The notes under the pieces were generated by a model, which saw nothing but the letters and a program-made list of their open reading frames with translations, was not told where the DNA came from and did not search any database. This document shows, piece after piece, positions 1 through 52,179 of a DNA stretch of 52,179 bases. Source of the stretch: an uncultured bacterium (GTDB lineage Bacteria; Bacillota; Clostridia; Lachnospirales; Lachnospiraceae); assembly GCA_947063875.1 (NCBI GenBank), contig CAMSTY010000021.1, positions 1-52,179 of the forward strand. Reading direction: 5' to 3'. Position 1 is the first letter of the stretch. Each line of letters opens with the position of its first letter. A program made the translations under genes and the position numbers.

Positions 1-4
1 GGAG

Positions 5-1213
5 ATGGAAAAAGGAATTGAAGGAGAGGAAAGGGGACAAATGGATGTGGCTGGGCAGTGGGATATTGACCGGCAGATTGAAGACAGCCGTCTGAATAAG
101 CTGCTGGATTGTTTTGTGGCGGACAAGCTGGGGAGAGCGGGGGTTTATGTACGGCTGAAGACCGGGTTTGAGCAGCTGGACCGGCTGCTGGGTGGAGGGA
201 TTGCGCCTGGAATTACGGTGTTGGGGGCGATCTCGAACCTGGGGAAATCCACATGGGTCTTGCAGATTGCCCAGAATGTGGCGAAGAATGGGACGCCGGT
301 TCTTTATGTCTCTCTGGAGATGCCGAAAATCCGGATTGTGGCAAAGGCCATTAGCCGTCAGATTTTTGTGGAGGCAGGGAAGGACAGGGAGAAAGGGATG
401 GAGGCGGATCAGCTGTTAAATGCCGGTTATATGGCCAGGCTTGACGGCGGGCAGAAAAAGAGGCTGGAGTCGGCGCAGAGGCAGGTAGAGAGGGAGACGG
501 AGCATCTGCACATTATTGTGAATCCGGCTATTGCCCGTTCGGCTCAGACCATTTGTGAATTTACCGGGCAGTTTATGAAAAGGATGGGGAAAACCCCTCT
601 GGTGATTGTGGATTATCTGCAGATTCTTGCTGGGGAGACGAGGCGGTATGGGATGGATAGCAGGCAGGCGGTGGAGGAGAGCATCCGCTGGCTGTCGGGA
701 TTTGCCAATGAGAATAATGTGCCGGTTATCCTGATCAGTTCCCTGAACCGCAGCAGCTATGGAAGGCCGATCCGTTTTGAGGCTTTTAAGGAAACCGGAT
801 GTATTGAGTATTCGGCGGATGTGGTGCTGGGCATGCAGCTGAGCGCGGCAAACCAGGTCAAGGGGGAGAAGGAGGTTTTTGACCTGGAAAGGGAGAAGAG
901 CAAATCCCCTCGGGATATTGAGATTGTTGTGCTGAAACAGCGTTATGGGAAAAGCGGCGCTGACGCCAGGGTTGCTTTTGACTATTATGCAGAATACGAT
1001 TATTTTGAGGAGCGGGAGACGAGCGGGGGCAGTGCGGCCGGGAAATCCATGGACAAAAGAACCGGGGCCGGCAGAAACGGAGCCGGAAGAAAGGGAAAAC
1101 AGAACGAGGAAGAAGATGCACAGCGGGAGGCCGGGAAGGACAAGAAAAAATCCGGGGTGGAACAGGACTTCTTTGAGAAATATGCTCATTTGCAGGTGAA
1201 GGAGCGTTCGTGA
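5..1213 (+). CDS. DnaB-like replicative helicase of a mobile element
   Basis: The protein is an ATP-driven DNA helicase core of the DnaB/RecA-like type. A Walker A motif GAISNLGKST lies at residues 74-83 and a Walker B block (VIVDYLQIL) near residue 200, followed by the SSLNRS segment usual in DnaB C-terminal domains. The N-terminal DnaB domain that binds primase is absent; only about 50 residues precede the ATPase core. The last 60 residues are a basic, low-complexity tail. The reading frame is open to the left edge of the window, so the true start may lie outside it; inside the window ATG at 41, behind AAGGAGAGG at 21-29, is a better start than ATG at 5. It is followed after 16 bases by a probable replication initiator, which suggests a replication module of a plasmid or integrative conjugative element. 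The family is confident; the element type is inferred. Confidence 0.8.
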   Translation: MEKGIEGEERGQMDVAGQWDIDRQIEDSRLNKLLDCFVADKLGRAGVYVRLKTGFEQLDRLLGGGIAPGITVLGAISNLGKSTWVLQIAQNVAKNGTPVLYVSLEMPKIRIVAKAISRQIFVEAGKDREKGMEADQLLNAGYMARLDGGQKKRLESAQRQVERETEHLHIIVNPAIARSAQTICEFTGQFMKRMGKTPLVIVDYLQILAGETRRYGMDSRQAVEESIRWLSGFANENNVPVILISSLNRSSYGRPIRFEAFKETGCIEYSADVVLGMQLSAANQVKGEKEVFDLEREKSKSPRDIEIVVLKQRYGKSGADARVAFDYYAEYDYFEERETSGGSAAGKSMDKRTGAGRNGAGRKGKQNEEEDAQREAGKDKKKSGVEQDFFEKYAHLQVKERS

Positions 1214-1229
1214 CGGAGGTGAAGAAAGC

Positions 1230-2201
1230 TTGGAAGAGGTAAGCATCAAGGAAAATGCGGCAAAAGAGAGCGGGGGAAGGACAGAGAGAATCGAATGGCT
1301 GTATATGAATAATACCAAGATTGCCAATCAGATCCGGAAGTCTGGCCAGATTCAGAAGTATGAGGATCTGGATCAGACCTTGAATAAGGTAAATGTGGGG
1401 AGGCAGGGAGGCGAGACGGTAAACGTCTGGTATGTGATCAGCCAGAAGCTTTCGGTTTTCGATTGTATGGTAGCGGATATGATCTATAGCATCAGCATGG
1501 GGCCGGATTGGGATCTGATAGAGAGAACGTTTACCCTGAAGCAGATTTTGCGTCTCTTGTATGGCAATCCGGAGCAGGTGCTGACGCCGGCCAGGAAAAG
1601 GGAACTGGAGGAAAGCGTGGAACGTCTGTGCAGTACCCAGCTGGATATCAATTGTTCGGAAGAACTGGCTCAGAGGAATATTCGGCGTTCGGATGGCGGA
1701 TGGATTCGGGGGGCGTTTCTTGCCGCGGTCCCGGCGGGAAGATGCCGCTATCGGATGCTGGAGGTGGAATGCTGCATGCCTTTGTATGAATATGCCGGCG
1801 AGGTAAACCGGCAGTTTATTTCTTTTGATGCCAGGTGCCTGAATCTGAAGTCTCGGAATGGCGGAGAAAAACTGCCAAATACCCGGGAGGTGATGATGAT
1901 TAAGCATTATCTGATCCGCCGGATTGAACTGATGCGCAATTCCAAAAATAATTTTAAGGCAAATGAGATTGTCTATATGCGCAGGGGGACTTCGGATACG
2001 GGAATGGCAGGAATGCTGCCGGAGATAGGAATTGATTTTTCCGACTGCAGTTCGGATGCAGCCAGAAGGCATAAGCGTCAGCGGATTCATCGGATAGTAG
2101 GGCAGATTTTGGAGATTTACCGGTCCATGGAATACATTAGTGGGTATGAGCCGAAAACGGATAAAAAGGGGATGGAGACGGGGTATCGGATGATGGTGTG
2201 A
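1230..2201 (+). CDS. Putative plasmid/ICE replication initiator-like protein
   Basis: This 323-residue soluble protein uses a TTG start placed 8 bases after a strong GGAGGTGA site at 1215-1222. An alternative ATG at 1305 lacks such a site. I do not recognise it with certainty. The segment at residues 65-135 (hydrophobic helix, then FTLKQILRLLYGN, then a helix and SVERLCSTQLDI) has the rhythm of winged-helix domains found in replication initiators of Gram-positive plasmids and ICEs. The C-terminal third is basic. It follows the DnaB-like helicase directly and precedes an AT-rich region rich in palindromes and repeats, which would suit an origin next to its initiator. It could equally be a structural DNA-binding protein of the element. 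Confidence 0.5.
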   Translation: MEEVSIKENAAKESGGRTERIEWLYMNNTKIANQIRKSGQIQKYEDLDQTLNKVNVGRQGGETVNVWYVISQKLSVFDCMVADMIYSISMGPDWDLIERTFTLKQILRLLYGNPEQVLTPARKRELEESVERLCSTQLDINCSEELAQRNIRRSDGGWIRGAFLAAVPAGRCRYRMLEVECCMPLYEYAGEVNRQFISFDARCLNLKSRNGGEKLPNTREVMMIKHYLIRRIELMRNSKNNFKANEIVYMRRGTSDTGMAGMLPEIGIDFSDCSSDAARRHKRQRIHRIVGQILEIYRSMEYISGYEPKTDKKGMETGYRMMV

Positions 2202-2337
2202 TAAATTAGTGGTGCAAAGTCAAAAAAGAAAAATCAATCCATTATAAATAAAAATAAATTTATATAAATAATATTTTGATCATAGAAAAGCAAAAATCAA
2301 TCTGGAATATACAGTGGTTTTTGCTTTTTTCTTTTTG

Positions 2338-2366
2338 AAAAAATCCTTTATTTACAAGGATTTTTT
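2338..2366 (+). terminator. Probable Rho-independent terminator after the initiator gene
   Basis: A perfect 11-base inverted repeat, AAAAAATCCTT at 2338-2348 and AAGGATTTTTT at 2356-2366, encloses a 7-base loop and ends in six T residues. It lies 137 bases after the stop of the putative initiator gene and may end the helicase-initiator transcript. The stem is AT-rich, so efficiency is uncertain. Confidence 0.5.
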
Positions 2367-2437
2367 GGGTGCTTTTTGATTGGATTTATCAGTTTTTATC
2401 TTTTTAATAAGTTATATATAAGTAAAAAGTAAGATAA

Positions 2438-2496
2438 AAGCTAAGAAAAAGGACACCATCCGGTGTCCCGAAAGAAATTGCGAAGAGACTTAGCTT
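2438..2496. repeat. Nested palindrome (stem within stem)
   Basis: An outer perfect repeat AAGCTAAG (2438-2445) and CTTAGCTT (2489-2496) encloses an inner perfect hairpin GGACACC (2451-2457), loop ATCC, GGTGTCC (2462-2468). The nested design suggests a structured RNA or a single-strand DNA recognition element of the mobile element. Confidence 0.45.
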
Positions 2497-2760
2497 GAAA
2501 ACCTAAAAATTAAAAAATCTTTCAAACATTGAAAAATATGCTTATAACGTTAATCCTCCGGAATATAAGGGATAGGGGGGAAAGGCGGAAGTTAAAACTG
2601 AATGAAGAATCAAAATCACAAATCAGAAATCAAAACTACAGGAATCAAAAGCAGGAGTCAAAACCAGAAAAAAACCAGAAAAAAAGGGACACCACAGGTG
2701 CCCCCAATAGAAACATAAAGAAGATAATATTCTTAGAAGTAAACAAAATGAACAAAAAGT

Positions 2761-3000
2761 AAAGCACAGCCTCCGTTGTGCCAGAAGTTCTTATGAAAAT
2801 AAAAATAAAAAACAAAAAAACAAAGCACAGCCTCCGCTGTGCCGGAAGCCTTTATGAAGAGAAAAATGAAAAATAAAAGCAAAAAACAAAGCACAGCCTT
2901 CGCTGTGCCGGAAGCCTTTATGAAAAGAAAGATGAAAAATAAAAGCAAAAAGCAAAGCACAGCCTTCGCTGTGCCGGAAGTTCCTGTGAAAAGAAACTAA
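2761..3000. repeat. Four tandem 61-66 base units, each with a GC-rich hairpin
   Basis: Copies begin at 2761, 2822, 2888 and 2954, giving spacings of 61, 66 and 66 bases. Each begins AAAGCACAGCC and contains a hairpin with arms GCACAGC and GCTGTGC (GTTGTGC in copy 1), then GCCGGAAG (GCCAGAAG in copy 1) and an A-rich tail. The loop alternates between CTCC/CTTC-like tetraloops, so the stem is conserved while the loop and tail vary. The array ends 44 bases before a small membrane-protein gene. Candidate roles are iterons, a single-strand origin or an array of structured RNA elements. Confidence 0.65.
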
Positions 3001-3043
3001 AATACTAAAAAACAAAATATAAAAAATAAAGGAGAAAAACACT

Positions 3044-3346
3044 ATGATGAATTACATTACCAACATGAACGCTAACTTAACAATGGCCTATATCGTTTTC
3101 GGCATCCTTGCTATAAGTTCAAGTATTGTCATGTCTTTTAAAGCCTGGCAGACGCTGACAATAGGGGAATGGTGCTTGGCAGGGGATGGCGAACCTGACA
3201 GTGAAGAGATAAGCTTTCAGACTTTTTGCTATGAGATGTTTAAGGAACCTGCCTTGCGTTTCATCAGTGGTGTGAGAAGTCTGCTGAAGTCATTACATCC
3301 GGTCAGGACAGCCGCAGCAGTAACCGCGGTTTCTGCGATTTCATAA
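3044..3346 (+). CDS. Small single-pass membrane protein, unknown
   Basis: The 100-residue product starts at ATG 3044 behind AAAGGAG at about 3029-3035. One clear hydrophobic segment lies at residues 14-32 (YIVFGILAISSSIVMSF), followed by a charged middle and a basic amphipathic C-terminus ending in an alanine-rich tail. I recognise no family. It follows the tandem hairpin array and begins the row of small genes leading to the ClpP and coupling-protein genes, so it is probably an accessory gene of the element. Confidence 0.55.
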   Translation: MMNYITNMNANLTMAYIVFGILAISSSIVMSFKAWQTLTIGEWCLAGDGEPDSEEISFQTFCYEMFKEPALRFISGVRSLLKSLHPVRTAAAVTAVSAIS

Positions 3347-3643
3347 AAGAGTGGCACGGAGTATTTCCGTGCCGGGAGCAATTTGGCAACCGAGATTCCA
3401 AAAAGGAGTCTATAATCTGCAGCGGATGGGCAAATAGGGACGGAAGGAGCGGCTGCAACGTAGGGCAGAGGCTTTCAAGCGTATTTGCTGTAGGGAGTCC
3501 GTGAGCAGACATAGAAAAGGGGGATTCGCATCGTAATGCGGATTCTCCTCTCTGAAGAAGTTTCATCGCCACAGGCGATTTTAACCAGGTTTTCTGTAAA
3601 AGGACAGAAAATCTCATCAATAAAATACGAAAAGGAGAACATT
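3347..3643 (+). other. Intergenic leader with several perfect hairpins
   Basis: This stretch of about 300 bases has no supported gene. It contains three short perfect hairpins: GGCACGGA/TCCGTGCC (3353-3373), ATCGCC/GGCGAT (3565-3579) and TTTTCTGT/ACAGAAAA (3590-3611), the last ending 18 bases before the ribosome site of the next gene. None is followed by a T run, so they look like leader or processing structures rather than terminators. Confidence 0.4.
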
Positions 3644-3910
3644 ATGTTCAGAGAAAACATCAAAATTATGGCAACCGTAAATGAGAAGAAGGGTAAAAAG
3701 CAGCTGAATTATTATGTGGTAAAACCGGATGGCTCAAAGGAATATCTGATGACGAGGCCTTATATCCGAAAATGCTATGACATGTGCAAAAGCGGCATCC
3801 GCTATAACGACCTGACAAAGATCAGGAGCAGAAACAAAGGTGAGATGCTGCTGGTAGCGTGTATGAAGCGGATGGACGATTATCTCCGGGATGAGTATGA
3901 CGCTGCTTAA
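3644..3910 (+). CDS. Small basic hypothetical protein of the mobile element
   Basis: The 88-residue product starts at ATG 3644, 7 bases after AAAAGGAG; a longer in-frame start at 3536 has no ribosome site and would include two hairpins. It is basic (KEKKGKKQ-like segments) with a central YYVVKPDGSKEYLMTRP stretch that reads like small beta-strands. I recognise no family. It is closely followed by another small gene, which suggests one transcript through the coupling-protein gene. Confidence 0.55.
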   Translation: MFRENIKIMATVNEKKGKKQLNYYVVKPDGSKEYLMTRPYIRKCYDMCKSGIRYNDLTKIRSRNKGEMLLVACMKRMDDYLRDEYDAA

Positions 3911-3945
3911 AATGAAAAGAAAAGATAAAGAAAGGAATCACTATC

Positions 3946-4251
3946 ATGAGAAAACGAACATTAAAAGAAATTATGGAAATGTCAAAACATCAGGACGCAC
4001 AAAGTATTGCAAAGATTATGGCGGATTTATATGAGGTCCCGGTAAAACAGCTGTACAAGCCCGATTACCGGGCATCCTCCGGACAGCCGAAAAACATATT
4101 GGCTGATTTAAAGATTCCTGGTTTTTGCGACAGTGTTCTGAATCTGGGTGAGATTGCGTATCTGATAAAGACATATCGTGAAAATAAAGTGGAAAGTATT
4201 TGCAGCGATACTGCGCTGCTTAGGATTGCCCAGCTGGGATATTGGTATTAG
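3946..4251 (+). CDS. Hypothetical protein of the mobile element
   Basis: This 101-residue soluble protein starts at ATG 3946 behind AAAGGAA. It is probably mostly helical, with no signal, cysteine cluster or motif that I recognise. It sits 35 bases after the preceding small gene and 51 bases before the next, in line with one operon. Confidence 0.5.
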   Translation: MRKRTLKEIMEMSKHQDAQSIAKIMADLYEVPVKQLYKPDYRASSGQPKNILADLKIPGFCDSVLNLGEIAYLIKTYRENKVESICSDTALLRIAQLGYWY

Positions 4252-4302
4252 AGCGTGTGTGCTGTCCGGATATGCGCCAGACAGTGCAAAAGAAAGGAGA
4301 TC

Positions 4303-4761
4303 ATGAATATGGAAAAACAGAACAAATCAGCACGAAGCCGCCGAAGAAGCATTCGGGAATGGATCGGGGATTCCAATAAAGATTACGGTGAAATACAAAG
4401 GCGGTTTTTGAAAGTTCCGCTTAATGATTATTGCCGTTATCTGGAGATGATTTTCCGTGACGGGAGAGGGCAGGAGATCTATGAGGAAATTCAGGAATAT
4501 ACAGGCATTGACGGTGACACCGATATGAACCATGTCCTTCGTACGTTGGTCAATGTCTGCACCAATACCTCGAAATACGGGGATGCTTCTGGCAGGATAC
4601 ATATGTATAGCTGGGGGATTCGGACAATTTATGATTTGCTTATTGCGCCTTTTCCCTATCAGCCGATGGCGGAGCAGGTGGACAAGATAGGGATTCTGGC
4701 GAAAATCAGTCAGGCGGAAGAAGATCAGAACTTATTATCATCAAATAAAAAAGGAGAATGA
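4303..4761 (+). CDS. Hypothetical protein of the mobile element
   Basis: The start chosen is ATG 4303, just after AAAGGAG at 4293-4299; an in-frame start at 4255 has no ribosome site. The 152-residue product has a basic N-terminus (ARSRRRSIREW) and an acidic C-terminal tail, and is probably helical. I recognise no family. The ClpP-like gene begins 3 bases after its stop, so the two are almost certainly co-translated. Confidence 0.5.
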   Translation: MNMEKQNKSARSRRRSIREWIGDSNKDYGEIQRRFLKVPLNDYCRYLEMIFRDGRGQEIYEEIQEYTGIDGDTDMNHVLRTLVNVCTNTSKYGDASGRIHMYSWGIRTIYDLLIAPFPYQPMAEQVDKIGILAKISQAEEDQNLLSSNKKGE

Positions 4762-4764
4762 ATT

Positions 4765-5349
4765 ATGGGAAAAGAACCATTTATTCTGAAAGAAACTTCA
4801 AGGGGAATCCAGTCTGTGGCGATTGAGGATGAGCTGCTGGGGAAGCGCCAGATGTTTATAACCGATGAAATCAATGCTCAGACATCCAACTATCTGATTA
4901 AGCAGCTGATGTTTCTGGAGCAGGAGGATTCGGGGAAGGAAATTACCGTGTACATCAATAGTCCGGGCGGAGAGGTAGTCAGCGGTCTGGCTGTCTATGA
5001 TTATATGAACCTGATGACATCCCCGATTCGCACCGTATGTATCGGAACGGCAGCCAGTATGGGGGCGATTCTCTTCCTGGCAGGCGAAAAACGGGAAATG
5101 CTTCCGCATACGAAGGTGATGATTCACGACCCCAGTTTCCAGTGTGGTTTTGCAGGAGCCAAGCCTTTGGAGATTCAGAAGCAGGTGGATTCTCTGATGG
5201 AGACCAGAAAGATTCTTTGTGAAATCATTTCGGAACGCACAGGGAAGCCTGTAAAGGAAGTATACAAGAAAACGAAGTATGACTCATTTTTCAGCGCGAA
5301 AGAAGCAGTGGGATTCGGACTGGCGACTGGGATTATCAGCAAATTGTAG
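4765..5349 (+). CDS. ClpP-like serine protease carried on the mobile element
   Basis: This is a proteolytic subunit of the Clp family, a self-compartmentalising serine protease that normally works with an AAA+ unfoldase such as ClpX or ClpC. The 194-residue length matches ClpP. The full triad is visible: Ser98 in GTAASMGA, His121 in VMIHDPS and Asp173 in TKYDSFF, spaced as in housekeeping ClpP. The SPGGEVVSGLAVYDYM segment is also typical. The start at ATG 4765 follows AAGGAG. It lies between small element genes and a coupling ATPase rather than beside clpX or tig, so it is an accessory paralog. It may process element proteins or counter host factors; no dedicated unfoldase lies nearby, so it would have to borrow a host partner or act alone. 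Confidence 0.85.
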   Translation: MGKEPFILKETSRGIQSVAIEDELLGKRQMFITDEINAQTSNYLIKQLMFLEQEDSGKEITVYINSPGGEVVSGLAVYDYMNLMTSPIRTVCIGTAASMGAILFLAGEKREMLPHTKVMIHDPSFQCGFAGAKPLEIQKQVDSLMETRKILCEIISERTGKPVKEVYKKTKYDSFFSAKEAVGFGLATGIISKL

Positions 5350-5494
5350 AGAACTGGCAAATACCTTGATATTAGTAAACAGCCAGGAATCCGCAGATGG
5401 AAAAACCATAAGGATTTCTGGCTGAAAAGTAAAAGAATAAATAGCCAAGAGAAACAAAGTGAAAAGAAATGAGAAGATCAGAGGGAGCAAAAAT

Positions 5495-6772
5495 ATGGAA
5501 AATAAGACTAGGATTTTAGCCAAAAATGTAGAAGTGTCCAATGATACAAGAAAAACGAGATTAAACAACAATGACGTGATTATCGGGCCCTCCGGCGCGG
5601 GAAAGACCAGCGGCTATGTGATTCCCAATATTAATCAGCATTATGGAAGCATGATTATTGCCGATACCAAGGGGGATCTGGCCAGGAGGATGGAACTGTC
5701 CCTGAAGGAAGCGGGATATCAGGTGCAGACGTTGGATTTTGTCAATCAGAAGAATTCCTGCAGCTATAACCCGCTGGCATATATCAGCAGGGACAGATGG
5801 GGGGTTCATTATAATCAAAAGGAGCTGATATCCATGGTCAATCTTCTGGTGCCCAGGATGGACAAGGATGAGCCTTTTTGGGAGGAAAGCGCAAAGACGG
5901 TGTTGGTAAGCCTTATAGCATTTGTTCTGGAGGCCCTTCCGGAGGAGGAGCAGCACCTGGGCAGTGTGGTGGAACTGTTCCGGATAGTTGGTACAGATAA
6001 GGGAGAAAATATTTTCGGGCAATGGGAGCAGGAATGTCCGGACAGCTTCGCCGTGAAGAAGTATAAAATGTACAGACAGCTGTATCAGGCAGAGCGGACC
6101 TGGAGCTGTGTGCGCCAGTTTGCGGCACAGGCGTTGGATGCGTTTGACTATGAGGATTCCAGGCACATCTTTTGTCATAATTCTACGATATCCTTTGAGA
6201 AAATGGGGAAGGAAAAGCATGTGCTGTTTGTCAATGTCAGCGACACGGACCGCTCCTTTGACCGTATTGTCAACCTCTTTTACAGCCAGGCGCTTCAGGC
6301 TTTGTGCAAGGCTGCGGATAAAAGCCAGGACAGCCGCCTTCCGGTTCCGGTGCGTATTATTATGGATGACTTTGCGACAAATGTATGTATTCCTCATTTT
6401 GACAAAATCATGTCTGTGATTCGTTCCCGTGAAATATCGGTCAGCATTATTCTTCAGAATCTTGCTCAGCTGAATTCCATGTATTCGGAGGCAGAGGCAA
6501 ACACGATTATCAACAATTGCGACCATATGCTTTATCTGGGCGGTCAGGATTTGAAGACGGCAGAATATATCAGTGCCAGAGCCAACCGGACGGTAGATTC
6601 CATATTGGGGATGGGACTGGAGCAGGCATATCTGTTTGTCCGGGGAGAACGGCCGAAGCTGGTGGAGAAGGTGAATCCCTTTGAGAAGGAGGCTTCTTCG
6701 GAGGAGGGGGATTTTGGAAAGTGGGGGATTTTGGAAGACGATTTTGGAGTTGAGGAACTGCCGTTTTCGTGA
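5495..6772 (+). CDS. VirD4/TraG-type conjugation coupling ATPase, no membrane anchor
   Basis: Coupling proteins pump relaxase-bound DNA into a type IV secretion channel. Walker A GPSGAGKT is at residues 31-38, followed by a TKGDLARRME segment typical of VirD4/TraG, and Walker B (RIIMDDFATN) lies near residue 288. The SIILQNLAQLNSMY segment is also typical. Start ATG 5495 follows GAGGGAG; an in-frame start at 5459 adds only 12 residues. Most family members carry N-terminal membrane helices and are about 600 residues; this one is 425 residues and starts almost at the Walker A, so it is either a soluble form or an N-terminally shortened copy. It is the last gene of the element in this window. 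Confidence 0.85.
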   Translation: MENKTRILAKNVEVSNDTRKTRLNNNDVIIGPSGAGKTSGYVIPNINQHYGSMIIADTKGDLARRMELSLKEAGYQVQTLDFVNQKNSCSYNPLAYISRDRWGVHYNQKELISMVNLLVPRMDKDEPFWEESAKTVLVSLIAFVLEALPEEEQHLGSVVELFRIVGTDKGENIFGQWEQECPDSFAVKKYKMYRQLYQAERTWSCVRQFAAQALDAFDYEDSRHIFCHNSTISFEKMGKEKHVLFVNVSDTDRSFDRIVNLFYSQALQALCKAADKSQDSRLPVPVRIIMDDFATNVCIPHFDKIMSVIRSREISVSIILQNLAQLNSMYSEAEANTIINNCDHMLYLGGQDLKTAEYISARANRTVDSILGMGLEQAYLFVRGERPKLVEKVNPFEKEASSEEGDFGKWGILEDDFGVEELPFS

Positions 6773-6809
6773 TGGCGCGGGAATCCGATGCGGCTGCCGG
6801 AATTTTTCC

Positions 6810-6838
6810 TTGACAAAAACAGTTTAAGATGGTATAGT
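6810..6838 (+). promoter_or_regulatory. Promoter of the tryptophan operon leader
   Basis: A perfect -35 box TTGACA (6810-6815) and a near-consensus -10 box TATAGT (6833-6838) are separated by exactly 17 bases. The start of transcription would be near 6845, at the 5' end of the T-box leader. Confidence 0.85.
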
Positions 6839-6844
6839 GAGAAA

Positions 6845-7193
6845 AATTTAATACAATAAACCGTTGAAGCGGAGATAACGGCAATAATGCCTTTACAGAG
6901 AGCCTGTGTTGCTGAGATTCAGGTGAGAAACAAGTTGTCAAATGGACCGCTGAGGGTGCAGTCAAATGTGAAAATCGAAGGAATCCGGACGATCCGGCGG
7001 ACTGACTGTTTTTACAGAGTATTCTGCAACGTGTGGGCATACGTCAGTTGCCGGGGATATGTTGGTATCCTGCTAAGGGCATGGGTTTATTAGGAGTACC
7101 CATGAATGCAAGGTGGCACCGCGGATGGTTTCTATGATTTCTATTCGTCCTTGACAGAGTGTATTGGTTATATTCTGTCAGGGGCGTTTTTTT
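6845..7193 (+). ncRNA. T-box leader, tryptophan-specific
   Basis: This leader RNA senses uncharged tRNA and controls transcription readthrough. The T-box core AAGGTGGCACCGCGG lies at 7110-7124. The specifier codon is read as TGG (Trp) at 6943-6945, in the usual context before ACCGCTGAGGG. The variable T-box base at 7117 is C, which pairs with the G73 discriminator of bacterial tRNA-Trp, an independent sign of tryptophan specificity. The terminator stem is 7146-7158 with 7174-7186, followed by seven T residues at 7187-7193. The leader is intact although the operon behind it is largely deleted. Confidence 0.9.
7146..7193 (+). terminator. Terminator of the Trp T-box leader
   Basis: A stem formed by CGTCCTTGACAGA and TCTGTCAGGGGCG (with two weak or wobble positions) is followed by seven T residues. 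This is the attenuator that uncharged tRNA-Trp would prevent from forming. Confidence 0.85.
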
Positions 7194-7268
7194 ATTTCCA
7201 TGAATCATGAGCCGGATTCTGGTTTCCCTGGCAGAAAGACGGCAAAAGGAACATAGGAGGTAGGAAAA

Positions 7269-7928
7269 ATGGCAAGGTATTTGTCCAAAGCGGCGCCGGG
7301 ATTGTGGCAGATTCAGCGCCGGAGAAAGAGTATGAGGAGTACATCAATAAGGCGGAGGACCAGATGGGAAGCCAGGGAGCAGATGCTGGAAAAGGAGGGC
7401 AGGCTTCCGGATGCGGTGATTGCCTGCGTGGGAGGCGGCTCCAATGCCATTGGCAGCTTTTATCATTTTATGGAGGAGAAAGAGGTCAGGCTTATTGGCT
7501 GTGAGGCAGCAGGAAGGGGCATTGACACCTTTGAGACGGCAGCTACGGTGAATACCGGAAAGGTGGGGATTTTTCACGGGATGAAGTCGTATTTTTGCCA
7601 GGATGAGTACGGGCAGATTGCGCCGGTATATTCGATTTCTGCGGGGTTGGATTATCCGGGGATTGGGCCGGAGCATGCCTGGCTGCACGATATCGGCAGG
7701 GCGGAGTATGTTCCGGTCACTGATGATGAGGCGGTAAATGCCTTTGAGTATCTGGCAAGGACGGAGGGCATTATCCCGGCCATCGAGTCGGCCCACGCAG
7801 TGGCTTATGGGATAAAGCTGGCCCCCGCCATGTCCGGGGAGCAGATTCTTGTGATAACGATTTCCGGCAGAGGAGATAAGGATTGTGCCGCTATAGCCCG
7901 GTATCGGGGGGAGGATATTCATGAGTAA
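7269..7928 (+). pseudogene. trpB: Fused remnant: trpE tail (out of frame) joined to 3' half of trpB
   Basis: The frame reads 219 codons, but only from about 7368 does it match tryptophan synthase beta ([17 protein letters not shown], then the GGGSNA phosphate loop and SGRGDKD near the end). This is roughly the last 187 of about 395 residues; the first half, with the PLP-binding lysine of the HK motif, is missing. The first 33 codons make no sense in this frame. Read two bases on, 7271-7363 encodes [15 protein letters not shown] and [12 protein letters not shown], the well-known C-terminus of anthranilate synthase component I (TrpE). The locus therefore joins the start region and tail of trpE to mid-trpB, having lost trpG, trpD, trpC and trpF if the usual gene order applied. 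The stop overlaps the trpA start by 8 bases, as in intact operons. An assembly chimera is the main alternative. Confidence 0.8.
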
Positions 7929-8718
7929 AATTAATTTGGCATTTGAGGATAAAAAAGCGTTTGTTGCTTTTATTACCTGTGGGGACCCGGACTTGGAGAC
8001 CACCGGGGCTGTGGTTCGCAAAGCGGTAAGGGGCGGGGCAGACTTGATAGAACTGGGAATTCCTTTTTCGGACCCTACGGCTGAGGGCCCGGTGATTCAG
8101 GGAGCGAATCTCCGGGCCTTGAATGGGGGCGTCACCACGGATAAGATCATTGATTTTGTGCGGGAGCTGCGCAGGGATGTAACGGTTCCCATAGTATTTA
8201 TGACTTATGCCAACGTGGTGTTTTCTTATGGAGCGGAGCGGTTTATCTCCGCCTGCCAAGAGATTGGGATTGATGGTCTGATCTTGCCGGATTTGCCTTT
8301 TGAGGAAAAAGAAGAGTTTCAGCCTCTTTGCAAGAAATATGGGGTGGATTTGATCTCTCTGATTGCGCCTACGTCGAAAAACCGGATTGCCAGGATTGCC
8401 GGGGAGGCGGAAGGCTTTTTGTATATTGTCTCCAGCCTGGGAGTGACTGGGACGAGAAATGAGATTAAGACGGACTTAAAGGCGATTGTGGAAGTGGTTC
8501 GCCAGAATACAAAGATTCCCTGTGCCGTTGGGTTCGGAATCTCTACGCCGGAGCAGGCAGAGAGAATGGCCGCTATTTCGGATGGGGCGATTGTGGGATC
8601 GGCGATTATTAAGCTGATTGAGAAATATGGGAAGGAGGCTCCGGGGTATGTGGAGGAGTATGTGAGAGGGATGAAGGAGGCGTGTGAGCGGGCAAAAGGT
8701 GTGAGTGAGCGGAAATAA
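7921..8718 (+). CDS. trpA: Tryptophan synthase alpha chain
   Basis: TrpA cleaves indole-3-glycerol phosphate to indole and glyceraldehyde 3-phosphate and passes indole to TrpB. The 265-residue protein is full length. The catalytic glutamate lies in [11 protein letters not shown]; the E. coli Asp60 position is Glu (TAEGPVIQ), as is common in clostridia. Phosphate-binding loops are visible (SSLGVTGTR and [18 protein letters not shown]). It overlaps the trpB remnant by 8 bases and is followed by a strong terminator. With no intact TrpB beside it, it could only work with a beta subunit encoded elsewhere, or it is a survivor of operon decay. Confidence 0.92.
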
Positions 8719-8725
8719 AATTTTT

Positions 8726-8769
8726 AACCCCGAAAGAAGTGCTTTGTGGACAGGCATTCTTTCGGGGTT
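8726..8769 (+). terminator. Terminator after trpA
   Basis: A perfect 13-base inverted repeat AACCCCGAAAGAA (8726-8738) and TTCTTTCGGGGTT (8757-8769) lies just after the trpA stop and is followed by a weak T-rich stretch. It could serve both trpA and the convergent LysR gene. Confidence 0.8.
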
Positions 8770-8801
8770 ATCTTTTGTCAAAACACTGGGGCTTCATACG
8801 T

Positions 8802-9716
8802 CTATTCTTCATTTCTCAGCAAGAAATCTGCCGTTACGGAAATCTCTTCAATTCTTGAAATATCTCTCACCAGATGCTTTAAAAAATCCATCATGGCCTC
8901 CGACGAATATCCCTGCTTGGAGATATAGGAAATCCGCCGTACGGGATAGGAAGATAAAGGGAGAAGCCGGGAGTTTGCGCTTTTGGCGATCTGGCGGGCG
9001 GCGGAAATGGGGGCCACCATCCAGAGGGAAGGATTCTCAAGCATCAGATGCTGTACAGCCGGCATCTGGTCGATAATCAGGCGGCTGTTGTTTTGGACCC
9101 CGAACCAATAATCATGCCATTCTTCAAATTCTGTATTCCAGGGGACCCGGATTTCATGGCTGCTGTCCAGGTCGGCAGGGAGCATATGGGGGCAGGCCTC
9201 AACCCCGGGACCGGCCACCAGATACATAGGTTCCTGCCAGAGGGGGATGGCCTGGAGCGTGCGGCTGTAAAAGGTATTGCACACAAACGCTCCGTCCAGA
9301 ATCCCTTCCTGAACCCGGGTATAGGAGGAGTAGGAATGCTGGCTTTCCAGAATCACCCGGATGTTGGAATTCTTGTTGATGAAGGAGTAGACGGCAGGAT
9401 AGATGATATAGCTTACCAGGCTGTTGACTGCGGAAAAATGCAGCAGATGATCCTCTTGGCAGGTATTGATATGCTGCATATCCTCCCAGAGACGTTTCCA
9501 GCTTTCAGCAATCTGAATGAATTTTTCTCCCTGGCGGGTCAGTTCTACGGTGCGGATCCCCTTTCCTCGTATCAATAATGGATATCCGAGTTCATTTTCC
9601 AGTGAATGAATCCGCCGGCTCAGAGTTGGCTGGCTGGTGTATTGGCACCGGGCAGCTTCGGTCAGGCTTCCGTAACGGACGGCGGCAAGAAAGGCGTCAA
9701 TTTCTGATACAGTCAT
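8802..9716 (-). CDS. LysR-family transcriptional regulator
   Basis: The 304-residue protein has the N-terminal winged helix-turn-helix of LysR regulators (FLAAVRYGSLTEAARCQYTS, then QPTLSRRIHSLENELG) and a C-terminal effector-binding domain. Start ATG at 9716 follows GGAGG. It is transcribed away from the glycerate-kinase/enolase/ABC operon across a 236-base gap. LysR genes commonly control the divergent neighbour in response to a pathway metabolite, so it probably regulates the locus at 9953-19464. The inducer cannot be told from the sequence. Confidence 0.9.
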   Translation of the reverse strand: MTVSEIDAFLAAVRYGSLTEAARCQYTSQPTLSRRIHSLENELGYPLLIRGKGIRTVELTRQGEKFIQIAESWKRLWEDMQHINTCQEDHLLHFSAVNSLVSYIIYPAVYSFINKNSNIRVILESQHSYSSYTRVQEGILDGAFVCNTFYSRTLQAIPLWQEPMYLVAGPGVEACPHMLPADLDSSHEIRVPWNTEFEEWHDYWFGVQNNSRLIIDQMPAVQHLMLENPSLWMVAPISAARQIAKSANSRLLPLSSYPVRRISYISKQGYSSEAMMDFLKHLVRDISRIEEISVTADFLLRNEE

Positions 9717-9801
9717 AGAAATACCTCCATTTTTATTTTAAGGACAGGATGCGTGTTTTTGAAAATATACGCAACATGAATATTTTACCCCTAAAATTGG
9801 C

Positions 9802-9832
9802 ATTTTTCAATCGTAAAATTGTGTATTATAAT
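9802..9832 (+). promoter_or_regulatory. Candidate LysR operator and -10 box for the catabolic operon
   Basis: An inverted repeat ATTTT-N8-AAAAT (9802-9819), of the general form bound by LysR regulators, lies just upstream of a consensus TATAAT at 9827-9832. No good -35 box stands at 17 bases, which would suit an activator-dependent promoter. This is suggestive only. Confidence 0.35.
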
Positions 9833-9952
9833 GGAAAAAACGTTATTATGCACAGAAAAACGCGATTTTGCAACAAGAAAGATATTCATAAAAGACAATA
9901 ACAGGGTATGAAAATTTGCTGGTAATCAATCCATAAGTACGGAGGTGCGGAT

Positions 9953-11353
9953 GTGATAAAAAAGATACGTAACTATGAAGAGATTGCAAACAGAGGTGAC
10001 GAAAGGGCCCGGCAGAAGGTGCTTCAGCTGATGGACCTGACCCTGCAGGAGGTAGATGCCTACAAAAGAATCCTTGAGATCATGCATTTGGAAGGCGAAC
10101 TTCTGTCAGTAGGGACAAGGACATGGGATCTGAGTACAAAAGGAAATATTTATCTTCTGGGTGCGGGAAAGGCCTGTAATGCGATGGCAAAAGCGGTATG
10201 TGAGGTCTTGGGGGAGCGCATTACCAAGGGGATTATTTCCGTCAAGATTGTGGAAGAAGAGGATTGCTACTGTAATACCGAAGTGTATGTGGGCGGCCAT
10301 CCGCTGCCGAATGAGGAAGGGATAAAAGCGGCAAAGAGAATGCTGGAAGTCATTGAGGCGGCATCCGAAAGGGATCTTTTTATCAGCGTCTGCAGCGGAG
10401 GAAGTTCTGCTCTTCTGACCTATCCGGTGGCCCCGATTACTCTCGAGGATGAGATTGCGGCTCAGGATCTTCTGTTAAAAAGCGGCGCAAAAATCCTGGA
10501 AATCAATGCCGTACGGCGTCATATTTCCCAGACCAACGGCGGGCGGCTGGCAGAGAAGATCTGCCATGAAAAAGGCGCGGAACTGATTAGCTTCCAGATC
10601 AGTGATGCCGTGGGGAAACCGACGGTTGCGGACAGGAGCCAGCCAGCTTATTTTCGCGGAACTCCCTTTGGCGGGGACCAGACCTCGATAAAGGAGGCCA
10701 GGGAGATGATTGCCAATTATGCTCTTAAGGACAAGCTTCCAGAAAGCGTGGTTCAATATATTTTTGATGACAGCCAGGTGAAGGAAACGCCTTTTGACAT
10801 TGACGAAAACAAAATCACCACTTTTGTGATCGGAAACCTGGCAGATTCCTGCAAAGCGGCAAAAGAGATTGCGGAAAAAATGGGAGATAACTGTATGGTG
10901 CTTACTACTTATCTGGAAGGGGAGAGCAGCCAGGCCGGTATGTTTTTATCCTCTTTGATCCGTGAGATCAAGTATCAGGACAGTCCGGTGCCAAAACCCT
11001 GTTTTGTGGTTTGTGCGGGAGAGACTACCTGCAATATCGAACAGGAACCACGGGGAGTGGGAGGCCCGTCGCAGGAACTGGTGCTGGGAATGGCTATTGG
11101 CCTGAAGGGAATCCAGGGAGTGGCCGGGGCGTCCATCGACACGGAGGGAACCGACGGGCCGACGATTCATGCCGGCGGCATTGTGGATGGAAGTACGGTA
11201 GAGAGGCTGGAGGCTTCCGGGGAGAATGTCTTTGAGGCACTGCGCTATCACAGTACAGGCAATGCTCTGGAAAAGATCGGAGATTACATCTATACGGGCA
11301 ATACCGGGACAAATCTCTGTGATTTAAATATATGTTACATAGATAATTATTGA
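9953..11353 (+). CDS. Glycerate 2-kinase family protein (DUF4147/MOFRL)
   Basis: The family phosphorylates D-glycerate to 2-phosphoglycerate, feeding sugar-acid and serine breakdown into glycolysis. The 466-residue length and both domains fit: an N-terminal DUF4147 domain with LLGAGKACNAMAKAV (residues 68-82), VCSGGSSALL and VRRHISQTNGGRLAE, and a C-terminal MOFRL domain with CAGETTCNI, GGPSQELVLG and DTEGTDGPT. The segment that is usually SDVxGD...SGPT reads SDAVGKPTVADRSQP then AYFRGTPFGG, so the active-site loop departs from the norm and the substrate may differ. The start is GTG 9953 behind GGAGGTG. An enolase paralog follows after 23 bases, so the two are co-expressed and probably handle consecutive or related metabolites. 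Confidence 0.82.
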   Translation: MIKKIRNYEEIANRGDERARQKVLQLMDLTLQEVDAYKRILEIMHLEGELLSVGTRTWDLSTKGNIYLLGAGKACNAMAKAVCEVLGERITKGIISVKIVEEEDCYCNTEVYVGGHPLPNEEGIKAAKRMLEVIEAASERDLFISVCSGGSSALLTYPVAPITLEDEIAAQDLLLKSGAKILEINAVRRHISQTNGGRLAEKICHEKGAELISFQISDAVGKPTVADRSQPAYFRGTPFGGDQTSIKEAREMIANYALKDKLPESVVQYIFDDSQVKETPFDIDENKITTFVIGNLADSCKAAKEIAEKMGDNCMVLTTYLEGESSQAGMFLSSLIREIKYQDSPVPKPCFVVCAGETTCNIEQEPRGVGGPSQELVLGMAIGLKGIQGVAGASIDTEGTDGPTIHAGGIVDGSTVERLEASGENVFEALRYHSTGNALEKIGDYIYTGNTGTNLCDLNICYIDNY

Positions 11354-11376
11354 TTTATTATTAAAGGAGGTTGAAT

Positions 11377-12657
11377 ATGTCAAAAATTAAAGAAGTAAAA
11401 GCAAGGCAGGTACTGGATTGCAAGGGCCGACCGGTGGCGGAGGTGGATGTGATCACCGAGAGCGGGGCCCTGGGCCGGGCAGGCGCCTCAACGGGGTCTT
11501 CGGTGGGAGCCAATGAATCTTTTGTGCTTCGGGACAAGGACCCTAAGATGTTTGGAGGACTTAGCGTTTATAAAGCGATTGATCATATCCGCAATGTCCT
11601 GGCCCCGGCGATTATCGGGATGGATGTCCATGACCAGGAGGGGATTGACCAGAAAATGATCGCTTTGGATGGCACACGCTACAAGACCAATCTGGGAGGA
11701 AATGCAATCTATGCTGTTTCGGTAGCAGTGGCAAAGGCGGCGGCAGCAGAGAATCATAAAACCATCTATCAGAACCTGGCAGCCTCTCCCATTCCGTACA
11801 TCATGAGTCCTTCCGCGAATGTTGTCAATGGCGGCACCTATTATGGCAAGACGCAGGCGTTTCAGGAGTTTATGATTCTGCCGTATGGGGCGGAATCCAT
11901 GGAGCAGTCAGTGAGGATGATTGTAGAGACTTTTTACCATCTGGGCGATCTGATTGAAAAGTACAACGGCGGAAAACCGGCCATGGGGAACTACAGCGGA
12001 TGGGGTGCTCCTTCGGATGATCCGGCGGAAGTAATGAAAATTATTGCTCAGGCAGTGGAAGATTTAGGTTATACTAATCATATGGCATATGCCTTTGACT
12101 GTGCCAGCAGTGAATATTATGATGAAGAAAAGAAATTATACCGTTGGAGAGGGGATTACGTAGATCGTGACTTTATTATCGGCCAGCTGAAAGACCTGGC
12201 AGACCAGTATCCGATTGCGTTTATTGAGGATGCTCTTCAGGAGGAGGATTTTGAAGGCTTTAAGCTGGCGAGCGAGCAGATCCGCTCGGTGATCATCGGC
12301 GATGACTTTCTCTGCACCAGCCTGGATCGTGCCAAAAAGGCAGTAGAAATGGGAGCGGCCAGAGGGATGATCTTTAAGCCTAATCAGGCGGGTACGCTGA
12401 CCGAAGCGATAGAGACCGCACGTTATCTGATGGATCAGGGGTTTTTGGTGGTGCCATCCGGAAGGGCAGGAGGGACTCTGGACTCTCCGGAGAAGGAGAT
12501 CGGATTGGCCATGGGAGCCTGGGTGACGAAGACCGGAGCGCCCAGGAGCGGTTCCAGAACCAGTGGATTTAACTTCCTTCTGCGTGTGGCGGAGGAACTT
12601 CAGGCTCCCCAGACCAATATCATGGATCTTCCGATTTTTGCACACCTGCATCGGTAA
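11377..12657 (+). CDS. Divergent enolase paralog lacking key catalytic residues
   Basis: Over its whole 426-residue length this protein aligns with phosphopyruvate hydratase. Metal ligands are kept: Asp241 (AFDCASS), Glu284 (FIEDALQ) and the GDD at 308-310; so are Lys334 (the E. coli Lys341 base, in FKPNQAGT), Lys385 (E. coli Lys392) and Glu164 (QEFM). However, the GDEGGYAP block that holds the general-acid Glu208 reads GNYSGWGAP (204-212), the GGEHADN histidine loop reads GGTYYGKT (152-159), and SHRSGET, which binds the substrate carboxylate and phosphate, reads SGRAGGT (361-367). True enolase activity is therefore unlikely; a dehydration or lyase step on another acid is plausible. Start ATG 11377 follows AAAGGAGG. 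A housekeeping eno is expected elsewhere. Confidence 0.85.
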   Translation: MSKIKEVKARQVLDCKGRPVAEVDVITESGALGRAGASTGSSVGANESFVLRDKDPKMFGGLSVYKAIDHIRNVLAPAIIGMDVHDQEGIDQKMIALDGTRYKTNLGGNAIYAVSVAVAKAAAAENHKTIYQNLAASPIPYIMSPSANVVNGGTYYGKTQAFQEFMILPYGAESMEQSVRMIVETFYHLGDLIEKYNGGKPAMGNYSGWGAPSDDPAEVMKIIAQAVEDLGYTNHMAYAFDCASSEYYDEEKKLYRWRGDYVDRDFIIGQLKDLADQYPIAFIEDALQEEDFEGFKLASEQIRSVIIGDDFLCTSLDRAKKAVEMGAARGMIFKPNQAGTLTEAIETARYLMDQGFLVVPSGRAGGTLDSPEKEIGLAMGAWVTKTGAPRSGSRTSGFNFLLRVAEELQAPQTNIMDLPIFAHLHR

Positions 12658-12755
12658 GAAATTAAAAGAACAGAAAACAATGGCAAACCGCAGGATTCTA
12701 ACCACCGGAGTGGCTTGGAATAGACTCTATAAAACAAAAGAAAGGAAGGATCATT

Positions 12756-14426
12756 ATGAAAAAAACCATGAAACAAATGGCAGCGCTGGCTGCGGGTTTT
12801 CTGATCGCACTGTCAGTTACAGCTTGCTCAAAGACAGAAACGCCATCGCAGCCAGGGGGAGAGACCCCGGCGGCGCAGGAAACGGATGCGCCTGCACAGA
12901 CGGAAGCGCCTCAGACGAATACAGGATATGCCAGCGCCAGTGGTATGATTGTTTCTGCGGAGCCGACGGATATCAAATCCTCAAAGGATTCCATGACGGT
13001 AGTGATATCAGCAGATCCGGGTTCTCTGGACCCCCATGATTCGGTTACCCAGAACAAGCATCAGTCCACACGCCAGATTTATGAGACTTTAGTGGTCTAT
13101 GACGATGAAGGGAAGCTGATTCCCTGGCTGGCAGAAAGCTGGGAATATGAGGACGATTGTACCATCAATTTCAAAATCCGCGAGGGCGTGAAATTCCACA
13201 ATGGCGATGAACTGAAGGCCAGTGATGTGCTTTTTACATTAAAACGTCTGGTGGATGATAATACGGTGGCGGCCATGCAGGTCAACAAGGTGGATTTTTC
13301 CAAGACCGAGGTGACTGGTGATTACACCTTTAAGCTGGTGACCGTAGAACCCTATGCCATCCAGGTGGCCATGTTGGAGAACCCTCTGTGCGGAATTATT
13401 TCGGAGCGTTCTTACCAGGAATCCGGCGGTGATTTCTTTAAAGCGCCGGTGGGTACAGGCCCTTATAAGGTGGTAAAATATTCCGCTGGCGACAGTCTGG
13501 CGCTGGAAGGCTTTGAGGACTATTGGATCGCGGGACAGCCTTACGTAAAAAACCTGACCCTGCGTTATATTTCCGACTCCTCCTCCAGGGTCATAGAGGC
13601 AGAGTCCGGCGGCGCGGATATTGTATATGAAATCACGGCGACCAATGTGGACCGGGTGAGGGCAAACGAAAATATCAACCTGGTATCGGCAATGGGGGCG
13701 AACACCAGCTACCTGTATATGAACCAGGCCAAAAAACCTTTTGACGACGAGCGGGTCCGGGAGGCCGTATGGCTGGCGGTAGATATCGACCAGGCGGTAG
13801 AGGTAGCTTATGGAAACTTTGGGCAGCGCGCGACAGGGATGATTTCCCCAGGCATCGACGGCCGGCATCCGGATATGAGTTCTTTCTTCCCTGCCCGGGA
13901 TCTGGAGAAGGCCAAGGCATTACTGGCGGAGGCAGGGTATCCGGATGGATTTGAGACCTCGATCTCCTGCAACAGTAATGACCAGCAGAGAAAAGACTTC
14001 TGTGAGGTGATACAGGCACAGCTGAGCGAGGTGGGAATCCGGGTAAACATCGATGTCATGGATTCTACCCAGTGGGCTTCCAGCCTGGCTGCCGGAGAAG
14101 GTGTTATGACCATTTACGGATTGACAGCGTCTACGGGCGAGGCAGGGCGTACCCTGTTCCGCTGGCTGCCGGATACGTCAGAATGGCCGATCTCCAGCTG
14201 GGAGAATGAGGAATACTATGAACTGATTGACAAAGCGCTGACGACTACGGATACGGATACCCGTAATGAGTTATATTATCAGTGCCAGGAAATGCTGATG
14301 CAGAACCATGTGGTGCTTCCTGTATGGCATAAGGAACTGAATGCAGCCTGCCAGCCGGATGTGAGAGGCTTTAAGATTACGCCTTCCTATGAGCAGCATT
14401 ATCTGCAGTTTGTATATTTTGAATAA
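12756..14426 (+). CDS. Family-5 extracellular solute-binding lipoprotein of an ABC importer
   Basis: This 556-residue protein captures the substrate for the importer encoded downstream. It has a lipoprotein signal peptide with a lipobox ending VTAC (Cys24), a disordered Pro/Thr/Glu-rich linker to about residue 65, and a full SBP_bac_5 fold (VVISADPGSLDPHD, then ETLVVYD, GVKFHNGDELKASDV and VGTGPYKV). Family 5 proteins bind di- and oligopeptides, nickel, or in some cases oligosaccharides. The enzymes around it suggest an acid or sugar-acid derivative rather than a peptide, but this is inference. It begins 98 bases after the enolase paralog with a good AAGGAAGG site and no terminator between. 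Confidence 0.9.
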   Translation: MKKTMKQMAALAAGFLIALSVTACSKTETPSQPGGETPAAQETDAPAQTEAPQTNTGYASASGMIVSAEPTDIKSSKDSMTVVISADPGSLDPHDSVTQNKHQSTRQIYETLVVYDDEGKLIPWLAESWEYEDDCTINFKIREGVKFHNGDELKASDVLFTLKRLVDDNTVAAMQVNKVDFSKTEVTGDYTFKLVTVEPYAIQVAMLENPLCGIISERSYQESGGDFFKAPVGTGPYKVVKYSAGDSLALEGFEDYWIAGQPYVKNLTLRYISDSSSRVIEAESGGADIVYEITATNVDRVRANENINLVSAMGANTSYLYMNQAKKPFDDERVREAVWLAVDIDQAVEVAYGNFGQRATGMISPGIDGRHPDMSSFFPARDLEKAKALLAEAGYPDGFETSISCNSNDQQRKDFCEVIQAQLSEVGIRVNIDVMDSTQWASSLAAGEGVMTIYGLTASTGEAGRTLFRWLPDTSEWPISSWENEEYYELIDKALTTTDTDTRNELYYQCQEMLMQNHVVLPVWHKELNAACQPDVRGFKITPSYEQHYLQFVYFE

Positions 14427-14504
14427 TAAGTGGCGGAGTTTATGTTGCATGGGGGCAATCCTGTGCAACATAAGTTGTATATGGAGATAGAGGAGGGTAA
14501 GCAA

Positions 14505-15479
14505 GTGCTGAGATATATAGCAAAGAGAATTTTGATGATGCTGCCGATCCTGTTTGGAATTACCGTTATCGTTTTTACTCTGATGTATATTACGCCGGGG
14601 GATCCGGCTTATGCAATTCTGGGAGAAAACGCAACACCGGAGCAGGTGATGGAGATACACAAGGAATATGGACTGGATGACCCTTATTTGATCCGGCTGG
14701 GCCGGTATTTTGCCGGTGTCCTTCAGGGGGATTTCGGGACTTCCTATAAGACGGGACGTCCCGTGTTTACGGAGATTATGGATCGATACCCCAATACCTT
14801 GAAGCTGGCGCTGCTGAGTACGCTTCTGGGAGTGGTAATCGGGGTAGCCGCCGGAATTATCGCGGCAGTGAAGCAATATTCCATCTTTGACCGGGTGGGG
14901 ACGATCATCTCGCTGTTTGGCGTTTCTGCCCCGTCCTTCTGGGTGGCGATGGTGCTTGTGCTTTTGTTTTCTGTCAAGCTGAAGATTCTTCCGGCTACGG
15001 GGACTTATGGGCCTCAATATTGGATTCTTCCGGTATTTACTTTGGGCCTGCAGGCAAGTACTTCTATTATGCGTATGACCAGGTCCAGTATGCTGGAGGT
15101 GATTCGCCAGGATTATATCCGTACCAGCCGTGCAAAGGGGCAGAGCGAGTGGAAAACAATCATGCATCACGCATTTAAGAATGCCCAGGTACCGATTGTG
15201 ACGATTATCGGAATCCGTATCTGTGGATTTTTGGCAGGCGCGGTGCTGGTTGAGACGGTATTTGCCATTCCGGGTCTGGGAAAATATATTATCGACAGTG
15301 TGAATTTTAAGGATTACCCGGTAGTGCAGGGAGGGGTCCTCTGGATCGGGTTGAACTGTATTGTGATTAATCTGCTGGTGGATATCGTATATTGCTTTAT
15401 TGATCCCCGGATCAAATCCATGTACTCCAACAAGAAAAAGGCGGCAGCTGTAGGGACAGGAGGTGCGTCAAATGGCTGA
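14505..15479 (+). CDS. ABC importer permease, DppB type
   Basis: This polytopic inner-membrane permease (324 residues, about six helices) belongs to the BPD_transp_1 family. The N-terminus LRYIAKRILMMLPILFGIT and the ITPGDPAYAILGENATP segment are typical of DppB/OppB, and the cytoplasmic EAA loop lies around IRTSRAKGQSEW. The start taken is GTG 14505 behind AGGAGGG at 14491-14497; a longer frame from 14430 would add a soluble 25-residue leader that the family lacks. Its stop overlaps the next permease start. Confidence 0.88.
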   Translation: MLRYIAKRILMMLPILFGITVIVFTLMYITPGDPAYAILGENATPEQVMEIHKEYGLDDPYLIRLGRYFAGVLQGDFGTSYKTGRPVFTEIMDRYPNTLKLALLSTLLGVVIGVAAGIIAAVKQYSIFDRVGTIISLFGVSAPSFWVAMVLVLLFSVKLKILPATGTYGPQYWILPVFTLGLQASTSIMRMTRSSMLEVIRQDYIRTSRAKGQSEWKTIMHHAFKNAQVPIVTIIGIRICGFLAGAVLVETVFAIPGLGKYIIDSVNFKDYPVVQGGVLWIGLNCIVINLLVDIVYCFIDPRIKSMYSNKKKAAAVGTGGASNG

Positions 15480-16341
15480 TTCCAGGAACAGAAAAAGGAA
15501 AAAGACCTCACAGGCGGCAGAAATCTGGAAACGGCTGCAGAAGAACCGGATGGCGATGGCAGGGTTATGTACCTTAATTGTGATTCTGCTGCTTTCTTTA
15601 TTTGGGCCGCTGCTGTCCCCTTATGACTATGCGGCTCAGAATTTTACGGACAGGCTTATGTTTCCCTGTGCCAGCCATCTCTTCGGTACGGATAATTTTG
15701 GGCGGGATATCCTGACAAGAATTCTGGTAGGAGGGCGTTATACTCTTTTTATTACCTTTGTCTGCATTACCTCTGCAGCGATTATGGGTTCCGCTCTGGG
15801 ATTGCTGGCGGCGTTTTATCCGAAAATGGATAATATCATTATGCGGCTGGTAGATATTCTGATGGGAATTCCTACCATGCTGATGTGTGTCAGCATCGTG
15901 GCGGCTTTGGGCAGCAATATGAAAAATATGATGATTGCCCTGGCGGTGACCCAGTCTCCGGAGTTTGCCCGCATTATGAGGGCGCAGGTGCTCACCATTA
16001 AGGACCGGGAGTTTATGGAGGCGGCCAGTTCCATCGGGTGCAGCAACGGAAGAATCATATTCCGCCATATTATTCCTAATGCACTGGCGCCGATTATTGT
16101 CCAGTACACTTTGGGAGCAGTGAGCGTAATCCTTATGAGCGCTTCCTTAAGCTTTGTGGGAATGGGAGTGCAGCCGCCGACTCCGGAATGGGGACTGATG
16201 ATCTCGGCAGGCCGTGACTATCTGCGGGATTACTGGCATATTGCCATTATTCCGGGGCTGGCGATTGTCGTGACAGCCTTTGCTCTGAACATGCTGGGTG
16301 ACGGCCTGCGGGATGCTCTTGACCCGCGTCTGAAACAGTAA
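15472..16341 (+). CDS. ABC importer permease, DppC type
   Basis: The 289-residue second permease of the importer has a basic N-terminus, a first helix near residues 28-48, the [20 protein letters not shown] segment and an EAA loop ([20 protein letters not shown]). It starts at ATG 15472, overlapping the DppB-type stop by 8 bases, behind AGGAGGT. It would pair with the preceding permease to form the channel. Confidence 0.9.
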
Positions 16342-16355
16342 AGGAGGAGACGAGT

Positions 16356-17327
16356 ATGGAACTTTTGGAAATTAAAAATCTGGTAGTGCAGTACAGCGTG
16401 GGCAGGGATGTGGTTCAGGCGGTAAACGGCATTTCGCTGACCGTAAAGGAAGGGGCCACCATCGGCCTGGTGGGGGAAACCGGAGCCGGGAAAACGACCA
16501 CGGCGCTCAGCGTCATGGGACTGGTTCCCAACCCGCCTGGGAAAGTGAAATCGGGAGAAATCCTTCTGGACGGAGAGGATTTACTGAAAAAAAGCAATAA
16601 AGAAATGCGGAAAATCCGGGGAAAGGATATCGCCATGATCTTTCAGGACCCCATGACTTCTTTAAATCCGGTCATGACGGTAGGGGAACAGATTATGGAG
16701 GTTATCCAGCTTCACGAAAAGATTTCCCGGCAGGATGCACAAAAGAAGGCCTGCGAGATGCTGGAGCTGGTGGGAATACCAGGGCAAAGATACGGGGAAT
16801 ACCCTCATCAGTTTTCCGGAGGGATGAAGCAGCGGGTGATCATCGCGATCGCATTGGCCTGCAATCCCCGGCTGCTGATAGCCGACGAACCCACCACGGC
16901 GTTGGATGTGACGATTCAGGCGCAGGTTTTGGACATGATGCGCAGACTGAAGGAAACCTATAAGACCGCTATGATCCTGATCACCCATGATCTGGGGGTA
17001 GTGGCGGAGGTATGTGATCAGGTGGCGATCATGTATGCCGGTGAAATCGTGGAGAAAGGGACTCTTGAGGATATCTACGAATCCCCCAGACATCCCTATA
17101 CCATTGGCCTGTTCCAGTCGATTCCGGATCTGGATGTGGAAAGCGAGCGTTTGAATATCATACCTGGAATGATGCCGGACCCGGCGGCGCTGCCGGAGGG
17201 CTGCAACTTCTGCGAACGTTGCCAGCATGCAACCGAGCAGTGCAAAAAACAGCCACCGGTGGTCCGCCTGTCAGACACTCATGAAGTGCAATGCTTTCTG
17301 GCTCAGGATGAGAAAGGGGGGGAATAG
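16356..17327 (+). CDS. ABC importer ATPase, DppD type
   Basis: This 323-residue ATPase carries Walker [10 protein letters not shown] (residues 40-48), signature FSGGMKQRV, Walker [13 protein letters not shown] and the H-loop LITHDLG. The C-terminal oligopeptide-type extension contains a cysteine cluster (CNFCERC, then EQC and a final CF) that often coordinates a metal or Fe-S cluster in this subfamily. It starts behind AAGGAGG and its stop abuts the second ATPase gene. Confidence 0.93.
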
Positions 17328-18290
17328 ATGGGAAAATTGCTGGAAGTAAAACATCTGAAAAAATATTTTCCTACGAAATCAGGAATGCTCCATGCGGTAG
17401 ATGATGTATCCTTTTCTATCGAGGAGGGGAAAACGCTGGGGGTGGTGGGAGAATCCGGCTGTGGAAAGTCAACCCTGGGCCGGGTGATTCTTCATCTTTT
17501 GCCCTTGACGGAAGGAACGATTCTTTATAATGGAAAGGATATATCAAACCCATCCAAAACCGAACTGCATGAACTGAGGCGCAATATGCAGATGGTATTT
17601 CAGGACCCCTATTCTTCTATCAATCCCCGGCAGTCGGTAGCCGAGATTATCGGAGAACCCCTGAAGGTTTATCGGGTATGCAAAACGAAGGCAGAGTATC
17701 ATGAGCGGGTCCGGGAACTGATGGACATCGTCGGCCTGCCGGAGCGGTATGAGCATAGCTATCCTCATGAATTGGATGGAGGAAGGCGGCAGCGAATCGG
17801 CATCGGCCGAGCACTGGCTTTGAATCCCCGGTTTATCGTCTGCGACGAGCCGGTTTCTGCCCTTGATGTGTCGATTCAGGCACAGATTCTGAATCTGATG
17901 ATGGACTTGCAGGAAGAAAGAAATCTCACTTATATTTTTGTAACCCATGATCTTTCCGTGGTTAAGCATATATCCGATGATATTATGGTGATGTATCTGG
18001 GCGTGGTGGTAGAGAAATCCGCAGCCAGGGCCCTCTTTGAAAAACAACTTCATCCTTATACCAAAGCGCTGCTTTCCGCAATCCCCAGAGCAAAACTGGG
18101 CGGAGCCAGAAACCGGATTTTGCTAAAAGGGGAACTGACCTCTCCCATTGAGCCGCCAAAAGCCTGCCGCTTTGCCGTGCGCTGCCCCTATGCCACCGAT
18201 CGATGCGCACAAGAGGAGCCCACACTGGAGGAAGTGCTGCCAGAGCATTATGTAGCCTGTCATTATGTAAAAGAAATCAACCGATTGTAA
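17328..18290 (+). CDS. ABC importer ATPase, DppF type, with altered signature motif
   Basis: The 320-residue second ATPase has Walker A GESGCGKST, Walker B FIVCDEPVSALDVS and the FVTHDLSV H-loop, plus a C-terminal extension with RCPYATDRCAQEEP. The ABC signature, normally LSGGQRQR, reads LDGGRRQR, replacing the conserved serine with aspartate. The partner DppD-type ATPase has the normal serine, so one of the two composite ATP sites may be degenerate, as in several asymmetric ABC dimers. It starts 1 base after the preceding stop. Confidence 0.92.
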   Translation: MGKLLEVKHLKKYFPTKSGMLHAVDDVSFSIEEGKTLGVVGESGCGKSTLGRVILHLLPLTEGTILYNGKDISNPSKTELHELRRNMQMVFQDPYSSINPRQSVAEIIGEPLKVYRVCKTKAEYHERVRELMDIVGLPERYEHSYPHELDGGRRQRIGIGRALALNPRFIVCDEPVSALDVSIQAQILNLMMDLQEERNLTYIFVTHDLSVVKHISDDIMVMYLGVVVEKSAARALFEKQLHPYTKALLSAIPRAKLGGARNRILLKGELTSPIEPPKACRFAVRCPYATDRCAQEEPTLEEVLPEHYVACHYVKEINRL

Positions 18291-18303
18291 GGGAGGAAAG
18301 AGC

Positions 18304-19464
18304 ATGACAATAAAGGAAGTAAAAGTTTATGTGGTAGACACCGGGTCTTTTCGGCCTGTGATTGTGGAGGTCATCACCGATGAAGGGATCTGCGGCCTGG
18401 GAGAGGGCGCCGTAGGCTTCGGGGTAGGATGCCATGCGGCAGCAAAGATGGCAGAGGAATTGGCAGAACGCTTCATGATTGGAAAAAATCCCGAAGAGAT
18501 TTCCTCGATCTGGAATGATTTCTATTATGATACCTTCTGGGGGAAAGGAGCAGGCGCAATCTTTTACGCAGCCGCCAGCGCCCTGGAACATGCCCTGTGG
18601 GATATTAAAGGCCAGGCCCTGGGAGTCCCCGTCTACCAGCTTCTGGGAGGAAAACAGAGGGAACAGATACCGGTCTACGCCAACGGCTGGTCAGAAGGAA
18701 AATGCGTAACCCCGGAAGATTTTGCCAGAAGGGCAGAAGCCGTGACGGAAAAAGGATTTGATTCGCTGAAAATGTATCCCATGAGCCAGGTAGACCCGGT
18801 CCGCCATCTGAATAAGCATATCAAAAACAGAAATGTAACAAAAGCCAACTTTGACTGTGCGGTAAAAGCGGTAGAACTGGTTCGCAAGACAATCGGCCCG
18901 GACCGCAATCTGCTGGTAGATGTAACCGCAGAAGGCACCACAGACATGATGTGGCGTTTTGGACAGGCAATCGAACCCTTTGATATTTTCTGGTACGAAG
19001 AAGCCATGGACGCATTCGATGTGGATGCCTATCGCACGATCCGCGAAAAAGTGAACATCCCCCTGGCGACAGGAGAACGTTTGTATACACGATACGGCTT
19101 CCGGCGGCTTCTGGAATCCAGGGCTGTAGACATTGTCCAGCCAGACCCCGGCACCTGCGGCGGCATCATGGAAGCCTTCCACATCGGGGCAGCAGCAGAG
19201 ACATACTGCGCCAGAATCGCTCCCCACAACTGCGGAGGCCCGATCCTGACAGCCGTCTCCCTACAGCTATCCGCCTGCCTCAGCAACCTGGCCATCCAGG
19301 AAATCTTCCCCTTCCATGATCCGATCCACTACGAAATGGTAACAGAAGCCTATGAACATAAGATCCATAACGGCACAGTAGACGTTCCCACCGCACCAGG
19401 ACTAGGAATTCAGCTAAACCATGACTTCATCGACTCCTTTTTGGTAGGCCACGTAAAAGAATAA
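18304..19464 (+). CDS. Mandelate racemase/enolase-superfamily sugar-acid dehydratase
   Basis: The protein (386 residues) matches the galactonate-dehydratase-like branch of the superfamily, which removes water from sugar acids to give 2-keto-3-deoxy acids. Metal ligands are visible as Asp206 (LLVDVTAEG), Glu232 (WYEEAMD) and Glu258 (ATGERLYTR), and His308 in APHNCGGP is the probable catalytic histidine. The D-x-H form of the first ligand site seen in E. coli DgoD is not present, so the exact substrate is open. It is the last gene of the importer operon, 13 bases after the second ATPase, and is followed by a strong terminator. It is the second enolase-superfamily member in the same operon. Confidence 0.85.
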   Translation: MTIKEVKVYVVDTGSFRPVIVEVITDEGICGLGEGAVGFGVGCHAAAKMAEELAERFMIGKNPEEISSIWNDFYYDTFWGKGAGAIFYAAASALEHALWDIKGQALGVPVYQLLGGKQREQIPVYANGWSEGKCVTPEDFARRAEAVTEKGFDSLKMYPMSQVDPVRHLNKHIKNRNVTKANFDCAVKAVELVRKTIGPDRNLLVDVTAEGTTDMMWRFGQAIEPFDIFWYEEAMDAFDVDAYRTIREKVNIPLATGERLYTRYGFRRLLESRAVDIVQPDPGTCGGIMEAFHIGAAAETYCARIAPHNCGGPILTAVSLQLSACLSNLAIQEIFPFHDPIHYEMVTEAYEHKIHNGTVDVPTAPGLGIQLNHDFIDSFLVGHVKE

Positions 19465-19507
19465 TAAAAAAATTCAACGGAAATACTGGGACAAACAAAG
19501 ACTAAGG

Positions 19508-19550
19508 CTAAAAGACGGCGGCCGCTCACTAACCGGCCGCCGTCTTTTAG
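19508..19550 (+). terminator. Strong terminator ending the catabolic operon
   Basis: A perfect 17-base inverted repeat, CTAAAAGACGGCGGCCG (19508-19524) and its complement (19534-19550), encloses a 9-base loop. The right arm ends in CTTTTAG and continues TTCTAAAT. It lies 43 bases after the dehydratase stop. Confidence 0.85.
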
Positions 19551-19672
19551 TTCTAAATAAAAAACCACATTTCATATACTATTTTCTTAAATGCTCTTTT
19601 CCTATTAAACAATACTCCCAAAATCCCAAGTCCCCCAAAACACAGAATCACACAAAAAACAAATTTAACGGC

Positions 19673-19701
19673 TGTCAATCAGCTATAGTTTATGCTATAA
19701 T
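19673..19701 (+). promoter_or_regulatory. Probable promoter of the glycan export locus
   Basis: A perfect TATAAT lies at 19696-19701, with TGTCAA at 19673-19678 as a weak -35 box 17 bases upstream. The rest of the 383-base gap from 19465 to 19847 holds the operon terminator and AT-rich sequence with no supported gene. Confidence 0.5.
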
Positions 19702-19847
19702 AGGAACACTTAGCGAATACAAGCCAAAATCGCAGCATGCGTTTCGCAGCCAGACGCAGCACCCACAAAAGCGCGCAGAGGAAACAAAGCGCAGCAAAAC
19801 CAGCCGTTCTGCGGACATATGGAAATTATGAAGATGAGAGGAAAGCC

Positions 19848-21206
19848 ATGCCGATAGAAGAGAGTGTGGAATATGCCATCCGGGTACAGGATGTAAGCAA
19901 AGTATACCGATTGTACGAGAAACCCATTGACCGTCTCAAAGAATCTTTAAGCCTGTCCCATAAAAATTATCATAAAGATTTTTTTGCCCTGAACGGGATT
20001 TCATTTCAGGTGAGAAAAGGGGAGACGGTAGGAATTATCGGAACCAATGGTTCAGGCAAATCTACGATTTTGAAAATTATTACCGGTGTGCTGACCCCCA
20101 CCTCCGGAGAGGTGCAGGTGGAGGGCGTGATCTCAGCCCTGCTGGAATTGGGAGCGGGTTTTAACATGGAGTACACGGGTATCGAGAACATTTATATGAA
20201 CGGAACCATGATGGGATTTTCCAGAAAAGAGATGGAAGCGAAGCTGCAGGATATCCTGGATTTTGCGGATATCGGAGACTTCGTGTACCAGCCAGTGAAG
20301 ACCTATTCCAGCGGCATGTTTGTGCGGCTCGCTTTTGCGCTGGCGATTAACGTGGAGCCGGAGATTCTGATTGTGGATGAGGCTCTTTCCGTGGGAGATG
20401 TGTTTTTCCAGTCCAAGTGCTATCGGAGGATGGAGGAAATCCGGCAGAACGGAACCACGATTCTCATGGTTACTCATGATATGGGCAGTGTGATTAAATA
20501 TTGCGACCGGGTGGTGCTGCTGAATAAGGGCAGCTTTATTGCCGAGGGCGCCCCCGGGAAGATGGTGGATTTGTACAAAAAGATTCTGGCCAACCAGATG
20601 GAGGATCTGGAGGAGGAATTGCAGGAGATGAATGATTTCTCCGGAGGAATCGGGGATTCGGGAAGAGAAAACGGAGAAAATCCGGCAGACGGCCGGGCGG
20701 ATAAGGAAGGCCTGATGAAGGAACATATCACCATCAATCCCAATCGCACAGAGTATGGGGATGGAAGGGCGCAGATCTATGACCTGGGAATGTTTGACGA
20801 GCGGGGGAATCTGACCAATCTGCTGCTGAAGGGGGAGTATTTTACCATTCGGGAGAAGATCCGCTTTCTGGAAGATATTCCGGCGCCGATTTTCACTTAT
20901 ACGATCAAAGATAAGAAAGGGGCGGAACTGTCGGGGACCAACACCATGTTTGAGGGGGCGGATATCCGGCCGGTGAAGGCAGGGGATGAATATGAGGTGA
21001 ATTTCCGGCAGAAAATGACTTTGCAGGGCGGAGAGTATCTGCTTTCCATGAGCTGCACCGGATTTGAGCAGGGAGAGCACACGGTCTATCATCGGCTTTA
21101 CGATGTGGCCAATATTACCGTGATTTCCAACAAGAATACGGTAGGGGTCTACGATATGGAGTCGAAGGTGGAGGCTGTTTACCATCCGGTGGAAAGAAAG
21201 AGTTAG
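19848..21206 (+). CDS. Polysaccharide ABC exporter ATPase with carbohydrate-binding tail (Wzt/TagH type)
   Basis: This ATPase powers export of a lipid-linked glycan. Walker A GTNGSGKST is at residues 65-73, the signature is YSSGMFVRLAFA and Walker B is EILIVDEALSVGD, the hallmark of the Wzt/TagH/RfbB group. Residues from about 270 form the C-terminal carbohydrate-recognition domain (EYFTIREKIRF, then EYLLSMSC), which reads the end of the glycan. The start taken is ATG 19848 behind GAGAGGA; the frame extends to 19737 without a ribosome site. The membrane partner (Wzm/TagG) is not next to it and is not in the window. Confidence 0.88.
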   Translation: MPIEESVEYAIRVQDVSKVYRLYEKPIDRLKESLSLSHKNYHKDFFALNGISFQVRKGETVGIIGTNGSGKSTILKIITGVLTPTSGEVQVEGVISALLELGAGFNMEYTGIENIYMNGTMMGFSRKEMEAKLQDILDFADIGDFVYQPVKTYSSGMFVRLAFALAINVEPEILIVDEALSVGDVFFQSKCYRRMEEIRQNGTTILMVTHDMGSVIKYCDRVVLLNKGSFIAEGAPGKMVDLYKKILANQMEDLEEELQEMNDFSGGIGDSGRENGENPADGRADKEGLMKEHITINPNRTEYGDGRAQIYDLGMFDERGNLTNLLLKGEYFTIREKIRFLEDIPAPIFTYTIKDKKGAELSGTNTMFEGADIRPVKAGDEYEVNFRQKMTLQGGEYLLSMSCTGFEQGEHTVYHRLYDVANITVISNKNTVGVYDMESKVEAVYHPVERKS

Positions 21207-21294
21207 AGCGTGTTTGAAAATTCATTCCCGCCATCTGCACGTGCCGCTTTGCGGGAAATTTGAGAATGGAAACCGGGCTCAGGCTGCCTGTGAG
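21207..21294. repeat. Short palindromic element before the large glycosyltransferase gene
   Basis: Directly after the exporter stop lies a segment with inverted arms TTCCCGC (21225-21231) and GCGGGAA (21251-21257) around a GC-rich loop, flanked by TTTGAAAATTC and AATTTGAGAAT. It resembles short interspersed repeats of clostridial genomes, but I cannot confirm other copies within this window. Confidence 0.35.
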
Positions 21295-21306
21295 ATGAGG
21301 AACGAG

Positions 21307-24300
21307 ATGATGAGAATAGATAATGAGATTCAGATGACCTTAAAGGCCTACGACGGGGATATCCGGCAGGCGCTGCTGGAGAATAAGCGGCTGGATTATT
21401 TTTATGCCCTTTCCGATCAGAGGGAACTTTTGCTGGAATGGTATGATTTTGAGCCGGAAGCCAGACTTTTGCAGGTGGGCGCGGATTATGGCGCCATGAC
21501 CGGGCTGTACCGGTCGGAGACGGCCTGGGTGACGGTGCTGGATGAAAGGCAGGAAGCCCTTGAGACGGTGCGCCTGCGTTATCCGGCCGCAAAAAATATG
21601 GATTATGTGGAGAAAACGCTGGAAGCATATGCGGCGGAGGCGCCGGCCGCCTATGATTATGTGGTGATGGCCGGCATGGAAACGGTTTTGCGCCAAGAAG
21701 AGATCGACGCGGCAAAGAGGCTTCTAAAGCCAGAGGGAACGCTGATTCTGGCAGTACCCAATGCCTTGGGGATGAAGTACTGGTCGGGAACGGCACGGGA
21801 GGAAAATGCGCTGACCAAGAGGCAGCTTCAGGCTATGCTGCATGGAAAAGGACAAGGGAAGGAGGAAGGGCGGGCCGAAAGCCGGTCAGGATATAGCTGC
21901 TTTTATTATCCCATGCCGGATTACCGGACGCCCATCAGCATTTATTCCGATGAGTATTTACCGAAAAAGGGGGATCTGACCCGGGTGATCCCGGCTTATG
22001 ATTATCCCCGTTATCATGTGACGGATATGGGGGAGGGTTTTGATGCGGTCTGTGAGGACGGGCTGTTTGATTTGTATGCCAATTCTTACCTGGTATTCTG
22101 GAGCATGGATGAGACGCGGCTGAAACAGAAGCGCGAGAGGATTTTTATTAAATACAATAAGACCCGGAAAGAAGGATTTCAGATCAAAACCTGTATCTGT
22201 CGGAAAGAGGATGGCAGCCGGTATGTGGAAAAGGCGGCGCTCAGTCTGGCCGGCATGGGACATATCTGGTCTTTTGAGGAGAAGTACCGCAGGCTTTCGG
22301 AACAACATCGTCTGCTCAAGGTGGCAGAGCCGGCTTATCGGGAAGATAAAAACGCGGCGTATTTCCCCTATCTTACGGGGCAGACCTGGGCGGAGCGGCT
22401 GGGGGAGGAACTATCTGGCGGGAAGCTTCCTCTTGAAACCCTTCGGGAGGCTATGGAGCAAATCTATGACATCCGGCCTGAGAGCAGGAGGGAGTTTGTG
22501 CGGACAGAGGAATTTCTGGAGGTGTTTGGCGAAGGGCTGACCGGACAGGAACTGACGCTGCTGGAAGAGGACACCGCCTGCGAGGTGTCGAATATTGACG
22601 CGCTTTTTGAAAATATCCTGCTGACAAAAGAAGGGAATTATTGCCTGGATTATGAATGGGTGTTTACCTTCCCGGTACCGGAGCATTTTGTGAGATACCG
22701 GATTCTTTATTATTTCTGCGAACAGTATGGAAGCCTTATGGGCAGACTGAGCCGCGAGGAATTGCTGGAAGCTTTTGCCGTTACGCCGGAATTGGTGCAG
22801 GTATATGAAAAAATGGAGGCCAGTTTTCAGAACTACGTCCATGGGGAGAATCAGCAGCGGTATCTGGGCAATTATATGGTCAGTTCTCTGGGAACTGAGG
22901 AGATTCGCCGGGCGGAGAGTGACCTGGCCCGGGCCAGGGAGCGGATCGAGCAGATGAAGATCCACGCCCGGGAGAAGGATGTGACGATTCGCAAGATTAC
23001 GGAGGTACAGCGTCTGACCAATAATCATGTGACCAATCTGGAGATTATCATTAAGGATTTGCGCCATGAGATTGAGGAAATGGGAAAAACGCTTTCTTAT
23101 CTGAACCGCCATGAGGCATTGATTTTTAAGGCGAGGCGGAAGCTGAGCGAGCAGGTGAACCGGAAGTATCCGCCGGGGTCTTTGGAGAGAAAACGGCTGA
23201 AATATAAAAAGGAATATCTTCTGCATCCGATTCGCTCCGGAAAGCTGTATTCCACAGAGAAGGGCAGAAACCTGCGGGATGGGGATTTTGCCATCGGGGA
23301 TGTCTATCTGCAGCATGGGAAGCTGTTGTTTGAAAGACAGGAACGTCCCAAGGTGTCCATTGTCATTCCGGTGTATAACCAGATTTCTTACACCTATGCC
23401 TGCTTGGTGTCCATATTGGAGAATACGAAGGATGTGCCCTATGAAATTTTGATTGCCGATGATGTGTCCACAGATGCCACGGCGCGTCTGGAGGATTTTG
23501 CAGAAGGTCTGGTCATCTGCCGCAACAAAGAAAACCAGGGTTTCCTGCGCAACTGCAATCAGGCGGCAGAGAAAGCGCGCGGGGACTATATTATGTTCCT
23601 CAACAATGATACTCAGGTGACAGAAGGGTGGCTTAGTTCCCTGGTAAGACTTATAGAATCCGATCCTTCCATCGGCATGGTGGGTTCCAAGCTGGTTTAT
23701 CCGGACGGGCGGCTCCAGGAGGCAGGCGGCATTATCTGGAGCGACGGGTCCGGCTGGAATTACGGGCGGCTGGATGACCCAGATAAGCCAGAGTACAATT
23801 ATGTCAAGGATGTGGATTATATATCCGGGGCGGCGATTCTTCTGCCTGCCTGGCTATGGAAGCAGATCGGCGGTTTTGACACCCGTTTTGTCCCGGCCTA
23901 CTGTGAGGATTCGGACCTGGCCTTTGAGGTGAGAAGGGCGGGTTATCGGGTGGTATATCAGCCCCTCTCAAAGGTGATACATTTTGAAGGCATTTCCAAT
24001 GGAACCGATGTGCAGGGGACCGGCCTCAAGCGATATCAGGTGGAGAACAGCAGAAAGCTGAAGGAAAAGTGGGCGGCAGAGTTTGCCAGGCAGTGTGAGA
24101 ATGACGGGAATCCGGACCCGTTCCGGGCCAGGGAACGAAGCATGGGCAAAAAGATCATCCTGGTGGTGGATCATTATGTGCCTACCTATGACCGGGATGC
24201 AGGCTCCAAGACTACCTTCCAGTACCTGAAAATGTTTCTGAAGAAGGGGTATGTGGTAAAGTTTCTGGGAGATAATTTCCTTCATGAGGAACCCTATTCC

Positions 24301-25272
24301 ACGACGCTTCAGCAGATGGGAATCGAGATTTTGTATGGCGCGGAATACCAGGTGAAGATATGGGACTGGCTGCGGGACCATGGGGATGATATCGCGGTGG
24401 CGTATCTGAACCGGCCCCATATTGCTTCTAAGTATATTGACTATATTCTGGACAATACGGATATGAAAGTGATTTACTACGGCCATGACCTGCATTTCCT
24501 GCGGGAGGGCCGGGAGTACCAGCTGACCGGAGATTTGAAAAAGCGGGAAGAGGCGGAGTACTGGAAGTCTATAGAACTGTCTTTGATGAGCAAGGCCTCC
24601 GTATCCTATTATCCTTCTTATGTGGAGCGGGATGCCATTCGGGTTATAGACCCGACTATCGCGGTAAAGGATATTACGGCATATGTGTTTGAGGATTTCA
24701 AGGAGGGGGTTGAGGAAGACTTCGCGAAAAGGGAAGGACTTCTGTTTGTGGGAGGATTTGCCCATCCGCCGAATGCAGATGCTGTGCTGTGGTTTGCCCG
24801 GGAGATCTACCCGCGGATTCGCAGGAAGATGGAGGCAGCCGGACAGAAGGCGCCGGAATTTATTGTGGTTGGCTCCAGGGTGACAGAAGAGATCAAGGCG
24901 CTGGAGCAGCCAGGAAACGGAATCATAATCCGAGGCTTTGTGTCAGAGGAGGAACTGAGCCGCCTGTACGGGAAATGCCGGATCGTGGTGGTGCCTCTTC
25001 GCTATGGGGCCGGTGTGAAAGGGAAGGTGGTGGAAGCCATCTATAACGGGACGCCGATTGTGACTACTGCCATCGGAGCGGAGGGAATCCCTCAGGTGGA
25101 GGAGATATTGCTGGTGGAGGACGAGCCGGAACGGTTTGCAGATGTGACTGCAGAACTATATCAGGACCCGGATGCCTGCCAAAGACTGTGCCAAAAGACA
25201 CAGGAGTATATTCAGAAATACTTTAGTGTGGAGGCCGCCTGGAGAAGGATTGAGGAAGATTTTGAAGGGTGA
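21307..25272 (+). CDS. Multidomain glycosyltransferase: methyltransferase-like, kinase-like, GT2 and GT4 domains
   Basis: This 1,321-residue cytoplasmic enzyme probably assembles part of the surface glycan. Order of domains: SAM-methyltransferase-like (LLQVGADYGAMTG near residue 55); a protein-kinase or phosphotransferase-like region whose SNIDALFENILL and LDYEWVF (residues 430-455) recall the catalytic and DFG segments; a coiled coil (about 540-610); a GT2 domain from residue 680 (SIVIPVYNQ, then ADDVSTDAT, FLNNDTQV, and ED near EDSDLAFEVRRAG); and a GT4 domain from about 948 to the end (VVDHYVPTYDRDAGSK, then VVVPLRYGAGVKGK). The start chosen is ATG 21307 behind GAGGAAC; an upstream TTG frame would run through a palindromic element. 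It follows the exporter ATPase by 100 bases. Confidence 0.82.
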   Translation: MMRIDNEIQMTLKAYDGDIRQALLENKRLDYFYALSDQRELLLEWYDFEPEARLLQVGADYGAMTGLYRSETAWVTVLDERQEALETVRLRYPAAKNMDYVEKTLEAYAAEAPAAYDYVVMAGMETVLRQEEIDAAKRLLKPEGTLILAVPNALGMKYWSGTAREENALTKRQLQAMLHGKGQGKEEGRAESRSGYSCFYYPMPDYRTPISIYSDEYLPKKGDLTRVIPAYDYPRYHVTDMGEGFDAVCEDGLFDLYANSYLVFWSMDETRLKQKRERIFIKYNKTRKEGFQIKTCICRKEDGSRYVEKAALSLAGMGHIWSFEEKYRRLSEQHRLLKVAEPAYREDKNAAYFPYLTGQTWAERLGEELSGGKLPLETLREAMEQIYDIRPESRREFVRTEEFLEVFGEGLTGQELTLLEEDTACEVSNIDALFENILLTKEGNYCLDYEWVFTFPVPEHFVRYRILYYFCEQYGSLMGRLSREELLEAFAVTPELVQVYEKMEASFQNYVHGENQQRYLGNYMVSSLGTEEIRRAESDLARARERIEQMKIHAREKDVTIRKITEVQRLTNNHVTNLEIIIKDLRHEIEEMGKTLSYLNRHEALIFKARRKLSEQVNRKYPPGSLERKRLKYKKEYLLHPIRSGKLYSTEKGRNLRDGDFAIGDVYLQHGKLLFERQERPKVSIVIPVYNQISYTYACLVSILENTKDVPYEILIADDVSTDATARLEDFAEGLVICRNKENQGFLRNCNQAAEKARGDYIMFLNNDTQVTEGWLSSLVRLIESDPSIGMVGSKLVYPDGRLQEAGGIIWSDGSGWNYGRLDDPDKPEYNYVKDVDYISGAAILLPAWLWKQIGGFDTRFVPAYCEDSDLAFEVRRAGYRVVYQPLSKVIHFEGISNGTDVQGTGLKRYQVENSRKLKEKWAAEFARQCENDGNPDPFRARERSMGKKIILVVDHYVPTYDRDAGSKTTFQYLKMFLKKGYVVKFLGDNFLHEEPYSTTLQQMGIEILYGAEYQVKIWDWLRDHGDDIAVAYLNRPHIASKYIDYILDNTDMKVIYYGHDLHFLREGREYQLTGDLKKREEAEYWKSIELSLMSKASVSYYPSYVERDAIRVIDPTIAVKDITAYVFEDFKEGVEEDFAKREGLLFVGGFAHPPNADAVLWFAREIYPRIRRKMEAAGQKAPEFIVVGSRVTEEIKALEQPGNGIIIRGFVSEEELSRLYGKCRIVVVPLRYGAGVKGKVVEAIYNGTPIVTTAIGAEGIPQVEEILLVEDEPERFADVTAELYQDPDACQRLCQKTQEYIQKYFSVEAAWRRIEEDFEG

Positions 25273-25473
25273 GGATGAGCCGCCAACCGGCAGCCGTGAG
25301 AAGAATTTATGCCAAAAATAATATGCTGGTGCGGGAATATGGCAAGTTCTGCTTTTTTGCTTCCCAGGCAATTCGGACAGCTTGTTCCTATGGATGCTGA
25401 AACTGCCGATTGGTTCCGGAAGCTGGCGAAGAAGATGGCTGGTCAGGCCAGAAAGCAGGAATGAGGAGATTTG

Positions 25474-25950
25474 ATGGGCGATGTAATGACCCCAAAACAG
25501 CGCAGCCGGACAATGAGCCATATCAAAGGGAAAGATACAAACATAGAACTCTTAATGCGGAAAGCCCTTTGGCACAAAGGCATCAGGTACCGCAAGAATT
25601 ATAAAAAGCTGCCAGGTACCCCGGATATCGCAATTACAAAGCATAAGATCGCAATCTTCTGTGACGGTGAGTTTTTCCACGGGTATGATTGGGAAATCAA
25701 AAAACAAAAGCTGGGACAGAACCGGGAGTATTGGGTTAAAAAGATTGAGCGCAATATGGCGAGGGATCGTGAAAATGATTTCAGGCTGATTGCTATGGAC
25801 TGGGTACCTATGCACTTTTGGGGGCAGGAGATACAAAAACATACGGAAGAATGTGTGCGGGCTGTCGAAGATTTGATTTTTGAACTGCAGATGGCTCAGT
25901 TTGATAGTATCATATCTGCGGAAAGGGACTATGTTGAAGATATAAGATAA
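25474..25950 (+). CDS. vsr: Very short patch repair endonuclease (Vsr)
   Basis: Vsr nicks DNA at T:G mismatches that arise when 5-methylcytosine deaminates. The 158-residue protein has the family layout: TPKQRSRTMSHIKGKDTNIE at the N-terminus, PGTPDIAI with the catalytic aspartate, the metal-site segment AIFCDGEFFHGYDW, and KIERNMARD. Start ATG 25474 follows GAGGAG. Vsr genes usually lie beside a DNA cytosine methyltransferase; none is seen here, so this is an orphan copy in a small AT-rich island between glycan genes. Confidence 0.88.
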   Translation: MGDVMTPKQRSRTMSHIKGKDTNIELLMRKALWHKGIRYRKNYKKLPGTPDIAITKHKIAIFCDGEFFHGYDWEIKKQKLGQNREYWVKKIERNMARDRENDFRLIAMDWVPMHFWGQEIQKHTEECVRAVEDLIFELQMAQFDSIISAERDYVEDIR

Positions 25951-26003
25951 TTATTTTTTTATATCTTCAATTTTAAGGCTGTTGATTTATAAGGAGTACC
26001 CTT

Positions 26004-26144
26004 ATGACAATATCAGAACAGATTAAAGTGCCGTGCGTACGCTCCAATGCCAGCGTTGCAGAACTTGCACGATATATGGGCACTACGCTACAGAACTTCA
26101 ATTCCCAAATTTCCTTTTCGGAATTGCGTACCCACTGGAAATAA
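26004..26144 (+). pseudogene. Truncated XRE-type helix-turn-helix gene
   Basis: ATG 26004, behind AAGGAG at 25991-25996, opens a 46-codon frame. The first 34 residues (MTISEQIKVPCVRSNASVAE, then LARYMGTTLQNFN) match the start of a common XRE-family regulator in which this segment leads into the second half of the helix-turn-helix. After NFNSQ the frame diverges and stops at 26142. It looks like a regulator gene cut short by deletion. A genuine micro-protein cannot be excluded. Confidence 0.5.
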
Positions 26145-26209
26145 GGCAATAAATATGTATTGCAAGCGGCTGGATTTATGTAAGTAAGGCAGCGAAAAGG
26201 CTATGAATT

Positions 26210-26575
26210 ATGGATAACTTTTACGAAAAACTAAATGAAGAATGTGAGGTAAGATTTCCGTATCCAAATGAACAGGATTGGGAATGGTGTGCTGGTGATT
26301 ACACACATACAAACGACTATATTGAGTTTTATAAATTTTATGCCACTGCCATGGACGATTGGCAAAAGCACCTATTAATCAATATGATTGTTCAAGGAAT
26401 TGAAGATTTAATGGAACAATCCGAAGACAAGGCATACATCAATATGCTTTGGTCTAAAGTAAAAGAGATTTTGATAGATGATAAGCATAGGGATACGATA
26501 GTATATTGGTCTTGCATTGGACAGGAATTGGAAGACTGTTGGCTGATTTCATCTAATATGAGGGAATTGTTATAA
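26210..26575 (+). CDS. Hypothetical acidic protein, unknown function
   Basis: The 121-residue product starts at ATG 26210 with only a weak upstream ribosome site. It is acidic, rich in Trp and Tyr (QDWEWCAGDYTHTNDYIEFY) and has no signal peptide. Its size, acidity and isolated location beside a truncated regulator are reminiscent of orphan immunity proteins, but I recognise no family. Base composition is clearly more AT-rich than in the flanking glycan genes, a sign of recent arrival. Confidence 0.55.
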   Translation: MDNFYEKLNEECEVRFPYPNEQDWEWCAGDYTHTNDYIEFYKFYATAMDDWQKHLLINMIVQGIEDLMEQSEDKAYINMLWSKVKEILIDDKHRDTIVYWSCIGQELEDCWLISSNMRELL

Positions 26576-26654
26576 TGGTATAAAGTATAAATAACATTCA
26601 CAATATAATTTGAGCGCCATTTTACCCGGCCAAGGGGCAACCCCATTTGGAATC

Positions 26655-26704
26655 TTCAGAAAACAAAACAGGCGGTATGCGGCCTTTTTTGGGAGCATAC
26701 TGCC
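26655..26704 (-). terminator. Terminator after azlD
   Basis: Read on the minus strand, GGCAGTATGC and GCATACCGCC (26704-26695 and 26680-26671, one wobble) form a 10-base stem followed by TGTTTTGTTTTC. It lies 66 bases after the azlD stop. It could also stop transcripts arriving from the left. Confidence 0.65.
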
Positions 26705-26769
26705 CTTTGCTGCCAGCAGCCGTTTCACGGTCTGCGTGCAGTTTCCTGTAAACTGGCCGAAAAGGCACA

Positions 26770-27096
26770 TTAAAACACCAGCTGCACCAGCAGCATATAG
26801 CAAATCGTGCCGCCGGCGATGGAAATCAGCATCTGCCGTTTCCACAAATGAAGGGCAATGACCAGAAGAATGGAGACCGCCTCAGGGACCCCATGATTCC
26901 CGGCAAACAAGCTGACATTTTTGAGACAATAAATAATCAGCAGTCCAAAGACCGCAGACGGCAGAAATTTCCCCAGATACTGAATGTATTCAGGGGTCGG
27001 TTTCTCCGGGGAAAACAGAAAAAAAGGCAGGAATCGCGTGATCACGGTTCCCAGAACAATCATGGCAATCGTAAGGATCTGCTGTGTAAGCGTCAT
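26770..27096 (-). CDS. azlD: Branched-chain amino acid exporter small subunit AzlD
   Basis: This 108-residue membrane protein has about three to four hydrophobic helices and the family N-terminus ending in [10 protein letters not shown]. AzlD works with AzlC in export of branched-chain amino acids and their analogues. Its ATG overlaps the azlC stop by 4 bases, so the two are translationally coupled. Confidence 0.88.
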
Positions 27097-27806
27097 AGGA
27101 TTTTACCTCTCTTTTCAATAGGGTTGCGCAATAATGTCAAAGTACCCAGAATTGACAGCATAGACGGAATAATAAACTGGTCTGCACCAAATGCCAACAG
27201 GCAGAGAAGAGAAAGGCCAAGTCCCAGATAAGCGCTGATATGAGACTTTTCCTTCAGCCATTGTTCCAGAAAAATCACCACAAACATGGCGGTCATAACG
27301 AAATCCAGGCCATTCGTATTGAGTGTCAACAGAGACCCAAAGATGCCCCCTAAAGCAGCACCGGACACCCAATAACAATGATTCAGAAAAGTGACAAAAA
27401 ACATAAACCATCCCCGGTCCACATCTTCAGGAATATCCGCAGTATAATTAATCGAAAAACTCTCGTCACACATTCCAAAGATCAGATAGAATTTCTTCCA
27501 GCCCGTATTTTTGTAACGGTCCAACATAGAAATCCCATAAAACAAATGACGTGCATTAATCATCAGAGTCATAGTAAGGGCCTGCAGCGGATTAAAGGCA
27601 CCCAACAGCAGGTTTACAGCCACAAATTCCATAGAACCGGCAAAAATGGTCAACCCCATCAGCATGGGATACCAAAAGCTGAAGCCAGAAGCATTCATAT
27701 AAATACCATAAGTCAGCCCCAGGAACCAGAAACCGGCAAAAATAGGAATCGTATGAGGAAAAGCCGCCAGGAAAGCCCGGCGGATGGGCGATTGCACTTT
27801 TATCAT
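27093..27806 (-). CDS. azlC: Branched-chain amino acid exporter large subunit AzlC
   Basis: The protein (237 residues) is polytopic, with the typical N-terminus [20 protein letters not shown], then MEFVAVNLL and [12 protein letters not shown]. The start chosen is ATG 27806, ten bases after AAGGAG; the frame runs upstream to 27848 without a ribosome site. Together with azlD it forms a two-gene operon set within, and transcribed against, the glycan locus. Confidence 0.9.
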
Positions 27807-27922
27807 GGAATCAAAACTCCTTTGCAGTGGCTTTCCGCAGAAAGTCATGAACTTTTAATAAATACCGTTTTAATCAGGAAATCTTCATGCGCTGGATGTC
27901 AGGAAATGCTGCGGCAGATATG

Positions 27923-27951
27923 AGTATAATGGTTTTCCGGAATTTTGTAAA
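27923..27951 (-). promoter_or_regulatory. Promoter of azlCD
   Basis: On the minus strand TTTACA (27951-27946) and TATACT (27928-27923) are separated by exactly 17 bases, about 115 bases upstream of the azlC start. Confidence 0.7.
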
Positions 27952-28060
27952 TATGTAGGCTGGGATTTTTCTGCGCTAAAGTTTCTCAGGCTCCGAAACA
28001 GCAATCCGGAACAAACTTTTTCCAAAGCGTACCCTCCGAAACGCATCCCCCTGAAAAATA

Positions 28061-28090
28061 TTGGACATATCCAACAGAATACGCTATACT
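28061..28090 (+). promoter_or_regulatory. Promoter of the heptose/glycan operon with overlapping palindrome
   Basis: TTGGAC (28061-28066) and TATACT (28085-28090) are 18 bases apart. The -35 box is part of a perfect small palindrome TTGGA-CATA-TCCAA (28061-28074), a possible operator. A second TATAAT at 28144-28149 lacks a good -35 box. The gap 27807-28206 holds this promoter, the azlCD promoter and no supported gene. Confidence 0.65.
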
Positions 28091-28206
28091 AAAGAGAAAT
28101 TTACTATTTTATGAAGATAGTGGAATCTTTGGAAAGAAAATGCTATAATTTCGGCAGAGAAGCAGAAAATAAAAGCCGGGATTTTAGCAAGAAACCAGGA
28201 GGACAT

Positions 28207-28932
28207 ATGCAGGCAATATTACTGGCCGGCGGGCTGGGAACACGTCTTCAAAGCGTAGTCAGCGACCGCCCCAAACCCATGGCGCTGATTGAAGACAAGC
28301 CCTTTATGGAATATGTAGTACATGAAGTGTCCCGCCATGGGATTACAGACATCATTTTTGCAGTAGGCTACAAAGGCTCAATGGTAGAAGATTATTTTGG
28401 AGACGGAAGCCGTTTCACCACAGCAGAGGGGCAGCCCCTGGCGATTCGCTACGCCTACGAAGAGGAACTCCTGGGAACAGCCGGGGCGATTAAGAATGCC
28501 GGAAAGCTGGTGACAGAAGACGCCTTTTTTGTTCTTAATGCAGATACCTTTTATCAGATTGACTATAGCCGTCTGGCGCGTATGCAGGAGCAGCAGGCTC
28601 TGGAGATGGCGCTGGTGCTTCGGGAGGTGCCGGATGTATCCCGGTACGGACAGGCCATACTGAAGGATGGTATCCTCAAAAGCTTCAATGAGAAGGCGAA
28701 GGAAGCCAGGCCGGGCGCTATTAACGGCGGCGTATACCGGATGCGCCGGGAGCTGCTGGCAGAGATTCCGGAGGGGAAAGTCTCTCTGGAGAATGATATG
28801 ATTCCCAAATGGCTGTCAGAGGGCAGACGCCTGGGAGGGTTTGTCAATGACGGATATTTTATTGATATCGGGGTGCCGGAGGATTATTTCCGGTTTATTG
28901 AAGACGTGAAACGAGGAATTGTGATATGGTGA
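28207..28932 (+). CDS. hddC: D-glycero-alpha-D-manno-heptose 1-phosphate guanylyltransferase
   Basis: HddC makes GDP-D-glycero-alpha-D-manno-heptose from heptose 1-phosphate and GTP. The 241-residue protein has the nucleotidyltransferase signature LLAGGLGTRLQ near its N-terminus, RPKPMALIEDKPFMEY and the metal-site segment FVLNADTF. The start is ATG 28207 behind AGGAGGA; an upstream frame from 28111 has no ribosome site. It overlaps the heptose kinase gene by 7 bases. Assignment to hddC over rmlA-like relatives rests on the neighbours hddA, gmhB and gmhA. Confidence 0.85.
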   Translation: MQAILLAGGLGTRLQSVVSDRPKPMALIEDKPFMEYVVHEVSRHGITDIIFAVGYKGSMVEDYFGDGSRFTTAEGQPLAIRYAYEEELLGTAGAIKNAGKLVTEDAFFVLNADTFYQIDYSRLARMQEQQALEMALVLREVPDVSRYGQAILKDGILKSFNEKAKEARPGAINGGVYRMRRELLAEIPEGKVSLENDMIPKWLSEGRRLGGFVNDGYFIDIGVPEDYFRFIEDVKRGIVIW

Positions 28933-29996
28933 TCAGAGGAAGAGCGCCGCTGCGGATCAGCTTTGGCGGCGGGGGTACGGATGTGGAGCCTTTCTGTGTG
29001 GAACAGGGCGGGGCCATCATCGGGAGTACCATCAACAAATATGCTTATTGTTCGATTGTGCCCAGGGAGGATGATCAGATCATTGTCCATTCCCTGGACT
29101 TTGATATGACGGTAAAATATAATACCAAGGAGAATTATGTCTACGACGGCAGGCTGGATCTGGTTACGGCGGCATTGAAGGCTATGCAGATTGACCAGGG
29201 CTGTGAGGTGTATCTCCAGTGCGATGCGCCTCCGGGGTCTGGCCTGGGGACCTCATCCACGGTGATGGTTGCCCTGCTGATTGCCATGGCGCGCTGGCGG
29301 GGGGTGGAACTGGACGGCTATGCCCTGGCGGACCTGGCTTACGGGGTGGAGCGGAAGGATCTGAAGATTGACGGAGGCTATCAGGATCAGTATGCCTCCA
29401 CCTTCGGCGGGTTTAATTTTATCGAGTTCCATGGGCGGAATCATGTGGTCGTGAACCCTCTTCGGATCAAAAAGGACATTATCCATGAATTGCAGTATAA
29501 CCTGCTTTTATGCTATACGGGTAATATTCATGTGTCGGCGAATATTATCAAGGATCAGGTAAAGAATTATGAGAAGAAAGATGCTTTTGATGCCATGTGC
29601 GAGGTGAAGGCGCTGGCCTATGCCATGAAGGATGAACTGCTTAGGGGGAATCTGCATAGCTTTGGGAAGCTTCTGGATTACGGCTGGCAGAGCAAAAAGC
29701 GGATGAGCAGCAAGATCACCAACCCTCAGATTGACGAGTTGTACGAGGAAGCCCTGAAGGCGGGGGCCCTGGGAGGCAAGCTGCTGGGCGCCGGCGGGGG
29801 CGGCTATCTTCTGATGTATTGTCCCTATAATGTGAAGCATAAGGTGGCGGCACGGATGGAGCAGGTAGGAGGCCAGCTGGCAGATTGGAATTTTGAACTG
29901 CGGGGCGCCCAGGCCTGGATGGCGGATGAGAACCGCTGGGATTACGGCGAGGTAAGGGTAAAGAATGCCAATGGAGAATATACCTTCCGGTTTTAG
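28926..29996 (+). CDS. hddA: D-glycero-alpha-D-manno-heptose 7-phosphate kinase
   Basis: HddA phosphorylates heptose 7-phosphate at C1. The 356-residue protein belongs to the GHMP kinases: APLRISFGGGGTDVEPF at the N-terminus, ATP loop PPGSGLGTSSTVM and the C-terminal GGKLLGAGGGGYLL. It overlaps hddC by 7 bases and is followed by gmhB, completing a linear pathway. The product anomer is expected to be alpha, as in the GDP-heptose route of S-layer-glycosylating bacilli, not beta as in the ADP-heptose route of LPS. Confidence 0.9.
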   Translation: MVIRGRAPLRISFGGGGTDVEPFCVEQGGAIIGSTINKYAYCSIVPREDDQIIVHSLDFDMTVKYNTKENYVYDGRLDLVTAALKAMQIDQGCEVYLQCDAPPGSGLGTSSTVMVALLIAMARWRGVELDGYALADLAYGVERKDLKIDGGYQDQYASTFGGFNFIEFHGRNHVVVNPLRIKKDIIHELQYNLLLCYTGNIHVSANIIKDQVKNYEKKDAFDAMCEVKALAYAMKDELLRGNLHSFGKLLDYGWQSKKRMSSKITNPQIDELYEEALKAGALGGKLLGAGGGGYLLMYCPYNVKHKVAARMEQVGGQLADWNFELRGAQAWMADENRWDYGEVRVKNANGEYTFRF

Positions 29997-30049
29997 AGTG
30001 GGCGTTTTCTGGCTGCGGCAGATGGTTGAGGGAATCAGAGGTGAAACAG

Positions 30050-30697
30050 ATGGAGCGGGTGATATTTCTGGATCGGGATGGGACGCTGAATGAGGAAGTG
30101 CATTATCTGCATCGGAGAGAGGATCTGAAACTGCTGGATAAAGCGCCTTGGGCGATTCGCATGCTGCGTGAAAAGGGATATAAGATTGTGGTAGTTACCA
30201 ATCAGGCAGGCGTGGCCCGGGGATATTATTCGGAGGCTGACGTAAAAAAGCTTCATTGTTATATGAACGAAAAGCTGCGTCAGCAGGGGGCGGAGATTGA
30301 CCGGTTTTTTTATTGCCCGCATCACCCGGAACATGGGATCGGAAGCTATAAGATCGAATGCCGCTGCCGGAAACCGGGGACAGGAATGTTTGAGATGGCG
30401 GAACAGTATTTTGAAGTGGATAAGGCCCATTCCTGGATGATTGGCGACAAACTGATTGATATTGAGGCCGGGAAAAACTATGGTGTGCGTACCATACTGG
30501 TAGGAACCGGTTATGGGAGAGAGGTCCATCAGGAACAGCTGGCACGGCTGACGGCAGGACGGGAGGAGATCCAGGCCGGGCCAATCGTCAGGGGAGGAGG
30601 GAAGCTGCCTTATGATGTTTACGCCGAGACTCTTGCGGACGCCGCCCGAGCGGTACTTGAAGGTGAAGATGACAGCAGGCGGACAGGAAGAGGATAG
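30050..30697 (+). CDS. gmhB: Heptose 1,7-bisphosphate 7-phosphatase
   Basis: GmhB removes the C7 phosphate. This 215-residue HAD-family enzyme has the nucleophile block FLDRDGTLN (Asp8, Asp10), the VVVTNQAGVARG segment, a zinc-binding cysteine/histidine group (CPHHPEH, then CRCRKP) and MIGDKLIDIEAG. The start chosen is ATG 30050 behind AGAGGTG. It lies 53 bases after hddA and just before gmhA. Confidence 0.9.
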   Translation: MERVIFLDRDGTLNEEVHYLHRREDLKLLDKAPWAIRMLREKGYKIVVVTNQAGVARGYYSEADVKKLHCYMNEKLRQQGAEIDRFFYCPHHPEHGIGSYKIECRCRKPGTGMFEMAEQYFEVDKAHSWMIGDKLIDIEAGKNYGVRTILVGTGYGREVHQEQLARLTAGREEIQAGPIVRGGGKLPYDVYAETLADAARAVLEGEDDSRRTGRG

Positions 30698-30707
30698 GGA
30701 GAGCGTT

Positions 30708-31364
30708 ATGGAATATAAGAAGAGACAGCTGGAGATTGTCGGGGAACTGGTAAATCGCTACCCGGTTCTGGAGGCGGTCCGGGAGAAGCTTTGGGAGGCA
30801 TATCAGGTTCTGGAGGCTTGTTATGCGCACGGCAACAAGCTGCTGATTGCGGGAAACGGAGGCAGCTGTGCAGATGCGGAGCATATTGTCGGCGAACTGA
30901 TGAAAGGCTTTGTCAAGCGGCGGGAACTGCCGAAAGAACTGCAGGAGAGCTTGCGGGCGAAGGATGAAGAGAACGGTGCGTTTCTGGCGGCGAGTCTGCA
31001 GGGAGGGCTGCCGGCGATTGCACTCAACGGACATCCAGGGCTTTCTACCGCATTTGCGAACGATGTCAATGCAGATATGGTTTATGCCCAGCAGGTCTGC
31101 GGCTATGGCCTGCCTGGAGATGTGCTTTTGGGGATATCCACTTCTGGAAATGCCCAAAATGTGGATTATGCCGTGACTGTGGCGAAAGCGAAATCCATGC
31201 CGGTGATCGGACTGACCGGCAAGGACGGCGGAAAGCTGGCAAGGCGGGCGGATGTGGCGATTGTTGTGCCGGAAAATGAGACCTTTAAGATTCAGGAATT
31301 GCATCTGCCGGTATATCATGCTTTGTGCCTGCTGCTGGAAGAGCGTTTTTTTGGTGAAGCATAA
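30708..31364 (+). CDS. gmhA: Sedoheptulose 7-phosphate isomerase
   Basis: GmhA converts sedoheptulose 7-phosphate to D-glycero-D-manno-heptose 7-phosphate, the first step of the pathway. The 218-residue SIS-domain protein has AGNGGSCADAEHIVGEL, LNGHPGLSTAFAND and the phosphate-binding ISTSGNAQNV. The start is ATG 30708 behind AGGGAGA, 10 bases after gmhB; a longer frame from 30612 would overlap gmhB. An unusual 20-residue stretch (RRELPKELQESLRAKDEENG) extends the loop after the first motif, as in the long GmhA forms of Firmicutes. Confidence 0.9.
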   Translation: MEYKKRQLEIVGELVNRYPVLEAVREKLWEAYQVLEACYAHGNKLLIAGNGGSCADAEHIVGELMKGFVKRRELPKELQESLRAKDEENGAFLAASLQGGLPAIALNGHPGLSTAFANDVNADMVYAQQVCGYGLPGDVLLGISTSGNAQNVDYAVTVAKAKSMPVIGLTGKDGGKLARRADVAIVVPENETFKIQELHLPVYHALCLLLEERFFGEA

Positions 31365-31383
31365 GGAGAGTAAAGAGCAAAAG

Positions 31384-32166
31384 ATGGTTACTCATACATT
31401 TGCGGTCTGTGCCTATAAGGATTCTCCTTATCTGGAGGCCTGCATTCGATCGTTAAAGAGACAGAGCATTCCGACGCCGGTTATTTTGTGTACTTCTACG
31501 CCGAGTCCCTACCTGGAACGGATAGCAGAAAAATATGGTCTGCCATATTTTGTGCGTGAGGGAGAGAGCGATATTCAGGAGGACTGGAATTTTGCCTGTG
31601 AAAAGGCGGATTCACGGCTGGTCACCATCGCCCATCAGGATGACTGCTATCATAAAGATTATGCACGAACCGTGCAGCGGGTCTGGCAAAGGTATAAGGA
31701 TACCTCTGTTTTTACTACGGATTGTGTTATTATGAAAAATGGACGGGTTCAGAAGCCGGGGATGTTTCTGCTGATTAAAAAAATTCTGCGGATTCCTTTA
31801 CGGCTGCGTGGCCTGGCTTGCCATACGGGGGTAAAGAGGGCGGCGCTGGTCTGGGGGAATCCTTTGATCTGTCCGTCATGTACGTACAATAAGGAGCAGC
31901 TGGGGACGCCGCTGTTTGCTTCTTCGTATAAATTCGCGTTGGATTGGGATACCATGTGGACGCTGGCGGGAAGGCCGGGGCGGTTTATCTGTGAGGAGAA
32001 GCCCCTGATTGCTTATCGCATTCATGAAGAGGCCACTACCAAGGCGTTCACTCGGAATCACCGCCGTTCCAGCGAGGAGTTTTCCATGTACAGGAAGATC
32101 TGGCCGCGTGCGGTGGCAAAGTGCCTGATGGTATTTTACCGAAAGGCTTATGGGGCGTATCAATAA
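31384..32166 (+). CDS. GT2-family glycosyltransferase
   Basis: The 260-residue protein reads as a short GT-A fold transferase: FAVCAYKDSPYLEACIRSLK at the start, then DWNFACEKADSRLVTIAHQDDC, where the acidic triplet HQDD replaces the usual DxD. The latter half includes FALDWDTMWTLAGRPGRF and a conserved YRIHEEATTK. The start is ATG 31384, about 12 bases after GGAGAG. It follows gmhA by 19 bases, so it may add heptose or the next residue to the glycan; the substrate is not decidable. Confidence 0.75.
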   Translation: MVTHTFAVCAYKDSPYLEACIRSLKRQSIPTPVILCTSTPSPYLERIAEKYGLPYFVREGESDIQEDWNFACEKADSRLVTIAHQDDCYHKDYARTVQRVWQRYKDTSVFTTDCVIMKNGRVQKPGMFLLIKKILRIPLRLRGLACHTGVKRAALVWGNPLICPSCTYNKEQLGTPLFASSYKFALDWDTMWTLAGRPGRFICEEKPLIAYRIHEEATTKAFTRNHRRSSEEFSMYRKIWPRAVAKCLMVFYRKAYGAYQ

Positions 32167-32184
32167 CCCGATAAGGAGAAAAGC

Positions 32185-34083
32185 ATGAAAGAGCAGCAGA
32201 TGACAGGAGTCCATGATTCCTGGGAGGATAAACATAGAAAGCGATGGCAGATGGCGGGCAGGTGGAGAAACGACCTGCTGGCGGCGCTTTTACTGGCGTG
32301 CTTTGCTTTCTGGATTAACCGGGGCCTGGAGATCCGGGGGCTGTATATGGACGATTTGTATTTGTGGTCCTGCTATGGGGAACAATCTTTCTGGAAATAT
32401 GTTTTTCCAATAGGAAGCACCCGGTTCCGTTTTCTGTATTATCTGATGGCATGGTTGGAGTTGGGACTGATCGGAACCCATATAGACTGGATTGTTCCGA
32501 TTAATATTCTGCTGAATACAGGACTTGCCTTTACCCTGTATCAGATGGCAAGAAAATACAGCCGCTCCTCCTATGTAGGCATGCTTTGCGGGTTTGCTTT
32601 TCTGGCATCCCGGCTGTCCTATTATCAGATCGGCCAGCTTTACGGACTGATGGAAACGATGGCTTTATGGATGGCGCTGGGGATCTTATACCTGCTTTGT
32701 GAATTCCTTAACGATCATGGCGGGAGAGATTACCGAGGTTTTTATGCGGCGTGCGGACTGTATTTTGGCGTCTGCTTTGTCCATGAACGTTATATGGTGC
32801 TGCTGCCGCTGTTCTTTTTGGCGCTCCTGTGCAGGAAGGTGAGACGTTGGCATCTGTGGGCGGCCCCGGCGGGGACATTTGCCGCTGTGCAGGCAATCCG
32901 TTTTTTGGCGATCGGCAGTGTGATGCCGGCGGGGACGGGACGTACTCAGGTGGCGGAGACATTTTCTCTGGGAGACGCGGTGTGGTATGCGCTCAGCCAG
33001 GTGGCTTATCTGTTTGGGATCAATGCCGGGCCGGATCATCTGAACGGGCAGAATTTCCGTCAGGCGCCGTCCTGGGTGATGATTCTGATTGTGGCGGCAG
33101 ATCTGATGCTGCTGGCGGTGCTGGCGGCATTTCTGGTAAAACTGGTGCAGGAGTGGAGGCATTGCGGCTCTTATCTGTGTACAAGTCTTCTGTTTATGGG
33201 ATTTCTGGCCGGATGCATTGCCTGCTCAAGCGTAACGATCCGTGTGGAGATGCGCTGGGTCTATGTATCTTATGCCGGTGCGCTTTTGTATCTGTCCTGG
33301 ATGTACGGGGTTTTGACCGAAAAAATGATTAAACAGGGGACCTGGATGCGTGCGGTGGCTTTTTTGGCCATGTTGACCTTATATGTGATCCTGATGCTGC
33401 CGGTGGAACTTTATTATCGGGGACTTTATCCCAGGCTTTACTTTATGCCGGATCAGCAGAGATACAATTCCCTGGCGGAGGAGACATACGGGACATACAA
33501 GGATGAGATATTTGGCAAGACGATCTATATCGTAAGAAACGGTTATGGGGCAGAAGGGAATGCCTACGATATGGAGGATTTTACAAGAGACACGTTCTTA
33601 AAGGTGTTTGACAAGGGACGCAAGGCGGAAAATACGCGGATTGTGCATCTGGATGATGTGCGGGAGATCGGGCTGGTGACGGATGATATGGTGATTCTTC
33701 AGGAGGACCCGGCGCATAATTGTTACCAGAACATTACCCGGGCAGTGCGGACGATGAAATGCCGGGGGATCTACGGGTATTATGAGGATGGATGGATTGA
33801 CGAGAACGCCAGAATCCAGGTGATGGCCGGCTCGCAGGGGGTGATTGAACTGGACTTTTATTATCCGGGAGAGATTACCAGAGACCAGTGGATTATGATT
33901 TATGTCAACGAGGAACCGCAGGCTTATCTGGAACTGAGAGGGGCCCAGACCCATACGATCATCGAGACGGAGCCGTATGAGACGCTGACATTGGATTTTC
34001 GGACAAATTTTTATGTGCCGGATGCCAGAGAGCAGCGGGGGGAGCAGCGGCTGGCGGTGGTGCTGGCGATGAAGGCGGATTGA
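32185..34083 (+). CDS. Large polytopic membrane protein, probable GT-C-type glycosyltransferase
   Basis: The 632-residue protein has roughly eleven hydrophobic helices from residue 30 to about 415 and then a soluble C-terminal domain of about 200 residues. The first outer loop carries GLYMDDLYLW, an acidic pair placed where GT-C enzymes keep their catalytic aspartates. No named family is recognised with certainty. It starts behind AAGGAG, 18 bases after the GT2 gene, and a second protein of similar plan follows, so the pair may act together on lipid-linked sugars at the outer face of the membrane. Confidence 0.65.
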   Translation: MKEQQMTGVHDSWEDKHRKRWQMAGRWRNDLLAALLLACFAFWINRGLEIRGLYMDDLYLWSCYGEQSFWKYVFPIGSTRFRFLYYLMAWLELGLIGTHIDWIVPINILLNTGLAFTLYQMARKYSRSSYVGMLCGFAFLASRLSYYQIGQLYGLMETMALWMALGILYLLCEFLNDHGGRDYRGFYAACGLYFGVCFVHERYMVLLPLFFLALLCRKVRRWHLWAAPAGTFAAVQAIRFLAIGSVMPAGTGRTQVAETFSLGDAVWYALSQVAYLFGINAGPDHLNGQNFRQAPSWVMILIVAADLMLLAVLAAFLVKLVQEWRHCGSYLCTSLLFMGFLAGCIACSSVTIRVEMRWVYVSYAGALLYLSWMYGVLTEKMIKQGTWMRAVAFLAMLTLYVILMLPVELYYRGLYPRLYFMPDQQRYNSLAEETYGTYKDEIFGKTIYIVRNGYGAEGNAYDMEDFTRDTFLKVFDKGRKAENTRIVHLDDVREIGLVTDDMVILQEDPAHNCYQNITRAVRTMKCRGIYGYYEDGWIDENARIQVMAGSQGVIELDFYYPGEITRDQWIMIYVNEEPQAYLELRGAQTHTIIETEPYETLTLDFRTNFYVPDAREQRGEQRLAVVLAMKAD

Positions 34084-34119
34084 GTACGGAAAACGACGAC
34101 AGGACAGAAAGGAAGCAGT

Positions 34120-35535
34120 ATGAAGGCCAAAAGGATTATTTATTATGGGCTGCCGCTTCTGGGGACGCTGCTGTGTCTCTGGTATATAAAAGAAGCAACC
34201 TGTGATATCGTATATTCGGATTACATTCGGATTGTAAATAAATACCTGCCGGATGTGTGGAATCCGGAGAATTTTTTCCGCCCGGATGTACTGACCAGGA
34301 TTCCGATTTATTATCCGGTGCGTGCGCTGAATGTGATGCTTTTTCGCTACAATACGACCTTTGAGATGGCTTTGGGGGCGCTGGGGCTCGGGTTTTCGGG
34401 ATTGGCGCTGGGCCGGTATTGTGAATGGAAACGGGTCGGTGTGATCTGGTATGTGTTTCTGATGTTCCTTTTGTTCGGACTGAACAAGTGGGAGATGCTG
34501 ACCAATGGAACCGGTTGGGCGCATTTTCTGGCATTTGCTTGTTTTTATTATCATTATCTGGTATTTGACCGGGTGCTGTACGGGGAGGAGAAGCGCGGCG
34601 ACCGTATCCGGCTCCTTGTGCTGCCGCCGGTGGTGAGCCTGGCGGTGGCAGGCCCTTACTGTGCGGTCTATTCGGCGGTGATGGTGCTGGCATATGGCTT
34701 TGCTGGGGTGCAGGGGTATCTGGCGCAGAAAAAGGGCAGGGAGGCGGGCCTTAGCCTGCGGTTCTGTGTGGCCGGCCTTGTCAGTGTGGTGGTTCCCCTT
34801 CTTTTGTATATGTGGAGCAATTCCTATGCCTATGAGGACCATGACGGAGCGATCAAGGTCGGACTGATGGCAATGTTTGTGCAGCAGCCAGTGTTTTTTG
34901 TGAATTTTCTGCTGAAATCCCTGGCTTCGATGGTAGTCGGCGGGGAGACGCTGAGTAAATGGATGGCGGAAGGAACCGTGGGAGACGGAGTCGTGTATCT
35001 TCTCGGGGCGGCGCTGGCAGGCGGATATCTCCTGGCCCTGGCGATGAATCTGCGTTATCGTCTGTATGAGCGTACCTTGCTGCCGCTGATGCTTTTATTT
35101 GCGGGAATGGGGAATCATGCAATCATCCTGATTTCCCGATATATTTTTGCCAGGGAGGAGTATGGCATGAGTTCCCGGTATGCCCTGCAGTATCAGGCAG
35201 GAATCCTGGGAATCGTGCTGACATTTGCGCTGGTATGGAAGCTGGCGGAAAGCAAAACGCCCGATAGGGCCAGGAAAGGCCTGGCGGCGGCCCTGTGCCT
35301 GCTTTTGCTGGCCGGACACGGTTACACGGATTATGTAGAGATCCGCACAGCGCCTTATCGGGAGGCGTATGGGGAGCATATTGCAGAGATGGCGCTTCAG
35401 TATGAGAGCTTGGATGACGATACCCTGCGGGAGACGTTTGACTACCGGAAAGGGCGGGAAGAAAGCGGGGCGGATGTACGCCGTGCTTTGAGAATCCTCA
35501 AAGAAAATGGCTGGAACGTGTTTGGCAGGCAGTAG
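34120..35535 (+). CDS. Polytopic membrane protein of the glycan locus, GT-C-like or polymerase
   Basis: This 471-residue protein has about ten hydrophobic segments. The first loop contains DIVYSDYIRIVNKYLPDVW with acidic residues near the membrane, again like GT-C enzymes, and the C-terminal 60 residues are soluble. It starts behind AAAGGAAG, 36 bases after the previous membrane protein. It could be a glycosyltransferase or an O-antigen polymerase-like protein; no diagnostic motif settles this. Confidence 0.6.
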   Translation: MKAKRIIYYGLPLLGTLLCLWYIKEATCDIVYSDYIRIVNKYLPDVWNPENFFRPDVLTRIPIYYPVRALNVMLFRYNTTFEMALGALGLGFSGLALGRYCEWKRVGVIWYVFLMFLLFGLNKWEMLTNGTGWAHFLAFACFYYHYLVFDRVLYGEEKRGDRIRLLVLPPVVSLAVAGPYCAVYSAVMVLAYGFAGVQGYLAQKKGREAGLSLRFCVAGLVSVVVPLLLYMWSNSYAYEDHDGAIKVGLMAMFVQQPVFFVNFLLKSLASMVVGGETLSKWMAEGTVGDGVVYLLGAALAGGYLLALAMNLRYRLYERTLLPLMLLFAGMGNHAIILISRYIFAREEYGMSSRYALQYQAGILGIVLTFALVWKLAESKTPDRARKGLAAALCLLLLAGHGYTDYVEIRTAPYREAYGEHIAEMALQYESLDDDTLRETFDYRKGREESGADVRRALRILKENGWNVFGRQ

Positions 35536-35633
35536 CCGGCATAATCGGAAGAATGGGAAAAATCCGGGAAAGAAGGCCGGACAGGGAATGTGGATGATCA
35601 ACATTACAGAGGGAAGACAGAGGAGAACATGAG

Positions 35634-36449
35634 ATGAAGGTAGTGATTCTGGCAGGCGGCCTGGGGACGAGAATCAGTGAGGAGAGCCACCTGAAGCCAA
35701 AGCCGATGATTGAGATCGGCGGCCGTCCGATATTGTGGCATATCATGAAATATTATTCCGAATTCGGATTTCATGATTTTATTATTTGCCTGGGATATAA
35801 GCAGTACGTGGTGAAAGAATTTTTTGCGGATTATTTTCTGCATATGTCGGATGTAACCTTTGATTTGGCCAATAATAAAATGGAGGTTCACAATAACTAT
35901 TCGGAGCCTTGGAAAGTGACGTTGGTAGATACCGGGCTGCATACCATGACCGGAGGGCGGGTCCGGCGGATCCGGCCGTATGTGGAAGGCGAAACCTTTA
36001 TGCTGACCTACGGGGATGCCGTGTGCACGGTGGACCTGGATGCGCTGGTCAGATTCCATGAGGGACATGGGAGGATTGCCACTCTGACTACGGTGAATAT
36101 CGGCCAGCAAAAGGGAGTGCTGGACATCGGCAAGGATCATGTGATCCGTTCATTCCGGGAAAAATCCTCCACGGACGGGGCGGTAATCAACGGCGGTTTT
36201 ATGATGATGAATCCGGAGATTTTTGAATATCTGGAGGATGATACAACGGTATTTGAGAAGGAGCCGATGCAGCGGCTGGTAAAGGAAGGCCAGCTGATGT
36301 CGTTTTTCCATGACGGCTTCTGGCAGTGCATGGATACGCAGCGGGAAATGCAGCTGCTGGAGAAAATGTGGCAGTCAAAGAGGGCGCCATGGAAGATCTG
36401 GGACGAGGCCCTTGGCAGCGAGGGGATGGAAGGGACTGCGGACAAATAA
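35634..36449 (+). CDS. rfbF: Glucose-1-phosphate cytidylyltransferase
   Basis: RfbF makes CDP-glucose from glucose 1-phosphate and CTP, the first committed step to CDP-3,6-dideoxyhexoses. The 271-residue protein has LAGGLGTRISEESHLKPKPM, the IGGRPILWHIMKYY segment typical of RfbF, LTYGDAVCTVDL and NGGFMMMNPE. The start is ATG 35634 behind GAGGAGA. It is followed by rfbG after 20 bases. Confidence 0.93.
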   Translation: MKVVILAGGLGTRISEESHLKPKPMIEIGGRPILWHIMKYYSEFGFHDFIICLGYKQYVVKEFFADYFLHMSDVTFDLANNKMEVHNNYSEPWKVTLVDTGLHTMTGGRVRRIRPYVEGETFMLTYGDAVCTVDLDALVRFHEGHGRIATLTTVNIGQQKGVLDIGKDHVIRSFREKSSTDGAVINGGFMMMNPEIFEYLEDDTTVFEKEPMQRLVKEGQLMSFFHDGFWQCMDTQREMQLLEKMWQSKRAPWKIWDEALGSEGMEGTADK

Positions 36450-36469
36450 AAAATTCCGGGAGACAAGAT

Positions 36470-37534
36470 ATGTACAATTGGGAGACTTGCAGTAAATTTT
36501 ATCAGGGCCGGCGGGTGCTGGTGACAGGACATACCGGATTCAAGGGAAGCTGGCTGTGCCGCATTTTGATGCTGGCGGGGGCGCAGGTGACGGGATATTC
36601 GTTGGAACCCCCGACCGATCCGGCGTTATTTCGGATTCTGGGGCTGGAATCCAGGATGGATTCCGTGACGGGGGACATCCGTAACCTGTGCCAGCTGAAG
36701 GAGACATTTGAGAGGGTGCAGCCAGAACTGGTGATCCACCTGGCAGCGCAGCCGATTGTACGGGATTCCTATCGGGAGCCGGTGTATACCTATGAGACGA
36801 ATGTGATGGGGACCGTGAATCTGATGGAGTGTGCACGGCTGTTTCCCTGCGTAAAATCGGTCCTGAACGTCACTACGGACAAGGTTTATGAAAACCAGGA
36901 GTGGGAATACGGATACCGGGAGAATGATCCGTTAGACGGCTATGATCCGTATTCCAACAGCAAATCCTGTTCGGAATTGGTGACGCACAGCTATAAAAAA
37001 GCATTTTTTGGAGACGGCCGCTGCGCGGTTTCGACAGCCCGCGCCGGGAATGTGATTGGCGGCGGGGATTTTGCAAACGATCGGATCATTCCGGACTGTG
37101 TGCGGGCGCAGGCGGCGGAAGAAGAGATCATTGTCCGCAACCCGTATTCCACCCGGCCGTTTCAGCACGTGATGGAACCGTTGTTTGCCTATCTGGAGAT
37201 TGTCCAGAGGCAGTATGAGGACCCGGCCTTTCAGGGCTGCTATAACGTGGGGCCGGATGATGCGGACTGCGTGACGACCGGTCGGCTGGTGACGTTATTT
37301 TGTGAATTGTGGGGCGGGGATGCGCGCTGGGCCAGCCGCCATGACGGAGGCCCTCATGAGGCGAATTTTTTGAAACTGGATTGTTCAAAACTAAAGCATA
37401 CCTTTGGATGGCAGCCCCGGTGGCATATCCGGGAGGCCCTGGATCTGACGGTGGAGTGGTCCCGGGCATATCTGGCCGGCGAGGATATGCTGGCAGTGAC
37501 GGATAGCCAGATCCGCAGATTTGGTCAGGACTGA
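36470..37534 (+). CDS. rfbG: CDP-glucose 4,6-dehydratase
   Basis: RfbG converts CDP-glucose to CDP-4-dehydro-6-deoxyglucose. The 354-residue short-chain dehydrogenase-type enzyme has the nucleotide motif VTGHTGFKGSWL, HLAAQPIVRDSYREP and a catalytic YSNSKSCSE block (YxxxK-like), and ends in the family's usual GWQPRW...ALDLTVEW pattern. The start is ATG 36470 behind GGGAGA; a longer frame from 36326 overlaps rfbF and is not needed. Confidence 0.92.
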   Translation: MYNWETCSKFYQGRRVLVTGHTGFKGSWLCRILMLAGAQVTGYSLEPPTDPALFRILGLESRMDSVTGDIRNLCQLKETFERVQPELVIHLAAQPIVRDSYREPVYTYETNVMGTVNLMECARLFPCVKSVLNVTTDKVYENQEWEYGYRENDPLDGYDPYSNSKSCSELVTHSYKKAFFGDGRCAVSTARAGNVIGGGDFANDRIIPDCVRAQAAEEEIIVRNPYSTRPFQHVMEPLFAYLEIVQRQYEDPAFQGCYNVGPDDADCVTTGRLVTLFCELWGGDARWASRHDGGPHEANFLKLDCSKLKHTFGWQPRWHIREALDLTVEWSRAYLAGEDMLAVTDSQIRRFGQD

Positions 37535-37561
37535 CAGGAAACAAGAGAGGAGAAAACAACG

Positions 37562-38908
37562 ATGGAAAAGACGCAGCAGCAGGCAAGACAGGAGATTCTG
37601 GATCTTGTGGCGGATTACTGTGAGAATTATCATCTGAAAAATAAAAAGCCGTACGAACCGGGAGACCGGATTCCTTACGCGTCACGGGTGTATGATGCGC
37701 GGGAGATGGTCAATCTGGTGGACAGTGCATTGGAATTCTGGCTGACCTCCGGACGTTTTACGGAGGAATTTGAGCAGAAGCTTTCCGAATACCTGGGGGT
37801 GCGTTACTGCTCGCTGGTGAATTCCGGTTCTTCCGCCAACCTGAATGCTTTCATGGCATTGACCTCTCCGCTTTTGGGGGAACGCCAGATCCGGCGCGGG
37901 GATGAGGTGATTACCGTGGCGGCGGGATTTCCAACGACAGTAACGCCCATGATTCAATACGGTGCGGTACCGGTATTTGCGGATGTGACAATCCCTCAGT
38001 ACAATATTGATGTGACGCAGCTGGAGGAGGCATATTCAGAGAAGACGAAAGCCGTGATGATCGCTCACACGTTGGGCAATCCGTTTGACCTGGGGGCGGT
38101 GAAATCCTTTTGCGATCGTCACCGGTTATGGCTGGTTGAGGATAACTGCGACGCTTTGGGCAGCTGCTATACATGGGAAGGGGCGGAACGCTTTACGGGG
38201 ACGGTAGGCGATATCGGCACTTCCAGTTTCTATCCGCCTCATCATATGACGATGGGGGAGGGCGGCGCGGTATATACCGACAATCCTTTGCTGCATAAGA
38301 TTATCCGCTCGTTCAGGGACTGGGGACGGGACTGTTCGTGTCCGTCTGGCAAGGACAATACCTGCCATCATCGCTTTGACCGCCAGTACGGAGAACTTCC
38401 GATGGGATATGACCACAAATATGTATATTCCCATTTTGGCTACAATTTGAAGGCAACGGACCTGCAGGCGGCAGTCGGCTGCGCCCAGCTGGAAAAATTC
38501 CCCGGATTTGTAGAACGCCGCCGCCGCAATTTTGATCGTCTGCATAAGGCGCTGTCGGATCTCTCGGATAAGCTGATCTTACCGGAACCGTGTCCCGGTT
38601 CCCGGCCAAGCTGGTTTGGCTTTCTGATTACCTGTAAGGAGGGGACGGACCGTAACCGCATGGTTTCGTATATCGAAGAAAAGGGGATTCAGACCCGGAT
38701 GCTGTTTGCCGGCAATCTGACCCGCCATCCCTGCTTTGACCAGATGCGAGCACAGGGCGGCGGCTATCGGGTGGTGGGAGATCTGAAGACTGCGGACCGG
38801 ATTATGCGGGATACCTTCTGGGTGGGAGTGTATCCGGGAATGACAGATGAGATGATCGATACCATGGCACAGGTGATTCATGAGGCAGTAAGAAAGAGTG
38901 CGGGCTGA
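37562..38908 (+). CDS. rfbH: CDP-4-dehydro-6-deoxyglucose 3-dehydrase (E1)
   Basis: RfbH removes the C3 hydroxyl of CDP-4-dehydro-6-deoxyglucose using pyridoxamine phosphate and a [2Fe-2S] cluster. The 448-residue protein shows the two hallmarks of E1: His227 in SFYPPHHMTMGEGG replaces the usual PLP lysine, and cysteines C196, C258, C260 and C268 follow the cluster pattern (C-x61-C-x-C-x7-C). The start is ATG 37562 behind AGAGGAG. The partner reductase (E3, RfbI/AscD) and the later epimerase or reductase genes are not in the window, so they must be elsewhere. Confidence 0.93.
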   Translation: MEKTQQQARQEILDLVADYCENYHLKNKKPYEPGDRIPYASRVYDAREMVNLVDSALEFWLTSGRFTEEFEQKLSEYLGVRYCSLVNSGSSANLNAFMALTSPLLGERQIRRGDEVITVAAGFPTTVTPMIQYGAVPVFADVTIPQYNIDVTQLEEAYSEKTKAVMIAHTLGNPFDLGAVKSFCDRHRLWLVEDNCDALGSCYTWEGAERFTGTVGDIGTSSFYPPHHMTMGEGGAVYTDNPLLHKIIRSFRDWGRDCSCPSGKDNTCHHRFDRQYGELPMGYDHKYVYSHFGYNLKATDLQAAVGCAQLEKFPGFVERRRRNFDRLHKALSDLSDKLILPEPCPGSRPSWFGFLITCKEGTDRNRMVSYIEEKGIQTRMLFAGNLTRHPCFDQMRAQGGGYRVVGDLKTADRIMRDTFWVGVYPGMTDEMIDTMAQVIHEAVRKSAG

Positions 38909-38919
38909 GAGGAGAGTTT

Positions 38920-39768
38920 ATGATGCGGTATGATCTGACGGAGACACATGAAGTCAGTTTGAAAATGCTGAAAGAAATTGACAGGATCTGTCGTAAATAT
39001 AAGATCAAATATATGCTGGATGCCGGTACGCTGCTGGGGGCAGTTCGTCATCAGGGGTTTATCCCCTGGGATGACGATGCCGATGTGGTGATGACCAGAA
39101 AGAACTACGATGCGTTTATGAAAGTAGTGAAACGGGAACTTCCGGATACAATGGAACTTCTGCTGCCTTCGGATTTTCAAAAGGGCCGGGCGTTTTTTGA
39201 TTTTACTGCGAGGATTTATTATAAAAACAGCCGCATTCATGAGGACTCTCTGGAAACGCAGTACTATGAAGGGAAAATGAACCATTTGTGGGTAGACCTT
39301 TTTACGCTCGATGTGCTTCCTCAGAATCGGGTAAATGCCGCCATAACCTTATTGCTGCACAAAATTGTGTATGGGATGGCAATGGGACACCGTTACCAGC
39401 TGGATTTCGGAAAGTACGGCGTTTTCTATAAGCTGGCAGTCAGCGGGTTGTCTGCGGCGGGACGCTTCATACCCATGCGGGTTTTGTTCGCTTTGCAGCG
39501 GATGATAGCGTTAAAGGACCGGAAATGCCGGAGTAATTTGTGCTATTACAGCAATTATCAGCCGGATTATCTGTATGTGACCTTGCAGAAAGAGTGGTGC
39601 GAGCAGATCGAAGATATTCCATTTGGCGATACCATGCTGATGGCGCCAAAACATTGGCACGAGGTATTGACCTGGATTTATGGAGATTACAAGAAGCTTC
39701 CGCCAAAAGAGCAGCAGGTTCCGTCTCATGCCACGGCGCAGATTCAGGTATACGATGAGGAAGAGTGA
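38920..39768 (+). CDS. LicD-family phosphotransferase
   Basis: LicD proteins attach phosphocholine or other phospho-groups to surface sugars. The 282-residue protein has the family core LDAGTLLGAVRHQGFIPWDD followed by DADV, in which the aspartates form the active site. A hydrophobic or amphipathic stretch lies near residues 145-185. It starts at ATG 38920 behind GAGGAGAG, 11 bases after rfbH, and its stop overlaps the next gene, so it decorates the same glycan. Confidence 0.88.
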   Translation: MMRYDLTETHEVSLKMLKEIDRICRKYKIKYMLDAGTLLGAVRHQGFIPWDDDADVVMTRKNYDAFMKVVKRELPDTMELLLPSDFQKGRAFFDFTARIYYKNSRIHEDSLETQYYEGKMNHLWVDLFTLDVLPQNRVNAAITLLLHKIVYGMAMGHRYQLDFGKYGVFYKLAVSGLSAAGRFIPMRVLFALQRMIALKDRKCRSNLCYYSNYQPDYLYVTLQKEWCEQIEDIPFGDTMLMAPKHWHEVLTWIYGDYKKLPPKEQQVPSHATAQIQVYDEEE

Positions 39769-40721
39769 CGGAAAAGAACATGGAAAAATTATTATCAGTA
39801 GTGGTGTCCGTATATAACGAGGAACAGGCGCTTCCTCTGTTCTATCAGACGGTAAAACCGGTTCTGGAAAAACTCGGCTGGGATTATGAGATTCTGTTTA
39901 TCAATGATGGGAGCCGGGATAACAGTCTGGAGATTCTGCGGGAACTGGCGGCGCAGGATGATCATGTGAAAGTGATCGGCTTTTCCCGGAATTTCGGACA
40001 TGAAGCGGCGATGATTGCCGGGATTGACTATGCCTGCGGGGATGGCATTGTGTGTATGGATGCCGACTTGCAGCACCCGCCATCCTGCCTGCCGGAGATC
40101 GTAAAAAAGCTGGAGGATAACTGCGGGGTAATCACGATGGTGCGCACACAGAATGCCTCTGCCGGGGTCGTGAAGAATATCACATCGGCTGGTTTTTACT
40201 GGTTGATCAATACGCTGTCTGACGTAGAATTTGAGCCGAATGCCTCGGATTTTTTTGCCATCTCGCGGCAGGCGGCGGACGTATTGCGGAAGAACTATCG
40301 GGAAAAGGTTCGTTTTTTGCGCGGATATGTGCAGAATATCGGTTTTAGCAGGGCGGCGATCCGCTATGAGGCGCAGGAGCGGGCGGCAGGGGAGAGCAAG
40401 TACAGCATCCGCAAATTGTTTACATTTTCCATTAACACGATCCTTTGCTTTTCCAATCTGCCCCTGAAGCTGGGGATCTACGCCGGAGGCCTGGCTGCCC
40501 TGATGGGGATTGCTGTGATGGTTTATACGTTATGTACCCGACAAGGGGCGCCCAGCGGATATGCGACGATTGTGATTCTCAATTGTTTTATGTTTGCCGT
40601 ACTGTTTTTGATTGTTGGGATTATCGGCGAGTATATGGCGATTCTGTTCAGCGAACTGAAGGACCGGCCGATTTACATTGTGGAAGAGATGAGAAATGTG
40701 GGGGAGAAACAAAAGAAGTAA
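39765..40721 (+). CDS. Polyprenyl-phosphate glycosyltransferase, GtrB/ArnC type
   Basis: This 318-residue GT2 enzyme transfers a sugar from a nucleotide donor to undecaprenyl phosphate. The catalytic part has VVVSVYNEEQALPLF, LFINDGSRDNSLEIL, GFSRNFGHEAAMIAG and the DADLQHPP metal site, followed by two C-terminal membrane helices (about residues 230-255 and 265-290), the plan of GtrB and ArnC. The start given is GTG 39765, overlapping the LicD stop; ATG 39780 is a possible alternative. It is the last gene of the glycan locus. Confidence 0.88.
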   Translation: MTEKNMEKLLSVVVSVYNEEQALPLFYQTVKPVLEKLGWDYEILFINDGSRDNSLEILRELAAQDDHVKVIGFSRNFGHEAAMIAGIDYACGDGIVCMDADLQHPPSCLPEIVKKLEDNCGVITMVRTQNASAGVVKNITSAGFYWLINTLSDVEFEPNASDFFAISRQAADVLRKNYREKVRFLRGYVQNIGFSRAAIRYEAQERAAGESKYSIRKLFTFSINTILCFSNLPLKLGIYAGGLAALMGIAVMVYTLCTRQGAPSGYATIVILNCFMFAVLFLIVGIIGEYMAILFSELKDRPIYIVEEMRNVGEKQKK

Positions 40722-40810
40722 AAGAAGCAAAAATAGGACCCTGAAATTTCTGTAATTGTACATTTTGTCTGGATTAGCGTAATATTTGATTCATTTATGG
40801 TGAATTTCGC

Positions 40811-40839
40811 TTGTACATTTTTGGCATTTTCGATATAAT
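40811..40839 (+). promoter_or_regulatory. Promoter for the phosphoribosyltransferase and possibly the downstream cluster
   Basis: TTGTAC (40811-40816) and a perfect TATAAT (40834-40839) are separated by 17 bases, 70 bases upstream of the next start codon. No terminator is seen between the phosphoribosyltransferase and the five-gene cluster that follows, so it may drive both. Confidence 0.75.
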
Positions 40840-40909
40840 GGAAGAAAGATCCAGAACACGTTTTTCGAGAGGTATTTCGGAAACAGCAATTGCAGAAAGG
40901 GGGACTATT

Positions 40910-41548
40910 ATGGAGACCAGGTATACGAAGATTCACACAGCGGGGACGAACGTGGCTTTGAAGGTGACGCCGGGACATTTTGCCACGAATCATTCCCATA
41001 TCAATTATTATCTGGATATGACTACGATGAAGACCAGGGCCAGCGAGGCTCAGGATGTGGCCAAGGGGATGATGGGGACTTATCTTTATGGACTGCTGGT
41101 GGATACCATTGTCTGTATGGAGGGCACAGAGGTTATCGGCGCCTTTTTATCGGAGGAACTGACCCGAAGCGGCGTGCTTTCCAAGAATATGCATAAGACG
41201 ATCTACATTGTACGGCCGGAATTTAACAACAACAGCCAGATTATTTTCCGGGACAATACGGCGCCGATGATCAAGGATAAGCATGTGATTATCCTGATGG
41301 CGACGGTGACTACGGGTTTCTCAGTGATGAAGGCCATTGAGAGTGTCCAGTATTATGGCGGAAAGCTGCAGGGAGTGTCTGCCATTTTCAGTGCGGTTCA
41401 CGAGGCTGGCGGAGTGCCGGTGCATGCGGTGTTCGGGAAGAAGGATTTGCCGGATTATGTGGATTATGATTATCGGGAGTGCCCGCTGTGCAAGCAGGGA
41501 CAGAGATTGGACGCCCTGGTGAATGCTTACGGGTATTCCAAGCTGTAG
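40910..41548 (+). CDS. Phosphoribosyltransferase-like protein, related to orotate phosphoribosyltransferase
   Basis: The 212-residue protein has the type I phosphoribosyltransferase outline: a long N-terminal hood region, a hydrophobic strand with HVIILMATVTTGFSVMKAI where the PRPP loop should be, and a C-terminal CPLC motif. In true enzymes that loop starts with two acidic residues (VDDVxTTG); here they are Met-Ala, so PRPP binding may be weakened or altered. The start is ATG 40910 behind AAAGGGGG; the upstream frame from 40811 begins inside the promoter. A 102-base gap separates it from the LRR gene. It could be pyrimidine salvage or a part of the neighbouring system. Confidence 0.7.
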   Translation: METRYTKIHTAGTNVALKVTPGHFATNHSHINYYLDMTTMKTRASEAQDVAKGMMGTYLYGLLVDTIVCMEGTEVIGAFLSEELTRSGVLSKNMHKTIYIVRPEFNNNSQIIFRDNTAPMIKDKHVIILMATVTTGFSVMKAIESVQYYGGKLQGVSAIFSAVHEAGGVPVHAVFGKKDLPDYVDYDYRECPLCKQGQRLDALVNAYGYSKL

Positions 41549-41650
41549 GCAGCGGAAACGCGGCGAAGACGTCGGAACATCCGCTAAGGACGGAAAAGAC
41601 CAGGCAAACAGAGGGTGAAGGAGAGGCAAAAGGAAGGAGAGGTGCTGCAT

Positions 41651-42505
41651 ATGGTGGCGAAGACCTATGCTTATGATTATGATGAGTATGAGGAGGGGAA
41701 GGGGCCGTCTACGATGGTCGCGGATATCCTGGCGGACCCGGAATTTGCCGGGGTGACGGACCTGACGATCGGAAGCTGGGGCAGTGCATATGAGGATGAC
41801 TGCCAGCCGATTATTGATGGGATCGTGGAGAATGCGGAGGCGTTTTCTCATATTGAAAAGCTGTTTATCGGGGATATGGATTTTGAGGAGTGCGAGGTTT
41901 CCTGGATTATGCAGGGAAACTATGACAAGCTGTGGGCAGCACTGCCTGGCTTAAAGGAATTGACGATCAAGGGAAGCACGGACCTGGGGTTGGGAGAGAT
42001 CTGCCATGAGAATCTGGAAGCGTTGACGATTATCTGCGGCGGTCTTCCGACAGGGATTATTGAGGAGATTGAGCAGGCAAGGCTGCCGAAGCTGAAAAAG
42101 CTGCTGCTTTATATTGGCAGCGACAATTACGGGTTTGACGGAAATAAGGATACGATTTGCAAGTTCCTGGAGAATGTGCAGCTTCCTCAGCTGGAATATC
42201 TTGGGATTGCAGACAGTGAGATTCAGGATGAGCTGGCAGAGGTGGTGCTAAAGAGTAAGTTTATGGGGCAGATTCATACCTTGGATTTGTCTTGCGGGAC
42301 GCTGTCGGATAAGGGAGGGGCGCTGATTCTGGAAACGCTGCCTAAGTATGGCAACATCAAGAAGCTGGATGTTCATTATCATTTTATGTCACAGGATATG
42401 GTGAAGAAACTGCGGGAACTTCCGATTGAGGTGGATGCCTCTGACGGGAATAAGCCGGACAGTTATCGTGGCGAGACTTATATGTACGCCATGCTGACAG
42501 AATGA
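41651..42505 (+). CDS. STM4015-family leucine-rich-repeat protein
   Basis: The 284-residue soluble protein is built of leucine-rich repeats of the ribonuclease-inhibitor type: IEKLFIGDM, LKELTIKGS, LEALTIICGG, LKKLLLYIGS, LEYLGIADSEIQDELAEV and IHTLDLSCGTLSDKGGALIL, ending with a conserved ETYMYAMLTE tail. Start ATG 41651 follows GGAGAGG. The gene order that follows matches Salmonella STM4014 to STM4011, which are uncharacterised, so I assign it to the STM4015 family from content and context. LRR proteins bind partners; it may be a scaffold, a substrate or a recognition factor. Its stop overlaps the next ATG by 4 bases (ATGA), so the two are translationally coupled. Confidence 0.82.
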   Translation: MVAKTYAYDYDEYEEGKGPSTMVADILADPEFAGVTDLTIGSWGSAYEDDCQPIIDGIVENAEAFSHIEKLFIGDMDFEECEVSWIMQGNYDKLWAALPGLKELTIKGSTDLGLGEICHENLEALTIICGGLPTGIIEEIEQARLPKLKKLLLYIGSDNYGFDGNKDTICKFLENVQLPQLEYLGIADSEIQDELAEVVLKSKFMGQIHTLDLSCGTLSDKGGALILETLPKYGNIKKLDVHYHFMSQDMVKKLRELPIEVDASDGNKPDSYRGETYMYAMLTE

Positions 42506-43587
42506 GGCAGGCAGCGGTTCTGGGAAAGCCGGATACGAAGCGGACTCATTATCTGGGACGTGCAGCTCGGGAAGCCGGGCTGCATGTCCTGTTTTTGGAT
42601 TGGGACCGATGGAGGACGGATTTTCCGGAAGGGGAGATTTTTCTGAAGATTGACCCGCCGGTGTGGGACAGCGGCCTGCTGGGGCAGCTGGGAGGCCTGA
42701 CAGAGGATTATCGGCGGCAGCTGAGGGAGATTGGGAAGCTGGCGGATGTGAGGGATATGGAGTTTCTCAATAAGCCGGAAGCGATTGAGGCGCTTTTGGA
42801 TAAGCAAGGGTGTAAAAGGCGTCTGGAGGCGGCCGGGGTATCGGTGTCGGAGGAAATAAAACCAGAGGAAGCGGGCCTGATTGGGGAGGCAGAGCAGCTG
42901 CTGGAAATCATGCGGGCCCGGCGGGTGTATCAGGTGTTTATCAAGCCGGTCTGCGGTTCCGGGGCGGCGGGGGTTGCGGCATTCCGGTGGCAACCCGGGA
43001 GCGGCCGGATGGTTTTGTATACCTGTGCGAGAGAGATGACGAAGGAGGAGATATCGGAAAGGAAAGCGGAGGAATCAGGCGGGAGCCTGGTGAATACGAA
43101 AAGACTGCAAAGAATCACGGATTCCGGTCAGGTGCTTTCTATGGTGGGAAAGCTTTTGAGCCTGGGGTGTATCGTGGAACGATGGTATGCCAAAGCGGAA
43201 TATCGGGGTTTTTCTTATGATCTGCGGGCAGTGGTGCAGGATGAAAGGATGGATTTCTGCCTGGCCAGGCTGTCAAAGGGTCCGATCACGAACCTGCATT
43301 TGAATAATCATCCTCTGGAATGGAAGGCGCTGGGGTTTTCGGAGAGAAAGGCGGAGGAGATAGAAAAGCTGTGCCGTCGTGCCATGGCGTGTTTTCCGGG
43401 ACTGCGAAGCGCAGGGATTGATATCTTGCTGGAGAAGGGGGGCATGAGGCCCAGGATCATGGAGATGAATGCCCAGGGGGACCTGATCTATCAGGATATC
43501 TATGGGCAGAATGTGATCTATCGAAGGCAGGTGGAGATGATGCGGGAAGCGTGCATTGGACAGAGCGGGACAGAGGAAAGAATGTAA
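42502..43587 (+). CDS. STM4014-family ATP-grasp ligase
   Basis: ATP-grasp enzymes join a carboxylate to an amine, thiol or other nucleophile through an acyl phosphate. The 361-residue protein has an N-terminal domain (AAVLGKPDTKRTHYLGRAA), an ATP-binding segment VFIKPVCGSGAAGVAAF and the metal and catalytic region RIMEMNAQGDL near the end; GIDILLEKGG precedes it. It overlaps the LRR gene by 4 bases and the next gene is read in the same direction. In the cluster it is the best candidate for forming an amide or ester bond on an unknown acid. Confidence 0.82.
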   Translation: MRQAAVLGKPDTKRTHYLGRAAREAGLHVLFLDWDRWRTDFPEGEIFLKIDPPVWDSGLLGQLGGLTEDYRRQLREIGKLADVRDMEFLNKPEAIEALLDKQGCKRRLEAAGVSVSEEIKPEEAGLIGEAEQLLEIMRARRVYQVFIKPVCGSGAAGVAAFRWQPGSGRMVLYTCAREMTKEEISERKAEESGGSLVNTKRLQRITDSGQVLSMVGKLLSLGCIVERWYAKAEYRGFSYDLRAVVQDERMDFCLARLSKGPITNLHLNNHPLEWKALGFSERKAEEIEKLCRRAMACFPGLRSAGIDILLEKGGMRPRIMEMNAQGDLIYQDIYGQNVIYRRQVEMMREACIGQSGTEERM

Positions 43588-43655
43588 CAGAAGTATGCAG
43601 AAGATGCGTTGAAACAGATGAAAGTACTGGACTCAAAGGAAGGGGAGGAGAGAAA

Positions 43656-44534
43656 ATGGGGCATAGCGGTCAGGAGATGGCCGGGGAGGTTCCTTTCCGG
43701 CTGTTTCTGTCTTCGGAGGGGAGCCGGGAGCCTTCCGTGGATATGGGGCGGGTGGTAGGAACGCAGGATATTTTATTCATTTGCCTGGACACTTTGCGGT
43801 ATGATGCGGCTGTGGAAGAGGAGGCGGCGGGAAATACGCCGGCGCTGAGCCGGTATGGCCCCTGGGAGAAGCGTCAGGCGCCGGGGAATTTTACTTACCC
43901 CTCTCATCATGCCATGTTTGCGGGATTTCTGCCTTGTGCTTTTGAGGCCAGGAATCTGGCAGAGCGGGAAATGTTGTTTTTCCCGAAGCAGATCGGTATG
44001 GGGAGGCGGGTTCCCAAAGGAGCTTTTGGGTTCTCGGGAAGTACAATCATGGAGGGGTTGGAAAGGGAGGGCTACGATACCTGGTGTGTGGGCGGCGTGG
44101 CTTTTTTCGACAAGCGCTCTGACCTGGGCAAAGTGTTTCCGGGATATTTTCAAAAAAGCTATTGGAATCCTTCTTTTGCCTGTCCGGTGAAGGAGAGCAC
44201 TGCCAATCAGGTGGATTTTATCCTGAAAAAGCTTTCCGGGGCAGATGCGGGGAGGAGGATTTTTCTTTATCTGAATGTGGATGCCATCCATTATCCCAAT
44301 TATTTTTATCTGGAGGGCGAGGAGAATGACAGCCTGAGGAGCCATAAGGCGGCGCTGCGGTATGTGGATGGGCAGCTGGGCAGGCTGTTTACCGGATGGA
44401 AGCAGATGCGGGGCGGCTGTTTTGTGATCTGTTGTTCGGATCATGGGACTTGTTATGGAGAGGATGGCTGTCTGTTTCACGGGATTAACCATCCGGCGGT
44501 GAACACGGTTCCTTATAAGCATTTTTTTATCTGA
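43656..44534 (+). CDS. STM4013-family hydrolase, alkaline-phosphatase superfamily
   Basis: The 292-residue protein is a small member of the alkaline phosphatase and sulfatase superfamily, which cleaves phosphate or sulfate esters or moves phospho-groups. Visible: metal-binding FICLDTLRYDAA, a nucleophile region NFTYPSHHAMFAGFLP in which a threonine or serine stands where sulfatases have Cys, and the metal site CCSDHGTCYGEDG followed by FHGINHP. The start chosen is ATG 43656 behind GGAGGAGA; an earlier frame start at 43551 would overlap the ATP-grasp gene. It belongs to the same transcript as its neighbours. Confidence 0.82.
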   Translation: MGHSGQEMAGEVPFRLFLSSEGSREPSVDMGRVVGTQDILFICLDTLRYDAAVEEEAAGNTPALSRYGPWEKRQAPGNFTYPSHHAMFAGFLPCAFEARNLAEREMLFFPKQIGMGRRVPKGAFGFSGSTIMEGLEREGYDTWCVGGVAFFDKRSDLGKVFPGYFQKSYWNPSFACPVKESTANQVDFILKKLSGADAGRRIFLYLNVDAIHYPNYFYLEGEENDSLRSHKAALRYVDGQLGRLFTGWKQMRGGCFVICCSDHGTCYGEDGCLFHGINHPAVNTVPYKHFFI

Positions 44535-44569
44535 TTTAAGCTGGATGGCGGGTTTTGGAGGTTGGTTTT

Positions 44570-46081
44570 ATGAATCCTTATGTGCAGTATATGTATAGTT
44601 ATCCTCATAAGACGGCGTATCGTCCATTGGAGGGAGTTTGCTTGGATGAGTATGCAGGATTGTTGGCGGGAAAGGGACATGGCCTTTATCTGCATGTGCC
44701 TTTTTGCCAGGGAAAATGTGGATATTGTAATCTGTTTTCGGTGACAGGACAGGATGCGCAGGCGATAGAGCGGTATCTGGATGGGGTGGAACGACAAAGC
44801 CGGCAGTATCAGGAGCTTCTGATGCCCTATGGAACGGAATTTTCGGAATTTACCATTGGGGGCGGGACGCCGCTTTTGCTGTCGGGGGAGCAGCTGGAGG
44901 GGATGTTTGCCCTGGTGAGGCGTCATTTTGCTTTGGAGGAAGGGGCGCAGATCGGGATTGAGACGGCGCCGAATCAGACAGAGCGAGGCAAGCTGGAACT
45001 TTTGAAGCAGGAAGGTGTTTGCAGGGTCAGTATGGGGATTCAGAGCTTTTTTGATGAGGAACTGGGAACGCTGAGGCGGGGGCACCGGGCAAACCAGGCC
45101 AGGGAGGCTCTGGGAATGCTGATGTCCATGGGATTTCCCCGTGTAAATGTGGATTTTATCTATGGAATTCCGGGACAGACGGTAGATTCCCTACAGGCTT
45201 CTCTGAGGGAGGCTGTCGGTTTTGGGGTGGATGAGATTTTCTTGTATCCTCTTTATGTGAAGCATGGGGCCGGACTGGTGCAAGAAGGCGTGGTAATAGA
45301 CCCCGAGTATGCTTATCTGCAGTATCGGGAGATGTGCGGGTATCTGCGGGCGGAGGGTTTCCGACAGGATTCCATGCGGCGGTTTGTGCGGAAGAGGGGG
45401 AGGAAAGCCCAAAAGGCATATTTGAGAGAAAACGGCGGGAATGATGACGTCAGAGAGGCGCATTTGAGGGGAAACGGCGGGAATGACGACGAGTGGAGGA
45501 AGGAGAAACGGGAATTCTCAGAATGCGGCTTTGGAACTTCGCTGGCCTTGGGATGCGGCGGGAGAAGCTATGTGGGAAGGCTTCATTTTTGCACGCCTTA
45601 TGCAGTGACCCAGGAGAGCTGCCTGGAACAGCTGAGAAGGTTTGAGGCTACGGCGGATTTCTCGAAAGTGCAGCATGGGATTTTGCTGTCTGAGGAGGAG
45701 CAGAGGCGGCGGTATGTGATTCGCCATCTGCTGATTCGTCCGGGGATTGCGTTGAGAAGGTATGAGGAAGCGTTTGGCTCTCCGGTGCTGGAGGATTTTC
45801 CGGTATTGAAGGAGTGGACGGAAAAAGGGTGGCTGCAGGAGGAAGAGGCAGGGGATGCTTATGGCCGGGAGAAGGATGAATTGCGGACAGAGGCTGCCGG
45901 TGCCAGTAACAAAGGAAAAACGCCGGAATGCTTCCTGACTTTGACGGAGGAAGGGATGGGACTTTCGGACTATCTGGGGCCAATGCTGGCTTCCGGCGAG
46001 GTATGGGGGAAAATGAAAGAATGGGAGGCAGTCTATGAGCCCAGAGGTGGTTTTCTATCGGGGGAGCCTGAAAAGCTGTAA
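44570..46081 (+). CDS. STM4012-family radical SAM protein (HemN-like)
   Basis: This 503-residue enzyme cleaves SAM with a [4Fe-4S] cluster to make a 5'-deoxyadenosyl radical. Cys46, Cys50 and Cys53 form the C-x3-C-x2-C motif (PFCQGKCGYCNLFS), and FTIGGGTPLLL is the glycine-rich SAM site; the VNVDFIYGIPGQT block is typical of HemN relatives. The C-terminal HemN_C-like part is present (RRRYVIRHLLIRPGIALRRY). It is not coproporphyrinogen dehydrogenase: the context and gene order match STM4012. A 14-residue unit is repeated twice at residues 283-310 (see separate entry). The start is ATG 44570 behind GGAGG; the stop lies inside the next gene. Confidence 0.85.
   Translation: MNPYVQYMYSYPHKTAYRPLEGVCLDEYAGLLAGKGHGLYLHVPFCQGKCGYCNLFSVTGQDAQAIERYLDGVERQSRQYQELLMPYGTEFSEFTIGGGTPLLLSGEQLEGMFALVRRHFALEEGAQIGIETAPNQTERGKLELLKQEGVCRVSMGIQSFFDEELGTLRRGHRANQAREALGMLMSMGFPRVNVDFIYGIPGQTVDSLQASLREAVGFGVDEIFLYPLYVKHGAGLVQEGVVIDPEYAYLQYREMCGYLRAEGFRQDSMRRFVRKRGRKAQKAYLRENGGNDDVREAHLRGNGGNDDEWRKEKREFSECGFGTSLALGCGGRSYVGRLHFCTPYAVTQESCLEQLRRFEATADFSKVQHGILLSEEEQRRRYVIRHLLIRPGIALRRYEEAFGSPVLEDFPVLKEWTEKGWLQEEEAGDAYGREKDELRTEAAGASNKGKTPECFLTLTEEGMGLSDYLGPMLASGEVWGKMKEWEAVYEPRGGFLSGEPEKL
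45416..45499 (+). repeat. In-frame 42-base tandem duplication inside the STM4012-family gene
   Basis: Two 42-base units begin at 45416 and 45458 and encode AYLRENGGNDDVRE and AHLRGNGGNDDEWR. They differ at several bases, so the duplication is not brand new. The Asn/Gly/Asp-rich segment is inserted in an otherwise HemN-like fold and looks like a flexible loop. Confidence 0.7.
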
Positions 46082-47573
46082 TTACCAATGCAGCTATTGT
46101 CCCTTTTCCAAGCATCGGACTTCTCAGAGAGAACAAGAACGCGACCGGAGGGAATGGTTTCGCTTTGTGAATCGTCTTGTCAAAGGAAAAGGGCCGGGGA
46201 ATGTTCGGGCCTTGATGGTGGCGCCTTACGGGGAGGCGTTGATTCATCCCTGGTACTGGGAGGGACTGGCGGAGGTCAGCCAGGCAGAGAATATGGAGGC
46301 CATAGGAGCACAGACGAATCTGAGTTTTCTACTGGAAAAGTCGCTGGAGTATTATGAAAAGTCCAAAGGAAAGGTGGAAAAGCTGCGGCTGTGGGGGACT
46401 TTTCACCCGGAGATGACCAGGCCGGAGGAGTTTGCAAGGAAGTGCAGGCAGGTATGGGACGCAGGAATTGCCCTCTCGGTGGGGGCAGTGGGCGTGCCGG
46501 GGAATCTGGAACAGATTCGGAGGCTGCGCAGCTTGCTGCCGGAGGAGATTTATCTGTGGGTGAATAAAATGGATGGTTTGAAGCGGGAGTATACGGAAGC
46601 GGAGAAGGAGGCGTTTCTGGAACTGGACCCTTATTTCTGGCAGGAACTGACGCCGGTGCCGGCGGATGTGGAGCAGTGCCGGGGAAGGCTTTTTGTGGAG
46701 AGCGACGGAAGGATGAGGATATGTAATATCGGGAGGGTGATGGAGGGAAACTGGTATGAGGAAGGTGGCGCGCATGGGCCGGAAGAGGAGGAGCGGGAAA
46801 ACAGAGGGCAAAACGTCCGGGGAATGCCTCTGCGGTGCGGCCGAAAGTGGTGCTCCTGTTATCTGGCATATGGAGGCCGGGCAGATTATATAAATCAGAT
46901 CTTGTTTGGCCCATATCCGGTTTTTCGGATTCCAAGACGGCCCAAAGCGGTGTTCTTAGATATAATGGGGACATTGTTACCGAAAGAGGCGCTGGGCGAG
47001 GGGAAAGGCTTGGAAAATTCCCGAGTCCCGCTTAGGACGAAGCTGGCGCTGGAAACTCTAAGGAGGGAGGGAACGCTTCTCTTTCAGGCCACCACATTGC
47101 CGGAGAAAGACGCCAGAGAAATCTGCCAGGAGATCGGAACGTTTTTTTCCGGCGGCGTATTTGCCGGGGGAGCGCACGTATATGCCGAGTGGGAAAATGG
47201 GCGGCAGGAATATTTTCACCGGTTAGAATGCGGTTCCCTGTCCGGGATAGAAGCATTAAAAAAAGAACTTGGCTTTCGGATGCTGTCCTATCGGAATGGG
47301 GAGATGCTTTATAAACTGACACTGGTTCGTCCGGGAAGGAGACCCTGGAACTGCGAGGAGCAGCAGCGGCTGGAGGAGGCCCTGGATCTTCGGTATCGGG
47401 GCAGGGTCCGGTGGGTTCGGGAGGATTTTTGCCTGCAGCTGGTAGCAAGAGAGGCCACTAAGGCCAACGGGGTGCGGATGATCTGCGGATGGCTGGGGAT
47501 TCCTTTGTCTGAGACCGGGGCGGCGGGGGATTCGCCGGAGGATGAGGAGATGACGGGATTGTGGAAACAATGA
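46035..47573 (+). CDS. STM4011-family radical SAM protein fused to a HAD phosphatase domain
   Basis: The first 300 residues are a radical SAM enzyme: Cys15, Cys19 and Cys22 (CNYQCSYC), LMVAPYGEALIHPWY, and a second cysteine set near the domain end (VEQCRGRLF, RMRICNIG, LRCGRKWCSCYL) resembling an auxiliary Fe-S cluster site. From residue 305 there is a HAD-like domain: nucleophile block AVFLDIMGTLL (Asp309, but Met311 where the general-acid Asp should be), a threonine motif FQATTLP and the C-terminal GDSPEDEEM metal motif. The two are in one frame of 512 residues with no stop. It overlaps the STM4012 gene by 47 bases, so expression is coupled. The HAD half may be a phosphatase or a degenerate binding module. 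Confidence 0.82.
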   Translation: MSPEVVFYRGSLKSCNYQCSYCPFSKHRTSQREQERDRREWFRFVNRLVKGKGPGNVRALMVAPYGEALIHPWYWEGLAEVSQAENMEAIGAQTNLSFLLEKSLEYYEKSKGKVEKLRLWGTFHPEMTRPEEFARKCRQVWDAGIALSVGAVGVPGNLEQIRRLRSLLPEEIYLWVNKMDGLKREYTEAEKEAFLELDPYFWQELTPVPADVEQCRGRLFVESDGRMRICNIGRVMEGNWYEEGGAHGPEEEERENRGQNVRGMPLRCGRKWCSCYLAYGGRADYINQILFGPYPVFRIPRRPKAVFLDIMGTLLPKEALGEGKGLENSRVPLRTKLALETLRREGTLLFQATTLPEKDAREICQEIGTFFSGGVFAGGAHVYAEWENGRQEYFHRLECGSLSGIEALKKELGFRMLSYRNGEMLYKLTLVRPGRRPWNCEEQQRLEEALDLRYRGRVRWVREDFCLQLVAREATKANGVRMICGWLGIPLSETGAAGDSPEDEEMTGLWKQ

Positions 47574-47725
47574 TGACGGCAGACGGACAGAGGCAGGGGG
47601 CAGAAGCCGTGCTTTTTTGAAAAACTCGCATCCTTTTTGAAATGAAAACTGACAAAAATGTTGTTATGATGGATTTATCCGTTCATCGGGAACGTTTAAA
47701 GTTTCGGCAAGGAGGAGAGAGAAAG

Positions 47726-48958
47726 ATGTTTGTGATCTATCAGGAAGGGATGAAAAAGCCGGTCCGGGTCTGGCTGGAGGGGAGAGAGCAGATAGAGGAA
47801 AGCTGTTTGCAGCAGGCATATCATCTGGCGGATCTGCCGTTTCTACACAAGTGGGTTTGCCTGATGCCGGATACCCACACAGGGAAAGGGATGCCGATCG
47901 GCGGGGTGATTGCGACAAAGGATGTGATAATTCCCAATGCAGTGGGCGTGGACATTGGATGTGGCATGAATTTTGTATCCACAAATGTCCCTGTGAAGGA
48001 GGTCCGTCCGGTGATGACCGGTAACGGAACGCTGGTGCAGGCCATGATTTCGGATATTATGCGGAATATTCCAGTGGGATATAATTCCCATAAGATGCGG
48101 CAGCCTTCGGCGGTCCTTGACCGGGCGCGGGAGCAGGAGGAACTTTACCGGCCCAATGAGGAATTGTATCCGCTGATTGAAGATGCCTATTATCAGGTGG
48201 GGACTTTGGGAGGCGGCAACCATTTTATTGAACTGCAGGAGGATACACAGGGATTTCTGGGGATTATGATTCATTCCGGCAGCCGTCATTTTGGGAAACG
48301 GATCTGTGACGATTACCACCAGAAAGCCCGTGTGCTCAATCAGATGTGGCACAGCCAGGTGCCGGATGAATACCGGCTGGCATTTCTTCCGGTAACATCC
48401 AGGGAAGGGCAGGAATATATTACCTGGATGAAGCTTGCCATGGAGTATGCGTTTGAGAATCGGCAGCAGATGATGGAGCGGGTAAAGGAAGTGGTGCGGG
48501 AAAAGGTGGGGAAGTTTCTGAACCGGCCGGTGGAATTTTCGGAGGAAATTAATTGCCACCACAATTATGCGGCGCTGGAACACCATTATGACGCGGATGT
48601 ATGGGTGCACCGCAAAGGAGCCACCCGGGCGCGGGAGGGCGAACTGGCGGTGATTCCAGGTGCGATGGGTTCCTACAGCTATGTGGTGCGGGGAAAGGGA
48701 AATCCGGAAAGCTTTTGCAGTTCTTCCCATGGGGCGGGGAGGGCCTATTCCCGGAAGGGGGCTATGGAGGCATTTACCTGCGAGAAGGTGATCTGTGACT
48801 TGAAGGAACAGGGAGTTGTGCTGGGGAAGAATAAAAAGTCGGATGTGGCGGAGGAGTGCCGTTTTGCCTATAAGGACATCCGGACTGTCATGCAGAACCA
48901 GCAGGATCTGGTAGAGGTGGTGACGGAACTTAAGACGGTGGGGGTGGTGAAAGGATAG
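47726..48958 (+). CDS. rtcB: RtcB-type RNA 3'-phosphate ligase
   Basis: RtcB joins RNA 2',3'-cyclic or 3'-phosphate ends to 5'-OH ends with GTP and manganese. The 410-residue protein has DIGCGM (Cys79, metal ligand), LGGGNHFIE, HSGSRHFG, and CSSSHGAGRAYSR with the guanylated histidine. The start is ATG 47726 behind AGGAGAGAG; an earlier frame start at 47642 lacks a ribosome site. It follows the radical SAM cluster after 152 bases in the same direction without a clear terminator, so it may be expressed with it or as a separate RNA-repair gene. Confidence 0.9.
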   Translation: MFVIYQEGMKKPVRVWLEGREQIEESCLQQAYHLADLPFLHKWVCLMPDTHTGKGMPIGGVIATKDVIIPNAVGVDIGCGMNFVSTNVPVKEVRPVMTGNGTLVQAMISDIMRNIPVGYNSHKMRQPSAVLDRAREQEELYRPNEELYPLIEDAYYQVGTLGGGNHFIELQEDTQGFLGIMIHSGSRHFGKRICDDYHQKARVLNQMWHSQVPDEYRLAFLPVTSREGQEYITWMKLAMEYAFENRQQMMERVKEVVREKVGKFLNRPVEFSEEINCHHNYAALEHHYDADVWVHRKGATRAREGELAVIPGAMGSYSYVVRGKGNPESFCSSSHGAGRAYSRKGAMEAFTCEKVICDLKEQGVVLGKNKKSDVAEECRFAYKDIRTVMQNQQDLVEVVTELKTVGVVKG

Positions 48959-49022
48959 GAAAGCTGCGGATTCTGCAAGAGTATTTTGCCGTGGGTTTTT
49001 GCCGGAATAGAATGCAGGTACA

Positions 49023-50354
49023 CTAGCTGGGGATGTGTTTTTTGTAGTAAAAATAGCAGGGAACCTCTACTAACAGCATGACGCTCCAGCCAATGGCGCA
49101 GGCAAAGGCGACTCCGTCGATGCCGATTCCGGGAACCAGGAGATAGACGAAGATTACCCGCAGGGAGGTTTGAATCAAGGTGCCCAGGAGGGGGAGGGCC
49201 ATGTTCCCCATTCCCCGGAAAAATCCCTGGAAGCCATTGGTAAAGCCGGGAAAGATATAGAAAACGGCCATAAGGCTTAAGTAACTGCATCCCAAGGCGA
49301 CTACTTCTGTCTCGCCGGAGCTGACAAAAAGCTGCATAAAGGGACGTTTTAGCAGCCAGGTAACGGCGCAAATCAGAATCCAGTAGGTAAATTCCAGGGT
49401 CAGCCCGGCGGCAAACCCCTGGGTGATCCGCTTATATTTTCCGGCTCCCCGGTTCTGGGCGGTAAAAGTAGTGATGCCGTGGGAGATGCTTTGCTCCGGC
49501 AGGCAGGCGTAGTCGTCGATGCGGGTTGCCGCATTATAGCTGGCAATAGCATTAATGCCCATGGTATTGACGCAGCCCTGGATGAGCAGCTTTCCCACCG
49601 GTTGGCAGGCCTGCTGGAGAGCGGTGACGGTCCCGTATTGCAATGTTCTCCTTAACAGTCCTGAGTCAATGCAAAATTCCTTTATCTCAAGCCGGAGCAG
49701 AGGGATTTTTCGGTATATGTAGCAAATACACAGAATGGCGGAAGCGCCCTCTGCAATCACGGTGGTTATGGCGGAACAGACGATGCCCAGGCGGAAAACG
49801 CCGATCAGGATGATATCCAGAATGCCGTTTAGTACGGAGGCAAAGGCCAAAAATTTCAGGGGGGTTTTGGAATCTCCGATGCTTTTTAATGCGGCGGAAA
49901 TAGCATTATAAAAATAGGTAAAGGGAGTGCCTAAAAAGACGATGCGCAGATAAAGGGAGGCAATGTCCAGGATCTCTTCCGGGACGGAAAGGAGTATTAA
50001 CAAAGGGCGTGAGAGGAAAAGGCCCAAAAAGGCAAGGGCCAGGGAGAAGTACAGTCCGAACACGGCTGTGGTAGCCATCTCTTTTTTTACGTTTTCCGGT
50101 TCGCCCGCGCCGAAAAATTCGCTCATCAGCACAGAAGAGCCGATGCAGATACCGGAGATCCCCAGAACCGTAATGTTCATCACCGGGTTGGCTGTCCCCA
50201 CTGCAGCGAGAGCCTCTTTTCCGATAAAACGGCCTACAATAATGGAATCTACCGCATTGTAGGTCAGCTGGAACAGATTTCCCAGGATTAAGGGGATGGA
50301 ATATGCAATCAGATGCTTGGTAATGTTTCCTTCGGTCATTTGGACAGCTGCCAT
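49023..50354 (-). CDS. MATE-family efflux transporter
   Basis: The 443-residue protein has twelve hydrophobic helices and the MatE repeats (ITKHLIAYSIPLILGNLFQL, then NAVDSIIVGRFIGKEALAAV, and the matching VSNGF/FTNGFQGFFRGMGN half). It exports drugs or cationic metabolites with sodium or proton coupling. The start at 50354 follows GGGAGG. It is convergent with rtcB, with a 64-base gap that shows no clear terminator. Confidence 0.9.
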   Translation of the reverse strand: MAAVQMTEGNITKHLIAYSIPLILGNLFQLTYNAVDSIIVGRFIGKEALAAVGTANPVMNITVLGISGICIGSSVLMSEFFGAGEPENVKKEMATTAVFGLYFSLALAFLGLFLSRPLLILLSVPEEILDIASLYLRIVFLGTPFTYFYNAISAALKSIGDSKTPLKFLAFASVLNGILDIILIGVFRLGIVCSAITTVIAEGASAILCICYIYRKIPLLRLEIKEFCIDSGLLRRTLQYGTVTALQQACQPVGKLLIQGCVNTMGINAIASYNAATRIDDYACLPEQSISHGITTFTAQNRGAGKYKRITQGFAAGLTLEFTYWILICAVTWLLKRPFMQLFVSSGETEVVALGCSYLSLMAVFYIFPGFTNGFQGFFRGMGNMALPLLGTLIQTSLRVIFVYLLVPGIGIDGVAFACAIGWSVMLLVEVPCYFYYKKHIPS

Positions 50355-50393
50355 AGCGGACGGTTTCCTCCCTTTTCGTAAGCATTTATAAAG

Positions 50394-50437
50394 AAGACGC
50401 CGCAGAATCTTTTGCCTGAAGGATTCTGCGGCGTCTT
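50394..50437 (-). terminator. Terminator after metK
   Basis: A perfect 16-base inverted repeat, AAGACGCCGCAGAATC (50394-50409) and its complement (50422-50437), lies 14 bases after the metK stop on the minus strand. The flanking T tract is weak, but the stem is strong. Confidence 0.8.
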
Positions 50438-50450
50438 TCCTGCTTTGATA

Positions 50451-51638
50451 TTACAGATATTTTTTCAGCGTGTCTGCCTTATCCAGACGCTCCCAGGGCA
50501 GATCCAGATCCGTTCTTCCGAAGTGTCCGTATGCGGCGGTCTGCCGGTAAATCGGTCTTCTCAGATCCAGCATTTTGATAATTCCAGCCGGCCGCAAATC
50601 AAAGTTTTCCCGGATAATTTCCACCAGCTTCTCGTTGCTCAGCTTTCCGGTCCCGAAGGTGTCTACCATAATGGAGGTGGGATAAGCCACTCCGATGGCA
50701 TAGGAAAGCTGAATCTCACATTTGTCTGCCAGTCCGGCGGCCACCAGGTTCTTCGCGGCATAACGTGCGGCATAAGCGGCAGAGCGGTCTACCTTGGTGC
50801 AGTCTTTTCCGGAGAAAGCCCCGCCGCCATGACGGGCATAGCCGCCGTAAGTATCTACAATAATCTTACGGCCGGTCAGTCCGCTGTCTCCGTGAGGCCC
50901 GCCGATCACAAACCGGCCGGTCGGGTTGACAAAGAATTTGGTGTTTTCGTCAATGAGTTCAGCCGGAAGCACCTCGTCAAAAACGTATTTCTTTATATCC
51001 TGGTGAATCTGTGACTGTTCTACATCGGCGTCGTGCTGGGTAGAAAGGACGACAGCTTCCAGCCGGAGAGGCTTTCCGTTTTCGTCGTATTCCACGGTAA
51101 CCTGGCTTTTTCCGTCCGGTCTCAGATAGGGCAGCGTGCCGTTTTTACGCACCTCGGTCAGACGGCGGGCCAGTTTGTGGGCAAGAGCGATGGGATAGGG
51201 CATATACTCTTCCGTTTCGTTGCTGGCAAAACCGAACATCATTCCCTGGTCTCCGGCGCCGATGGCGGCCAGTTCACTGTCCGTCATCCGGTTCTCTTTT
51301 GCCTCCAGGGCTTTGTCTACGCCCATGGCAATATCGCCGGACTGTTCATCTAACGCGACGATTACGCCGCAGGTATTGCAGTCAAAGCCGTACTCAGCGT
51401 TGTCATATCCAATCTCCCGTACGGTATCCCGGACGAGTTTCTGGATATCGACATAGCCTTTGGTCGTGATTTCGCCCATCACCAAAACAAGTCCCGTGGT
51501 GGTGCACGTCTCGCAGGCCACACGGCTCATCGGATCTTGTTCCATCAGTGCATCCAAAATAGCGTCTGAAATGGCATCGCACATTTTGTCCGGATGTCCT
51601 TCTGTCACGGACTCCGAGGTAAATAATAATTTTTCCAT
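50451..51638 (-). CDS. metK: S-adenosylmethionine synthetase
   Basis: MetK makes SAM from methionine and ATP. The 395-residue protein is full length with [20 protein letters not shown] at the start, [12 protein letters not shown] (ATP loop) and [16 protein letters not shown] (P-loop-like triphosphate site). The start chosen is ATG 51638 behind AAGGAGG; the frame continues to 51749 through the riboswitch terminator. It is controlled by the S-box riboswitch and promoter upstream and ended by a strong hairpin. Confidence 0.96.
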
Positions 51639-51700
51639 TGAACCTTCCTCCTTAGAATGGCATGTTTCTCGCGGATTTCTGTCAGTCTGGAAATCCGGAC

Positions 51701-51734
51701 AAAAGAAAAGCCCGAAGCAATCATACTGCGGACT
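51701..51734 (-). terminator. S-box expression-platform terminator
   Basis: On the minus strand AGTCCG (51734-51729) and CGGGCT (51714-51709) close a hairpin followed by TTTTCTTTT. An alternative 8-base antiterminator pairs GATTTGAT with ATCAAGTC just upstream and takes the AGTC of the terminator stem, giving a clean switch. Confidence 0.8.
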
Positions 51735-51756
51735 TGATAGTTTTCGCACATCAAAT

Positions 51757-51955
51757 CCTCTTATTGCTCGATTTCTCGCTCAGGTTGGCACCTTCCGAAC
51801 GTTCCTGCCGCCTTTTGTCCGCTTCCGAATCCGGTGTTCTTTGGCATTCGCTGCCATGTACTGCCGAATTCTGATTGAAAGCGTCCGGCGGGCATTCGCC
51901 CGGGGTTGCCGTGACTTCACAGATCCTTTGTATCTCCATCACTCTGAATAAGGGA
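51757..51955 (-). ncRNA. SAM-I (S-box) riboswitch of metK
   Basis: The RNA binds SAM and shuts down metK transcription. On the minus strand the outer helix P1 pairs CTTATT with AATAAG near 51955 and 51757. Between them stand the S-box landmarks: CAGAGTGATGGAG, GATCTGTGAAGTCACGGCAACC and AAGGTGCCAACC followed by TGAGCGAGAAATCGAGCAA. Between CGGCAACC and AAGGTGCC lie 109 bases, far longer than usual, folding into a GGGC/GCCC hairpin and a long arm. A terminator follows downstream. Confidence 0.85.
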
Positions 51956-51996
51956 TATTACGCACTTTTCAATTGTCAATTTTTTGTTACAAGGTA

Positions 51997-52025
51997 ATAG
52001 TAACAGATTCCGGCGTGGGTGTCAA
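51997..52025 (-). promoter_or_regulatory. Promoter of metK
   Basis: On the minus strand a perfect TTGACA (52025-52020) and TACTAT (52002-51997) are 17 bases apart. Transcription would begin near 51990, just before the riboswitch. The remaining right end to 52179 shows only a short GAGGCC/GGCCTC hairpin (52049-52069) and no supported gene. Confidence 0.8.
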
Positions 52026-52179
52026 TACCGTTTGTTTGTGCTTTATGAGGCCGGTTCTTGGGGCCTCCTTCCTGTGCATAATCAACATCTCCATCCGTTC
52101 ATGCAAAGTAGGATTTCCCATTGCCCCGGAAGTTTGACAGTTGAATAGAAAGAAAAACACCTGCAGGCCGCATAAAGCC

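Follow-up and report, generated by a model that had tools for sequence, protein, structure and literature searches.

The STM4011-STM4015 gene set encodes a leucine-rich-repeat (LRR) protein, STM4015, whose last residue is glutamate in every copy that we examined. Beside it lies a ligase, STM4014, with the predicted fold of enzymes that attach groups to protein ends. Because of this invariant glutamate and this ligase fold, we suspect that the cluster may build on the last residue of STM4015. On balance we favor the view that STM4015 is a terminal-glutamate acceptor protein with a ligase and radical tailoring enzymes of its own. The gene families already have names, and their function is absent from print as far as our literature searches reach.

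Identity and layout of the cluster

The window, that is, the whole stretch of 52,179 nucleotides that was analysed, comes from an uncultured bacterium of the Lachnospiraceae and carries five adjacent, co-directional ORFs in the order STM4015-14-13-12-11 (Table 1). A preliminary description of this DNA had assigned them to these families in this order and proposed a profile search, which bears it out: each of the five proteins of 41651-47573 scores above the curated NCBIfam cut-off of its family (STM4015, STM4014, STM4013/SEN3800, STM4012 and STM4011, respectively), and the gene order is that of the Salmonella locus. The tight packing that it described, with overlaps of 4 and 47 bases and gaps below 70, likewise agrees with the ORF coordinates, the gaps being 68 and 20-35 bases. 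The cluster differs from the Salmonella locus in that a HAD gene is fused to STM4011 in the window.

In NCBIfam the functional labels of the five families go no further than hydrolase and radical SAM protein. That no function has been established for the set, as the preliminary description also held, is in line with our literature search (preprints and most subscription papers lay outside its scope), which returned no functional study and met the set only in two papers, each with a single mention of a locus tag in a table. A term search of two ATP-grasp surveys, PMC4431377 and PMC8939145, found neither "STM4014" nor "LRR" in them.

Table 1. Features of the cluster, with positions in the window.
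Feature	Position	Strand	Support
STM4015-family LRR protein, proposed acceptor/carrier, 284 aa	41651..42505	+	NF038076 324 bits, cut-off 275
STM4015 variable tail ending Leu-Thr-Glu	42413..42502	+	terminal Glu codon GAA 42500-42502
STM4014-family ATP-grasp ligase, RimK/LysX-like, proposed Glu ligase	42502..43587	+	NF038074 327 bits, cut-off 175
STM4013/SEN3800-family hydrolase, alkaline phosphatase/sulfatase superfamily	43656..44534	+	NF038075 382 bits, cut-off 250
STM4012-family radical SAM protein, HemN/NocN-like	44570 (ATG) or 44555 (TTG)..46081	+	NF006067 459 bits, cut-off 380
STM4011-HAD fusion ORF	46035-47573	+	NF038073 279 bits, cut-off 200
STM4011-family radical SAM domain with C-terminal Cys-rich SPASM/twitch-like region	46035..46934	+	
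Cof-type HAD-like domain fused to STM4011	46938..47573 (start approximate)	+	PF08282 E 2.3e-8, residues 444-506

The invariant C-terminal glutamate of STM4015

All 97 STM4015 ORFs of a first set end in glutamate, as do all 112 distinct complete C-termini, which represent 24 groups below 60% identity. The latter derive from 160 profile hits, from which one below 100 bits and one cut by the end of its locus were removed, and the 158 complete C-termini that remained were reduced to 112 by comparing the last 220 residues. The penultimate residue is threonine in 92 of these, serine in 8, glycine in 8 and alanine in 4, and the third-last is L, V, I, Y, M or F. Ahead of the glutamate the tail is acidic, variable and less conserved than the rest of the protein, and none of its other residues is invariant. 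The other four families have no fixed last residue, the nearest case being leucine in 53 of 97 STM4013 ORFs.

The window protein, whose tail reads ...YAMLTE, is the single STM4015 match in its genome, and a Pfam search at E 0.1 returned nothing for it. Its homologues include 2RA8, a structure that has been solved and is uncharacterised (phmmer E 7.9e-64); the alignment runs to residue 354 of the 362-residue 2RA8 chain, which reads ...MITE there, and the eight residues that follow are probably a tag.

In the window, the glutamate codon overlaps the start of STM4014 (GAATGA). Translational coupling was rejected as the origin of the terminal glutamate, because a TAA or TAG stop cannot share a base with the next start in this manner and 61 of the 112 C-termini have such a stop, all of them still ending in glutamate. 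The residue is also present in STM4015 copies on contigs apart from their partners, and is kept on plasmids of Streptomyces, Embleya, Deinococcus and Calothrix. One copy each of STM4015 and STM4014 is found in 12 of 15 genomes; the ratio is 5:1 in genome G403, 2:1 in G406, and 2:1 in stretches of Streptomyces, Nonomuraea and two Deinococcus. Such an excess over STM4014 fits acceptors better than enzymes. The preliminary description had guessed that the LRR protein might be a modified substrate, a guess now strengthened by the glutamate in all 112 distinct copies and by the RimK/LysX-like predicted fold of the adjoining ligase; we infer the modification itself from these features.

A ligase resembling RimK and LysX

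The predicted structure of STM4014 aligns best with RimK and LysX/ArgX, with other ATP-grasp folds close behind, and RimK is the top match both by VIA-align Z and by profile E-value; absence of a family from this structural second look counts as no evidence. At E 0.001 the NCBIfam matches of the protein are limited to the STM4014 family and MptN (25.9 bits, far under the cut-off of 350), a RimK model not being among them in a library that may hold none. The residues invariant in the STM4014 alignment are present in the window copy.

RimK and LysX/ArgX are ligases that act on the C-terminal glutamate of a protein, and, by analogy, the cluster appears to work like the LysW-LysX and RimK systems. 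With LysW-LysX/ArgX it shares an acceptor that ends in a small residue plus glutamate, behind acidic and aromatic residues, and a ligase of the predicted LysX/RimK-type ATP-grasp fold. According to PMC10433800, LysW has its C-terminal glutamate at residue 54, zinc-binding cysteines and an EDWGE motif. STM4015, in contrast, is a 284-residue LRR protein ending hydrophobic-[T/S/G/A]-Glu, and EDWGE is absent from the endings of the 97 ORFs and from 24 representative tails. The companions also differ, LysZ/Y/J/K in the one case and two radical SAM enzymes and a phosphatase-superfamily hydrolase in the other, and no LysZ/Y/J/K-type gene is among the five neighbours scanned at 38920-50354. The lack of both motif and companions argues that this is not a LysW-LysX system. 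The likeness to RimK-RpsF (ribosomal protein S6) lies in RimK being the best match of STM4014 and acting on a protein C-terminus, whereas the acceptor proposed here is a dedicated, co-encoded LRR protein and the ligase has radical SAM partners.

The hydrolase and the two radical SAM proteins

STM4013 matches Pfam PF00884 (E 2.3e-10). Its ORF is open from 43551, and the ATG at 43656, behind GGGGAGGAG, is most likely the start. Invariant columns of the family are D16, T51, D233 and H234 (16 rows, numbered from 43743), and the window protein has the residues invariant in the alignment. Relatives outside the cluster lie beside a thymidylate-kinase-like protein and NUDIX in L034 (by Pfam) and L041 (by ORF order), and beside a GTP cyclohydrolase II-like protein in L043.

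Both radical SAM proteins of the window have the CxxxCxxC motif. STM4012 matches HemN (1olt, E 8.7e-61) and NocN (9p2u, E 3.4e-35) in profile searches; the HemN match covers profile positions 8-411 of 430, and thus most of the chain, yet STM4012 stays below the cut-off of the HemN model (TIGR00538, 125 of 325 bits). In STM4011, whose radical SAM part spans residues 6-300 of the fused protein, C215, C230, C273 and C275 are invariant among 31 rows, and C15, C19, C22 and C268 are conserved in at least 90%. Judged from these residues, STM4011 combines CxxxCxxC with what is predicted to be a C-terminal auxiliary-cluster-type cysteine pattern of the SPASM/twitch kind. Its predicted fold matches SkfB and BlsE, with BlsE closest, and MoaA and viperin are also among its neighbours.

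The STM4011-HAD fusion was overlooked in the preliminary reading of the window. HAD is a separate gene directly behind STM4011 in Salmonella, and the two form one ORF in 60 of 88 stretches with STM4011 (HAD profile above 90 bits). Motif I of the window HAD domain reads DIMGT from residue 309 and lacks the second aspartate, which makes phosphatase activity doubtful, so that this domain may not be an active phosphatase. Among 63 ORFs the motif is DxDGT in 33 and another D..GT in 22, with no pattern match in 8. Other fusions, STM4014-STM4013 (L064) and STM4013-STM4012 (L095, L101), come from draft contigs.

Distribution and genomic context

The preliminary description had named conservation of the neighbourhood across phyla as a check, and such conservation is found. 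All five families occur in 81 of 99 stretches, and by script 76 of the 99 have the strict 15-14-13-12-11 order on one strand, ranging over Bacillota, Bacteroidota, Actinomycetota, Deinococcota and proteobacteria. Among the other 23, some are truncated at contig ends or split; in L034, L041 and L043 an STM4013-like gene is all that is present, the arrangement is different in L103 and L108, and L029 departs solely through overlapping stop-to-stop ORFs, its annotated order being regular. The same order is found on annotated plasmids of Salmonella, Paenibacillus, Streptomyces, Methylobacterium and Deinococcus.

The set occurs sporadically. With the window's own genome included, the genomes that have a match above cut-off number 6 among 299 in the phylum for STM4013, 3 among 291 in the class for STM4015 and 2 among 100 in the family for STM4014. 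Among 296 in its phylum, G404, which contains the Phocaeicola locus L115, has the sole STM4015 match above cut-off, and one further complete match there reaches 273.6 bits against a cut-off of 275. A pattern scan of species-level genomes gave at least 592 stretches, of which at least 579 encode an STM4013 relative (E 1e-3); the pattern is loose and its matches may not all be STM4013 proper, and many of the best 80 of these, which were kept, are named Lachnospiraceae. STM4014 is present in 19 of 20 genomes with STM4015 that were examined whole (15 + 5), the exception being G402, and STM4011 in 14 of 15; most of these genomes were found via a cluster member, so the counts show retention of the set rather than its frequency. 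In G232 and G398-G401 the parts lie on separate contigs or far apart, and STM4015, STM4014 and STM4011 are all present. E. coli was rejected as a native host, with no place covering 80% of the Salmonella cluster in 5426 complete genomes by megablast, which can miss distant copies; 94 genomes have some match, which among the 10 matches listed amounts to about 160 bases of a HAD gene.

The five flanking proteins scanned at 38920-50354 are LicD, GT2, PRTase-like, RtcB and MATE. RtcB, PRTase-like, LicD and GT2 were rejected as parts of the cluster, since no such group occurs in at least 4 of 63 representative stretches. Only four neighbour groups recur to that extent, ABC-transporter-type (17), MATE-type (9), PAS-sensor-like (7) and AAA-ATPase-like (4), their types named by eye and the transporter counts taken without a background control. 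With none of them fixed, the natural-product pathway suggested by the preliminary description is weakened, and a fixed transporter was rejected. Grouping was by blastp of ORFs of at least 90 aa in stretches whose flanks are often truncated where the contig stops, which means that short or divergent partners could escape it. On Streptomyces, Methylobacterium and Deinococcus plasmids the cluster adjoins DUF6745 and a roughly 100-aa protein, for neither of which we found a function. Anti-phage defence was rejected as a role: PADLOC gives each of the two radical SAM proteins a single weak match (26 and 19 bits), and the remaining proteins of the cluster have no match.

Discussion

In the mechanism that we propose, STM4015 would be a ribosomally made acceptor, or carrier, protein whose LRR body docks the partner enzymes and whose acidic tail exposes [T/S/G/A]-Glu at its C-terminus. 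STM4014 would activate the terminal glutamate carboxylate (alpha or gamma) with ATP and couple it to the amino group of a building block. On the pendant so tethered, STM4012 (HemN/NocN-like) and STM4011 (BlsE/SkfB-like, with its auxiliary-cluster-like region) would carry out two radical steps, and STM4013, with the HAD domain in some members, would strip phosphoester groups, the order of these steps being our suggestion. The outcome could be a small molecule set free from the tail, or the LRR protein could be left permanently modified; no fixed exporter was found among the neighbours of the 63 representative stretches, which favors a product kept inside the cell or on the protein. Against an acceptor role stand the lack of a release enzyme, the presence of STM4015 without STM4014 in G402, and the closeness of other ATP-grasp folds to the ligase.

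Alternatively, STM4014 may act on a small molecule, with the terminal glutamate of STM4015 as a docking or recognition tag and the LRR protein as a scaffold that gathers the enzymes. We consider this unlikely, as a docking tag need not hinge on one terminal residue in every copy while the preceding residues drift, and RimK and LysX/ArgX top the structural second look. Somewhat less probable again is that the tail is a RiPP-like core, in which STM4014 would form a graspetide-like ester or amide between the terminal glutamate and a nearby side chain and the radical SAM enzymes would act on the tail. Graspetide and radical-SAM RiPP pathways (PsnB, SkfB, EpeE) do resemble the cluster, by fold matches, in combining an ATP-grasp enzyme with an auxiliary-cluster radical SAM enzyme on a gene-encoded chain. 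However, the conserved partner beside STM4014 is a 284-residue LRR protein, a large folded acceptor as proposed here, rather than a short precursor peptide; there is no fixed exporter; glycine or alanine precedes the glutamate in 12 of 112 copies, so a threonine or serine acceptor is not required there; and the tail has no invariant residue other than the glutamate.

A further reading, which strikes us as quite improbable, makes the glutamate itself the radical substrate, with STM4012 attacking either the side-chain propionate or the carboxylate at the C-terminus, and STM4014 acting before or after. HemN and BlsE are both decarboxylases, and HemN works on propionate side chains; the former is the closest solved relative of STM4012 and the latter the closest fold match of STM4011. 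Decarboxylation would be an analogy with these two enzymes, and STM4012 is likewise closely related to a radical SAM methyltransferase, NocN.

Returning to the acceptor proposal, we tentatively extend it, with less confidence than we place in the acceptor role itself, to a protein-tethered assembly line on a folded LRR carrier. The ligase would load an amine, possibly derived from a nucleotide, and the radical SAM enzymes and phosphohydrolase would rebuild it into either a novel metabolite inside the cell or a cofactor carried on a protein. The neighbours of STM4013 relatives, together with BlsE, MoaA and viperin as fold neighbours of STM4011, hint weakly at the nucleotide link.

If this extended proposal is correct, the cluster would represent a third kind of C-terminal-glutamate chemistry, after LysW-type carriers and RimK, and we know of no earlier example on an LRR protein. 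The conserved glutamate and the RimK/LysX-like ligase turn five uncharacterised families into one testable reaction, an adduct on a known residue. Two radical SAM enzymes working on a tethered substrate would make new chemistry probable, in a gene set that gut bacteria, Salmonella, soil actinomycetes and Deinococcus have in common.

Sequence features of the cluster members

The STM4012 product encoded in the window, a HemN/NocN-like radical SAM protein, carries an insertion with an internal repeat that precedes a SECGFGT segment (table). In the HAD-like domain fused to the radical SAM protein STM4011, motif I departs from DxDGT, as it does in 22 of 63 related ORFs when that of the window is counted. 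In the copy on a Bacteroides finegoldii plasmid (L044), the interval from STM4014 to STM4011 yielded only part of the STM4013 hydrolase gene, and STM4012 was not found there. The LRR protein STM4015 has an N-terminal extension, WGR-domain-like by eye, in L044, the Phocaeicola locus L115, and loci L103 and L108.

Positions of features in the window and in related loci
Feature	Locus	Positions	Remark
STM4012 insertion	window	45425-45490	repeat RENGGNDD / RGNGGNDD
SECGFGT segment	window	45518	
HAD motif I, fused domain	window	46953-46973	DIMGT, vs DxDGT
RtcB-family RNA ligase	window	47642-48958	68 bases behind cluster
Bacteroides finegoldii plasmid copy	L044	4983-7923	
Second operon	L034	7890-11339	
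Second operon	L041	7843-11262	
GTP cyclohydrolase II-like gene (PF00925) and distant STM4013-like gene	L043	6100-7454	adjoining

Gene neighborhoods

The RtcB gene downstream is not among the recurrent neighbors of the cluster, that is, groups present in at least 4 of the 63 representative stretches compared. For Salmonella Typhimurium LT2, a sigma-54 binding site has been tabulated at STM4013, in the orientation opposite to the gene (PMC3844500).

STM4013-like hydrolases also occur in other settings. A second operon, found on Streptomyces albidoflavus and Kitasatospora plasmids (L034 and L041), encodes a MoaA-like radical SAM protein, a thymidylate-kinase-like protein, a ~160-aa protein, the hydrolase and a NUDIX protein; its contents were assigned with Pfam for L034, where the ~160-aa protein had no match, and read from the ORFs for L041. 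The pairing in L043 lies on an Agrobacterium Ti plasmid.

A DUF6745 protein and a ~100-aa protein are encoded next to the cluster in L029, L030, L031, L032, L033 and L180, this pair being located on plasmids of Streptomyces, Methylobacterium and Deinococcus. By eye, the N-terminal part of the DUF6745 protein looks LRR-like in Methylobacterium and one Deinococcus.
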